Below, in pieces: positions 1 through 64,000 of a DNA stretch of 64,000 nucleotides. Every line of letters begins with the position of its first letter. Within the stretch, counting starts at the first letter, position 1. The stretch is from Rhizophagus irregularis (lineage: Eukaryota > Glomeromycota > Glomeromycetes > Glomerales > Glomeraceae). The position numbers and the translations under genes are program-made. A model generated the notes under the pieces. The model was not told the DNA's origin. It saw nothing but the letters and a program-made list of their open reading frames with translations, and did no database searches. The stretch lies in assembly GCF_026210795.1 (NCBI RefSeq), contig NC_089458.1:2434001-2498000 (forward strand). Direction: 5' to 3'.

Positions 1-154
1 AAGATCATGTTCGTCCTAAGAATAAAATTGAAACGGATAAACATGTTCTTCATGTTTATGACAAGCCCTAGAGGTCACGTCGTGTAAGTATCAAATAAAA
101 CAATTGTATAGTTATTGTATACATTTGCTTATTATCTCTTTTTCATTTTTATAG

Positions 155-400
155 GGACGTAAATTACTTCGCTTGGCTGACCGAGTTGGTGAGAAAATAA
201 GTCATGTAAAACTTTCACGACATCGTTGGTATGATGATAAAACGTGGATCGATGAGTCAAAACCGCCTGAAGGTGCCCCTGATTGGTCGATATCACAGTC
301 GTACGGATCCGACGTACAAGTGTACAACCACAAGATGAGATCGATAATATCGATAATATTAATGATGAACCTAACGAACTTGATGAACAGGTTTAATTAA
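155..400 (+). pseudogene. exon fragment of unidentified gene
   Basis: A frame stays open from just after a splice acceptor (tttttatag ending at 154) to a TAA at 398-400 and reads GRKLLRLADRVGEKISH near its start. An upstream segment (1-84) ends at a GTAAGT donor but has a TAG in its most protein-like frame (DHVRPKNKIETD). The 70-base gap between them is a normal intron size for this genome. The last third becomes Ile/Met-rich and may be non-coding. I do not recognise the family. It is probably a decayed or partial gene whose start lies left of the window. Confidence 0.35.
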
Positions 401-1015
401 TGCATTAATGCAATGTTAGATTTAAAAGAGCACGTATATTAATAATAATTTGTAGTTTATATTTTATTACGCAAGAATGATTTGTAGTTTATTTCTATAT
501 AACAACGATTAAATATAGCAAGCAAATGTATTACTGTAAAATTGATTAGTATATTGCTATATAATATATTGCAACGAATAGTAATAAATTGATTAAAACA
601 ATTTGAAATATCGTGATTTCAATTACTGCCCGGCGTGTATTGTATCGTTTAACGATACTTTATGATAACCCAAATAAATACTTAAATATTATATAAATAT
701 AAGTAAAATATCAGAAATCTGATATTAACATAATATTTATCCGATTTGCACCTTATAGTTTATTAAAACTTCAAAAGATTCAGTTATTAATTTGGTAAAT
801 ATTGGGCGTTTATTTGTAAAATAACAGAAACCCGATTCTTCACCAATAGAAATCCAATACTTATGAAGTATTTATGCCCGGTTGTATCCAGAAATGCAAC
901 AAGAACCTGAGCCCAATCGGGAATAAGTATCGGGATTGTATAATATATATATCTGTGAAGAATTAGTGAAGAATCGGGTACCTGAATTTTCTCTGATATG
1001 TTGTCATTCGACCAG

Positions 1016-1774
1016 TGTGGAGTACATCCATAAATAATCTTAAACAAGATTGTGCTCGTATCAATGTTGGGAATCTGCGAGTAAAGCAGGTAAACCAACT
1101 TGTGGCCAGAAATGTCACGACATACAATAACATTCGTATAATTTCAGGAAAACATCATCGAGATATGATTGAAGAAGCTACAACACTGTTAAAGAAGGTG
1201 AGATTATTGCAACATACATAATCCATGAAATTATGACACATTCTTAGGGAATGAATAATCTAAAGTCGTGTTGGTCAATTTAAAATCTGCGGAATTAATT
1301 ATTTTTCATTTAATATTTTAGGATGGATTATCATCAAAACGAAACTAAGAGGTAATTTTTTTTAGCTGAAAGTTGTGAGATGGTGATTGTCCGATAGAAA
1401 TAAACTTTCTTTTTGTATTTAGTCTGATGATGATTTCCAACCTCTGAAAACGCCCTCAACGAAGCAAAGAAAACAGTTATCTCTTCCTAAAAAGGTTAGG
1501 ATATTTGATAAAACCTCTAATTTTATGCAAACATTTGTTAATGACTACTTTTTTATATTTACAGAACAAAAAACTGGTCAAATTGATTGCTTCAAAGAAG
1601 GTATGTATAGGATGCAACCCATAACAAGAAGCGAATTCCTCAAAAATTTTCTCGTATGAACAGGCTAAAACCACCTGCAGGAATGTAGATGAAAGGGGAA
1701 ACGATGATGATCCATCCCTTAGTAACGAAAACTCTAATTCAAGATCATCAACAAGTTCAACACCACAGACCTAG
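1016..1774 (+). CDS. multi-exon hypothetical gene, 5' end not found
   Basis: Four segments join in phase 0: 1016-1197, 1423-1494, 1565-1600 and 1664-1774. The introns start with GTGAGA, GTTAGG and GTATGT and end in TAG or CAG. The first exon follows a CCAG acceptor and includes LKQDCARINVGNLRVKQVNQ. The second and third are Lys-rich. The last is Ser/Asn/Thr-rich and ends in TAG at 1772-1774. Three of the exons end in Lys-Lys directly before the donor. I do not recognise the protein. A competing frame opens at about 1740 and continues as the next entry, so the true 3' structure is uncertain and this may be a decaying gene. Confidence 0.4.
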
Positions 1775-2342
1775 CGGACCTCCTAATCAATGACAACATT
1801 TTTTTCACTGATAAAATAAAGATCAGAAAAATGTTAAAAATAATGTTAAACAAGATAGTTCGAATTTACGGTGGAAATAGTTCAATTTTTAGTCTATTGA
1901 AACTTTACGACTTGCAGATATACGGTAAATGTTTTCAGTATTAAAATAATCTTCACTTATGCCTTTTATTAAATTTTTAAATTATTGTAGATCACAATGT
2001 AATTGTATATGAAATGACTGTACCATTTCGAGAATTATATATATTTAGAGAAGTTATACGATCACAATTACCAACCAGTTGAGTCAACATAGTGCAGATG
2101 CGTCAATGCATACCGATATTCCTTCTATTTAAAGTACACATCCTTATTTCTTTGAGACATTTTTTTCAATTAGTACTTGTATATATGAACTAAATTTATT
2201 GTATCGTTTATAGGAAATGATTATAAAAAGTTTAAATAATTTACATGAATATATTATAGAAGCGGGCCTTTATACATCACCTGAAAAGATTAAAGCATCT
2301 CTATTCGTTACAGAAATGACGTATACGCCCCCATCAAAAAAG
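1740..2342 (+). pseudogene. exon series of unidentified gene, broken
   Basis: From about 1740 a frame overlapping the previous gene's last exon reads FKIINKFNTTDLADLL and runs to a GTAAAT donor near 1927. After the acceptor at about 1990 it continues with HNVIVYEMTVPFRELY and stops at a TGA near 2081. A further clean exon lies at 2214-2342: acceptor TTTATAG, 43 codons, donor GTTGG. It also ends in Lys-Lys before the donor, like the exons upstream. Together these may be the 3' part of the gene above after a frameshift. No family is recognised. Confidence 0.35.
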
Positions 2343-2518
2343 GTTGGTAATAATAAAGAGATAGGCAAGAGAGAAGTAAAAAAAAAGTGATATATTTTAT
2401 GTTGTCCAATAGTCGCCAAAAAAATGTACTTTAACTTCAGTTTTTATTAGTTAATTTAACTCGAGTTGTATCAATGCATAGTAAATAAAAATAAAGTCCA
2501 TCTCTTTGCCAGATGCAG

Positions 2519-2933
2519 GGGGCGTCTAAAGTCGTGTTCAATCACGTGACTTGTAAAAATTTATTTTTTACAAATAAAACTTTTTCGTCAATACATAAAA
2601 CTTTCAAGTTACATATAGTATGTGTATTTTAGCCTGCTGTGCAAGTTTACTTAATGCGCAACATGGGGTTTTGAACACCGTTTTTGACTTATTTGAATTT
2701 TTTCATTTTCAGCATCCATTTTTGGATATGATCGGCAAAGATTATTCGTTCATATGTAAAGTCAAAAACAGTGTTTAAAACCAGCTTTTTTTCACTAAGT
2801 AAACTTGTAAAGTAGGCCAAAATACACTTATTTTATAACTTTCATTCATACTTACATTAATCTTAATTCATAAAAAAATGGCTTATTTATAAAATGTCAA
2901 GTCACATGATCGAACATGGCTTTAGACGACCCC
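2519..2933. mobile_element. 415-bp foldback MITE, 8-bp target duplication
   Basis: The two ends are inverted copies: the left begins GGGGCGTCTAAAG and the right, reverse-complemented, begins GGGGTCGTCTAAAG. The similarity runs almost to the middle, including matching inner blocks near 2625 and 2815, so the element is close to a full palindrome. It is flanked by the direct repeat agatgcag at 2511-2518 and 2934-2941. The 8-bp duplication suggests mobilisation by a hAT-like transposase. No coding frame is present. Confidence 0.85.
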
Positions 2934-2941
2934 AGATGCAG

Positions 2942-3639
2942 TTGGCAGAGCCACAACAAATTTGGCAAAAGTAATCAGCGTTGCGCTCACGTCGGAGTTA
3001 ACTAGATGTGTTTTAGTCTAAATCATTGTATTGCGCCATAAATTATCACTTGACATGCTGTACTAGTACTACGCCACATGATTCATTTTATTCGGATTTT
3101 TTTTTGCACGTGCATTTTATTTGTAAGAATTCCCATCCGTGTAAGGAAAAAAAATCTGAAATCTGATTAGCCGATCATCTCGTGATTTTGAGAAACAAAC
3201 TCAGCGCGAGTAGGACTGAGTAGGACCATTACCCATCTTATTGTTTATTTTTATCAAAAATTATGGGAATATACTTATTTATTCTCTGGTACTATAGGTT
3301 CGGGAACTTAATCTTTTACATAAATCATGTTCATATACCAATTTTTTCATATTTATAAAAAATGTTCGAGACTTGTAGACTAAGCCACAAATAAAATTTT
3401 TCTTTACAAAAGCCGTTTCCCAAAAACAGCAAGAAATTCAGCTGATTATTCGGATTTTTGATCGGGTATGAGCCTAGCTGAAAAATTGTGCAATCCATTA
3501 AGTAACCCAATTTTTTAGTAGAATTTTTTGATCGCATCTACAACAAATTATAAGTGAAACTGCAATGGTATATGGTTTATGTTAAGAGATTGTATTTTCT
3601 AATACTCTATTCCCATCACTTCAGACAATCGACGTACTC
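2942..3639. other. no gene seen
   Basis: AT-rich sequence without a convincing frame. Frames of 60-70 codons here have no domain or splice context. Confidence 0.5.
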
Positions 3640-4530
3640 TTTATGCTCTCAGCATGCTTCCTGACGGACATTCCTCGTAACTGAGCTTGCTACGGCCACC
3701 ATACCTTTCGCCGGAGCCAATATAAAGCTGCCCTCAGCATGATGGCTATCTTCCACATATGTGTTTAGATTAGGTACTTGATCATACTTTTATTTTCTGA
3801 TGATTCATCTTTTCCGTGGGATGAAATAAGGCATTGATGGAAAAAATTAATCGATCTGTACTTAGGGCTAAAAGAAACGAAGGTCCGCGATGTGTTGAGG
3901 ATACCTGAGATTTATTTTGTAATTTTTATCAGCCAGTTTCTTGCTAAGTGATAATCAATTTATTTCATAGTAATTGCTCTTCTAATCATAGTAGTTTCTT
4001 TTCTCTCACTTTCTATTCATGAATGTTGCTTATCTAATACTTTTAAATATTGAGTTCTATTCATGTATTCTAATTTCTTTCTTTCAATAAGCCACTTTAA
4101 TTATTAGAAATATTTGGTTTGTTATTTTTTTTTTCTTTTTTCTTTTTTTACCCACATTGTCCATGCCGGTCCTCAGACGGTGGATAATGCCTGGAAGTGT
4201 GAAGGGAAGATGTCATGCTTGTCCTCAGACAGTGACCTTCTCAACGCAATCCTGTTTACTGGTTTAACCCTCAGGTGATCAGTTGGCAGAAGTGCAAGTA
4301 GAAAGACCTCACTTAACCCTCAGGTGGTGAACTTTCTGTTTGTAGAGGTAGGATTCCAAGTTTCATGTTAGTTCTCAGATGGAATCCTCCTCATCCTGTC
4401 TACCGGTTTAACCCTCAGGTGATCGGTTGGCAGAAGTGCAAGTAAAAAAACCTTACTTAACCCTCAGGTGGTGAATTTTCTACTTGTAAAGGTAGGCCAC
4501 CAGGTTTCGTGTCGGTCCTCAGACGGCAAA
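3640..4530. repeat. CTCAG-rich repeat block with two 144-bp units
   Basis: This stretch is richer in G and C than its surroundings and repeats short blocks such as ccctcaggtg and cctcagacgg. Two long units begin with ggtttaaccctcagg at 4261 and 4405, a spacing of 144 bases, and each contains ggcagaagtgcaagta. Outlying pieces at 3645-3760 carry ctcagcatg twice. The middle (about 3800-4140) is ordinary AT-rich sequence. It looks like a degenerate repetitive element, not a gene. Confidence 0.6.
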
Positions 4531-4599
4531 CTGGTGGATTTCTGCATTGTATTACTTTTTTGCTTATTACTTATTAAGTTTAACTATACTATACTCTCA

Positions 4600-5066
4600 A
4601 AGGTTCGTGATACTACTACTAAAGAAAACAAAAGACTAAATGAAAGAGTATTAACAAAATCAATACCAAAACTTAGTGTTGCTGCATTATGTCTTGACTT
4701 TCTGAAATTAGGCTCCATAGAGAAGCTGTACAAGAAGTTAAGAGTGATCGAACTCTTTGACAAGACATCATCAAATCATATTATAATTTCGGAAAAGCAC
4801 TTGAGAATAGTTATGATCACTACAAGAAAAATAATCCTAAGCGAACAGCTCAGGCATTGGTAAATAAAGAAGTTCGAGAACAACATCCAGGCTCAGTTAG
4901 TGATGACTTGCTCCGGAAGAAAAAAGAATGGGCTCTAAAGATTTATAATCTCTTTAGCGAAATAGGTGAGCATATGATTCAAAGAATAAAATCTTTTTCA
5001 GTAGCATCTATATCAAAATTAAGCCAGGATGATATCTACCATATATTGGTCAAGTTTGTGAAATAA
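4600..5066 (+). pseudogene. frameshifted copy of a multi-copy fungal protein
   Basis: One frame reads KENKRLNERVLTKSIPKLS through ELFDKTSSN. From about 4785 the sensible protein moves to another frame: GKALENSYDHYKKNNPKR, then VSDDLLRKKKEWALKIYN and ISKLSQDDIYHILVKFVK, stopping at 5064-5066. The downstream half resembles a family I recall as repeated many times in Rhizophagus, usually ending with an ISKLSQDDID-like segment. There is no start Met in context, and a single net frameshift separates the halves. The function of the family is unknown to me. A short 3' flank with a possible polyadenylation signal (attaataaag near 5110) follows. Confidence 0.55.
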
Positions 5067-5355
5067 TATTTACTGCACCACTGTGAACTCGGTTCACATT
5101 CTCTGTATTTATTAATAAAGTTCGCTCATATTGGGCTAGCATTTTTTTAACTCATATATATGCTGCTCGTCAAATAAATAAATTTGAAACATGTTATTCA
5201 CTAGTATAAGTTGATAAAGAATCGCTAAAAAGGCTAAAATCGGCTATAATCTATTTATAATCGTAAAAATGGTTAAAACTAACTATAATGGTTTAAATAT
5301 TGTAGTAGTGCGGATATCCTGTCGTATCTTTATATATGTTTCACGTAACATCATA

Positions 5356-5973
5356 TTAAATACGTCTTCGTCCTTTGCTATCGATTACCGGATCTTTTGA
5401 AGTAGAAGACTCTACTGGAATGGCTGGGATGTAGGAGGCTACCTTGTCTTCTGGGGTTCGTCATCTTCTCCACGTCGATGCTTGTATGAACGTGCATCTC
5501 CCATACCTTCATCATCTGCTGAATGCTTTCCGATACTATTCTTATTTGAGTTCAAGGCATAATCTATTTTTTTCTGATCGAAGATTCTAGACTTCACATC
5601 TTCACCCTGTGCTTGAGTCTTTAGAAGTGAGAGAGAATGGTTAAATTCACACAATCTCAAAAGTCTGAAGTGATAAAGCCGGTCACCAGGGACTGCGAAT
5701 GAACGTATTAGTTCTTAGCCCGGCACGTAGCTGGGTTACTTAGATGGTTGTTTTTGGCACGTAGCCCAACTCCTTCTCTATCCCCTCGCCACTTCGTCTT
5801 TCTCTTAAGCGTAATATAAGCAGATACTGGCCTTTAGCATTTTATCATTAAGGACGGAAAAAACTATCTTCGTCTTCAAAATCATTATTTAATGACTCTT
5901 TCTCAATTTCATTTGTAATAGATTTGATAGAATAATCATTGATTGAAGACATGAAATGTTTCCTTGTTGTCAT
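5356..5973 (-). pseudogene. broken multi-copy hypothetical gene
   Basis: On the minus strand a short frame starts MTTRKHFMSSINDYS at 5973 and ends NNDFEDEDSFFRP at 5848. A second frame (5660-5439) holds LLKTQAQGEDVKSRIFDQ and ARSYKHRRGEDDEPQKTR. After a one-base shift the same product continues as VASYIPAIPVESSTS and stops at 5356. The middle portion resembles an uncharacterised family that I recall as repeated in Rhizophagus. At least one frameshift and a non-coding gap show that this copy is dead. Confidence 0.5.
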
Positions 5974-6435
5974 TATCCAAAAAATAATCTAAAATTTGTA
6001 ATACTTTTTTTGTACCAAATATACTAGGTAACGGGATCCGTTGTAAATGTCCGAAGCACTCGTTTAAAATCACGCGCACTTTCCAAACTCATCACATCTG
6101 ATCACGTGATAATAATTATTATTTGGTTAATCACGCGTGCGGACAGGAGGGCAGTGATCATTAACTTACATAACGTCGCCTGGAAAAAATGGTAGCCGGA
6201 TTGATTTGCAGGATCGCACGTGACTTTTGGATACTGATTGTTAAATTATTTTTCCATTTACTCCTTTTACTATGCTATTTCTTCTTCTTCTAATAATATA
6301 CAAAAAAATCCAAAAACACAAAAAAATAATAATAACATACAAAATAACAAAAAAAATAATAATAACAATAACAATTCTGGTTTTTCTGGGGGTTTTCAAA
6401 ATTATACTTATTTCAATTCACATTCATTTTTAAAT

Positions 6436-7199
6436 ATGACAACTTTAAATTTACAAGGAGGCTTTGAAACAAAAAAACACAATTTAATTTCTTATATGGT
6501 TGATTCAAATATTTATTTTCTACTTTTGACTGAAACTCATTTAAAAGATTCAATAAAATCTTCTACAACACGTTTACATACTATGAAATTTGCGGAATAA
6601 TGAAAATATAGACTTTTATATTATTCATAATCCATCACCACAATCAGCAAGTGGTGTATTGTGTCATTACTATACCAACATATTCAAAAAATAGAACATA
6701 CCTTTTTTTTCAAAAGACATGAACAATTACATATTTTAGGATTATATTTACCCCTATTTTGTCTTCTAATAATAATATAGAAACACTCAAATTAATTAAT
6801 ACTCATGTTAAAACCTTTTTGAACTCAAAAAATAGTTTCAAAAGAATGATCATTCTGGGCAACTTTAATATCAACCTAGTGAACCTACATAAAACTAATT
6901 CTATTTTATTGACTAATAATATTGATGGTGATAATAATAACAAGAATCATGTGACTTTGGTGTTTTATCATAAAATCCTTTTAACAACTTTAAAAACTCA
7001 CACTTTTAAAGATATAGTTAAACTTTATAACGAAATACCTTCTTTCACCTTTAAAAACTCATCTAATCACACCTCTTATATTGATATTATTTTTGTTTCA
7101 CTTAATTTAATTTCACATTCAATTTGCACATCTATAATAGAAGCGCCAATTAATACTAATCATTATTTAATTTCTTTGGAAATTTTTTCACTCCCTTAA
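6436..7199 (+). pseudogene. LINE endonuclease domain remnant
   Basis: The segment opens with MTTLNLQGGFETKKH and LLLTETHLKD, matching the LN.QG and TETHL motifs of LINE apurinic endonucleases. After a broken stretch comes LGNFNINLVN, the position of the usual GDFN motif with Asp changed to Asn, and near the end SYIDIIFVS followed by NTNHYLISLEI, equivalent to the IDYIF and SDH blocks. Stops at 6598 and the GDFN substitution indicate that it is inactive. A decayed linker continues to about 7920. Confidence 0.7.
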
Positions 7200-7934
7200 T
7201 AATAATTATACAAATAGGAATCATGATTAAATAGAATTACAGAAGAAAATTCTTTATCACACAACGAACAATATAATTATAATAAGATCATAAAAGAACA
7301 ATGGGTGGATTTCAAAAATTTTGTTTAGAATAATTTCCAAACACTTTCTTTCAAATTTCTTACACAAAACGATCCTCTTAATATTATTTTTAAAAATATA
7401 ATTCAAAGTATTCATCATGCTATAAATGCTATTGGTTTTCCAATTATCAAAAACAATAATCACTAATACGAAATGTCTTATAAAATACGAATAATGGAAA
7501 ATGATCTCTATTACATTACAAATTTAATTAGAAAATTAATTATATATTTTACGCCTTAAACATCCAATACTTTTATTTCAAAAAACTTCTGGAACAGTAC
7601 TAATTGCCTTAAAAAAATTTGTGCTAACTTGGATTTAGGATTAATAGAACTTCTGCAAAAAGATATTGTCTGACCAGTTTACTTATTCTTATCACATTAC
7701 AAGAAATCATTGGAAATCCTTACAAAAATTAAAACTTATATTAATAATAATTTAAAAACAGAAATTAGCCAATATCAAAAAACGAAAATTGAAAAATTTA
7801 TTAATCAAAGGGATGAAGACCTACAATCAAATCAAAAAAAATGTTAACTTTATTATTAGATTAGGTACTAGAAAAAATTAAACTAGACAAATTAATTTTT
7901 CAAAATGAAAACAATTTACTATAGATACGAATGA

Positions 7935-8345
7935 ATAGTGCTCTAAAATAAGTTGAGTTGACTCACAAGTTGGTTAAATCAAGTTGAGTTGAATTGAGTT
8001 GAAAATTACAATCAAATCGAATTGATTCGAGTCGAATTAACAATTTAATAAAATTGAGTCGAGTTAAGTTAAGCCAAATTAAACATAATTCCGGCCAAAT
8101 TTATGAAATTTCCTTTTTTTGGAAATTATGTTACATAAAATCTGAGACAAAAAATTTTAAGGCAGCCAAAGAAAATCATGTGATTTAATTCGACTCAACT
8201 TGATTCAGTTTGACGGTAAACTCAACTTGAATTGAATCAAGTTTATATTTTTTATAATTTTAACTTGACTTGACTTGACTTAATTTAACTCAAATTAAAT
8301 TAAGTTTATATATAACTCGACTCAACTCAACTCGTTCAGAGCATT
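7935..8345. mobile_element. 411-bp MITE with TTGAGTTGA subterminal repeats
   Basis: Inverted ends (ATAGTGCTCTAAAA on the left; AATGCTCTGAACG on the right after reverse complement) are flanked by the perfect 8-bp repeat acgaatga at 7927-7934 and 8346-8353. Inside both arms, blocks like gagttga, gactcaa and gtcgagtta recur many times. Removing the element and one target copy lets the LINE read DTNEIEIQAIEHYRD in frame. Confidence 0.85.
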
Positions 8346-9911
8346 ACGAATGAAATTGAAATACAAGCTATTGAGCACTATAGAGATATTGGTAAAATTG
8401 ATACAACTCCACTATCATATGATCCATCTTAACCATTAAAAGAGTCATGGAATACTACATATCAACCTATCCTTAATATCTCACCTTCCGCTATAGAAGA
8501 TCTAAACAAATTAATTACTTTAAACGAATTACAAGCAACAATTAAAGAATTGCCAACTAAAAAAGCAGCTAATCCTAATAAAATAACATATGAAATAATT
8601 AAACAACTTCTGCTACAATTTCAAGAAATGTTGGTATCGTTCTTTAATTATATTCTTATTAATGAAGTTACTTTAGAACAATTCAAATTAGCCTTTCTAT
8701 ATCCAATTTCAAAACCAACTTGGTGGAATTATGATATAAATCATATACGTCCAATAATTTTATTAAATTGTTTCCCTATAAAAAGTATTTATGTTTAAAA
8801 TATAATTAAAAACTTTTTAAAATATATTTAAAATATACTTAAAATATATTTAATTTAAAATTGCGAAATACTTATAATATACTTAAAATGTATTTAAATT
8901 AAAATTTAAGTATATTATAGATATATTTTTTACATACTTAAAATATACTTATAATATATTTCATAATATATTTTAAGTATATTTTAGGTATGTAAAAAAT
9001 ATACTTATAATAATCTTATAATATACTTAAATTTTAATTTAAATATAATTTAAATATATCTTAAGTATATGGGCAAAAATTAAATATATTAAACATATAT
9101 TTTAAGATAATTTTAAGTATATTTTAGATATATTAAAAATATATTATAAGTATTTTGCAATTTTTAAATTAAGTATATTTTAAATATATTTTAAGTATAT
9201 TTTAAGTATAATACTTTTTATAAGGTTTTAGAAAACTATTAATAAAAATTATCAATAGTTGTTTAAATCTATTCTTAAATATTAACAAAATTCTTTAACA
9301 TAATAATCAAGCAGACATTCAAGGAGCCTCCTGTAATGAAATCATCTTATATATTCAAACTATTATAGAACATTAACAGCATACAGGCAGCCCTTTATAT
9401 TTACTTTTGCAAGATTTAAATAAAGTGCATGATAGAATAGACCTACCTTTACTGTTATTAGCACTCAAAAGGATCAATTTACCTTCTAACCTTATTAAAT
9501 TTATAGAAAACCTTTTTATCAGACATAATAATTGAATTATCCTGGCGAATACCCTTTCTAATCCTTATAAAATAAAATAAAGCATTATACGAGAAGAGAT
9601 AATTTTACCGCTTCTATGAGTAATATACTATAACCTGATGTTTGCTGCAATCAACAAATCTTTGTATTCAGGCTATCATCTTACCACCTCACTAGTACTA
9701 ATGAATATTTACCGCAAAAATGATTTTTATAATAAAGATATAGAGCTAAAATTAATAGGATATCTAGATGATACAACTTGGTTTTCAGACAATTTGACTA
9801 ATTTAGAATCTAATAACCTGGGTATAGCAGATGATTTTTATTTATTAGCAAATATTAAGATAAATAAAGAAAAAATGAAGTTATTAATAAATAACGTTGA
9901 TTTATTAGCAC
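8346..9911 (+). pseudogene. LINE reverse transcriptase remnant
   Basis: Upstream of a MITE the frame reads LPTKKAANPNKITYE, FLYPISKP and HIRPIILLNCF, the typical entry into the RT palm (P.KK..G.D.I, RPI.LL). After the MITE it continues with KVLEKLLIKI, LQDLNKVHDRIDLPLLLLAL (first catalytic Asp region) and KLIGYLDDTTWFSDN, where YLDD stands for the usual FADD of LINE enzymes. Several in-frame stops are present. The palm motifs make the identification secure. Confidence 0.85.
8779..9220. mobile_element. 442-bp AT-rich palindromic MITE, TA duplication
   Basis: The ends are TAAAAAGTATT and its exact inverse, with flanking TA at 8777-8778 and 9221-9222. Almost the whole element is an inverted repeat built of taagtatatt-type words, centred near 8990. 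Excision with one TA turns the LINE reading into NCFPKVLEKLL, which confirms the boundaries. The TA duplication points to a Tc1/mariner-type mobiliser. Confidence 0.8.
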
Positions 9912-10119
9912 TAAAGTTCTGCACAGGTCAGGTCGGGTCAGGTTATCTGATTAACCTGAACTAAAATTTTTTTTCAGGTCAAGTCGGGTCAGGTAAACCA
10001 TTCTAACCCAACCTGACCCATTTAATCTAAAAGTATTCAGATCACTTCAGGTAACTCAGGTTACCCAAAGTTTTATTATTAAATATTGTAAAAATGTTTT
10101 GTAATGTTTTTTACTTTTT

Positions 10120-10770
10120 GTTTTTATATATAAAATGCTAAAACTATTTGTTTCGGCAGTTTTCCTTTTGATTTTACATGTAAAAATGCTAAAACTAATA
10201 GTTTTAGCATTTTTTTTCAATTTTACATGTAAAAATGCTGGAATCATTAGTTTCAGCATTTTTCCTTTTGATTTTACATGTAAAAATGCCAAAACTGATA
10301 GTTTTAGCATTTTTTTTCAATTTTATATGTAAAAATACTGGAATCATTAGTTCTGGCATTTTTCTTTTAATTTTACATGTAAAAATACTGAAATTGATAG
10401 TTTTGGCATTTTTTTTGATTTTACATGTAAAAACGCTGGAATAATTAGTTCTGGCATTTTTCTTTTTGATTTTATATGTAAAAATGCCAAAACTGATAGT
10501 TTCAGCATTTTTTTTCAATTTTACATGTAAAAGCACTGGAATAATTATTTCTGACATTTTTCTTTTTGATTTTACATATAAAAACACCAAAACTATTAGT
10601 TTCAGCACTTTTTTTGATTTTACATGTAAAAATGCCGAAATCATTAGTTTCAGTGGTTTTCTTTTTGATTTTACATGTAAAAATGTCGAAACTAATAGTT
10701 TTGGCATTTTTTTTCAATTGTACATGTAAAAATGCCAGAATTATTATAAGTTTCGGTATTATTTAATTTA
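10120..10770. repeat. tandem array of about 60-bp palindromic units
   Basis: Ten or eleven units, each with ttacatgtaaaaatgc followed by an aaactgatagttt-like core and ggcattttt, alternate so that every unit can pair with itself and with its neighbours. The divergence between units is a few bases. All six frames stay open over parts of it, producing Phe/Lys-rich pseudo-proteins. The whole array sits inside the MITE at 9912-11101. Confidence 0.8.
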
Positions 10771-10774
10771 TTTA

Positions 10775-10966
10775 ACCCAAATATATGTTGTATGTGGATT
10801 TGGAATCTGGTGGTTTCGGGATTTCACGTGATCACCACAATATAAATAAATCACCTACAGTAAGATCGGCAACATGCATAAGTAGGATTGGCAATCACGT
10901 GATAACATGTGATTGGTCAATCCCGTTTCTACCGCTATCCCGAATTAACCTACAACATATATATCA
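10775..10966. mobile_element. small palindrome nested in the 9912 MITE
   Basis: The left arm has atatatgttgtatgtgg and gggatttcacgtgatca; the right arm has tgattggtcaatcccg and cctacaacatatata in inverse orientation. The roughly 190-bp structure folds back on itself and is richer in G and C than the adjacent hairpin array. Target duplication not resolved. Confidence 0.5.
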
Positions 10967-11101
10967 GGTTAACAGGTCAGATCAGGTATTGACCAGCACT
11001 GACCTAACCCGTGTCAGGTCTTGAATTTAATGACCTGACCTGAATATTTTGGGTCAACCCGCCAGGTCATCTGATCTGTCAGATCAGGTTGCGGAACTCT
11101 A

Positions 11102-12320
11102 ATTAGCATGTCTAAATAACAAATTTTCTTTTCGTTTTGGAAATGACTTAATAGAAATAAAAATAATACTAAAAGAAAAAGATGAACGTATATTAGAAAT
11201 TTATGTTAATATGGCCAACTAGAACCCTGCTTACTACTAAGATATGTTATCAGTAGAAATTTCACTTTCATATGAAACCTTACTTTAGGATTTGCTTAAA
11301 TTCTATTGGTTAATTAATTAAAAAGGAAAAAATCATAATAATGTAACATAAAATTTCCTTTTATAGTAGAATCTTTAAAGTATTTTATATGCAAATCTTA
11401 CCTTAAGTTACAGGATGACCTATTTTAATAGTAGGCAAGGTCCTGGCTAACTTACCCTTGTTTACCACAAAAAAATCAAAAAAAATGTTACATTATATTT
11501 GTTTTAATTTACATAAAAAAAGAATCATGCACAATCACATAATATATATAATTAATAAGATGCTTTTACCAAGGATAGAATACTTAACTCAACACATTTT
11601 TATAGAACCTAACAAATGCAATGAGTTTAATAGAATAATCCATTCCATTTATAAACACTCCCTTTCTTTGCCTAAATCCTTTTTTAATTCTGTAATATAT
11701 AATCTTATTTACCCGAATATATTAAATATTTGGAATTCACAATTATGTTCTCAAGCTTCTTTATTAAATGCACAGATTAATAATCCTATTACTTCACGAG
11801 TTATTGAATTCCTTATTTTAACTTCACAATGCCATTTATGGATGAATAATATTAGCGAAATGATTAAATACTTTTATAAACCTCACAAATCTTTCAATCG
11901 TTTAGAAAATTTGTTATGTATTTTTACCTTTTATAACCTTTTGTTCCATCCTACCATAAAATTTAATGTCACAGGTGGTTTACATCCTATAAGTTACTTT
12001 ATCACAGATCCAAAGAAATATTTTGGATTCATTAAATCACTAAAAAACAAAGACATATTTTTTTTAGATCAAATTATTAGTAACAATGGAGTCTTCTTAA
12101 AAATGTAAAAGGAAATCAAAAAATTTTTTAAAGTTAAAAAAGAACGTAGACCTAAATGGTACAATTTTTTAAAAGACAATATTGTCTTAAATCCTACAAC
12201 AAATCGTCTACAATTCACAACACAAGTAGATAATTCAACATTAAACTTCAAATTTCCTCGCCTTAAAATTATCAAGTATAATAACTTTACATTTCAATGT
12301 AAAAATCAATAGGCAGCTTT
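11102..12320 (+). pseudogene. LINE post-RT region remnant
   Basis: From 11110 the LINE reads NNKFSFRFGNDLIEIK until the family A MITE at 11221. Beyond it, an open stretch of about 216 codons (11458-12108) includes NKMLLPRIEYLTQHIF, the conserved post-palm segment of these LINEs. After a stop, KWYNFLKDNIVLNPTTN and LNFKFPRLKIIKYNN continue in the same sense up to about 12312. Its surprisingly long open frame is AT-biased and needs no selection to explain it. Confidence 0.7.
11221..11444. mobile_element. MITE family A, copy 1 (224 bp)
   Basis: The ends read AGAACCCTGCTTACT and, inverted, AGGACCTTGCCTACT. The 8-bp target duplication is ggccaact (11213-11220) and ggctaact (11445-11452). The inner core aaattctattggttaatta is shared by all four family A copies. 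It sits in the LINE, where excision restores YVNMANLPLFT. Confidence 0.9.
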
Positions 12321-12350
12321 TTGGTTACCATGCATTTCAAATATCGTTTA

Positions 12351-12556
12351 GGGAATGGCCAGAAATGATGTAATTTAAATTTTAGAATTTTTGACCCCTC
12401 CTTATGTCATCATTCATTTTAGGAAATGTAAAATTAAAACACAATTCTGGCTAAAATTATATTAACTACAAGTGTCTAAAAATGGAAGGTGTGTAACATC
12501 ATTATGGTCTTAACCCCTCCCTCTCTTAGGAAATAACGTTATTTCTGGCCATTCTC
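12351..12556. mobile_element. 206-bp TTA-flanked MITE
   Basis: Inverted ends GGGAATGGCCAGAAAT and GAGAATGGCCAGAAAT, with TTA at 12348-12350 and 12557-12559. A 3-bp TTA duplication and a GGCC-containing terminus are typical of PIF/Harbinger derivatives. Confidence 0.75.
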
Positions 12557-13217
12557 TTATAGAAAAATCCTTGAAAAATCCTACTTTTCTTGTAACGCTC
12601 CAAAAGTTTACTTATAACATTATGTACTTATTACAGATCAATTATTAACTAGATTACTACTACCCTCATCGCAATTAAATTTAGTTACACCTTTGTCACA
12701 GTTGAGCTTTATGATTCATTCTATATAAGAGACATACATCTTAGATGTATAATTAGTTATCTTTCTAATTTCACGATCTCTTTACATGCTAATTTACATA
12801 GAAAAATAATAATGATCAGTTCAAAAATATTTTTATAATACACAAACCATATAGTGAAATACGTGCAGATGTCTTTAAAAATTATAAAATGAAAACAAAT
12901 CTATACTATAGAGATAGAAATTCAATTCCTTAAATAGATAACAACATTTCATATAATTTTTTTGATCCTAATTGTAAATTAGTTAATATCCTTTTATTAC
13001 CTAATAGTATTTTTAATTCATTTTATTCATTAATTAATAGACTTTCCTGTTATATAACTTTAGAATTTTACACTAATGGTTCATTAAAAAGAGATGAAAA
13101 TATTTCCAGAATGGGTTTTGATTAGATTTTTATTTTCAATATCAAATTAGACATAAAATTCACTGGTACTGCCAGTAACTGGACTAGTTTTACTAAAACT
13201 GAAATTATGGCATTACT

Positions 13218-13988
13218 GAAGCTCTAATTAGTTTGATCCTAATCTGGCAATCTGAACTGAAAATTTGGATTGGTCAGGTTTACGTTGATATTTTAACCCA
13301 GACCAAAATATTCAGTCTGATCTAGTTCAATTTTAGATTATAAATCTAATCTAGACCAAATTTTACGGATTAGACCAGACTGGATCAAATAAATGTTTTT
13401 GCAATAGTTTTATATTAAAACCGTTGTGAAATCATTTTTTTAATATATTATTTATAGAAAAAATATTTTTGCAACGTTTTTATAATAATTTAATGAAAAA
13501 ATGTTGTAAAACGTTTTTTCAAAGTAATTTTAATTAAAAAAACGTTTACACAACATTTTTTTAATTAATTTAATGAAAAACGTTTTCACAATGTTTCTAT
13601 AATAATTTAACGAAAAAATATTGCAAAATATTTTTTTAAAGTAATTTTAATTAAAAAATGTTTACGCAACATTTTTTTAATTAATTTAATGAAAAAACAT
13701 TGCAAAAATGTTTTTTTTAATATATTATTATAAAAAAAACGTTTTCATAATGTTTCTATAATAATTTAATGAAAAAATATTGCAAAAACATTTTTTTTAA
13801 TATATTATTATAAAAAAAATGCTCAACATTTTTTTGTTATAGGACCGGACCAAAATAATTGATTCATTTTGGTCCAGTCCAGTTTATATTAAAAGATAAT
13901 CCAGGACTGGACTGAAATGAACTAATTATTTTAGTCCAGTCCTAGATTACTCCTCAATCTGGACCAATCCAGACTATTTAAAGCTTTA
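13218..13988. mobile_element. 771-bp MITE with internal hairpin array
   Basis: The flanks share ggcattact (13209-13217 and 13989-13997), an 8- or 9-bp duplication. The ends are GAAGCTCTAATTAG and, inverted, TAAAGCTTTAAATAG. Next to both ends tccagtcc, ctggac and similar words recur. The centre (about 13398-13835) is a tandem array of about 60-bp units containing gcaacgttttt and its inverse. Excision makes the LINE read EIMALLTCLIVRLPN. Confidence 0.8.
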
Positions 13989-14077
13989 GGCATTACTTAC
14001 GTGTCTTATCGTCCGTTTACCTAATAGTTCTATTAAGATTTATACAAACAGTCAATATACTATAGATACTTTTGCTT

Positions 14078-14768
14078 AGTGTTACAATTTGCGAATAATC
14101 CGTCATCTGTTATCTGCCACTTTCGGATATCCATGATCTGTCTTATCCGTATGTACAGATATCTGACATGACGGATATCCGTTGAATTTTAAATCAGGCT
14201 AAATTCATAGTACTGGCCTGAATTATATTGTGTAATATTTGTGTAATACAAAGTTGAAAATTTTTTTTTTTATCATTCTGGCCAGCATTACAGATTTGAC
14301 CAGAATTATGTAGTAAAAATTGGATTATCCAAATGATTCATTTAATTCAGATAGGATCCATCAAATTCAGATGGGATTAAGGTTGCTGGAGAAACTAGGG
14401 GGTTTTGGCAAGTTGGTGAAATGCCGAAATGATGAAACTTTGCTGAAATAATATGAAAGTCTTATTAAAAAGTTGGCGAAACTCTGGAGAAAAGCGAAAC
14501 CTGACGAAACTTATTATAAATGCCAAAACTGCTGAAACCTTGCCGAAACTATAATAAAACTATAGTAAAATCTTGGAGAAACTAATTGTAGGATTTTGGA
14601 GAGGTTTAGGCAGGCAACCTTAGATGAGATCAGATGGGATCCATCAATCTGTCACAGATATCCATGATTCGTCCTATTCGTATGTACAGATATCCGAAAT
14701 GACAGATATCCGAAAATGATGGATATCTGATGATGGATACGGATGGGAGATTGATGGATTGGAACACT
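14078..14768. mobile_element. 691-bp MITE with GGATATCCG-type repeats
   Basis: The ends AGTGTTACAAT and, inverted, AGTGTTCCAAT are flanked by acttttgctt on both sides (14068-14077 and 14769-14778). Words such as ggatatccg, gatatctg and atccgtatgtacag recur near both ends. A family B MITE (14378-14622) is nested inside it, so this element is the older of the two. Confidence 0.8.
14378..14622. mobile_element. MITE family B, copy 1 (245 bp)
   Basis: It begins TAAGGTTGCTGGAGAAAC and ends GGCAGGCAACCTTA. The target duplication is gatgggat (14370-14377) and gatgagat (14623-14630). It is made of repeated gaaac and ttcggc words, and its interior matches three other copies in the window. Confidence 0.9.
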
Positions 14769-15160
14769 ACTTTTGCTTCATTATAATCAAATTACAAGAT
14801 GATGCTGAGACGCTTACAAAAAGTCAACAACAGTTTATTATAGCAAGCGATACATTATATTATTGTAACACTTAATTTGACAGTTTAATTAGTAAAAGTG
14901 AAGGCACATTCGAATAATTTATATAATGATATAGCTGATGAATTAGTTAAATCGGGCGTTGATAATAGTATAGATATTTCAATATCGCAGGCGTAGGTCA
15001 AAACGAGAGAGGATACATAATGTTCAATAATAAATTTATTATTAATTTATTAATAGAAATATTAGAAAAACTCTGAAAAAACTTATAAATTTTTGGAATA
15101 TTAAAAAACAGATTTCGCATTGTTTATTAAAAGTAATTAAAGATTTCGCATTAATTATCA

Positions 15161-16546
15161 CTACCTTAGTTGTTACTTGCCAAACCAAACTCCTTAAAAT
15201 TACGATTAGTATTGAATTTAATAAAATATATTAATTAATAAATATATTTTATAAATTATATGTGTTATAATAAAAATTTAATTAGGTTAGAAGATTGATT
15301 TGCTTATTTTTATATAATTTTTAAGGTTAGATATCAACAATGCTTAGCGATCATAGTAAAAACCTATGCTTAGAGTTACTAATAAAAAATATTTTTGGAA
15401 CCTTACTTATATAAGTATTTTCCAGGGTCTTAATATACATTATAGGTTTATACAAATTCACTAAATCAAAAATGCAAAATTATATTTTAAGAAAAAATTA
15501 AAGCTGGCTAAAATGTAATGTATTTTCAGCATTACTATATATATATATTTTAATTGGTAAAGTTCAAACTGATAAAATTGCCTGGCTAAAAATGCTAAAG
15601 TATAATTATAAAAAAAACAACAGGTTATGAATGTATTATCCTAATATCTGTTTGATTATAATAAACAAACTTTTAAAAAATTTACATGAGACGTAGAAAA
15701 GAATTATAGAAAGTGTGTTAATGAAACAAAAAAATGTGATGTGAAATTAAGAATCTGATCATCTGAAGATATAGATACAAAAGATGAAAAAAGAGCTGGT
15801 ATCTATGAAGTTAGATTTTACTTATTAATTATAGTATTTTTTGCATTGCAGTTAATAAAATATGTTTCTTTATACTATATTTATAAATTAAAAATATCAT
15901 TAAAAATTTATTAAAATGTAGATGATTATTGTTAAATTATTATTAAAATATCTAATTAAATAATCTTTAATATTATATTTATATATTAAAATATATTAAA
16001 ATATTATTTTATTTTAATTAAAATAACCTTAATACAACTAAAAATATACTGTATGCTATTTTAATTAAAATCACATTTTTATATATTGAAATTACTTTTT
16101 AAATGTTTTTAAATAGTACTACTAAGTATATTTAATAACATGAAATAATAATTTATTCATTTATTATTGAAATTAAGAAAAAATTAATAATAAAATAAAT
16201 ATATAATTTACATTTAAAATATATTTAAATAGGCAAAATTTAAGAATATTTTATATGTTAAATGCAGTATTATTAAATATAATTTTAGTATTATTTATAA
16301 ATATAATTATTTTATATAGTTATTATATACATAATTTATGTTCAAATTCAACATATTTTCAGCATATTTTCAGTATACAATTTTCTTACTAGATATATTC
16401 ATATTTAATTTATAATTAAAAATTAAAAACAATATTAAATATAAGTTTTTGTAAATTGCTAAAGCTTACTAGTAGTAAGTTACTGTATAATATTATAATA
16501 TATTTTTGATTAGAATTAAAATTCTAATAAAATACTGATTAGCATT
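15161..16546. other. no gene seen
   Basis: Extremely AT-rich sequence with no frame or domain that I can support. The first few hundred bases may be LINE 3' remains. Confidence 0.5.
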
Positions 16547-16825
16547 CACTGGTAAAAAAATGATTTATCCTACACATATCTTACACATATTGGGTACTCA
16601 AAATGTAGAAAATCATACACAAATAATACACATATCATACACATATTGGGTACTAATATATATATCATACATATATCAGGTACCTGATAGGTATACTATA
16701 TATATAAGTACCCGATATGTATATGATATGTGTATTATTTATGTATGATTTTCTACATTTTGAGTACCCGATATATGTAAGATATGTGTAGGATATGTGT
16801 AGGATAGACCATTTTTTTACCAGTG
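16547..16825. mobile_element. 279-bp near-perfect palindrome
   Basis: The left arm starts CACTGGTAAAAAAATG and tatcctacacatatc. The right arm ends gatatgtgtaggata, catttttttaccagtg. The pairing extends through gggtact/agtaccc blocks to the centre near 16687. Words such as catacacata are repeated within each arm. No clear target duplication could be seen, so classification stays open, although the shape is that of a foldback MITE. Confidence 0.7.
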
Positions 16826-19800
16826 ATTATATCATTATAATTTTACCATCAATAACCAGTGTACAAAATCTATTTAAATTTTGCCAGATTTTCTAAAAGG
16901 TTTTTGAAAAATCTGGTAAAATTTTTAAATCTTGAATGATTTTAGACATTTTACTTTAGATTTCAGTATTTTTTAAAAACTTTTTGTGTATTGTCAGTAA
17001 TTATTACCACTGGTAATATTTAATATCCTAAATTTTTTGTATTATATATTATTAAAATGGTTTAAAATAAAATATGTTTTTTTTCGCACCTACGATATGT
17101 TGCATTTTCCTTTTTTAGTAAATTTTTATATATTAATTAATCATTTTAATCATATGACTTCATTAAAATTTTCCATTTTTTAAAAAATCCTAACATGAGA
17201 CTTATGCATTTACTATATACTATAAGAAACCTTATACTATATGTATTTTTGACTGCTCTACAAGTTTCTTAATATCAAAAAGGATTTAGAATGTCATTTT
17301 TGACTTTTATATGTAACATATTATAGGAGTATGACATAATGCAGGTGTGATAAAAAACAAACCTCATTTAAAATTATAAAAATCCAATTATTAAATATTT
17401 TTAATATATAATTTTAAATTTAAGATTAGATAAACTTTATAAATTTTATATAAAATTATATTTAATAGTTTTATATTAAACTTTTAATTTCATAATAATA
17501 TAACTGTGGTATTAAATACCAATGATGTGATTTATAATTTTTGAAAATTTTTTAATATAATATTTATGTAATTAAATAATAATTAAAAAAAATTCTTAAT
17601 ACTACTTGTTATTTTATAATAATACATTTATTATTAATTTATAAATAAACTTCTACTAAAATTATTAAGTTTTTCTATTTATTTTAAATTTAAATAATAT
17701 AAAAAATCCTAAAGTACTAGTTTTCAATATTTATTATATTATCTAATGCATTTAGTACTTTTAAAATCTTTTTATATAAGTTTAAAAGAATGGCAAAAGT
17801 TGGTAAAATATAAAATATATTGTAAAAGTCTCAGGCATTTTTTGAGAAGAATTGTAAGTTTTTTTAGGCTGATAAATAAAATCCTTTTATTATTATTTTA
17901 AAAATAAACAAATTTCTTGTAAAAAAAATTAGTATAATAATGATTAGAAAGAGTAAATAGAAAATTAAAAAATAAATTTATATTTTTAACATTAATTATA
18001 TTTTTAGAATCGTTATAAAAAAAAAAAGTTTTTTATTTAGAATTACAAATTGCAATGTAAATTACAAAATCAAAATCAAAATTTAAGACTAATGCATTAA
18101 TTTGATTAATTTGTATAAAATTTACATTAATATATATTTAAAATATAAAGTGATTAATTAAATATAATCGCGTGATATAATTGTTTATCTTTAGGTAAAC
18201 ACCTAACACCTGATACAGTATTGTATTTTTATACACAGAAAAATTTATATTTAAATAGAGTATTATAAAAAATAAGTTACACAATATATTACATTATAAT
18301 TTTCAATGTTTGTAAGAAAAAAAAAATGAGCCAATTAATTTTTTCATTAATTCAGGCGCGAAAATGATTTTATGGATAGTTGTTTTCTCAACGGTGAGTA
18401 CAAAAGAAAATAAAGAACTTCCATGAGATAATCATGTAAGAAACTCACGTACATAATTAATAATTCAATGTTTTCTTTACGTTTATGGATAACGATTTGA
18501 CCAATTTGCATTTTCGAACAAATTTTTTAATTATAATATAGCACAACTATGACTGATGACTAAATGAACCAAATTAATCACAATCATCCATCATTTATTA
18601 TTATTTTACATTATATTTTTAAATATTAAAAGTTAAAGCTCTTTATATTTCATTATAAAAATATAAAATGGGTCGAGTGACCGATTATTTCGCTATACCT
18701 GTACAAATCGTTAAATCGTTATAAATCACATGATCATAATAATAATCTAGACTAGAACATAAACCGATTAAATCATTTTTTAACGCGAAAAACTTTTTAA
18801 AGAAAAAAAAAATCTAATTAATATTATATGATAGACAAATTATAATAAATCATGTAAGATGACGTATCGACGTGGGAAAAAAAAAATCAAATAACAATCG
18901 AGATTTCAGGTAATCAATTTTTAATTCAATTTGAATTTAGGTAATTTTTTTTGCAACGCAAAAAAAAAAAAAAGAAAAAAAAGGCAATGCAAGGCTCTAT
19001 TGGTTCGATTATGTATAATAGTTATGTTCTCTTTTTCTATCTTACATATTATGACATAAATATCATATGCTGAAAAAAAACAATATTCCACTATTAAAAA
19101 TGGTTTAATGTCCGATTACTCCGATAATATCCGAATAACAGATCAGAAAAAATTCTTTTCTTCTTGTATGCATTATTTATATTAATAATTTATAATTGCT
19201 TATATCATTATTGTTATTATTATTGTTGTTGAATTGATTGGATTGATTGGATACCTGCATTTTAATCGTTAATCGTAATAATCGTATCGTAATTTATCGT
19301 ACTTTTGCAGATATAACTAACAAGTGATATATGATATATTTCTCACATTAATATCACATGATTACACAAATTTTCATAAACATTTATTTTATTATAACAA
19401 AAAAAAATAAATTTGTACGAAAGAATAAAGAATAAAGTTGTTTATTTTTCACAAGTTTTGTTTTTTTTTTATTTGTTTATTTTTTATTTTTTTCTTTCTT
19501 TCCTATTATTATTATTATTTTATTTTATATTATTTTATGTTTATTTAAAAAATTTAAAATGTATTGTTGTTTATTGATGTACAATAAACTCCCTAAATTG
19601 AAATCATTACTTAATCATGAAATCAGGAAATTTCGAATTTTCTTTTCTTCTTTAGTATTCCAAGAAGATTCATTTTTTCTTTAATATAAATAATTTATAT
19701 ATACGTACTGCATTTATATACGTATTTATAATATATGTATTTTATACATATACGTATTTTTTTTTTTATTCTCCCACACTTTTATCACTGTTATGTTGTA

Positions 19801-21619
19801 CCAGTATATGCTATATGTGAAATATGTGAAAAAATTCGTAAAATATATTGTTTTTTTTTGGTAACACATTTCACGATGGGAATTTCTTGTTCCAAAAAAA
19901 GATTAGATCATTGGAAAAAGTTTAAGAAAAAAATTTTTTCTTTCTTAAACCGGGTAAATGGAGGTAAAATCAACAAACACAATGTATATTTTTCTTTGTT
20001 AAAAAAAAAAGCCACGCTATATTAAGCTCACGACATTTTTTTTTTTATTTGTCCCCCGCGTATAAGTTGTGTCAGTTGTCCTCGCGTGACAACACGCTTT
20101 TTTTGAAATTTTCAATTTGGTATTACAATAAATTATCCAATAAAATAATTAACTAAAAATGGTCAAAAATGATTGTTAAATATTATACACGTTAATTAAT
20201 AAATTTTACAAATTTATCTCGTGTCGCTTAGCTGTCAAAAAACTACAAGTTTGTCGTATTTGTCATAATTTGCCATAATTTGCCATAATTCAAAATCACA
20301 GCTTCATCATCAGCTTGACATTTTTTATATTATACGATATAATACGTCTTATAATACGTATTAATATGTAATAATATAAATATAAATTACCTAATAATTT
20401 AATGTTAATAATATTATATTAATATATGTACACTATTAATTAACAATTAAAGTATAATCACGTATAATAAATTATAATTATTATTTTGAATGAAGTTCAA
20501 ATAAGTTCGCTGCGGAAAATTTTAACCGCAAATCTTGTGTAATCCAAAAAATAAAACCAGAAAAACATCGTAAATCTATTTACTCAATTACTAATTGACA
20601 GCTTTTTCCCACATTTCCGCGTTCTACACCAAAAAAAAAAACTTGTTATATATTGTTTGTTACGCGAATTTTTAATTTTTTTTTTAGGTAACGAATCGAA
20701 TTAGATTTTCGATTACACGAAACATAAAAAAACAAAAAAACCAGATCTTCCCTAAAAAAAAGAGAGAGATTTTTTTTTTCTCGCGTTAGTATAATGTTTG
20801 ATTAAAATTAAGTTAAAATTAAAATTAATTAGTAATAGTATAATGTTTGATATTTAAAATTAAATTAAAATTAAATTAATTAGTAATTAATTTCTTTTTC
20901 TATTCTTTTTTTTTAGTAATGAAATGCTATTTGCTTAATTTTTATTAATTTTTTTTGGATTTTCTTTTTTTTCCTTTTTTTTTTTTTTTTTATATATCGG
21001 ATGTAATCAAAAATATATAAAAAAAAAACTTTATATTCACCGAAAAAAATCGTAAAAAAAAACTGTACTTGCTTTTTTTTTAAAAAAAAAGCTTGCTTTA
21101 AAAAGCATAAAAAACACATAAAAAACACAACACAAGAAATGGGAAAATCTAGAGAATGATTTTTTTTTTAGGAGTTGGCCTAATTTTTTTTTTTCGGGAA
21201 GTATCAAAACAAAATCAAATTAGAATTCTTATTCGTATATTATTCGATCATCTTTTTGTACCTGGTTTGGGAAATTTCCCAATTTTTTTTTAAATATTAG
21301 TAAGTTATTGTTATAATCATAAAAAAAATGCGAAAAGAAAAAAAAACGAAATTGGATCCAACGAAAAAAGAGAAGAAGGAAAGTAAAAAAAAATATTTCA
21401 CATAAAGGATATCGACATCATAATGCGCTGTCATTATAATAATTTTAAACTTAAATTATTTTTTTTGTAGGAGTCCCGGGAAACCAACATAATTAAAATG
21501 TTTATAAAAATCATTAAGTTCATCATAATATACATAAATTTTAATTTTTTTTTTCTTTTAATTAAAAAAAAAATCTTTTAAGAATAAAGGGAGGGGGAAA
21601 TGAAATTATTATTAAAGTT
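16826..21619. other. AT-rich gene-poor region
   Basis: I see no supported gene in about 4.8 kb. It contains an imperfect hairpin (ccagattttctaaaagg against aaatctgg near 16885), many homopolymer runs, and one small frame at 19876-19953 starting MGISCSKKRLDHWKK and followed by a possible donor, which I could not extend. Part of the last kilobase may be 3' flank of the zinc-finger gene. Confidence 0.5.
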
Positions 21620-22534
21620 TTAATCGAAAAATGAAGGGAGTAAGTATTCGTGGTGTTTTAACTGAACTATAACATCAGACTGAATAGGTGGTGGTAAAGT
21701 TCGGTTAGAAACACTATTTTTGGAACAATCCACAATATCACTAATGCTATTATGTGGTTTGGATGAAGTAATTTGTGGATTTGCCCAAGGCGAAGGGTAA
21801 ATCCGTTTTGAACATTCCATCGGTGTAGGTTTACTTACGTAAAAAGGTCTTCTAGGAGTAGGACTGACAATAACGGGATCCGAAATTGGGGGTCTTTCTA
21901 TTTCGGCATCCGTTGAACTGCCACTGGAACAAGATGTAACAGGACTTGGAGGGTGAACAGGTTTCTCATTTTCTTTACGATTACGCTTCGATTGGCAAGA
22001 TTGTACATGTCTTGATAAATGTCCATGTCGAGTAAAGCTCTTAGTACATCCATCAATTGGACAATTAAAAGGTTTTTGCCATGAAGAATTAGGATGTGAA
22101 GTTGTGGATTCTGTAAAAATATATGTTGTAATCGTACGAGATGATGGGGAGGATGAATTATTTCCTTCATTTTGTTGATCACGGATATAAAGAGTTGTCA
22201 AATTTTTAAAAGAAACTGCAATCATCTTTTTATTTCTGTGATCTCGCTTTTTAAACGCGTTATCATGAGTTCTTTTATGTCTCGTCAATTCGTCAGATCG
22301 GGAGAATCTTTTTGAACATCCGTTCCAAGTACATTTATGAGGTTTTTCTCCAGTGTGAGTTCGGATATGTCTGTTTAAATGTTCCAGTCTGTTGAATTCA
22401 CGAGTGCAAACTTGACATTTATGACTTTTAGGATTTCGGGATTTTGCTGGAGTCCTATTGTTTTGATCGCCTACTTTCGACGCGATTTTTTCATCAGCTG
22501 GAGCATTTATTAATTTAACGAGGTCGTTAGACAT
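21620..22534 (-). CDS. C2H2 zinc-finger transcription factor
   Basis: A single uninterrupted frame of 304 codons. Two tandem fingers lie at residues 40-60 (C40, C43, H56, H60) and 68-90 (C68, C73, H86, H90), joined by the canonical [10 protein letters not shown] linker. The second contains [10 protein letters not shown], the helix also found in fungal CreA/Mig1 repressors. A third unit at residues 158-180 has C158, C163, H176 and a final Cys in place of His. Between and after the fingers lie basic, Ser/Pro-rich tracts suited to a regulatory tail. It should act in the nucleus as a DNA-binding regulator, probably on GC-rich sites by analogy with Mig1/CreA, but the target is inferred. The first ATG was chosen: the preceding leader is pyrimidine-rich on this strand and no earlier in-frame Met was evident. 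Confidence 0.85.
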
Positions 22535-25500
22535 TATTACGTAAGAAAAAGATTTTAGGAAAGTAACGGAGTAGGAAAGGATTCGATGGAAGAAAAAGAG
22601 GGTGAATAATTACTCAGAGTAAAGATGTTTGTTTTATAAAAATTTGGTAGATTTTATATAAAAAAAAAATTTTTTTTTTTATATTTCAATAATATAAAAT
22701 TGTTATCTTATCTCTAACAATTAGTTTATATATTATATATTATATATATTAATATAAATACAATGAAGCTCTTATCAGTAACAGTAAACAATACACACAT
22801 ATTTAATTGATTTTTTTCTTATATATATATAATATATATATATATACATTATATCCCTTATCTTACTGTACACAAACAATATTGGTTTATATACTACACA
22901 AGTTTTTTTTTTTAAAAAAAAAAAAAATTGAAAAAATTTTTTCATACATAATATAATGCATAATTATAATAGTATATATATATATACAACGTATCATTTG
23001 TCTTAATAAATCTTATTTGTTAATAATTTTCAATGCTTTGCAGTTTGCAGTATCGTAACTTTCCTGAATTAAATCTTGTCTTATTTATATTTATATATAT
23101 ATGATATGATTGAATTTTTTTTTGAAAAAAAAAATAAAGTTATTCTAAATATTTTTATCATTCCTTATTAATCGCTTTTCTGAACACAGCAGACTGATAA
23201 GAGAAATCACATGCGAATAATGGTATCACAGCTTTAACTGTCAAAAAAATTTTTTTTCTTTCTATCAAAGTACATTAGTTCGTTCCGAATTTCCGAATGG
23301 CAAAGTAGATAGGGTAAAAGTATGACGTGAAACCAATGATTAGTTACGTCTCTTTTCCTTATACATCAAGAAAATATCACACAGCATGCATATAAATAAC
23401 TGGCATTATCTCTATCTTTTCGTATCCTTTTTTAATAATTAGTGGCTAAAGGGACGGATTGGGATTTTTTTTTTCCACGTTTTACCAAAGGATTGTCTTT
23501 AATATTAAAACAATTGAAAAAGTAAATAAAAATACGATTATATAATTTTTTTTTTTCAAAGATACGAAAAACCAAAAAAGGTTTAAATAATTACATCATA
23601 TTACATGATAAAAAATTTTATGGAAATTTTCAAAGTCAGGAGATGAAAATCGGAACTAAAAAAAAAAAAAAAAAAATTTAAATAAATAAATAAATAAAAA
23701 GGATTGATCAAAATAAATATATAAAAATATAAATTATTACACAAAAGAAGATTTGAACTGAGTAAATAATAATTTGATAATATTTTTTTTTTTTCGCACA
23801 TATTTCGCGTTCTTTTTTAGTTAGAATGTTTTTGATTTGTTTATTTTCTCGTTATCTTCGATAACGGATGAACAAAGAATGAACCCAAAAAACTTTAATA
23901 TTATTCCACAACTTACTTTTTTGTCCTCTTTTTTAAACATCCATGCAGTATCAAACATGTTTTCCTGTTTCGTATTTGCAACACTTAATCACATGTTGAA
24001 ATTATAAAACGTGAAAATGAAGGAGAAAGCGGAGAAATTACTGATACCAAAATTGAAAGATAATCCAATTAAGGACTTAATGCTTTCATTTAACAAATAA
24101 TACGCCTCGTCTTTGTGATTTAAATAATATATATGCATTATCATTGCTTAGATAAAAAAGAAGGAGAAGAAAAAAAAAGCTGTCAGTTGTGCATTATTAT
24201 TTAAAATTCAATAACTTTTCCATTTAAAGAAATTTAAAAAAGTTCGTTAAAAAGTAAACTTAACAATTATAATGAAAATTTTACGCGACGACGTATCGAA
24301 ACGTGTACCGTATACGTCACATTAGATCACGAGATATCTTAATATGGAAATGAAATTACAATGAATGCGATTAGTAAATTTCAAAGTGATAAAAACATGG
24401 ATTTCAAACATTTCTCAATTATAAAAACAACAATATATTTCATTTCTTTATGAAAATAATCATTGTTTTGCATTATACTAACTTTACTCCTCACATTTGG
24501 CGGATAAGAAACAATGGCGTAATGATTGACAATGGAATAAGCTACACCTGTCAAAATCAAAAAGTTCAAATCTTGATAAGCAAAAAAAAAAAATTTTTTT
24601 TTTAAAAAAAAAATAATAATAACACCTTTGTTATATTATTATATTCTTGGTTATATTGAAAATTTTATTTAAATTAAACTAAATTAGTTCGATTAAAAAT
24701 TTTTGCAAATTTTGTTCATGTTTCACGACTGTAGAATATTCGAGACCTCTACAAAATTGTAATAAATTAATCCATTATAATTATTTCATTGTAATAAAAG
24801 ACAAAAAAATTTATTTTGGATAAAACTTATTGGCGTGAAATTGCTGCATGATTGTTTTTGATAGTACACAATGAAGACGAATAAGTTAAAAGATAACATG
24901 ATAAGAGTCATTTCCGAATTTATACGAATTTATACATAAATTCATTGAATGAAATGAATGAAATGGTATTTTTTCATAAAAACAATTATGGTAATGATAT
25001 CTTTTTGTCAAACATATAGCTGCATGTCAACAAGGAGAGTTTAGTTGTTTATTTGTTTTTTCAGCTGATATAACAAAACATTTATTTTTTTACAATAAAT
25101 TCACTTTTTCAATATATATGTATCAATTTGATGGATCAGACAGAGTAAAATTACTCAAAAAATTACAAATTATTTTATGTTTTATTATAAGTTTGTCACA
25201 TACCTTATAAAGAAAAAAGATTTAAATATGTTAAATATGTTAATTTTGATCGGGTTACTGGAGTTTAATATTATCTTCACGTGATGAGTATCAACCAATC
25301 AGAATACTTTATTTTGTAAAATATCAAGTTTTATATTTAACTAAATATAAATATTATATTTTATATATAGTTTACAAATGAATTGATCATGTAAAATTTT
25401 TAAAAATTTTAAATCGTACTAATCAATAATTCAAATTTAATAAATTTATATTATTAGTTTCTTCAAAAAAAATTTAATAATAATAATAATAATAATTTAT

Positions 25501-26058
25501 TAATATATAATATTAAGCAATTTTTTTCTTTTTTTTATAATTGCAGTGCATTTATAAATTTATTAAAATAACAAATTGCAAAAAGAAGTACAAAAAGTAA
25601 ATAATTACAAAACTATTTTAATATTATTAATTCATAAACTACTAATGTATTGTAGATTATAACTAATTTTCATCCAGAGTAATTTAGCAATTTTTCACTT
25701 AAAGTGATTTAACCTGATAATTTCATTTATTTTTATATAATTTACCTGGTGATATCACTTCATTTAAATTTTATTAGCTAATTAATATGCTGATTATTTC
25801 TTATATTTGTTTATTTTTTTTAAATGTACTCAGGATAATCTTTTTTTTCTTTAGGCCCTTTCACTTTTTTACATAACACTCAAAATACGTTTTTTCATTT
25901 GCTTCTTGCATTTTGTTTTCTACTAACTTTATTTCATTTTTTTAGGTCTTTTAACTTTCTCAGTTTTGCAATTATAGACATTTCTTATTTTTATATTTCA
26001 TTTCTTATATTTTGTATTTCACGCTTTTAGATCTTTTAATTCTTCTTTACAACTACTA
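22535..26058. other. AT-rich intergenic region
   Basis: No gene is supported. The first 150 bases form the leader and promoter side of the zinc-finger gene, pyrimidine-rich when read in the gene direction. The remainder carries poly(A)/poly(T) runs and TA microsatellites, for example at 22725-22860. Confidence 0.5.
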
Positions 26059-26375
26059 AGGCCATACAAATTCAATTTTTCGGTTCATATAACATTGAAA
26101 TTTAAAATTGACTTGAAAACCTGGGGTTTATTGTTTATTAATAAAAAAAGTTTATATATAAAATCGTAATATCTGATTGGTTGACTTTTAAAGGGGAGGT
26201 AATTAAAGAATTTATTTTCGCTCCAGAAGTTCTCAGCCACGTAATAAACTTACCTGCTAATAAAATTACATATTGATTACATGATAAACTTTTTATATAT
26301 AAACTTTTTTTTATTGAAATTTGAAAAAGTGATCCAGCCGGATGAAGTAAACTGAAAAATCAAATTTGTGTGGCT
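26059..26375. mobile_element. 317-bp TA-flanked MITE
   Basis: The left end AGGCCATACAAATTC and the inverted right end AGCCACACAAATTTG are imperfect inverted repeats that continue into attttcggtt/aactgaaaaat. The inner blocks tttatatataaa also pair. TA flanks both ends (26057-26058 and 26376-26377). No coding capacity. Confidence 0.55.
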
Positions 26376-26379
26376 TAAA

Positions 26380-27070
26380 GTATATTTTTATTTTTTGTTT
26401 TCATTTATTTATTACATGTAATTTCCATTCTTTACTAACTTTATTTCTTCTTTTATTTTATGGGTTTAGTTTTTATTTAGTTTCCTGTTTATCTCATTTT
26501 CATTTCTTCTCCATTTTTTTGTTTTCTTTTTGTTTTTTTATTTTTTTGTTTTTTTTATTCTTCCCTTCCTTCATTTTTTCCATTGTTCTTTATTTTTTTT
26601 TCATTTTTTTCATTTTTTTTTGTTCCCATTTTATCTTTTTTGTTCTTTTATACTACTCTTTATTTCTTTTATTTTTATTTCATTTTCACTTTATTTTTTT
26701 TATTTTTTATACTATCCTTCAATATTATCATTTTTTTTTTATTTCCATTTCATCTTTTTTGTTTCTTTATACTATCTTTTGTTATTTCCATTCCCACTTC
26801 ATCTTTTTCATTTCTTTACACTACTTTTTATTCCTTTTATTTCACCTTTCGCTTCATTTCATCTTTCTTTTATTCTTTTCATTTTATTTTATTTCTACTT
26901 GATCTTTTTCATTTTTTTATTTCTTTCACTTTTCCTTTACTTCATTTTATTTCTCCTTTAATCCTCTTTTATTTTTTCATTCCTTTTCATTCTCCCTATT
27001 TTTTTCATTTACATTTAACCTTTTTTCTTTTTTTTATTCATATATTCTCTTTTTTTATTATTATGACTTA
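26380..27070. repeat. pyrimidine-rich degenerate minisatellite
   Basis: About 690 bases are almost purely T and C on this strand, built from ttttcatttctt-type words. A landmark, tatactat or tacactac, recurs at about 26650, 26708, 26768 and 26817, giving a unit of roughly 50-60 bases. Three overlapping long frames rich in Phe, Ser and Leu arise only because the repeat lacks purines; I do not regard them as genes. Confidence 0.75.
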
Positions 27071-29525
27071 TTTTTTTTGTTATTTCTATCAAAAAATTTA
27101 GTAATTTGGATAGTATGAGTTTGTTTTTTTTTCAATTAATGATTTATGTAATCTATTAAAAATTAATAAATTGCTATAAACTTTGTGTAAAAATATTAAA
27201 AAATTTTAAAAAATTTACAAAGAATTTATATGCAAATTACAAAATAAGAAATATTGAAATTTACACTAATCAAATTTAATAAATTTAATAAATTAATTAT
27301 AAATGAAATCATTTAGGTGAAATCACATTAGGTGATCTTCACCTGGAGAGAAAGTTAGCAACAATCTGTATTATTAGAACTTTAAAAAATATATATTTAT
27401 CTAATAGTAAAATTATTCTTCTGAATTGGGTTAAGTATTGTCATTATCAAGTAAATGGTTTTCTAAAACTTCTTCTGTAATAATAGCAGTTATTGCATTT
27501 GAATTTTCTGAGAAATCAATTATAGGTAAAATATTTTTATATATTATAATAGATGATTCACATTTTTTACGTAATATATTGAAATATAATGTGACTTGTA
27601 TAACTTTAAATTAAAAATTAAATTTTTTTTCATAATATTGCTTATAAACTAATCTAATTTAGTATTCATAAACAAAAAATATGCTGTAGAGTTCATGCAC
27701 TCTCAAGTTTTTTTTTTCTAAAATCTTTAATTTATTTAATAAACCTATTGAAAACTAGTTAATATACCATAAAGACACTTAAAAGTTATTTAATAAAGAG
27801 ATTTAAAGAAGAAAAAAAATGGACATATATTTGAAGATAAAAGTAAATATATATGTATTCAAAGATAATTATTAAAAAAAAAAATACTAAAGGCATGTTT
27901 AATTATTAAATGAAGGTATTAAAATATTATTGAATATTTTGTAAAAATAAAAAGAAGTGTTTGATTATTAGATAGAAAGATAAAATGTGAGAATATAGAA
28001 AATTAACTATTTTATACTATTTATGATCAAATATATTGAATTTTATATTAATGTGACGTGAATATATTTTTTCAATCAATTATTTCTGTATACTAATAGA
28101 TAATCAGATCATTGAACAATAAACACTGACAACTATATATAATATTCTTTAGTGAAATTACCTACACTTTTATCCAACAGAAGTAATACCCTGCATTAAT
28201 TGTATATAATACCCAGATACTAATGATTACATCGTATTTACTATAACAAAATTTGGGATATTTTTTGTAAATTTAAACTGATTCTGAACATCATTATTTC
28301 CAAATACACTACTGATTTAACCTTTAACCTGCAACATCATATAGATAATTCACATATTTTCAATATTATCAACATATCTGTGGCAACCTTACAAATTACT
28401 AAAGATTATCTGGTCTACTTACTATTCACAATATATATATAATTCTGGTTGCCTTATTTTATGATAATTATATAGAAAAAAGTAGTCTTAGAGACACCGC
28501 CTTTAAAGAATTAATTATTGAAATTATGAAAGAAATCAATACACTAATCTGAAATAAATTTAAACAATGGAAATTCATTTAAGATATCACATTAAAAAGA
28601 AAAAACATTATCATTATTACTTTAAATGCAATTAGAATGATAACAATAATGAATTAATGTTGATCGATTTAGGAATATATTGACAATAATATACATAAGG
28701 TGAACTTCTAGTAATTTTTTACATCCTGGTTCTTAGAAATTACCTTTTTTTACCTTGGTAAGTCCAGCAGTACTTGTTAAGCACTCTTATTATTCCTTAT
28801 CGTTCTATAGCGATTTGGTTATCAGTTATTAGAATTACTTTTAATTTTAGTATATAGTTTCTTTATAATTTTATTGTAACTTTATTTACTTTGAAAAATA
28901 AAAATAAAAATAGCTTGTATAAAAATTTTAAATAGATTACTTTATTAAAAAGATGTATAACATCTTTTATTATCTAAATCGAATAAGCATAATCTTTCTA
29001 GTTTGAGTTGATTAAAAAAATATTTAAGAAAAAATTCTCAAACTATTCAATAATAAATACCTTAATCGAAAATTTTTTTTTTAATAAAATAATTAATTGA
29101 AAAATTATTCTTTAATAAATAATTAACTAATCTTAGTAATTACTATGCTACTACTATTTGTGATGCTAACTTGCACTTATTGTAATAAAGTTTTTAAAGA
29201 TTAGTAGGCCTTGAATAATTATATAAGAATTCACTTGAATAATAGTTAGGAATCCACAATTTAATTTGATATTTAATATTTGATTTGAATTTGACAAATT
29301 AAATTCAAATTCAAATTTATATTTATTTGATTTAATCAAATTCAAATAATAGGTTTATTTGATTTGATTTGATTAATTTGAATTTAGTTATACATAGGAC
29401 ATATTATCAATAAATGTAAATAAATAAAGATTATCATTTTTTTTTTAATTATTGTATCAAAAAAAATCTTTACTTTATAAACTTTAAATATACATGTAAA
29501 AGCATCCTGCATTATAATTTCAAAT
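27071..29525. other. AT-rich region with faint coding relics
   Basis: No intact gene. A stretch near 28490-28640 reads FKELIIEIMKEINTLI in a LINE-like way but is full of stops. At 29163 the residues CTYCNKVFKD look like half a C2H2 finger. At 29243-29400 tttgatttga words repeat, similar to those at 38260-38405. Confidence 0.4.
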
Positions 29526-29698
29526 ATGTCATTAGAAATGGTAATTTTTAAATTTATATTTATATTATTTTAAAGTAAATTATATTAATTAAATATAAAT
29601 TTTATTATTATAATTTATTATAGCGTACAGATACAGAAACTTCTGAAAAATCTAAATCTACTATTTGGAAGTATTTCACTAAAAAAAGAGGGCAAGAC

Positions 29699-29864
29699 TA
29701 TACTTATCAGCGGAATTGAATTTTTGATTTATGATAGACATAATTAAAATACCGTAATTTGCCGTAATTATATGTTTTATTAGTAAATATTTGTACTGAC
29801 GTAATTGTTTTTGGCTATGCCGTAATATTTTAACATTGACTTTTTAATTCTACTGAGAAGTATA
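29699..29864. mobile_element. 166-bp MITE inside the hAT BED finger
   Basis: The ends TATACTTATCAGCGGAATT and, inverted, TATACTTCTCAGTAGAATT are flanked by ggcaagac (29691-29698) and ggtaagac (29865-29872). It splits the zinc-finger coding sequence between RGQD and KITAKC. Confidence 0.85.
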
Positions 29865-30567
29865 GGTAAGACAATAAAATTACTGCAAAATGCAATTATT
29901 GTAATGCCAAATATGTTGTTGTTAAAGCACAATAATAAATCTTTGGACATATATTAAAAAAATATATGTGTTTCTTCTTGGTTTATTAACTACTCAACAT
30001 ACATTAGAACAATTTGGTTTATCGATAAATAGTAACAGTGAAATTTTTACAGAGATAATTAATTAATAATTATATAACAGATATAAACTGATAATTATAT
30101 TTAGTAAAAATAATTAAATATAACTTTTTTTTTAATATAGGCTAGTACAAAAGAAAATCTATGAAAATGGTTAACAAATTGGATTATTCTTAAAGATCTT
30201 TCATTTATAATTGTTAAGAGATAACTTAAATGGATTCTTAAAAAAGTTACTGGTGGATTTCATCTTGTATTTGTAAATACAATTAGATGTAATATTATAC
30301 AATATCATATAGATATATAAACAATTATTCAAATAATTTTAAAGAAAACTTTAGGAAAATTATCATTATCATTAGATATTTGGACTTTAACTGTTGTCAA
30401 ATCAATAACTGTACATTTTATTGATAATTCTTGGTACCTTCAACAAATAACTCTTGATTTTATTGAATTAGAAGATTCTTATACTGGAAAAAATATTGCA
30501 GAGAGCTAATTACAGTATTAAATTTATATGATATTTCAAAAAAAGTAAAGTAATTAATAACTATTAA

Positions 30568-33500
30568 TTGCTGATTCTCATGTGATGGGTAGAAATTTTG
30601 TGTAACTATTGCGGGCTATGATTTATAATTAAAAATGAATACGTTCTGAATCTCGCGTTTTCCATTTTCAAAATTGTCAAAAGGACACTTTACTTCTGGA
30701 AAACTTGTTGCTATTAGTAACCTGATGCCAAAACTTCATTATGGCCCTTTTTCACGAGATTGGTGATATTATTCTGACTCCCAAATTCAAGATTCTAATA
30801 CCTATGCTATTCCAATAAGACTCAGCTTTCAAGTTGCTTTAAAACTTAATCAAAAACACTTCATTATTAGAATAGTTCGCAACTTAGAAAATCCAAATAC
30901 ACCAGGTTTTATTTATAAAGGAGAAGGAATTAATAGTGGAGTTTGTTCTAGTTCTTCTGCTGCTATAAACACCATTTATGGACGCGTATTTGGTAATAAA
31001 AATAAAACAAAATATCCAGGAGCAACAATATTAGGTTTTCATGATTCTTATATGATTCAATAAATGCTCAATGATGTGGATTTTCATCCTTTTACAATTT
31101 GTTTATATAATATTACGATTTTTATAGCATCTATTCCAGATAATAATAATTATGAAGGGTTTGCAGCTAGTTTTATGTATAAATATAAACAAAAACAAAG
31201 TGTGATATGGCAGAAAATTGAGAGAGAATTATTTTCAATTAGTATTTTTCAAAATGGTAAAATGGTAAAACAATTTCAAGACATAACAGCTTTTTCAGTT
31301 TGGAATCAAACCCAATTATTACGAAATTGTGATGGGATTGACCTTTTTGGAATTAATCATCTACTCGTGCAGTTTAAATTTAAAGAATGATACGAAAGAC
31401 TATTTTCTAAGACTTGCACTCTTGATGATTGAAATAATAAAAGAATCATGCAATACATGTTCAAATTATATCTAAAAAAATATATACCTGGAGATGATGA
31501 ACTTTGGTATTGTATTTTAAATCGTTGGTATAATCAAAAAAGTACTATTATTGAAATAAAAAGCTTTATTCGTGATTTTTATAATAATAATCATGAAATT
31601 AACATGCGTGAGCTTTAGGCATAAAGAGTAATGCTTGAAGCAATTGGATGTAAAATATTACTCCATTTGAAAGGGACGTATCTGATGTAAGTATTATTAT
31701 AAGAAATATTACATTATTTACTTATTATCTAATTACAAAATATCCTATAGATGGAATTTTGGAGTCATGCTAAGGATCCTAAAAGGTAATATTGAAACAA
31801 TATCCAATTTGTTTTCAAATGGATTTTTGAATACTACGCTAAATTCAACAATTAGAAATAACGAATTTGAAAATTGTAAAGACACTGCAAATGTTTTTTA
31901 GTATTCATTATGTGAAAGTCTTGATGCCAATACTAATGGTTCAAGTGGAAAAATTTGAATTTTATCAATAGTTGCGGAGAATTTCACTTATGAAGTATTG
32001 ATGAAAAATTTACAGGTATGATAAATTATAATTGTATAATAATACATACTAAATAAAAAATATGACTAAATACAAAATTTTACTTAGGTTTCACTAAAAA
32101 CAGTTCACGATGCTCGTAAACATCACTATAAAAATGGTTCAGGTTGTAAGGCTCTTGATAAACCTATTATTGTTCGTAAACAAATGGCTGAAATTAAAGA
32201 AAGAGAATTTGAATTATTTTTTGCTGATAAAGCAAACGTGAATATGAGTTCATATCATATTAACAAAAAAACACAATTACCCGTTCTCTATCTTAAAGAT
32301 CAAAAAAGTGTATTATGGGAAAGATTCTCAGCTATATATCCTGATGGAATGAAATAAACTTCCTTTATAGTTCATTTGCAAAATGGAAGATTCAAATATC
32401 ATGATGACTTGGGAGGACTTTGTCTTATTTGTAATGATTATGCTTATCAACTATTTGAAGATTTGATTAAATTAGTATTAAATAATATTATAAATACGAA
32501 AATGAAGGTAAAAAAACATTGAATTACCCTATATTATACTTGTTTCATAAAAATTCTAATTATAAACAGTATTATTGTTAGAATAAATTGATAACTCAAT
32601 TGGAAATGCTTCGCCGTCACTTAAAAAAAAATTATGAAAATGAATTATTAGTACACGATAATGGCATAACAAAACACGTGGATTATATAAATCACTGTTT
32701 ACTGCACGCATTTGGTGAATGTGTAGAACAACACTTTTTACGTTGTGCAGCATGTGATGAACTTTTTGAAGTTTTTGCAACTTTGTCGCATTTATTAGGA
32801 CATTCATATAATACATTACTTTCAGAATATCAGGAAAAACTCACCTGCTACCTGGCTCATCAAATACGAAAAATATATTTGAGTGCACAGTTCAATGCAG
32901 TGTTAGATAAATTAGATGATCATGAAGCTATCATAGTAGTTGATTACAAAATGCATATTCTTCCAGCAACAGCAAGAGAAACAAAAAGCAAATTTTTTGG
33001 CAAAAAAGGCTGAACATTTCACACAACTCTTATTTTTCAAAAAAAAAACAATGAAAAAATGGATGTCTAAGCATATGACTATTGGTCTTGTGATACGAAA
33101 CAAGATGCCTGGTTTATGGCATCTTGTTTTGAAGCTGTATTTAATACCATAAGTTCTCGTCCATGTTGGATTAAAATCATTTCTGATAATGGTAGCTATT
33201 ATCATAATTCTGAGCTCATGGCTATTGTAAGTCATTAGTATGATTGGTATGGAGTTGAGGTACGTGGGTGGATATTTTTGGAACCTGGTGAAGCCAAAAC
33301 CACTGTAGATTCACACCATGCAACGGTATATTAGCTGTTGTTTTGTTTTTTATATATTTTTTTTTTATTCAAAATATTTATTTTTGTAAATAAAAAAGAT
33401 TGCTCATGCAATAAAACAATATGTTCGAATTGGTTGTGAACTTACATCAGGTCAAGATATTGAAAGAGCAATAGAAGAATTGAGTGGAACTTCAGTTGCT

Positions 33501-34686
33501 CAAATTGAACCTAATCGGAATAAAAATAATGAAAATATGGTTTTAGAAAAATCATGGTATGAATAGTATATTACTAAATTTGTTAGAATTCCTTACAATC
33601 ACGTTATTATTCTTTATTTCTCAAATATAGCAACACTAATTATAAAAAACTAAAACCATACCTGACATCTCCAAATGGTTTGTGTGGGATTGGCCAATAA
33701 CTGAAGAGGCTGCAGGATATGTTAGAACAAAATCACTTCCAAATATTGGAAAATGAACAGAATTTTCACCCACTGACATAAATACATTTTGTGGTAAAAT
33801 AAATCATCCTAATCCTAAATATACAACACCAACAAAGCCAAAAATACCATGGTTAACATCATTGTCAATGAAAAAAGGTATGAAAAAATTACTTAAACGT
33901 GATGAAATGCAAAATTCACCAACTCCAATATCAAATCAAATGGGATAAGTTTGAATTTCTATATTTTATAAAAAAAATAAATAAATAAAAATAAAAATAC
34001 TAACAATTCAAATATTGATAGGGTTGATACAGAATTTCCACTGAAACCTGGTTGGGCATTAAAAGAAAATTAAAAAATGGGTAATAAAGAAGGAGGTAAA
34101 CGTATAAACAAGAAAGTTATACAATACTTGCAGGCTTATTTTCATGCAGGTAATCTCAATCCAAAAGACCGATACATTGCTGAAAAAATGCATGAAAGTT
34201 TGAAAGAGTTAGCACATGAAAATGAACTTAGCGTTAAAGATATTCTGGAAGTAAAAACAATAAAGAGATGGATAGAAAGGTATAGTGCCTTCTCTAAAAA
34301 AAAAATGTCCAAAAAAGAATTGGAGCAATGTGCACTTGAAGAAAGTAGTTTAATTATGAATACTACTCACAATAGAGCTAGCAAGCGGCAAAAAAGAGGC
34401 TAAATTTAAATATTTTAAATTTTTTGAATCTCATTATATGTTGAAAAGTACTATGAAATCTGCCGTTCCCTTATATAAAACTTTTTAAAATAAAATGAAA
34501 AAAAAACTTTTTATTATTTTAGTGGCTTTTCGGATATGTGATAAATGATGTAATTTAATAACTACTTTTAGTAACGAATGTGTCAAATTTTTTGGTTAGT
34601 GCAAAATGATGAAATTAGTGGTGATCTATATTAATAGCCTCACGTTTCACTATGTTAATTTTTACCCATTATATACGGATTGGCAA
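30568..34686 (+). mobile_element. 4.1-kb TTAA-flanked transposon
   Basis: The element sits in an intron of the hAT gene. Its ends are TTGCTGATTCTCATGTGATG and, inverted, TTGCCAATCCGTATATAATG; both continue with GGGTA.AAATT, so the inverted repeats are around 50 bp and imperfect. TTAA flanks it at 30564-30567 and 34687-34690. TTAA is the duplication of piggyBac-type elements, but in AT-rich DNA a chance match cannot be excluded. The interior is filled by one decayed multi-exon gene on the plus strand, described separately. Confidence 0.65.
30670..34403 (+). pseudogene. large multi-exon gene of the TTAA transposon
   Basis: Segments in order: SFQVALKLNQKHFIIRIVRN and GFIYKGEGINSG (30800-30960); YPGATILGFHDSYMI, then DVDFHPFTICLYNITIFIAS (to 31390); EFWSHAKDPKR near 31750; NMSSYHINKKTQLPVLYLKD and LGGLCLICNDYAYQLFEDLI (32240-32480); LRRHLKKNYENELLVHDNGI with a Cys cluster CAACDELF and IIVVDYKMHI (32588-33013); then WIKIISDNGSYYHNSELM, WIFLEPGEAKTTVDSHHA and YVRIGCELTSGQD; last GNKEGGKRINKKVIQYLQ (34077-34403). 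VDYKM, ISDNG and PGEAKT are placed like D, D and E of an RNase H-fold transposase. I recall close multi-copy relatives in Rhizophagus without assigned function. Many stops show that this copy is dead. Confidence 0.6.
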
Positions 34687-35935
34687 TTAAATTATTTTTA
34701 TTGTAACTAAAATAATGTTTAATTTTTTGTAGATTAATAGCATTACTACTGATAATGCTTCTAATAATAATATTATATTTAGTTATTTTGAATTGTGGGC
34801 AAACGATAACACTATTGATTTTTCTGGAAATAATCAGCAATGTTGATATTTTGCACATATTGTAAATCTTGCAGTTCAAGCCATATTAAAGGAACTAAAA
34901 CCAGAAATTGATAAAATTCAGAATTTTATTGTCAAATCCCATTTATCATCACAACGTTGTAAAAAGTTTTTGGAAATTTCTAAACTTAATGGAATTAATG
35001 ATCTATTACCTATTTTTGTGTTGGAATTTTACATATGATATGGTTAAGCGAGCTTTAGATTTAAAAGTAGGATGTTTATAATATTTAATTTATTACAAAA
35101 TAAAATAAATAATAAATTTACAACATTTTTTTTGCAATTAGGTTTTTAATAAAATTATATTAGCTAGTGAATTTTCAGACTTAAATAATATTAAATTAAG
35201 TCAATCTGATTGGACATCTCTGGAAAATATTGCAGCATTTTTACGGTATTTTGCTAAACTTTCAACTGAAATATGTGCGTCAACATATCCTACAGTTAGT
35301 ACAGTATATCTAATGTATAATCTTTTTATGGGTTATACTGAAAAAAAATGAATAAAGACAAAACTTCAAATAATATAGCTTTAGCAGCAAATGTAGCATG
35401 GAATAAACTTTATAGGTATTATAATAAAGCATCTGAAAAAACACATTATATTGCTACAATTCTTGATCTTCGCTGAAAAATCAAATATTTTAAGGACTTG
35501 AAAGATGAGAAAAATGGAAACGACAATATATATTATAAAAATACCAAAAAAATGTAAGTTAAATTGTTAAATTTTCAAAAAATCTACATGAGAAATTTTT
35601 AATTTATTTATTATTTTATTTTAAATTTAGATTTACATATAAATTTGATGAATATCATTCCATTTATTATCCAGTTTCAGAAACTTTAAATAATAGTTTG
35701 GGTGAGGATAAGAATAGTGAAAATTCTTTATTTCCAGTTCCTAAACAGTTTGTAATAATAATGGACATAATGAGCTCAATAGTTACTTCAATAGTACTTC
35801 AAAACTAGGAACAATTAATGTACTAGAATGGTGGAAAAGTCATGAAAGTAATTATTTTACATTAGTGAAAATAGCACAAAATTATTTGGCTATACCAGCA
35901 ACTAAAGTTTTGAATGATAGAGTTTGGAATCAATT

Positions 35936-36275
35936 AAGGTTAATCGATTAATTAATCGACTAAGATGGTTAATCGATTAAGGTATCTCAAAAATCGGTTA
36001 ATTGATTAAAATTATCAACTCATTATTCTGGTCAAATTATCTAATGCGGCCCAGAGCTGTAAATTTTTGGTTACGTATTCTCTGAACTTGGAAGAATTTG
36101 TATTAATTTTTTAATAATAATATAATAATAAATAAGACTTTCCTATAACTAAATGTATGATTAAAAACAATTTGGTGCAATCTGCGGTCAAAAAAAAATT
36201 TTTAATATTTTAATATTAATTGATTATTAATCGATTAGGACTCTTAGTTAATCAATTATTAATCAATTAAGGTTT
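35936..36275. mobile_element. MITE with TTAATCGATTAA repeats
   Basis: The left end AAGGTTAATCGATTAATTAA and the right end, inverted, ACCTTAATTGATTAATAATT are inverted copies. The word ttaatcgatt recurs several times beside each end. It truncates the hAT C-terminal coding region after VLNDRVWNQLR. Exact duplication not resolved. Confidence 0.6.
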
Positions 36276-36600
36276 TTTTGATCAGTTCTAACTTCTACTG
36301 AACAGTTTGGTTCAGTTCCATTTTTCAATTCTTTTCTGATTAGTCAGAATTCATTTTGCACAATAAGCCAATAACTCGCTATTCAGAACTATTCCTAGTA
36401 TTACAAATCAGTAAAATCCAAGTAATTTGATATAAATAAACAAAAATTTACATTTTGCATATTAAAAAACGTGTTTAACAATTTTACAGTATTTTATTTA
36501 ATTTTTCAGGTTATGCTAAAAAAAAATTTGTATTAATAAAAATCATCTGTAATAATGTCATAATACATTAATTGAAAACAAAAATCAAAATAAATTAAAT
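36276..36600. other. no gene seen
   Basis: AT-rich sequence with a short cttctactgaacagtttgg segment containing a small inverted repeat. Nothing codable. Confidence 0.4.
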
Positions 36601-36609
36601 TAATAAAAA

Positions 36610-38100
36610 AAAGATTAATATAATTAAGAAATAAATAAATGCAATATTTCATTCAAGATCCAGATTATCTGTTTATCTAGGATTACTAAAAAGAGAAGGA
36701 AAACATTAACTACGTTTCTAGAAAGTATAAAGATTAAAAAAAAAATGAAATAACCTACCATATTTTGTTCGTTTAAGATCCATTTATCCAGGATTGTTAA
36801 AAGATAATTACATTTTCAGAAAGTATAAAAATCAAAAAAAAAAATGAAATAACCTACCACATTTTGTTTGTTTAAGATTCATTTATCTAGGATTGCTAAA
36901 AAGAGAAGGAAACATTAATTACGTTTTCAGAAAGTATAAAGATCAAAAAAAGAATAAAATAATCTACTACATTTTGTTTGTTAAGATTCAGGTCGGCCAT
37001 TATTCAGGGTTACTAAAAAGATAAAAGAAACGTTAATTACATTTTCAGAATGTATAAAAATAAAAAAAAAGAATGAAATAACAGGACCCACTTACTTATA
37101 ATAAAGGTCACTGTAGAAAATTAGCTTTTATTAATAGTTTTTACCTTACTTTTTTCTTAAATTCTATTGGTTAATTAGTTAAAAAGAAAAAAAATCATAA
37201 CAATGTAACATAAAATTTCCTTTTATAGTAGGATCTGCAAAGAATTTTATATATGATTTTTATCTTAGGCTTGAGATGATCTATCTTATAAGTAAGCGGG
37301 TCCTGAAATAACCTATTATATTTCATTTATTTAAGATTTAGGTTGTCTTTTGTCTGTTCGTTCAGAATTGCTAAAAAACGTTAATTACGTTCTCTGAAAG
37401 TATAAAAATCAAAAAATGAATGAAAAAAGAATGAAATAACTTACCATATTTCATTCAAAATCCCAGTCATTTGGCTTCATCTGTTCGTCCAAGTCTGTTT
37501 CTGAAAAAAAATGAAAAAAAGAAATTTTGTTAAAATTATTATAGTTGATTTTATTTATTTTTGCAAATCGGCAATTTAAATCAATATTGATTTTTAAACA
37601 AATAATCAATTGTTTATGACGAATTTTATTTGCTTGGCAGGTTCAAATTTTATTGATATTAAGAAAAAAGAAAAAATGTAAAAAAAAAGTTTTTTTTTAA
37701 AAAAAAAATAAAATGACTTACCAGTTAACACATTTCGTTTAAGATCCAGTTGTTCTGCACTGTAAAAAAAGTCATTCCTTTTTTTATATTCCATCTCTTT
37801 TCTGTAAAAGGCTCATATTTCTGAAATTAATAACTCTATATCACGGAATTTATCAAATTATTTACAAATAGATCTGTGAAAAACCCATTTTTACAGAATT
37901 TTACAGAAATAACAGATAAAGTTCTTTATAATATGGCTTTATCTATTCATTTAGGTTCGCTAAAGTAAAAGAAAAAGGAAGCGTTAATAATATTCCCTGA
38001 AGTAAAAAAAAAATGACAAAAAAAAAGAATAATTTATCTTGCCATTTGTTTGAGAGTTGTTCATTTGGCATTTGGACTTGACAAGCTAAATGCTTTATCT
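36610..38100 (-). repeat. tandem array of exon-like cassettes
   Basis: On the minus strand, 38-56-base cassettes bounded by ...TTTTAG or ...TTTACAG acceptors and GTAGGT or GTAAGT donors repeat about every 105-125 bases: 37722-37759, 37445-37500, about 37316-37370, 36968-37012, 36858-36895 and 36759-36796, with a terminal piece ending at 36685 and two more upstream at about 37925-37963 and 38040-38095. In one frame they resemble ILDKWILNEQNM and MADLNLNKQNV. Some units have lost a splice site: the acceptor at 36797 is AA and the donor of 37316 is AT. Cassette lengths are not multiples of three, and several carry stops, so this is probably a decayed repeat gene. A family A MITE is inserted in one intron-like spacer. 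Confidence 0.55.
37083..37304. mobile_element. MITE family A, copy 2 (222 bp)
   Basis: Ends AGGACCCACTTACTTATAA and, inverted, AGGACCCGCTTACTTATAA. The perfect 8-bp duplication is gaaataac at 37075-37082 and 37305-37312. It lies in a spacer of the cassette array, so it arrived after the array had expanded. Confidence 0.95.
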
Positions 38101-38984
38101 GATTAAATTTAAGAAATTTCCTATTATATTCAATAACAACTGCTTTATTTGAGAAATCTGTATTAATTAATAACGTTAATAACGTTAATAATTATTTAGA
38201 AGGAATTTTTTTAATTTTTTAAAAGGAGATACAGTAGCAGATCATACTAAAAAAAGTTACATAACATCAAATCAAATTCAAATTTAAACATATCAAATTT
38301 GATTAAATTCAAATTTAAAATAAACTAATCAAATCAAATCAAATATCTGATTTGAAAAATCAAATTAAATACAAATTGACTATATATTTGATTTGATTTT
38401 GTGAAACCCTAACTATAGTAATATGTCTGTTTATAATTTTATATGAATTTTGATGAATTATTTGATTATGATTCTGATCAAGGCATTTATTACAGAAAAA
38501 TAATTATTTAATTGATTTGATACAATATATTTGTTTAATATTGCTAAATTAAAAATGATTTTTTAAATTTAATTAAGGTTTTATTAATAGTAAAAATAAC
38601 AAAATATTTCATTAAATCTCACATTAATTCAGTAGTATAACTTTAAATCTCAAAATTAATCATATCTTTATGGATGTTCTTTACTAGAATTTACAGAAAT
38701 CCATAATTTTATTGATATAGAAACTATATAGAATATTGTACAGTTAGTTCACATTATAACGAATTTGATGTTCATACTGATTTGACCTTTATTATAGAAA
38801 ATTCAGTAACATTATAACAGATTTTTTTGACATCCATATAGCAAAATTCAGAATATTGTATAATGAATTTTTATTAAAAATTTATTAATATTTTAAAGTA
38901 AATTTATGTAAATAAATGTAAATTATAATATATTTATTATATAATTTATTATTAAATGTAATACAATTATTATATTATATATTG
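38101..38984. other. no gene seen; caaatcaaat repeat
   Basis: AT-rich. At 38260-38405 the word caaatcaaat and its inverse are repeated, ending gattttgtgaaaccctaa. This resembles the repeat at 29243-29400 and may be another MITE with iterated subterminal words. Confidence 0.4.
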
Positions 38985-39163
38985 TAAATATTAATAAAAT
39001 TAAGAAATATTAATAAAATCATTAAGATTCATCTGTCTCACAGAAATAAAATGTCTCTTTTTTAAGTTTTTTAATGCATCTTATTTTTTCTTTTTTCATA
39101 TTGATTTATTTTCTTATTATTTTAGATACAAAATCACCTTATCATAATGTTCAATGGCCTCGC

Positions 39164-39850
39164 AGGACCCCAGACATCACATATATAACTCATAAACTGA
39201 TCTGCATGAATTTAGCACTTTTTGCTCCTGCTAAAATAGACCTAATTTGCTAAAAATCAAATTATCACATTTTAAATCTATACTAATTTACTAAAACTCA
39301 AAATATGAGTATAACTTTTTAGCAAATTGGCCTAAATTTCAAAAAAAATCACGTTTTTTGCGATTATCTCGGCATCCAGTGGTCCAGTTTATGCGAACTT
39401 TTTTTTGTTTTGTAGCCCTTATCGAGCTCTACAAATTAAAAAAAAATCCGCATAAATCGGATTACTGGATGCCGAGATAATCGCAAAAAACTGAAAATAA
39501 AAAAAATGTTGCGAAACTAATCGGACGGTTTTTGGCCTGCATTATGCTTAATTTTGGCCGGAATTATACCTAATTTTGGGCAAAATATAACCCGGACCCC
39601 GAAACTAATATTTTTAAAATATTATCAATAAAAGTTAAAAAAAAGGATAAGTTAAATTCAAAAAAAAGTACCAATTTGCTCAAATATAAAATATAACTTT
39701 GTAAAATCAACACAATTTGCTAAAACTCATAATTATGACTTTAATTAATTTTCAATCAATTTGCTCTATCTAAAATTATGAGTTTATCCTAATTTTGATT
39801 GAATTTGCTAAAACTCAAATGTGAGTTATATATGTGATGTCTGGGGTCCT
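39164..39850. mobile_element. 687-bp MITE with perfect 8-bp duplication
   Basis: The ends AGGACCCCAGACATCACATA are identical in inverted orientation for about 28 bases. The duplication ggcctcgc lies at 39156-39163 and 39851-39858. It splits the pogo gene within HSEAIEHYDKV. A separate palindrome (39354-39490) sits in its middle. The first six bases equal those of family A MITEs. Confidence 0.95.
39354..39490. repeat. conserved hairpin repeat, copy 1
   Basis: Arms gcgattatctcggcatccag and its inverse ctggatgccgagataatcgc enclose gcgaacttttttttg, a ctctacaaatt block and the inverse. Related hairpins occur at 47309, 47470, 60070 and 60230. Confidence 0.75.
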
Positions 39851-40611
39851 GGCCTCGCTATGAATAATGGATGGTAAAGAATCAAAATTTAGTTCTTCTA
39901 TCCCTTATTCATAATTATTGGAAAGAACTACTTTCAAAATTTCTTTATTAAATATCATTTCTGTTATAAGTTTAGATTCATCACATTGAATAAATTCATC
40001 AGCAATTAAGGATTTTTAAGATTAAGTTTATCAATTAAATTTTAAACTTCTTTCAGCTCATTTGTATATGTTAGAAGAACTTGTGTTTCAGCATAGAAAT
40101 CCATATCAATTTCACTTTCATTATCTTTAAGTAAAATATTTGCTTTTAATCAGCAATTTTCAATAGTAGATTGAGTAACATTATCCTATGCATATATGAC
40201 ATGTGACATATTTGATGCACTTTTTAATATTAATTTCAACAGAATTAATGCCAAATTTATTATAATTATCAAAGGCTTTAATATGATTTCACAATAATAA
40301 TTTTCGGTATTGTGCCTTATGAATTCAACTATCTTGAAATTGTTAATGATCCCTTGATCATATGGCTAAAGGTGTTAAGTAGTATTTGGAAGAAGGAATT
40401 CAATTTTAATATTAGTTAATTTTGTATTTTCATTGAAAGAATGAGTTGGTACATTATCAACAAAAAAAATAATATTTTAGTTCTATGCTCTCATTTGAGC
40501 ATCAAGTCTTTTAAAATATGCATTTTAGATCAATACTTATATCTAACTTTTTGAATTCTAATAATAATTTACTGGAAGAGTAGTTTTGTTAATATTTTTT
40601 AGAGCTCAGAG

Positions 40612-40837
40612 AGGATCCTGCTTACTTATAATAAAGATTACCTTAGAAAATTAGCCTTTTACTAATAGTTTTTACCTTACTTTTTTCTTAAATTCTATTG
40701 GTTAATTAGCTAAAAAGGAAAAAAATCATAATAATGTAACATAAAATTTCCTTTTATAGTAAGATCTGCAAAGAATTTTATATATGATTTTTACCTTAGG
40801 CCTGAGAGTGACCTATCTTATAAGTAAGCAAGGTCAT
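40612..40837. mobile_element. MITE family A, copy 3 (226 bp)
   Basis: Starts AGGATCCTGCTTACTTATAA and ends, inverted, ATGACCTTGCTTACTTATAA. The flanks gctcagag (40604-40611) and gcccaggg (40838-40845) match at six of eight positions, so this is the most decayed of the four copies. It lies in the pogo gene between IKIP and ALKNINK. Confidence 0.85.
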
Positions 40838-41385
40838 GCCCAGGGATTTTTATATTTGTATATAAATAAGAATGCAACTTTTTAGTTCCAGTTGCATTAC
40901 AAGTAAATAAGACCATTTAAAGATGTAATATGTAATTATTTTTAGAAAGTTGTAAGGTTGCAACTATTACAACATACTACATACAACACTTTTGTTGTAA
41001 TTACAACACAATATTATAATCGTTATATAATATTATAATTACTACTAGTATTATAATTATTATATAGTGTTGTAATTATTTCTAATTATATAAATATGTA
41101 TTATAATATATTAATCATTTTTTTTATAATGATATTTGTTCTATAAAAACTTATTTTTGTAATTTTATTTTTCAAAAAAGAAATTTTTGAACAATCATAA
41201 ATGTTGTAATATTAGGCCAGTTCATAATTTTGATCAGCATTTTTAATCAGGTTACATTAAATTTCACAATCAACATTCATAATTGAAATGCTTGATCACA
41301 TATATTAATCTATGAATACAAAAGTTGTCGTGTAGTCATTACTTTTATTCTTATAAAGTATAATTAAAAATTTACAGCAGTTAAA

Positions 41386-42519
41386 ATGTTTAAACACAAA
41401 AAAATAAGGGAATTATTGTCTTTTTATGTTATTACAGTTTGTCAAGATATGGAAAATGAAGATTTATTTGAGGAAGAAGGTGATTTAAGTGAAGAAGAAG
41501 AGGATGATTTGGTAATGCTTGTACTAATCTTATTACTTGGAATAAGATATTTAGAGCAAAAATCTTATTATGTAGCAAAATCAAAAGATTTGTACAATTA
41601 TATTTTACCAAAATATGAAGACTGTAGATTTAAAAAAATCATTAGAATGAACTCTATAAATTTTCAAAAGCTTGTTTCCCTATTAATTACTCATCCAATT
41701 TTTCAAAATAATAGTAATCATTTACAAGCTCCTGTTGAATTATAACTTGCAATTTTTTTGAGAAGAATTGGTTCTAAAAAAGATATATTTGGATTATGTT
41801 CAAGATTTGGAATTGCAAAAGGAACTGTTTATTTATACTGTAAAAGAGTAATGATTGCGATTTTTTCTTTAAAAAAAACTTTAGTTAAATGGCCAACAGG
41901 TGAAGCTAAGCAGAATATACATGAAGGATTTAAAAATATTGGTGAAATGGAAGATGTTATAGGTGCAATAGATGGAAGTCACATTGTATTAGCAAATGCA
42001 CCATTAAAGCAACCTGAAACATATTGGAACAGAAAAAAAAAATATTCTATACAATTGCAAGGAATTGTAGATTACAGAGGTATGTTTATAGATTATGAGA
42101 TTGGATGATCTGGCTCAGTTTATGAATCTAAGGTTTATAAAAATTCATACTTTTATCGAAATGTTTCTAAAATTATTAAAGGAGAAGAATATTTACTTGG
42201 AGACTCAGCATATCTTATATCTACTTTTTTAATTAAACCTTTTGTAAATTCTCAAAATCCTTCACAAATTCAATTTAATGTAATTCATTCTTTACATAAA
42301 GTAGTAGTTGAAAATGCATTTGAAAGATTAAAGAACAGATTTATTACTTTAAAAGAATTAAATGTTAAAGATATTTCTACTGTTGTAAAAATTACTGAAT
42401 GTGCAATCATCTTACATAATTTTTTAGAACTAAATAATGATAATGTAGAAGAATTATATGAAAATGATGATGATGAAGATGGTGATGATGATAGTGATAA
42501 TGATAAAGATATAAATTAA
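41386..42519 (+). pseudogene. Harbinger DDE transposase, two stops
   Basis: One frame of 377 codons runs to TAA at 42517 and is broken only by TAA at 41743 and TGA at 42106. It has an acidic N-terminal part, a helix-turn-helix-like region (SRFGIAKGTVYLYCKRV) and the three catalytic blocks of the DDE_4 nuclease: VIGAIDGSHIV, LLGDSAYL and VVENAFERLKNRF. The last is followed by CAIILHNFL, and the C-terminus is a run of Asp and Asn. The stops sit where Gln (EL*LAIF) and Trp (YEIG*SGSVY) are usual, and each is one transition away. The length fits the family, so the copy is young or only recently lost. It should cut and rejoin the element ends in the nucleus together with its Myb-like partner. Confidence 0.85.
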
Positions 42520-42785
42520 AATGAAATAGTAATGAAAAGAGAAGGAGAAAGAAAAAGAGAGCAATTAATAAATCTAATTATTAATCATTAATAAAATTCA
42601 TTAAATTTCTAAATAAATTTATCATAATATTAACGTTTTATGAATGTCATCTGTAAATGTTATTATGAATATTATGCAAACAGTATATACAAATATTGAA
42701 CACTATAAAATAAAACCTTTATTATTGTAAAATTATTACATAAATTTATCACTATTTACAAATAAAAAGAAAATTATATTAAAGC

Positions 42786-43029
42786 TAAGGTTGCTTGTCT
42801 AAACCTCTTCAAAATCCTACGATTAGTTTCGTCAAAATTTTACTATAGATTTATTATAGTTTCAGCAGAGTTTCGGCAGTTTCGGCATTTATAATAAGTT
42901 TCAGCAGTTTCGCCTTTCTCCAAAGTTTCGCCAGTTTTTTAATATAACTTTAATATAGTTTCGGCAGAATTTCACTTTTCGGCGAAACGCCATCTTGCCT
43001 AAACCCCTAAGTTTCGGCAAGCAACCTTA
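42786..43029. mobile_element. MITE family B, copy 2 (244 bp)
   Basis: Starts TAAGGTTGCTTGTCTAAAC and ends CGGCAAGCAACCTTA. Perfect 8-bp duplication attaaagc at 42778-42785 and 43030-43037. It is inserted in the Harbinger element between its two genes, in the opposite orientation to copy 1. Confidence 0.95.
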
Positions 43030-43309
43030 ATTAAAGCTATTAGAAAAAAAAAATATACTAAGATTATTCTATAAGAGAATATTATTTTATTAGTTCGTAT
43101 TGTTTGATTGTTTAAATTCCATCTCTTTCAATTTTAGTTCATACTTCATTTTCATTTTCTCTCTTTCAAATTCCTATTTCTGTTTTTCTATTTCTAATTT
43201 ACCTATTTCAATAGTATGATTTTTTTCAATCCTTTCTTTTTCTAACTCAAATTTCTTTTCTTATACTCTTCTGGGCTTTCACTTATTCATAGAAATGCCA
43301 TACAATAAG

Positions 43310-44140
43310 ATCTACATTATTTTTTTGATCTTTTGATGTTGGTGCTCCATACCTAAAGATTCTTCGCTATCAATATTAGTAGATCTATTTACTATAAAAG
43401 AAGGTGCTATATTTTTATGAGTACCAAAATAGCATCCATTTTCTTATACCAATCCCAGTCTTTTCTCTCTACACCAGATTTTTCATTATGAGCTTTAACC
43501 TCACTATAGTATTTGATCATCCTTGCTAACTTGCTTTTAATAGCATTAGGCTCTTTATTTTTTAGTACCTTTATAGATATTTCATTAAACAATTTAGTTT
43601 TATTACCTTTTGTATATTCATCAAAATTATCTGCAATGTATTGAAGTAAAATATCAACTTCATAGACTTGCCAATTGTTATTAGACTCGCCCTTATTACT
43701 AGATTTACGCTTATTATTAGATTTCTTTTTGTAGTTAACATCCTAAATTAATTTTAATTAAAATAAAATAAATTACAACTAAAAAATTAATAAAGTATTC
43801 TTTTTCTTGTTGATAATTAATTTTTACATCAGAAACTTTATCATGAACAATATTTTCTTTTTGATATCTTTGTAACTCTGCAGATTCTCTCTCAAAATAG
43901 TTAGGCCCAGAAAAGCTTTGGCCAAAACTGCTTCCATTTTGTATATAAAAACTAGGAGCAATATAACTTTATCTTGTTAGTAAGAAATTTTGGTATAAAT
44001 CCACATTACTTTGTTCAAAAATCCCAGTAGGAGGCGAAGAATATAAATTTTTAGGCTTAATAGGCCTTAGTAACTTGTTATTTTTATATGAAATATTTAC
44101 TTGTTTAAAAGATCTTTCAGAAATTCCATCGGTAAAAAGG
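43310..44140 (-). pseudogene. Harbinger Myb/SANT-like accessory gene
   Basis: Minus-strand segments give MEFLKDLLNK with a GTAAAT donor (about 44135-44106) and SFGQSFSGPNYFERESAEL (about 43900). Then comes NNNWQVYEVDILLQYIADNF leading to LFNEISIKVLKNKEPNAIKS and SGVERKDWDWYKKMDAI (to 43430). A missing T in ATTTTGG shifts the frame before GTHKNIAPSFIV. The Trp spacing and basic helices suit a Myb/SANT DNA-binding module, which in PIF/Harbinger elements carries the transposase to the ends. The exact exon limits are uncertain. Confidence 0.6.
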
Positions 44141-44393
44141 AAATAAGAAAGAAAAAACACATCTAGTATACGTTTTTACGTGTACTTTACTCTTATTTTA
44201 TCAACTCAATTATAGCAATCTACGTTTTTGATGGGTCAAAAAATTGGCTAGTTGATCGTTTTCAAGGTGAATTTTATTTGTCACAATTTTAGTGTAACCT
44301 GATTAAAAATACCGATCAAACAATTATGAACTGGCCTATTGCAACACTTTAACTTTAAAAGTAGTAATAGAGTGCAACCCTTACTATTACAAC

Positions 44394-44637
44394 TAAAGTT
44401 GCTGGAGAAACTAGGGGTTTTGGCAAGTTGGTGAAATGCCAAAATAGTGAAACTTTACCGAAATTATACGAAAGTCTTATTAAAAAGTTGGCGAAACTTT
44501 AGAGAAAAGTGAAACTTGACGAAATTTATTATAAATGCTGAAACTGCTAAAACCTTGCCAAAACTATAATAAAACTATAGTAAAATTTTAGAGAAACTAA
44601 TCGTAGAATTTTGGAGAGGTTTAGGCAGGCAACCTTA
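44394..44637. mobile_element. MITE family B, copy 3 (244 bp)
   Basis: Starts TAAAGTTGCTGGAGAAAC and ends GGCAGGCAACCTTA. Perfect duplication attacaac at 44386-44393 and 44638-44645. It sits in the right part of the 40918-44682 MITE. Confidence 0.95.
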
Positions 44638-45571
44638 ATTACAACACAAGATAGTAATTATTAATTATATACTACATCTTTAAGACCATTATACAATTCT
44701 TAAATTGTTTCGTTTCAGTTACAGGACTATTATATATAATGTGATTAGGTCATATTTTCCAAAAAAAAACCTGTCTCATCACAGTTAAAAATATCATTGA
44801 GATCATAATTTTTTAGAATTTGGTGAAAATTTTCATGCATTGTGTCAAGTTCTGCAAATGGTGCACTTGTCACTTTTCCATGCATATTATTGTTTAAGAT
44901 TATGCCATTTTTTAAACTTATCGATCTATCCATCTGATTCCTTGAATTTTTCTTCATTATATAAAAAAGCAAATTCTAAGGCTTTGATTGAAAGAATATC
45001 ATCACTGATAATAAAACCAACCTGAAATGCATTTTTCATCCAAAAAGCCAAAGCCTTTTTAATAATTATAAAAGGGAGTTTTCTTTTTCATCTCAAATTA
45101 GCTTGATATAAATAAAAATCCACAGCAAGCTAATGGTTTTTTGTCTTTAGAATATTACAAATCATCTTTTTATTAACATCATACTCTTTGGCTAGGTTTT
45201 TGTTTTTTAAGAAAGGTGATAATTTTTTTTTTAAGTAAAATTCTTATTTTTGTGTAGCAGTAAAAGACTTACATTTTTTAGGGGCAGAAGTTTTCTTAGA
45301 AAGTTGTTTCTTGAACAGGTTAATAGGTTTAACTTTTGGCATTCAAAAAAAAAAGAATAGAAAATATGAAAACTAACATGAAATACAAAATGCAAACATC
45401 CCTTATATCTCTTATAAAAAAAATACATTTTGTGGCAAATCTTTATTATAATTAAAAAAATTTTGGTATAAAAAAAATTCATTATAATGTGATTTATTTT
45501 ATATATATAATTTATACAGTTTATTTCGTTATACGTTATACGTTATACAGCATTTTAATAGTAAAATTCAG

Positions 45572-46579
45572 TAGAAAACACACCTAAAGCCATAAGTGAG
45601 AAATTAAACCAGATACTAGGATTACAACATAATAACAAAAAATTTATTGATTATAGCTCATTGGCCTTGAAAGCTAAAATTAACACCAATATTTCCAAAA
45701 TTTTAAAACAAACATTTGGATTCTCAGAAACAAAAAACATTTTATTCTTGGCTTTACTTCTGAACTCCTTTATTATTCACTTTAAAGAACTAATTTGGAT
45801 ACCAAGATGTAATGCTACTATTGCATGGGAAAAGACTAGAAATATTGGAAGAAAAGAAAAATTAAATGAATCTGAAAATATGGATCGTTATTTTAAATCC
45901 TCTCACCAACAGGCTAAACACTTAAAATAGGGTAAACAAACTTTAAAGAAGAACAATTATTCAGATTTACAGGAAGATTAAATTGTAGTACTTGATGATA
46001 TTTCAATTGAGTTGGATTCAGTACAGTCTGAAAATTCATTAAATGAAAATCACATTTTATTAAAGTGTTATAGAGTGGGAAAAAAAGCTCAAGATCAGAT
46101 GTATTTACTACCGTACCATTTCGAAATTAAACAACCATTTTTTGAACTTAATTCCGGCCAATGTAATTATAATTCTGGTCAAAATCACTATAATGCGGGC
46201 CAGGGTTGCTTATTTTCAGGGGTTATTTAATTTCAGAATGGTACGGTAATTAGTAATAACTGGTGGTATAGTTGGGCTTATAAGAAAACAAAAAATATTA
46301 TTAACAATGTTATAATAGATTTAATAACAACATAACTAATTTTACTCTGAATTTAAATTCATTAATTTTGAAAGAAAAAGGGGAAATGGAAAAAAAAAAA
46401 AACTTAAAATCTTGTAGTTCAAATTAATTGGTATAGTATCAATTATTATTTTCTCTTATTACCTGTATTTTGATGATTGCATCCTGCTGGATGGATATAG
46501 CTCATAATAATTTGTTTGTATGGTATATAAACTTAATATCAATAAAATATATATAAATCATTAAAAAAAAAAAAAAAAA
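45572..46579 (+). mobile_element. 5'-truncated LINE with poly(A) and target duplication
   Basis: The direct repeat aatagtaaaattcag lies at 45557-45571 and 46580-46594, right after a run of about 19 A. The body encodes the C-terminal end of a LINE protein (LKQTFGFSETKNILFLALLL, LIWIPRCNATIAWEKTRN) and then a 3' untranslated part with aataaaa near 46544. Truncation of the 5' end, the A tail and a 15-bp duplication are the signature of target-primed reverse transcription. A 136-bp MITE interrupts it at 46111. Confidence 0.9.
46111..46246. mobile_element. 136-bp TA-flanked MITE
   Basis: Ends CCGTACCATTTCGAAATTAA and, inverted, CCGTACCATTCTGAAATTAA. TA flanks at 46109-46110 and 46247-46248. A Tc1/mariner-type derivative inside the truncated LINE. 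Confidence 0.8.
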
Positions 46580-46594
46580 AATAGTAAAATTCAG

Positions 46595-47171
46595 TTTAGC
46601 AAAATTTTATTTATATGATAAAATCTGTATCATAATAAAAATTCATTGTATTAAATAATTTGTTAAATTGAAATTCGTTGTAACATGAGTTGACTGTATA
46701 TAATATTCCAGTTTGATAAATCAAATAAATATTTTATAAATAAATACATAATTTAATAAAATTTATTATATTTAATAATAGTAATAATAATATTTTGTAT
46801 AATATTACTGATTTAAAATATAAGTATATGACTATTACTTTTTCTTTTTTAATAATAAGTTTATAGATTTTCATAAAGTTACAGTTAAATACTTACAATT
46901 ATTCTATTTTTTATTGGTTAGACTGGAGTTTATGTCTGATCAGTTATACTAACTAATAAATTCTTGATCAAATAATGCTGATCAAACAACTCTATAAACT
47001 AATATATAATAAGAGTTAGAATTTTATTTCACTCAGAAGTGTATCATTAAATTTTTTATAATATGAATATATGTTTGTATTTTTAAAATTATACAAATTT
47101 TTATCATACAAAGAAAACTTTAATATTTATTATTTTTATGTAAAATATGACTGACATAATTATTACTATTA
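46595..47171. other. no gene seen
   Basis: AT-rich sequence into which the LINE fragment inserted. No supported frame. Confidence 0.5.
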
Positions 47172-47308
47172 GAGGCATGCCAGAAATCAGCTGATTTCTC
47201 TCAATTAGTAGCCTTAACCCCCACCCCTACCTGATTAAAATCTGATTGGCTAAAAAAATTATTACTATTAAATATTAAATATTATACATAATAATTAATA
47301 TTATATAA

Positions 47309-47610
47309 TTATCTTGGCTTCTAGTGATTCAATTTGAACAAACTTTTTTTTGTTTTGTAAAGCTAGATTTATAGAACTAAATAAGTGCTATAAATTAAAA
47401 AAAAAGTTTATTAAAATTGGATTACTAGTAGAAGTTAAGATAATTGCATTATAATAATTATTATAATGTAAATACAAATATCTTGGCTTCTAGTGATTCA
47501 ATTTGAACAAACTTTTTTTATTTTGTAAAGCTAGATTTGTAGAGCTAAATGAGAGCTATAAATTAAAAAAGAAGTTTATTAAAATTGGATCACTAGAAGT
47601 CAAGATAATT
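47309..47610. repeat. conserved hairpin repeat, copies 2 and 3
   Basis: Two near-identical units (about 47309-47445 and 47470-47610) each have arms atcttggcttctagtgattc and their inverse, enclosing gaacaaacttttttt, an aagctagattt block and the inverse. They stand in tandem and share the plan of the hairpin at 39354-39490. Confidence 0.75.
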
Positions 47611-47634
47611 GCATTATAATAATTAGTTATATAC

Positions 47635-47858
47635 AGGATCCCGCCTACTACTAAGATATGTTACCGGTAGAAATTTTATTTTCATATAAAACCTTACCTT
47701 AGGATTTGCTTAAATTCTATTGGTTAATTAACTAAAAAGGAAAAAAATCATAACAATGTAATATAAAATTTTCTTTTATAGTAGGATCTTTAAAGAGTTT
47801 TATATGTAAATCTTACTTTAGGCCACAGAATAACTTATCTTAATAGTAGGCAGGTTCT
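47635..47858. mobile_element. MITE family A, copy 4 (224 bp)
   Basis: Ends AGGATCCCGCCTACTACTAA and, inverted, AGAACCTGCCTACTATTAA. Perfect duplication ttatatac at 47627-47634 and 47859-47866. Its right duplication touches the end of the CAGTGCTGG element, so it landed at that element's border. Confidence 0.95.
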
Positions 47859-47865
47859 TTATATA

Positions 47866-48765
47866 CAGTGCTGGCAAAAAGTAATTGGAATTGCAAAAAA
47901 TGCAATAAATGAAAAACCAGTGATTGAAATTGCTTCAAATTTTACAGATTTGTTGCCAAATGAATTAATATTAAGTGTATAAAATTTCAGCTTTTTATTT
48001 CATTTCTTTGTCTCATAATTGATTTTTTTTTTCAAAAAAAAAACCTCCATTAAAAATTTAAGCAAGGTAAAAATTTAATAAAGATTTTAATATTATTTTC
48101 AGTCATTAATAATCAACATATATAATTATAATAAAAAATTATAAACATAAAATATATTTTTAATTAATTTATTAAAAAAATTTGGTTGTTACTTAATTAG
48201 TTAGTTTTTCTATAAATTAACATTAATGTTAACTCAAAAATCATTAAAATAAAATAAAATTTAAATACATTATACTTGTTTAATTGATATTTTTCAAATA
48301 TTTTGAATATTATTAAACTAACATTAAAAATACTTTATTATAATCCTCTATAATTATTATAATTTAAACTTAATTTTTGAATTTTAGTTTTTTTTACTAA
48401 AATTAAAGGTTAAGATTAAGTTGTGATCTTAATTTTCTCAATAACTAACAAATAAAAGTGTCAAATTTTTTTTAATAAAATTAACTTGATGTAAACTTTA
48501 ATTTGTATCATTCAACCTTTTTATGAATTTTAATTTGAATGCTATAATCAGAATTTTCAGATTTTTTATAGGTTAAATATTTTACAATTTTTTTTTTGAA
48601 TTAAAAAATCAATTTTAAGATAAAGAAATAAGATAAACAGCTGATAATTTATATATATAATAATGACATATTTGGCAAAATATTTACAAAATTTGAAGCA
48701 ATTTTAATTATTAGTTTTTCATTTATCGCATTTTTTGCAATTCTGATTACTTTTTACCAGCACCA
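47866..48765. mobile_element. 900-bp element with CAGTGCTGG ends
   Basis: CAGTGCTGGCAAAAAGTAAT on the left pairs with TGGTGCTGGTAAAAAGTAAT on the right, and attgcaaaaaatgc follows in both arms. TA lies outside both ends. The termini resemble fungal Tc1/mariner elements; the interior has no transposase. Confidence 0.7.
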
Positions 48766-48957
48766 TAAAAATAATTAAATTACTTACATTTATATTTAAA
48801 TATATAAATGTCATGTAATATATATAGACCTGATCTGAAATTTAACTGCTTAGCCCATGTGTGAAAACTTTCGTAGTCTTGTCTACCTAATTTGTCGATG
48901 TTTGCATTTGGGTCCCTCATTTCCTTTCAAATTAGCTGATTTCTGGCATGCCCCTTA

Positions 48958-49232
48958 GGCCATTTCAAATTAATTTTTAGTTTAATATCCTCCTTTTCCT
49001 TTATTTTTGAAAATTTTAAAATAATTTAAACACATTATATTAACGTATATTTAAATTTTCTCTTTTTTCTGAAATTAGATGTACCGAATATTTCTGATTT
49101 TATCTCCAAAAATTTCAATATATTTAATATATTTAAATATTATATTTGTTTAAATTATTCTTTTCTCTGATTCTCCTTCTCAAATTTTTCAGCCAGAAAG
49201 GACATTAAATTAATTATTAATTTGAAATGGTC
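48958..49232. mobile_element. MITE family C, copy 1 (275 bp)
   Basis: Ends GGCCATTTCAAATTAATTTT and, inverted, GACCATTTCAAATTAATAAT, with TTA at 48955-48957 and 49233-49235. It abuts the 47172 element and shares its TTA. A second copy lies at 54188. Confidence 0.75.
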
Positions 49233-49235
49233 TTA

Positions 49236-50267
49236 TATAGATATAAATAATATATATAATAGAATTTGAATATATATATAAACAACTTAATAATTTAACT
49301 ATGAATATATATATAAACAACTTAATAATTTGACTATTCATTTAATTTAAAATTTTAAAAATCGGTCTTTTACAATTATTTTAACATTTAGTAATTTAAT
49401 TTGACTGATTTTTTTTAAAAAATTATAGCTATAAATAAGATTTATAAAACAAAAAATGTTTATTTAAAATTACTTAATTCTAAGATAAATGCAAAAAACT
49501 AAATATGCAAAAAACTAAATAAGCAAAAAATATTAACTTTAGTGCAAATCAGTAGTTATGAAGTATTATATGGAATTCTTATATAATAATTATTGAATAA
49601 TAAGATTAAAATATTATTAAATTGTAAATTACATTTCATATATTATTAATACAAATATTTTTAAAATTTTTTTATAATATTTATTATATTAAATATTTTT
49701 AACTAACTCTTCCTAAATGCATCCCTCTTGGGATTATAATGAAAATTTGAAAAAATGTGCATTTAGAAAAAGGGTGCATTTAGAAAGAAAAATTTTATAT
49801 AATCTTTATATACTTAAGAGGATGCATTTAGAGAAAAAATATATAATATTTATTCAGTTGTTTTCTTACAAACTTTTAAATATTCTAAGTATTCCATCTT
49901 TTACAGAAACAATGTTTTATTTATCATTAGTTAATAACTCTTTAGTATCTTATATAACTTTTAGTATTATTGATATAATATAAATCTTTTTACTATGACG
50001 TTTTTCATTTTTTAAATTATGTTCTGAGTTAAAATAATATAAAATAAATAATTAAATTTTGGTGAAAAAAAATCCCGCGAACAGATGTGAAGAATAATTG
50101 GGCGATAATAAAAAGCTATTCCAATATGAATACAGTAAGTTATTAAAGGTATCTTTTATTAGAAATAACTTGTAAATTATAAAATCAAACTAATAAAATA
50201 ATATTTAAACTATAAATGTTCAGTTTTTTTTTACTCTCAAAGTAAACTATATAAACATACTTCTATT
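49236..50267. other. no gene seen; small atgcatcc palindrome
   Basis: AT-rich. Between about 49704 and 49836 cttcctaaatgcatcc and its inverse ggatgcatttagag flank gtgcatttagaaa repeats, perhaps a tiny foldback element. The last part is the 3' flank of the lipase gene. Confidence 0.45.
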
Positions 50268-51947
50268 TTAAATGCCTTCAATATATTCCCAAAGACCACA
50301 ATCAACACATTCTTCTTCATCCTCATCTGAATAGCAATGAGGAAAATCGCCGAAAAGAGTCTCCCAAACGTTCAATATTTTGTCAATAACTTCCTGAATA
50401 CGATGTGATCTAATGTCAACACGCCATCCCAATTTCTCTACGGAATCAAAAGAACATGTAACTCCAACGTGACATTTCGATTCCATCTGTAAAAAAAAAA
50501 AAAATTGCAAGTTAATGAATAATGAAAAACCACAAACTAATGTTAAAAAGTAACTTACAGCGTATCCACCTACGTAGCATGAACTGCGAATTCCCTAAGA
50601 TTATCAAAATTTATATTAAAATAAATCTCGATCAAAAATAACTATAAAACATGAATCCACTTACGTTACAAACACCCATAAAAATGGGATCTGCCGTGTG
50701 GCCGAGGTGCCAAATATTCATTTTTTCCGCTGGTAATGCGGGTGGATGAGGTAAATGTAATCTACGTGCTGGCAGTCTATCACCTGGAGATTCAAACGCT
50801 ACTGCGGGTATATTATACGTTAGTCCTATTAATGAAGAAAGTGCTCCGCCAAGTGAATGTCCTGTTATCCATATAACTGATTTAGGGAATTCTTTCATGA
50901 TTCTATCGACCATATTCTAATTGATTATAATGTTTAATTATTATTAAATACAATTATAATTTAAAGATGCAGTTTTTTTCTAAAAAATTTACCAAAGTAA
51001 TTGCAAAGTATAATTCGTCTTCGTCCACACTCTTTTCTAAACAATCTTGATTACATCTGTAATTGTCTAGGTAACAAGGACAGACTGAAGACCATGTACG
51101 ATCTACGTACGCACAACAACACGAGAACAACCGATTATCCTAAAAGATTTCATGATCAGTAATCATAAAAGTAATAATCACGTTGAAAAAAAACTTAGTA
51201 TGACACTATGACTTACATTAAATTTATCGTTGCCTACAGTTGGACCAGCACCAAATCCCATACTAGTTCCTTTAATCGAAATGACTAATGTCTTATTATC
51301 ATTTGAAGCAAAAACATAACCTCGGATACCATCTTGATCCCATCCAAAAGTATCATTCTATTTTAAATTAACAAATGGCTTTATGATAAAATTTCACCGA
51401 ATCCTTTACCAAAAAAAAAAGGAGGAAAAAAGAAAAAACGCACCAATCCATATTTTTTACCGAGATCATACCAATCTTGGTCTTCAGGTTTGACGTAAGC
51501 ATTATATGTCAACTTAGCTAGATTGATGAGAGTCTTCCAATGTTTTATAAGTGGTATATATTTTGGTATGTCCCTCCAATCCAATTTAGCTGACTTTAAT
51601 TTATTTTTCGACATATCCCTAAACTCTTTTACGGCATTTTCTTTCACATATTCAATACCGGTGCCATTTATACCCATGAGAGTGAACGTGAGAGGCGCGC
51701 CAGATTCGAGTTCTTGAGTACGAACTTTTGTTTCCGTTAGGTCCATACGACGAAATAGATTTGGATACTTTGTGGAACCGTGGTGGAATACATGTCTCAA
51801 AGAAACAGTTGTTGGTTCGCCACTTTCAACTTGATTCAAAATAAATTGATTTGCTGCTTCTAAAGCATATGGAAAATTCAAGAATAGTAGAAGAAATGAA
51901 ATAAACCAGATTATTTCGGTATCGAATAGACTTTTAAGAGCCTTCAT
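50268..51947 (-). CDS. ATG15: ATG15-like autophagic lipase, six exons
   Basis: The exons are 51947-51444, 51357-51217, 51139-50993, 50916-50665, 50594-50559 and 50486-50268, all joined in phase 0 with GT...AG introns of 72-88 bases (intron 1 starts GTGCGT). The product has 432 residues. A hydrophobic segment at residues 13-31 acts as membrane anchor or signal. The core shows [36 protein letters not shown] and the nucleophile elbow GHSLGG (Ser285). [16 protein letters not shown] follows, then [10 protein letters not shown] (Asp340), YAMESKCH and [11 protein letters not shown] (His388), so Ser, Asp and His lie in lipase class 3 order. The Cys-rich block and YAMESKCH are ATG15 hallmarks. ATG15 is a membrane phospholipase delivered to the vacuole, where it breaks down autophagic bodies. 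All motifs are intact. Confidence 0.9.
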
Positions 51948-54187
51948 GTGGATCGTAATTCAATTAGAAAAAGACCGATTATTTTTGTAAAAAAGAAATA
52001 CATTAAAAAGCAATAATTACGAAAAGGAGAGTGTTAAATAAATTAAGTAAACCTTTTCGTGAACTTGTGATATTCATATGAGCACATATTTGGAATCAAA
52101 AAAATGACGCAATCTATAAAAAGAGTCAGTTATTTGACGGATTTCTTTTAAGAACTTTATTGTGCAGCCGCCAGTAGGATCATGCTCTGATAATGCTTTT
52201 CAATTTTGGATATATTGGTCAGATAACGCAATAATATTTTACCATGATCATGTGAGTCTACAATAATACAACTATATGGTATTGATATATATATCATCAA
52301 TTAATATAAATTTAGGTAATTAATTTAGGACCGTTCTCAAGCAAACTCCTTCAATGATTAGATAGTGATATCATTGTGCTCAAGTATCACAATCAATAAC
52401 GATCAAATAGAATTATAAGCTTTGAGCATACCTTTTTTTATAGTTTTTTTATTATGATAATGATAGTTAGTCATTTTTGTTATAAAAACAAGATAAATTG
52501 AAATGATATTAGTTTCGGATGATAACCCATTTATATACTACTAGATCAGTAAATAAATAATACCTTCGGATATTTTTTGGCCAATCAGATCAATTGAATT
52601 GATTATTTTTGAATTTAATTAAAAGGAAAATTCCCTTTTAATGGATTTTTCAAAGATTTTTTATAATTTAAATATTCCATTACCATCAATACTTAAAGTT
52701 ATTATAACTATCTATAATTACTTTATCACTAAATTTTATAATCATATTTAGAAATCTGAAAAAAATCTGCTAATATTATTTAATGTTTTAAATTCTTTCT
52801 TTTAATTTTGGCTAATTTATATAATTAGTATTCTAATTTTATTTTTACTATCTTTACTTTATTCTGATTTTAAAGATTTTTATTTAGATTGGGTTTATTA
52901 TAATATAAATATTTTCAGAGTTTTATAAAATGTTTAATAATGCTTTTGATTTATAACTTTAATGAGATATCTTCTTAATTTTTAATAATAAAACTTTTAT
53001 TTATTTATTAGTAAATATAATTACATTATTTATTATAATTAAAATGTATACTATATCATATTTATTTCAAATATAACTTATGATTTATTTTTTGGAAATT
53101 TTAAAATTTTATTATAATAATAAAAACTATACAATCATAATTTACATATTTTTTTTATTAAAAATTAGTATTAAGTTAAAAATTTACTTTTTTTAAAAAA
53201 AAATTATTATTATTATTATCTGTTAAGAATAAAGTATTAGTTATATAAAAGGATTGATTTAGTAGTAATACATGATCATTATGTGAAAAGTAGTATAATA
53301 ATATAATAATAAAGTAACATGAGGCTTAAATGATATAATGCTATAAGGTTTAGTTAATGAGATTGGTTAGAAATTTAGGAATTAGAAGATTAAGAATTAA
53401 GAAATAATGAAATATTAATGCTTATAAAAATAGGTAAAATTCAATAGATATTCTGTAGCTTTTTAGCTCATTTTTATAAAATAAAATATTAATTATTAAA
53501 AGTTATCTTAAATATGCTTATGGTTTACTTGAAAGTTAATTAATATTAAATTTTAAGTCCAAAAATAATATTGTCATATAAAGTAATGTTAAAAGGCCTG
53601 AATATTAAAGCTCTATTAGTTCAAATGTAACATATTTAATAAATAAGAAAGGGAAAAATTCTTGCAGTTTGAAATTATAAATAAAAATCCAAATCAAGTA
53701 TATTGAATTTGTTATATAAATGTATTATAAATTTATAATAGTTTACTGATAAATGGCAGATATTAGTAATATCAGAAAAAGGGGTTTTTCTTTAAAAAAA
53801 CATATCTTTAAGATGTACTTTTCTAATTTGAAGTTCCAATTAACAGTACACACATAATTATTTAGTTGTAATTACAGGTAGTTTAATACTTAATAAATTA
53901 ATTTAGTTGTTTATCTTTTAATATATGTAAATAGATTTACATTATTTATTTTAATAAAATATCCAAATATCTATAATCAAAAAAAAAAAAAAATATTAGT
54001 TATACAATCAACTCTCTCTATAGTCACTACTGATATAATCACATTCTACTATATAGTTACACCAGTTGAATGTTCAAAACACTTTATTATTAAAATCTAT
54101 CCTATATAGTCACAATCTATCTATAGTTATTATCACACCTATCCTCAAAAATCTTATATTAAAAAGAACCATTTATAATTACAGTTA
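51948..54187. other. AT-rich intergenic region
   Basis: It starts with the promoter side of the lipase gene. No gene is supported further on. A run of 14 A at about 53980 may be the tail of an unrecognised retroelement fragment. Confidence 0.45.
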
Positions 54188-54436
54188 GACTGTTCCAATT
54201 TAATCTTTAGTTTAACGTCCCCTCCCCTCTATTTTTGAAAAATTCAAGGGTGATTTAAACATATATGTTTAAATATGCTTAAAACACCCCCTCCCTTACT
54301 AAAATTTAATAGTACTGAGAATTTCCAATTTTACCGAAAATTTCCAAAATTTTTAATATGTTTAATTTTCATGTTTGTTTAAATTATCTCCTTCCCTCCT
54401 CCTCAAAATTTTTGGCCAGAAAGGACGTTAAACTAA

Positions 54437-57400
54437 GGCCAGATCAAGCGGATTTTCGTTTAACATAACATAATTTGGGTGATAAAAGGGGGGGCGGGTT
54501 AAAAATAATACATATATTATATGTTTTTATAGTTTCGTTGTTTATTTATTATATGTAACTCAAATAAAATTTTTCATTAGTTGTTAAATTTCCATTTATA
54601 TTCTGTTGATCATTTCCATTGTCAAAATTTCCATTTACAATGTGATAAAATAAATCCTTTTGTTGTTAACGCTTTTAACTTTAAACACCAAAAAAAAAAC
54701 ACTTCAAAAAATGTCTTATCAACATCATCTAATTAAATTACTTTACATTCATGTTTGTTAATTTTATGAATTTGATGAATACTTTATTATTATATTTATA
54801 AATTTACTATTACATGTAAAATTATCTATATTTTATGATGTTTAGAAGAACACCCATTAGTTTTAATCTCTCCTTTAGTATAGAATTCTTTCCCATTACC
54901 CTGACATCCTTCACATAATGGATAAATTTGTTTGAAATGTTCTTTTAAAGATTGTGGCGTCGTTACCAAATCTTCACTTTCTCCACAATAATAACATATT
55001 AGATAGTTTCCTGATTTGTGACTTGAATAATACAGAATCTCAATTGGTGAGTTACAACTGATTCGAGTACGCACAAATACTGTTTCTTTCAAATAATGAT
55101 CATCAAGAAAAATTAGTGCACCACAAGAGTATGAATATGAATCCAATGCTTGTTGATAATCTTGTTGCTCTTTACAAGTTAATGATTTGTCACTATATAC
55201 ACAGCGACGTTTTCCACAATCTTCACAATTAATGTAACTACGGATTTTTCTCACAACCAATATAGACTTTGGAATAGGTTCCGCATTTACTTGTGATTGT
55301 ATGTATGTTGGTCTATATTTTTCAGTAGTTTCAGTTCTATAAATGTCTTGAAAAGTTGCATAATGATCTGTATTATCTATTTGTTTTGAAAAATCATTAT
55401 CTTCAGATCGAAATCATGTATAATACAAAATACAATTAGATTACTTTGCGAAGGAATTGGGTCTGGAAGAAAACTTAAATTACGAAATTCAGATGATGGA
55501 AGGCGAATTGGTTTACAATACAAACAAGTAGTATTGTTGCATTTTTTAATCTAAAAATAAAACATTAAAATAAGAATATGTAAAGCTTAAAGCATTGTAT
55601 TAAAAAATATAATTGCATTATTTGCATAACTGAAAGCTATATGCTCGTACACGGCAATGAGTATTCATAAACTCAACTAATACAGAGTGATGACGGATTT
55701 GTGCTTGTGTAGTTTCTTCAATTTTCAAAGTTGAATCTATAATAAAGATATATAGACTAATTAAAAGTTAGAATATTATTATAAATATAGAAATCAAAAC
55801 AACGAAATAAAATGATAAAATTTTACTTCAAATAATTCATTAATGCTTTTTTCACTTGCTGAATTGTGGCATTTAAATTTTTTGTCTTTCAATAAAAGTC
55901 GTTCTGTTCGACTATTTAATAAATCTTGAATACTCACTATACTTTCTTTTAATTCAGATTTTAATTCATTGAATTCTTGAGCTTTTTGTCGTATATCACT
56001 TAATGTATTTGTCATATCAAATAGAGATTTAGATTCAGAGCTCATTTGATCACGCTGAATACACACCTCAAGACCTAAATTCAAAGTACTCATAATTCGT
56101 TCTGCAGAATTTGTCCAGCTATGATTAGGAGTTGTACGAACTGCAACAAGTAAATTAAAATCTCCTTGAAGAAAAAGACAGATCAATGCAATTTGTATTG
56201 ATCCATAGTTGCAACGATGATCTGGACCTCCATCAGTATAAAAACACAAAATCGGAGGTAATATTTGGCATTCATATTGAATATTAAGTGTGTTATGTGA
56301 ATTTTTGCGCATGTGATTTCTGATCTTGCATGATGATCCGATGGAATTTCAGTATATTTGTGTATATGTCGATTTCCGGTGTTATGAGACGATTTACGCT
56401 GATGTATGATAGTTGCTGATTTGTGGTTAACTATATTAAAGATATTAATTTTATTTGATAGATTTACTTATATATCATTTTTATAGTTATTTCAATTTAT
56501 TTAATTTATTTATTTATTATTATTTATTTTCTTTATTTGTATTATTTATATGTATACAATTTTATTGAATTTAATTAGAAGCTATTGTGGGGAAATTAGC
56601 TCAATAGTAATTAACCGTCTAAAATTATCATTTGTACTTTATTAAAAGTGGCTTATAATTGTATTGTATAATCGTATTAATATATTACGAAATCAATAAC
56701 CCATCAATAGACATCTATAGATTAGATTTTGCCTTGATGACAGGAAAAAGAGATGATAGTTAGATAAAATAAGATATAAATATACCTTCTGCCAACTCTT
56801 TGATAGAGTAGTTACCTCATAGCTATTTTTCTGTAGTTATTTTGTCGCTAAATATCTTTAAGATATATTTCCTATCCCTTTCTGTCACTTTTTATCACTT
56901 TGTTGTAAAGACCCGAATTTACACTTATTTAATAAAATTGTTATATTTGGTCAATATTACACATTGTTTCTAACAGTCATATAACAGTTGTTATTATAAC
57001 TATTGCGTACTATTCTTTATCATATTTTGTAGTTGTTATCTTGACGATTCTTAACGAACAATACCAGAATACCAAGATAGGTAGTATTGAGTAAGAATCC
57101 CATTGATAATTGAGTGTTTATACGATATAATATCAATAGTTATCTGACTCTTATTTACTGCCATAACTGGTAACAAGCGCATTTAAAAACTCAGTTGAAT
57201 GTTAGATAGCACTACTTGGTTCAAAAACGGTATCCTTGTAAGATACAAATACCTGACCATCATAAAATGACCCAGAAATATCATCAGGAATCGAAATAAA
57301 AAATATGACTGATGGTGTTAAAAAAAGTTTGGTAAAGTCATGGTCAGCTGCAGCCAAAATACTGTCTTGAGCAACCATTGAACGTCGATTTCGTACACCT

Positions 57401-59792
57401 GTAGAAACTGCAACATCCACTTCAATAGGTATTTTATGTTTATCATCTGCAGATATTAAACACGTCTATTGATGGTATTGAATGCAAAATTCTCTAAGAT
57501 ACCGGAAAAGTGCTGCACAATAATGTGCATTATCACTATTTTTTCAAAGTAACTGACTTTACACTTGAAATTTCACATTAAATCGATTAGTGTGATGTAT
57601 TGATCGTGTTGTAGTGGCATTTGTAGGACAAAATTGAAAGCGAATCCATTCTTGTGATAGAATATGAATAGTGAAAGGAAGGGAATTATTGTGGATAATT
57701 TTTAATCTTTCCACTATAATTTTATGAAGATCACGAACAGACAAAGCCAATGGCATATATAAAACAGATTCATGGCGTCATTCATCTGTTACAAGCAAAT
57801 TCTATTAAGTGAAAGTGAAATTATAACATAGATTATAATGGTAATAAATAAAGCATATTTGAATAAACTAATCTTTGTACCTGTTCATTGAAATAAGCTT
57901 CCAATTCATTCCAAAACACATTGAATTTTGTTCCATTAAATCCATTATTTGTTCACAAATCAAATACAATTGTGAGATCTGTCAATCTCAGCATTAATTG
58001 TAGTCTCTCTTTTACATCATGAGAGATAGTATTTGAAGTCACAGAAACATCACCAGTAAGATCAAAATAAAGCATCCATAATACAGCTGGTGAAACTTTA
58101 CTAATATAAGAATACTAAAAAATTAATAAATTCATAAGATAATGCAATATTTATTAGAATATCAATTACATTATCATATTATTGTTGCCTTATTCAGCAC
58201 ATTCTTTCGCATTTGTCATGAAAAATAATGTGGCAATCTTTCATGAATTCTAGCCAGCATACGTGCTTTCAAAGTTTCTTCATTATTAAACACTTCATCA
58301 TCTGGGATTTTTCATATATAATTAATGGTTCCTAAATAATTGTCTTGATGATATCTATAATTTATAATTTTTATTATGAATTTATTAAAAAACCTTTGAA
58401 TATATAATATAAAAATACTAACCTATATATGCCGATTGGAAAAGTGAGCTGCAATTCTTTAATAAATCAATACCGTTTCATAATATTGATTGGAAGATAT
58501 GGCTGAATATCAATATATCTGTATACTTGTTTTTCAAGTATAGCATCATTTAATTGGATATAATTTTCATGAAGGCTATCACATTTGCAGGCAGGAATTT
58601 GATATATAGTACTGCTGTTTTCAGAATTACGAGCACTTTCATTACTATGATGAAGCTTGCTCATACTAGCAGTAGTTGTAACTAGATATTCTGAATATTT
58701 TCTTAGAATTTCAACCAAAAACAATATTTCAGGCATTACTTGATTCCATAAATCATTGCATACCCATGGTTGATTAATAAACAATTCAAGAGAACTTGAA
58801 AGCTGAACAAGCTTTTGCTGTAACATCAGGTTTTTTTTATGATGGCTAGTGTAATAAAATTTGTTGTATGATCCACCATCCTGATAAGTTCACAGCTGTG
58901 TAAAAAAAACTGGAAGGTGATATGTACGTGCATGCAATGTAGAAAGATGTGGATTGATATACCAGAGTGCATCTGTGAAACAAGTCACAAATTTTTTGCT
59001 GATTGTATCATGTAAACCACCTATCCAGCCAATTTTTTGGACTTGAAAAATCTCAATAATTTCATTGTAAAGTTGATCATAATTATTGTACACAGTTCAA
59101 TGCTGGGAAAGTAAAGGTTTATTTGAATTTTTCATTAAAATGTTAAAAAATTTAGTTGATTTTGAGTTGAAACTGGTACTGGTGTATCTGAGCCTGTATT
59201 AACAACCAGACAAAATTTAACTTGCAAGAAGCCCAAAACTTCTAACATGTTTAAGTCACCATTTAGCCTATTGTTAACCTTTCGCCAGTTTTCAGACTTC
59301 TCTTGTCTAACAAATACTTGAACCTCTCTATCATTATATTGTCCTGATGTCATTGCATCAAAAAGGTCTTTAAACTGGTTATCTGTAGATTCTATACTCA
59401 CTATACGCTCAGAAATAACACACTTAGTACTTTCGTTTACTTGAATCAAGAGATAAAGCATATTTAGATGTTCATTTTACCATGAATTGCGGATTAATAG
59501 CACCCTCATTACGCGTAAAATTTATACTCATTTTATTCAAATTGTATTCAAACCTTAATTTTTTTTAACAGGTGTTTATTTTCAATTTAAAGAGATATTA
59601 AAAAAGGAGTACATATTTAGGTAGTATGATATATCATTATAAAGGAGTATCGTGACCATATTTTTTAAAGTGATCGGTAAATATTACATGACACAATTCT
59701 ATTGGCTATATATTATGTATTATATTTGTATTAAACTTTGAAATATTGGGGGGAAGGAGTTATGTTAAATGAAAAATCTGCTTGGTCTGGCC
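54437..59792 (-). mobile_element. 5.4-kb TIR transposon with TDGGPDHR gene
   Basis: The ends GGCCAGATCAAGCGGATTTT and, inverted, GGCCAGACCAAGCAGATTTT continue to gtttaacataac/atttaacataac, over 30 bp. The 3-bp duplication TAA lies at 54434-54436 and 59793-59795. The boundaries are independently fixed because the element divides the right arm of a MITE. The interior holds one decayed multi-exon gene on the minus strand. The TIR core and 3-bp duplication recall PIF/Harbinger, but the protein does not. Confidence 0.85.
54826..59531 (-). pseudogene. large multi-exon TDGGPDHR protein gene, dead
   Basis: Order on the minus strand: MSINFTRNEGAINPQ (59531), ERIVSIESTDNQFKDLFDAM and NNRLNGDLNMLEVLGFLQVK (to 59135), IGWIGGLHDTISKKFV (59050), QPWVCNDLWNQVMPEILFLV (58750), TLKARMLARIHERLPHYF (58250), NGFNGTKFNVFWNELEAYFN (57920), MPLALSVRDLHKIIVERL (57756), STGVRNRRSMVAQDSILAAA (57400). 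Then the core PPILCFYTDGGPDHRCNYGS with HSWTNSAERIMSTLNLGLE (56312-55900), CNNTTCLYCKPIRLPSSEF, and a C-terminal Cys-rich part (CEDCGKRRCV, CYYCGESE, CEGCQGNG) ending at 54826. Stops and shifts occur in most pieces. About 700 bases near 56440-57165 are not coding and may be another insertion. I recall this as a large multi-copy family in Rhizophagus with relatives in some aquatic animals. The acidic TDGGPDH...AER pair suggests an RNase H-fold transposase, but this is inference. Confidence 0.65.
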
Positions 59793-59815
59793 TAATTATT
59801 AATGGAACGGCCTTA

Positions 59816-61507
59816 TATAAAAAATATATTAAATAACTTGGCATCTAATAATCATACAAAAACATATGGGCTGATTTGTTTACCTTTAATTAAAATATTG
59901 ATTTTATTACATTTTTATTATACAAAATACTATATAATATACAGTAAATTGGGTGAGTATTAAAAAACTTTTATTTAATGTTATTATACTATAAGTTGGT
60001 AAATATTTCTTTTAAATTAATATAATTTTTAGCACTTACTATATATATTAAAAATTTGTATCTCAACTTTAAACGTAAATATCTCCAGATCTAATGATCC
60101 AATTGGCAAGCTCTTTTTTCGCTCATATAGACCAGATCAAGGGCTTTCTGAAGAGCCTAAATTTATAAAAAACGGATCAGTGGATCCCAAGATATTTGCA
60201 TTTAAGCATGTTAAAAAGTTTATACTTCAACTTTAAACGTAAATATCTCTGGATTTAATGATTCAATCGGCGAGCTCTTTTTTCGCCTATAAAGTCCAGA
60301 ACAAGGGCTTTCCAACGAGCTTAAAATTATAGAAAACGGATCAGTGAATCTTGATATATTTGCGTCTAAAGATGGTAATACAAATTCTGACATAAAATAA
60401 TTATTTTTATTGTTTGAAAATATCTATTATGATACCATCTTTTATATGATATTTTTATTATACTTTTATAAACATTTATAGCTACTAAGACTATATAAAT
60501 TTTTATCTTACTTTATATTTTATTAAAATATACTTACTTTTTAATAATATATGTTAAAAATTCCATATATATGAGAAATGGGTTTTTTATTAATAAAATG
60601 GGTTCATAATTTATATTTAAGACTCTTTCTGGTAGATCTTACGCCCAAATAATTTTCCAAAAATAATTTTGAAAAAGTGACTTTGTCACTGAACCACATA
60701 AGAAAACAACATTTTGCTTGTAAAAACAGAACTCTTGACTTTTAATCTACAATATTCAGAAAAAATCCAGGGTTTTTTGAGGAAATATTGGTTTCTTTCT
60801 TTTGTTTTTCTGGCTGTAGTAATAGTATTAGGCTAGCTATGTCATAAGTGCTCTTTTATTGTGTAGAAGGGCTAGGGTCACCAATACGGATGAGCAAACT
60901 GAATGAACATACTCGAAACATATTTATTAACGATAGTTAATAACAGTTATCACAACTTTCATTACAAACCTTTCAATTTTTTTTTATTCTTGGTGCTGTA
61001 TTTGCTCAAAATGATTGATATGAAAAGAGATTATCCATCAATATTATACATCTTGTGACTGAAAAGCTAACACATTTTAGTGATGCGAATAGGTTATACA
61101 GTTCTAATAAGAGTAATTCTTACACCTTATTGGATTTTGATTCTTTAAAAAAAGATAACACATAATTACAAGTGTTTACAAATAATCAACGAATTATAAA
61201 TAGGTATAAACAACCACATGACGTTATTAGTGACAGAAAGAATGTGAATGTTAAATTTTACATCTTCAAGTACCTGACTGGCAGTAATGCTTGCATTGCC
61301 AATATCACAAGGGATGAGAACTAAATACTTCAATAAACTGCATGCCTTATTGATAGAAAAACATTAATTATTAATTGAATGGTTAGAATTCATATCATTC
61401 AGAAATAATGAAACAACAACCTATATCAGGTTTTTAGTCAGACATACAACATGGTATTTTGGTTTCAGGCTGCTATGTAATATTTGTTTACAGTTGTGTG
61501 CTATAAC
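59816..61507. other. no gene seen apart from repeats
   Basis: AT-rich sequence containing the two hairpin repeats listed next. From 60600 to 61500 composition becomes more balanced, but I found no supported frame. Confidence 0.4.
60068..60372. repeat. conserved hairpin repeat, copies 4 and 5
   Basis: Two tandem units begin caactttaaacgtaaatatct and end with gatatttgc or gatatatttgcg, the inverse. Each encloses gatcca/gattca, gagctcttttttcgcc and aagggcttt blocks followed by aacggatcagtg. The layout equals that of the copies at 39354 and 47309, although the sequence has drifted. Confidence 0.65.
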
Positions 61508-61750
61508 TAAGGTTATCTGCCTAAACCTCTCCAAATTTCTATGATTAGTTTCTCCAAAATTTTACTATAGTTTTATTATATTTTTGGTAAGATTTTATTA
61601 GTTTCAGCATTTATAATAAGTTTCGTCAGGTTTCGCTTTTCTCCAGAGTTTTGCTAACTTTTAACAAGACTTTTATATAGTTTTGGCAAAGTTTCGCTAT
61701 TTTGGCATTTCGCTAACTTGCCAAAACCCCTAGTTTCTCCAGCAACCTTA
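61508..61750. mobile_element. MITE family B, copy 4 (243 bp)
   Basis: Starts TAAGGTTATCTGCCTAAAC and ends CTCCAGCAACCTTA. Perfect duplication gctataac at 61500-61507 and 61751-61758. Inverted relative to copies 1 and 3. Confidence 0.95.
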
Positions 61751-61758
61751 GCTATAAC

Positions 61759-62206
61759 TATGTCAAAAAATAGAAAAATGTGTTGGAAATGTAAGAAATA
61801 GATTATTCAACAACCATCCAAGGTCTCATTAAAGAAGGCGATCTTTAAAGATCTAATGTACAAAAAAAAGAAGGAAATTTATCTGCCAAAGAGGGGAATA
61901 AGTTTCGTTAAACAGCTTGCTTATAAAAATAAAAAGTCTTACAAACATTATGAAAGTAGTATTCCTATACAATATAGAGTCATTTATTCTTATTATAAAG
62001 AAGATAACCTGAAATCTGGTACTAGAAAAGCAGAAATACTCATGAAGAGAAGAGTTAGAGGTTTAGCGAATAATAAATCCAAGTGGCGCATTTTGGATAA
62101 TGGTGATGTTTTATTCACACCACTCTTCCGCTTGTCTTACCACATGTTCAAAACAAAAGAAGCAATACTTAAAGAAGTGTATGTTAAATCAAGTGATCTC
62201 ATGTGA
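61759..62206 (+). pseudogene. unidentified basic protein fragment
   Basis: After MSKNRKMCWKCKK and a TAG, the same frame continues with VSLKKAIFKDLMYKK, then IYLPKRGISFVKQLAYKN, RKAEILMKRRVRGLANNK and WRILDNGDVLFTPLFRLS to a TGA at 62204. Shorter pieces of similar style (NDEIIFNHIYDEDDFAII) follow to about 62330. It is Lys/Arg-rich and begins immediately after the target duplication of a family B MITE. I do not recognise it; the CWKCKK pair could be half of a zinc-binding knuckle. Confidence 0.4.
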
Positions 62207-62459
62207 TTATACAGCGATATTAACAATAGATAACACTTTAATGATTTAAATGATGAAATTATATTCAATCATATTTATGATGAAGATGACTTTGCTATAA
62301 TCAGAATATTTAAAGAAGAATAGCTGCTGTACGTGTCCCAACAGATGAAGATTACAGATGTGTAGAACATCTTTACACAAAAAGTAAATCAATGCTCCAA
62401 GAAGTAGATAAGCTACGAGATGAATGTATATGTGAAGATATTAGATCACTGGTCAAAAT

Positions 62460-62640
62460 AGTCCAAATCGGCCAAAATTCAGCCAGCTGATTTTAGGCTG
62501 ATTTATGGTCTAATGCTGATCAAACTTTAGCAGATTTTTTGGCTGCAATTCACTGCCACTCGCCTAAAGTTCAGCTTGAAATTTTGGCCAAAATTCAGTT
62601 AACATTTGGAACAATTTCAGATAGCAAATTTTGGTGAATA
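62460..62640. repeat. short inverted-repeat cluster
   Basis: Words such as ggccaaaattcag, cagctgattttagg and their inverses recur over 180 bases. It may be a degenerate foldback element; no ends could be fixed. Confidence 0.35.
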
Positions 62641-62828
62641 GTTTTCCGAATGTTACTTAATTTATATTGCAAATTTGTACTAAATTTATTTACTAATATT
62701 CAGCCACAACTCATTTTATTTGATATTCGCAATAAAATCACAACTTTATTTATAAATGCATATTACAAATAAGTATTGCTAATCTACAATTCCACAATCA
62801 CATAATTCATGTATTCGTATATACTTAC

Positions 62829-64000
62829 GAATCTTGATCTTTTGGAAACCCACCAAAACTATAAAAAAAAGAAAAGAACGGTTAGTAACTGTTCCATAAT
62901 ATTAAAAAAAAGCAAAAAAACCCCAAAATTCTACTTACGAATCTTTGGTTTTTTCTGTTTATCGGAATCCACTTGAGACACCAAACCTATAAAAAGAAAA
63001 AAAAGAGCGGTTATTAATAACCATTCATAATAATATTAAAAAAAATAAAAAATAAACTAAGATTCGTACTTACGAATCTTGGTTCCACTTTTTTTAAAGA
63101 TCCTGAAACCTACAAAAAGAAAAGAACGGTTATTAGTAAACCGTTCGTAGTAATAAAAAATAAAAATAAAAAATAAAAAAAAGAACCAAGATTCGTACTT
63201 GCTTACGAATTTTGGTTTTCCGTTGTTCTTCGGAAGCCCACTGAACTAAAAAAATAAAATAAGAACGGTTATCAATAACTGTTCGTTAATATTATAAAAA
63301 AAAATAAAAATAAAACTAAGATTCATATTTACGAATCTTAGTTTTTTCCATTCTTTGGAAGACACTGACTTAAAAAAAAAGAAAAAGAACGATTAGAAAC
63401 CGTTCGTAATAATAAACAAAAATAAAAAAATAAAGATTCATATTGAATCTTTAGTTTTTTCCATTCCTTGAAAAGACGGAAATCCACCTGAACCTATAAA
63501 AAAAAAATCAAAGGAACGGTTAGTAATCGTTCCATAACATTAAAAAAAAAAGATTCGTAAGTATATTACTTACGAATCTTAAAGGTCCTCCTTTTTCCGT
63601 TCTTCGGAAGTCCACCTGAACCTATAAAAAAAGAAAAGAACGGTTATTAGTAACCGTTCATTAATAAAATTAAAAAAAAAAATTATAAAGTAAAGATTCG
63701 TATTTACAAATCTTTACCTTTGGGTTTTCATTCTTCAGAAGCCCACCCAAATCTAAAAAAATAAAGAAAAAAATGGTTATTAGTAACTGTTCGTAATAAA
63801 GAAAAAACAAAAAAAAAATTATAAAGTAAAGATTCGTACTTACGAATCTTTACCTTTGGGTTTTCATTTTTCGGAAGCCCACCGCACCTAAAAAAATAAA
63901 GAAAAGAACGGTTATTAGTAACCGTTCGTAATAAAGAAAAAAACAAAAAAAAGAAAAAAAGTAAAGATTCGTACTTACGAATCTTTACCTTTAGGTTTTC
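62829..64000 (-). CDS. microexon-array gene, SP7-like repeats, truncated
   Basis: Ten short exons on the minus strand, the first running off the right edge: 64000-63979, 63887-63844, 63752-63708, 63621-63574, 63493-63445, 63368-63333, 63245-63207, 63109-63074, 62986-62939 and 62858-62829. Most introns are 75-95 bases with GTAAGT donors and TTTATAG or TTTTTAG acceptors. Seven of nine complete exons are multiples of three with the same phase. Repeat peptides: GGLPKNENPKVKI, LGGLLKNENPKVKI, SGGLPKNGKRRTFKI and LVSQVDSDKQKKPKI, joined through Arg, Cys or His. The 63445 exon (49 bases) has lost its donor. The basic, hydrophilic tandem repeats in separate tiny exons resemble the repeat part of SP7-like secreted effectors. 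The signal peptide would lie beyond 64000, so identity is unproven. Confidence 0.6.
63753..63859 (-). promoter_or_regulatory. intron with hairpins at donor and branch site
   Basis: Example of the repeating intron. At the donor the exon end AAAGATTCG pairs with CGAATCTTT in the intron, leaving TAAGTA of the splice site in the loop. Near the acceptor a second hairpin with GTT/AAC stem displays ACTAAT, a branch-site-like word, about 30 bases before the AG. Most other introns of the array repeat this plan. Confidence 0.55.

Follow-up and report, generated by a model that had tools for sequence, protein, structure and literature searches.

Palindromes at the donors and branch sites of a microexon array carried by a dispersed CACTA-like transposon of Rhizophagus irregularis

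The microexon array at the end of the DNA stretch analysed here (64,000 nucleotides, C30:2434001-2498000, called the window throughout) is the body of a non-autonomous CACTA-like DNA transposon that is dispersed in dozens of copies through the genome of R. irregularis. In most of its units both donor and branch site lie in palindromes, whose stems show two-sided changes among members of the family as well as between families of related elements. What maintains the palindromes? The account that we put forward, with even confidence for and against, is that the microexons of this array transposon would be spliced onto flanking sequence, and that the palindromes would persist mainly through turnover at the DNA level.

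The element and its array

The copy in the window is 2,742 bp long and occupies 62447-65188 on the window scale (L009 2447-5188), its array continuing past 64000 to about 64828. In the genome searched (146.7 Mb, 32 contigs), matches to other loci run up to the same base or to within a few bases of it on both sides of this copy. The terminal inverted repeats (TIRs) are CACTGGTC, continuing (A/G)AAAT, and the copy is flanked by the target duplication GAT/GAT. Duplications of 3 bp flank 22 of the 23 copies scored by eye (16/17 plus 6/6 with both ends readable), L015 being the only one without a matching duplication; the count leaves out five copies with one readable end (L025, L027, L028, L032 and L035). 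Each end of the element has at least 40 matches genome-wide, so that what the earlier note on this DNA took for one locus is instead a dispersed transposon, and the end pattern CACTGGTCRAAAW has 646 matches, versus 14 for a reversed control. It is the shared boundaries, the TIRs, the 3-bp duplications and the dispersed end matches together that make us call this a non-autonomous CACTA-like transposon. Copies read in whole span about 2.2-4.6 kb, some bearing insertions, and hold about 11-23 units; other copies, on C9 and C4, are longer as judged by end spacing.

The available text of one source defines the termini of CACTA/EnSpm/CMC elements as CACTA...TAGTG (PMC4158355). The present element retains CACT, the fifth base usually being G (CACTG...CAGTG), while a relative in L040 has the terminus CTAGTG; the 3-bp length of the target duplication is that of CACTA/EnSpm/CMC elements. 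No transposase was seen on reading through the copies. The genome has many Transposase_21 and Plavaka genes. Among the matches listed, four to Transposase_21 are situated on C1 and C3, about 2-6.5 kb inward from single TIR matches, and among the TIR pairs listed none encloses a Transposase_21 match; a Transposase_21 element sharing these ends is suggested. Plavaka transposase was rejected as the partner, as 0 of 123 matches lie inside the TIR pairs listed for C1-C3 (by eye). Two copies considered as autonomous elements were also set aside: L027 is instead an array split by an insertion, and L025 has reading frames beyond its array. The insertion in L027, at about 5200-9660 within a family A array, is about 4.4 kb long and has reading frames of 135 and 284 aa. 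Paired CACTGGTCAAAAA ends 295 bp apart at C1:1954812, C1:2871013 and C1:5895664 are probably miniature elements with the same type of end.

The sense strand of the array is the minus strand, on which the right end with a pyrimidine-rich leader is followed by an acceptor, the units and finally a terminal exon in the left end (Table 1). A unit consists of an exon of about 45 nt (consensus range over ten unit types, 36-56 nt) and an intron of about 85 nt, in the order exon, GTAAGT donor, T-rich intron, TACTAAT or TACTAAC, T-tract and AG. By their letters these would be spliceosomal introns, with GT, branch site, pyrimidine tract and AG at the usual spacing, and the description of the region as a microexon array with splice signals is borne out. 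Unit types U13-U18 stand in constant order in 23 of 25 end-to-end copies (the exceptions are L017 and L032, and two copies repeat one type); the remainder of the array varies. In the window copy the usual GT donor is gone from one unit, near 63450. No donor was found by eye inside the element before the first acceptor; therefore the first exon would be external, or transcription would start inside.

Table 1. Features of the element in the window
Feature	Window positions	Strand	Remarks
Non-autonomous CACTA-like transposon, part in window	62447..64000	-	Sharp common boundaries, TIRs, target duplication
Left TIR CACTGGTCAAAATA	62447..62460	+	Right TIR CACTGGTCGAAATA (read inwards) beyond window
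Terminal exon with stop codon	62779..62858	-	AATAAA at 62745-62750 follows; from consensus of 24 copies and translation
Donor hairpin, 15-bp stem, loop TAAGTA	63957..63992	-	
Branch-site hairpin GAACGGTTACTAATAACCGTTC	63900..63930	-	GAACGGTTA-CTAA-TAACCGTTC; -11.5 kcal/mol
Donor hairpin, 14-bp stem	63823..63856	-	TAAAGATTCG/CGAATCTTTA; first example in earlier note
Donor hairpin, 14-bp stem	63687..63720	-	Donor weakened to GTAAAT
Unit U13 palindrome	63550..63580	-	Consensus donor inside 14-bp stem
Donor hairpin, 14-bp stem	63312..63345	-	AACTAAGATTC/GAATCTTAGTT; third example in earlier note
Donor hairpin, interrupted stem, longest run 5 bp	63184..63217	-	CCAAGATTCG/CGAATTTTGG; second example in earlier note
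Donor hairpin, 8-bp stem	63059..63080	-	

Hairpins at the splice signals

The hairpins that frame the splice signals of this array are real. The three stem pairs quoted in the earlier note are all present, as is the second stem that it placed at the branch site (Table 1). The donor does lie in a hairpin, as claimed, but not as a GTAAGT held in a 6-base loop: the donor G is usually paired, and the loop is TAAGTA or AAGT. The element's stems are separate and about 6-16 bp long. How unusual is the arrangement? Across the whole window copy, 9 of 12 GTAAG motifs lie in an enclosing stem of at least 7 bp, versus 9% of 81 in the control (window 1-62400, both strands), and for ACTAA[CT] the figures are 4/7 (57%) versus 5% of 132. 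Six other copies give 85% of 100 for GTAAG and 74% of 74 for ACTAA[CT], and family B (L037, L038, L040) 88% of 42 and 57% of 46. In clade C, where the donors are GTAC, GTAAA or GTAAT, the branch motif is enclosed in 74% of 19 cases and GTAAG in 0/7; with the wider donor pattern GTA[AC][GAC] the clade C share is 33% of 45, versus 11% of 639.

Counted by main donor as identified by pattern, 11 of the 15 in the window copy have a stem of at least 7 bp and four have 5 bp only, nine of the 15 lying inside the window; automatic donor choice gave 8/15, having taken an upstream cryptic GTAAAG in several units. Ordinary introns, 13 of them called heuristically from 17 exon-match gaps in three chaperonin-family genes, have a donor stem of at least 7 bp in 1/13 and a branch stem in 2/8. 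Rfam 15 gave no match up to E 0.1 in window 60000-64000. Elsewhere in the window, on the minus strand at 36690-37180, stands a further small tandem array whose parts resemble exons and introns; of the sites tested there, three of the four branch-like ones and one of the three donors lie in weak hairpins (-1.8 to -2.5 kcal/mol).

The plan of the hairpins is common to relatives of the element. L042 and L043, chosen solely by their paired ends, have arrays oriented as in the window copy; both elements retain the hairpin plan despite stem letters that are mostly different. Their stems include GGAATTTCGAAG-GTAC-CTCTTCGAAATTCC and CGAAACGTTACTAACGTTTCG, with GTA and CTAAC/T again apical; in several L043 units GTAAG is at the base of the stem. 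When arms of family A are combined with arms of clade C, the donor hairpins fall to -2.9 and -4.8 kcal/mol, versus -13.1 and -8.9 kcal/mol for each with its own arm, and the branch hairpins to -5.6 and -3.9 kcal/mol, versus -11.6 and -7.3 kcal/mol. Beside the splice-like array, L042 and L043 also carry, towards one end, repeats some 170 bp long. A related array in L039 has a diverged right end and many changed splice signals.

Paired changes and what might keep them

The earlier note had seen the stems change together, and the covariation analysis that it proposed has now been run. Over a set of 60 units out of 63 (three without a recognised motif were dropped, and a few wrong pattern-called branch sites such as A_U17 were kept), arms on average pair better with their own partner than with partners from other units, 0 of 2000 permutations reaching the native mean for either stem. 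The same holds, again at 0/2000 for either stem, for 22 units of clade C, a set that includes some false calls. On 46 aligned donor segments, 56 cells show two-sided changes, versus 20.9 +- 3.5 when shuffled and at most 21 when slid, and the covariation score is 0.295, versus 0.147 shuffled and at most 0.142 slid. Seven pairs show a two-sided change, a number matched by 29/500 shuffles, and there are 18 further pair types, matched by 87/500. This alignment covers donors and holds 46 of 49 distinct segments; it omits L040:1748, L015 U13 and L015 U18, the U13 hairpin being in another register, and including all three would probably lower the paired share. The branch-hairpin alignment was left out, being misaligned at unequal loops.

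Among copies, nine unit types with 18-25 copies each show 43 two-sided Watson-Crick changes and 5 other two-sided changes. Permutation yields 21.9 +- 3.5 of the former, or 24.5 +- 3.5 within subfamilies, and 43 was never reached in 1000, though this permutation does not control for copy age. A within-copy test, which draws partners from a different unit but keeps copy and context, does control for copy age (but not for whole-hairpin exchange between units); with 175 of 191 pair positions eligible, it finds 35 compensated pairs versus 18.4 +- 3.8 expected, a number never reached in 2000. Paired changes on both sides of the stem thus exceed the shuffled and slid controls in most measures.

Does selection on an RNA fold account for this? 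The idea is that selection keeps the fold, the hairpins presenting or masking splice and branch sites and so setting ordered splicing, intron retention or exon choice. The excesses of two-sided cells and of compensated pairs within copies speak for it, as does a hairpin plan common to families with mostly different stem letters. It is also known that local hairpins can modulate splicing by weakening donors or hiding branch sites, as in MAPT exon 10, SMN2 exon 7 and SF3B3 (PMC11802352, available text). Those cases resemble ours in that a donor or branch site is covered by local structure, but are single regulated exons, whereas the hairpins of R. irregularis belong to the introns of a mobile tandem array. 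We regard such selection as a live, less than probable explanation.

The mutation spectrum weighs against it. A selected RNA fold should tolerate C>T, which leaves G.U, but not G>A, which leaves A.C. The ratio of G.U to A.C cells is 30:24 in the diverged set and, among copies, 64:63 at donors and 57:95 at branch sites, so that G.U is not above A.C in the sense that selection would require. Motif counts in 27 element sequences, two of them partial, point the same way; the palindromic arms supply matched contexts, and the donor TA count is excluded, being contaminated by the left-end motif. In the branch stem, C>T and G>A number 30 and 52 of 317 in the 5' arm and 27 and 58 of 279 in the 3' arm; the donor 3' arm has 20 and 31 of 203. 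In three of the four stem arms, then, G>A, which breaks the pair, outnumbers C>T, which keeps a wobble. The donor itself shows the reverse trend, with 42 C>T (GT kept) and 26 G>A (GT lost) of 346; loss of the donor by CG>CA, at 26/346 (7.5%), is barely rarer than its context match at 20/203 (9.9%). Stems also decay on a single side, 212 cells being broken among copies, and stem bases change at 5.1%, versus 6.4% for other bases. These counts leave unsupported the claim that the paired changes reflect an RNA fold held by selection. A separate observation is that on the sense strand of family A branch stems G>A reaches about 16-21%, versus 10% for C>T in matched contexts.

The measured copies, however, are probably for the most part decaying after insertion and past selection, and the wobble test therefore concerns these copies and not the master or active lineage; selection in the active lineage is compatible with an absent wobble preference in copies. 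Equal treatment of the two mismatches, together with the excess of repaired pairs, fits copying of DNA from arm to arm or exchange of whole hairpins. We rate DNA-level turnover somewhat above RNA selection. In the account that we prefer, the element would be moved by a transposase made elsewhere. The microexons of a copy situated within transcribed DNA would be spliced in varying sets onto flanking exons, and hairpins in the pre-mRNA would somewhat weaken each donor and branch site, leading to skipping and to shifted donors. The palindromes would persist at the DNA level, by duplication or exchange of whole units and by copying of one arm from the other, so that the joint turnover of stems would be mainly a DNA-level process rather than continuing selection for an RNA fold in each copy. 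The donor's own excess of C>T over G>A is a point against DNA turnover, though the matched arms differ little.

Might the palindromes instead be bound, as DNA, by a transposase or an accessory protein, and coincide with the splice signals only by accident? The ends of CACTA elements bear repeated binding motifs, and dyad symmetry suits a dimeric protein; palindromes do recur throughout this CACTA-like element. They occupy its whole body, however, and not just its ends, and from family A to family C the letters of the stems diverge widely, GTA and CTAAC/T for the most part keeping their place close to the apex. Protein sites would also leave the acceptors, the T-tracts and the hint of coding described below unexplained, and we think them quite improbable.

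Exon use, coding and related systems

A query of joined exons matches 70 annotated R. irregularis proteins. In P0016 the first 26 residues are encoded outside the element, from L009 5558 downwards, and residues 45-164 run in order through the array; 154 of its 164 residues fall in exact pieces, two short out-of-order ones included. Residues 31-44 have no in-order counterpart in L009, and the protein therefore represents this insertion as it stands in a different allele or assembly, whose first units are not the same. By reading, its model appears to turn to shifted donors wherever mutation has altered the main one. In P0004 an exon of 128 residues (L021 3805-4188), just outside the element at L021 4276-6664, is joined to six in-order array exons, others being skipped.

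RIR_jg gene names presumably belong to the annotation made by AUGUSTUS with RNA-seq hints. Among the joined-exon matches, four of seven RIR-named genes have an isoform number of at least 2, and in RIR_jg29739 an 18-aa cassette and a different end distinguish isoform t3 from t4. The arrays of these genes are related ones, and not all are of the element type in the window. The available text on the R. irregularis annotation by AUGUSTUS with RNA-seq intron hints gives 43,675 isoforms for 41,572 genes (PMC6123716). Gene models through the arrays may be ab initio. The annotated proteins and isoforms make the exon choice proposed in the earlier note plausible; splicing of the array exons, and any control of it by the fold, are inferences from sequence.

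Are the exons under selection for coding? The consensus of the 3' block and terminal exon reads in one frame save for one TGA, in U15, which looks like CpG decay. In 56 exons from several families, 43 are open in the phase used, versus 32 and 31 in the other phases, and open frames per exon number 1.89, versus 1.10 +- 0.10 in mononucleotide shuffles. As the units are related, this excess gives only a hint of coding selection, and it is also a hint against DNA turnover alone. A reading of the array as a repeat-protein gene, captured or native and perhaps encoding an effector, kept by selection on the protein with the hairpins as a side effect of repeat evolution, has in its favour this excess, the single frame of the 3' block and exon lengths that are multiples of 3 in 27/56, but is very doubtful given the other 29/56, the use of all three frames by the annotated proteins (60, 18 and 15 of 70), the lack of any first coding exon seen by eye within the element, the absence of a Pfam match above cut-off in 4/4 proteins scanned, and 0/70 proteins with the SP7 motif Y[KR]Rx[AP]x[AP]. 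An SP7-like effector gene, suggested by the organism and the repeats, was rejected on that last count. SP7-like effectors of R. irregularis are marked by a signal peptide, a single conserved intron ahead of the first repeat, and that motif (PMC11333574, available text). They share with the array proteins the fungus, hydrophilic imperfect repeats and a repeat number that matters, and differ from them in the motif, other features having been compared by eye.

Two other published systems come near. Tgm-Express1 of soybean, as far as its available description goes, is a CACTA element with five unrelated captured gene fragments, for which splicing was shown by cDNA (PMC1947982). Its internal exons are spliced in many combinations onto host exons, as those of the CACTA-like element of R. 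irregularis would be; the latter, known from its DNA, differs in consisting of one unit, repeated about 11-23 times, with hairpin splice sites. The symmetrical stwintrons of Hypoxylaceae are fungal introns with long inverted repeats, in which the donor G, branch A and acceptor G are often unpaired in the predicted hairpin, and their symmetry is judged unnecessary for splicing in the available text (PMC8469720). As described there, stwintrons have inverted repeats spanning the whole intron and are dispersed without target duplications, whereas the present array has two short hairpins per intron, one of them crossing the exon border, and is tandem within a transposon with TIRs and target duplications. 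A stwintron has an inner intron and terminal inverted repeats of 45-55 nt; no inner intron was seen by eye in the array. Surveys of R. irregularis transposable elements describe Plavaka and CMC elements and, in colonised roots, expressed elements (PMC11075540, available text). A search by title and opening of the abstract, mostly outside the subscription literature, found no account of hairpin-framed splice arrays in such elements, nor did it turn up a mobile element whose tandem array places its donors and branch sites in separate hairpins.

Should the arrays prove to be spliced, they would be a stock of ready exons spread across the genome of the main model mycorrhizal fungus, and P0016 and P0004 already join an outside exon to array exons. 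It is a bolder and rather unlikely idea that arbuscular mycorrhizal fungi possess a superfamily of transposons with portable splicing arrays, whose self-hairpins gate donors and branch sites and give host genes shuffled repeat exons of variable length, the structure of the gate being conserved while its letters turn over. Since dozens of copies vary in stems, donors and branch sites, the effect of structure on splice-site choice would be measurable from existing long-read RNA data. Even with no role for the fold, symmetrical palindromes that change their letters are a test case for palindrome correction at the DNA level, and a warning that covariation by itself is no proof of RNA structure. 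There is a consequence for annotation too, since some of the hypothetical proteins here are in fact transposon arrays. At window 10116-10746, far from the element, lies a tandem repeat of about 51/100 bp that is palindromic, its arms being TTTTAGCATTTT.
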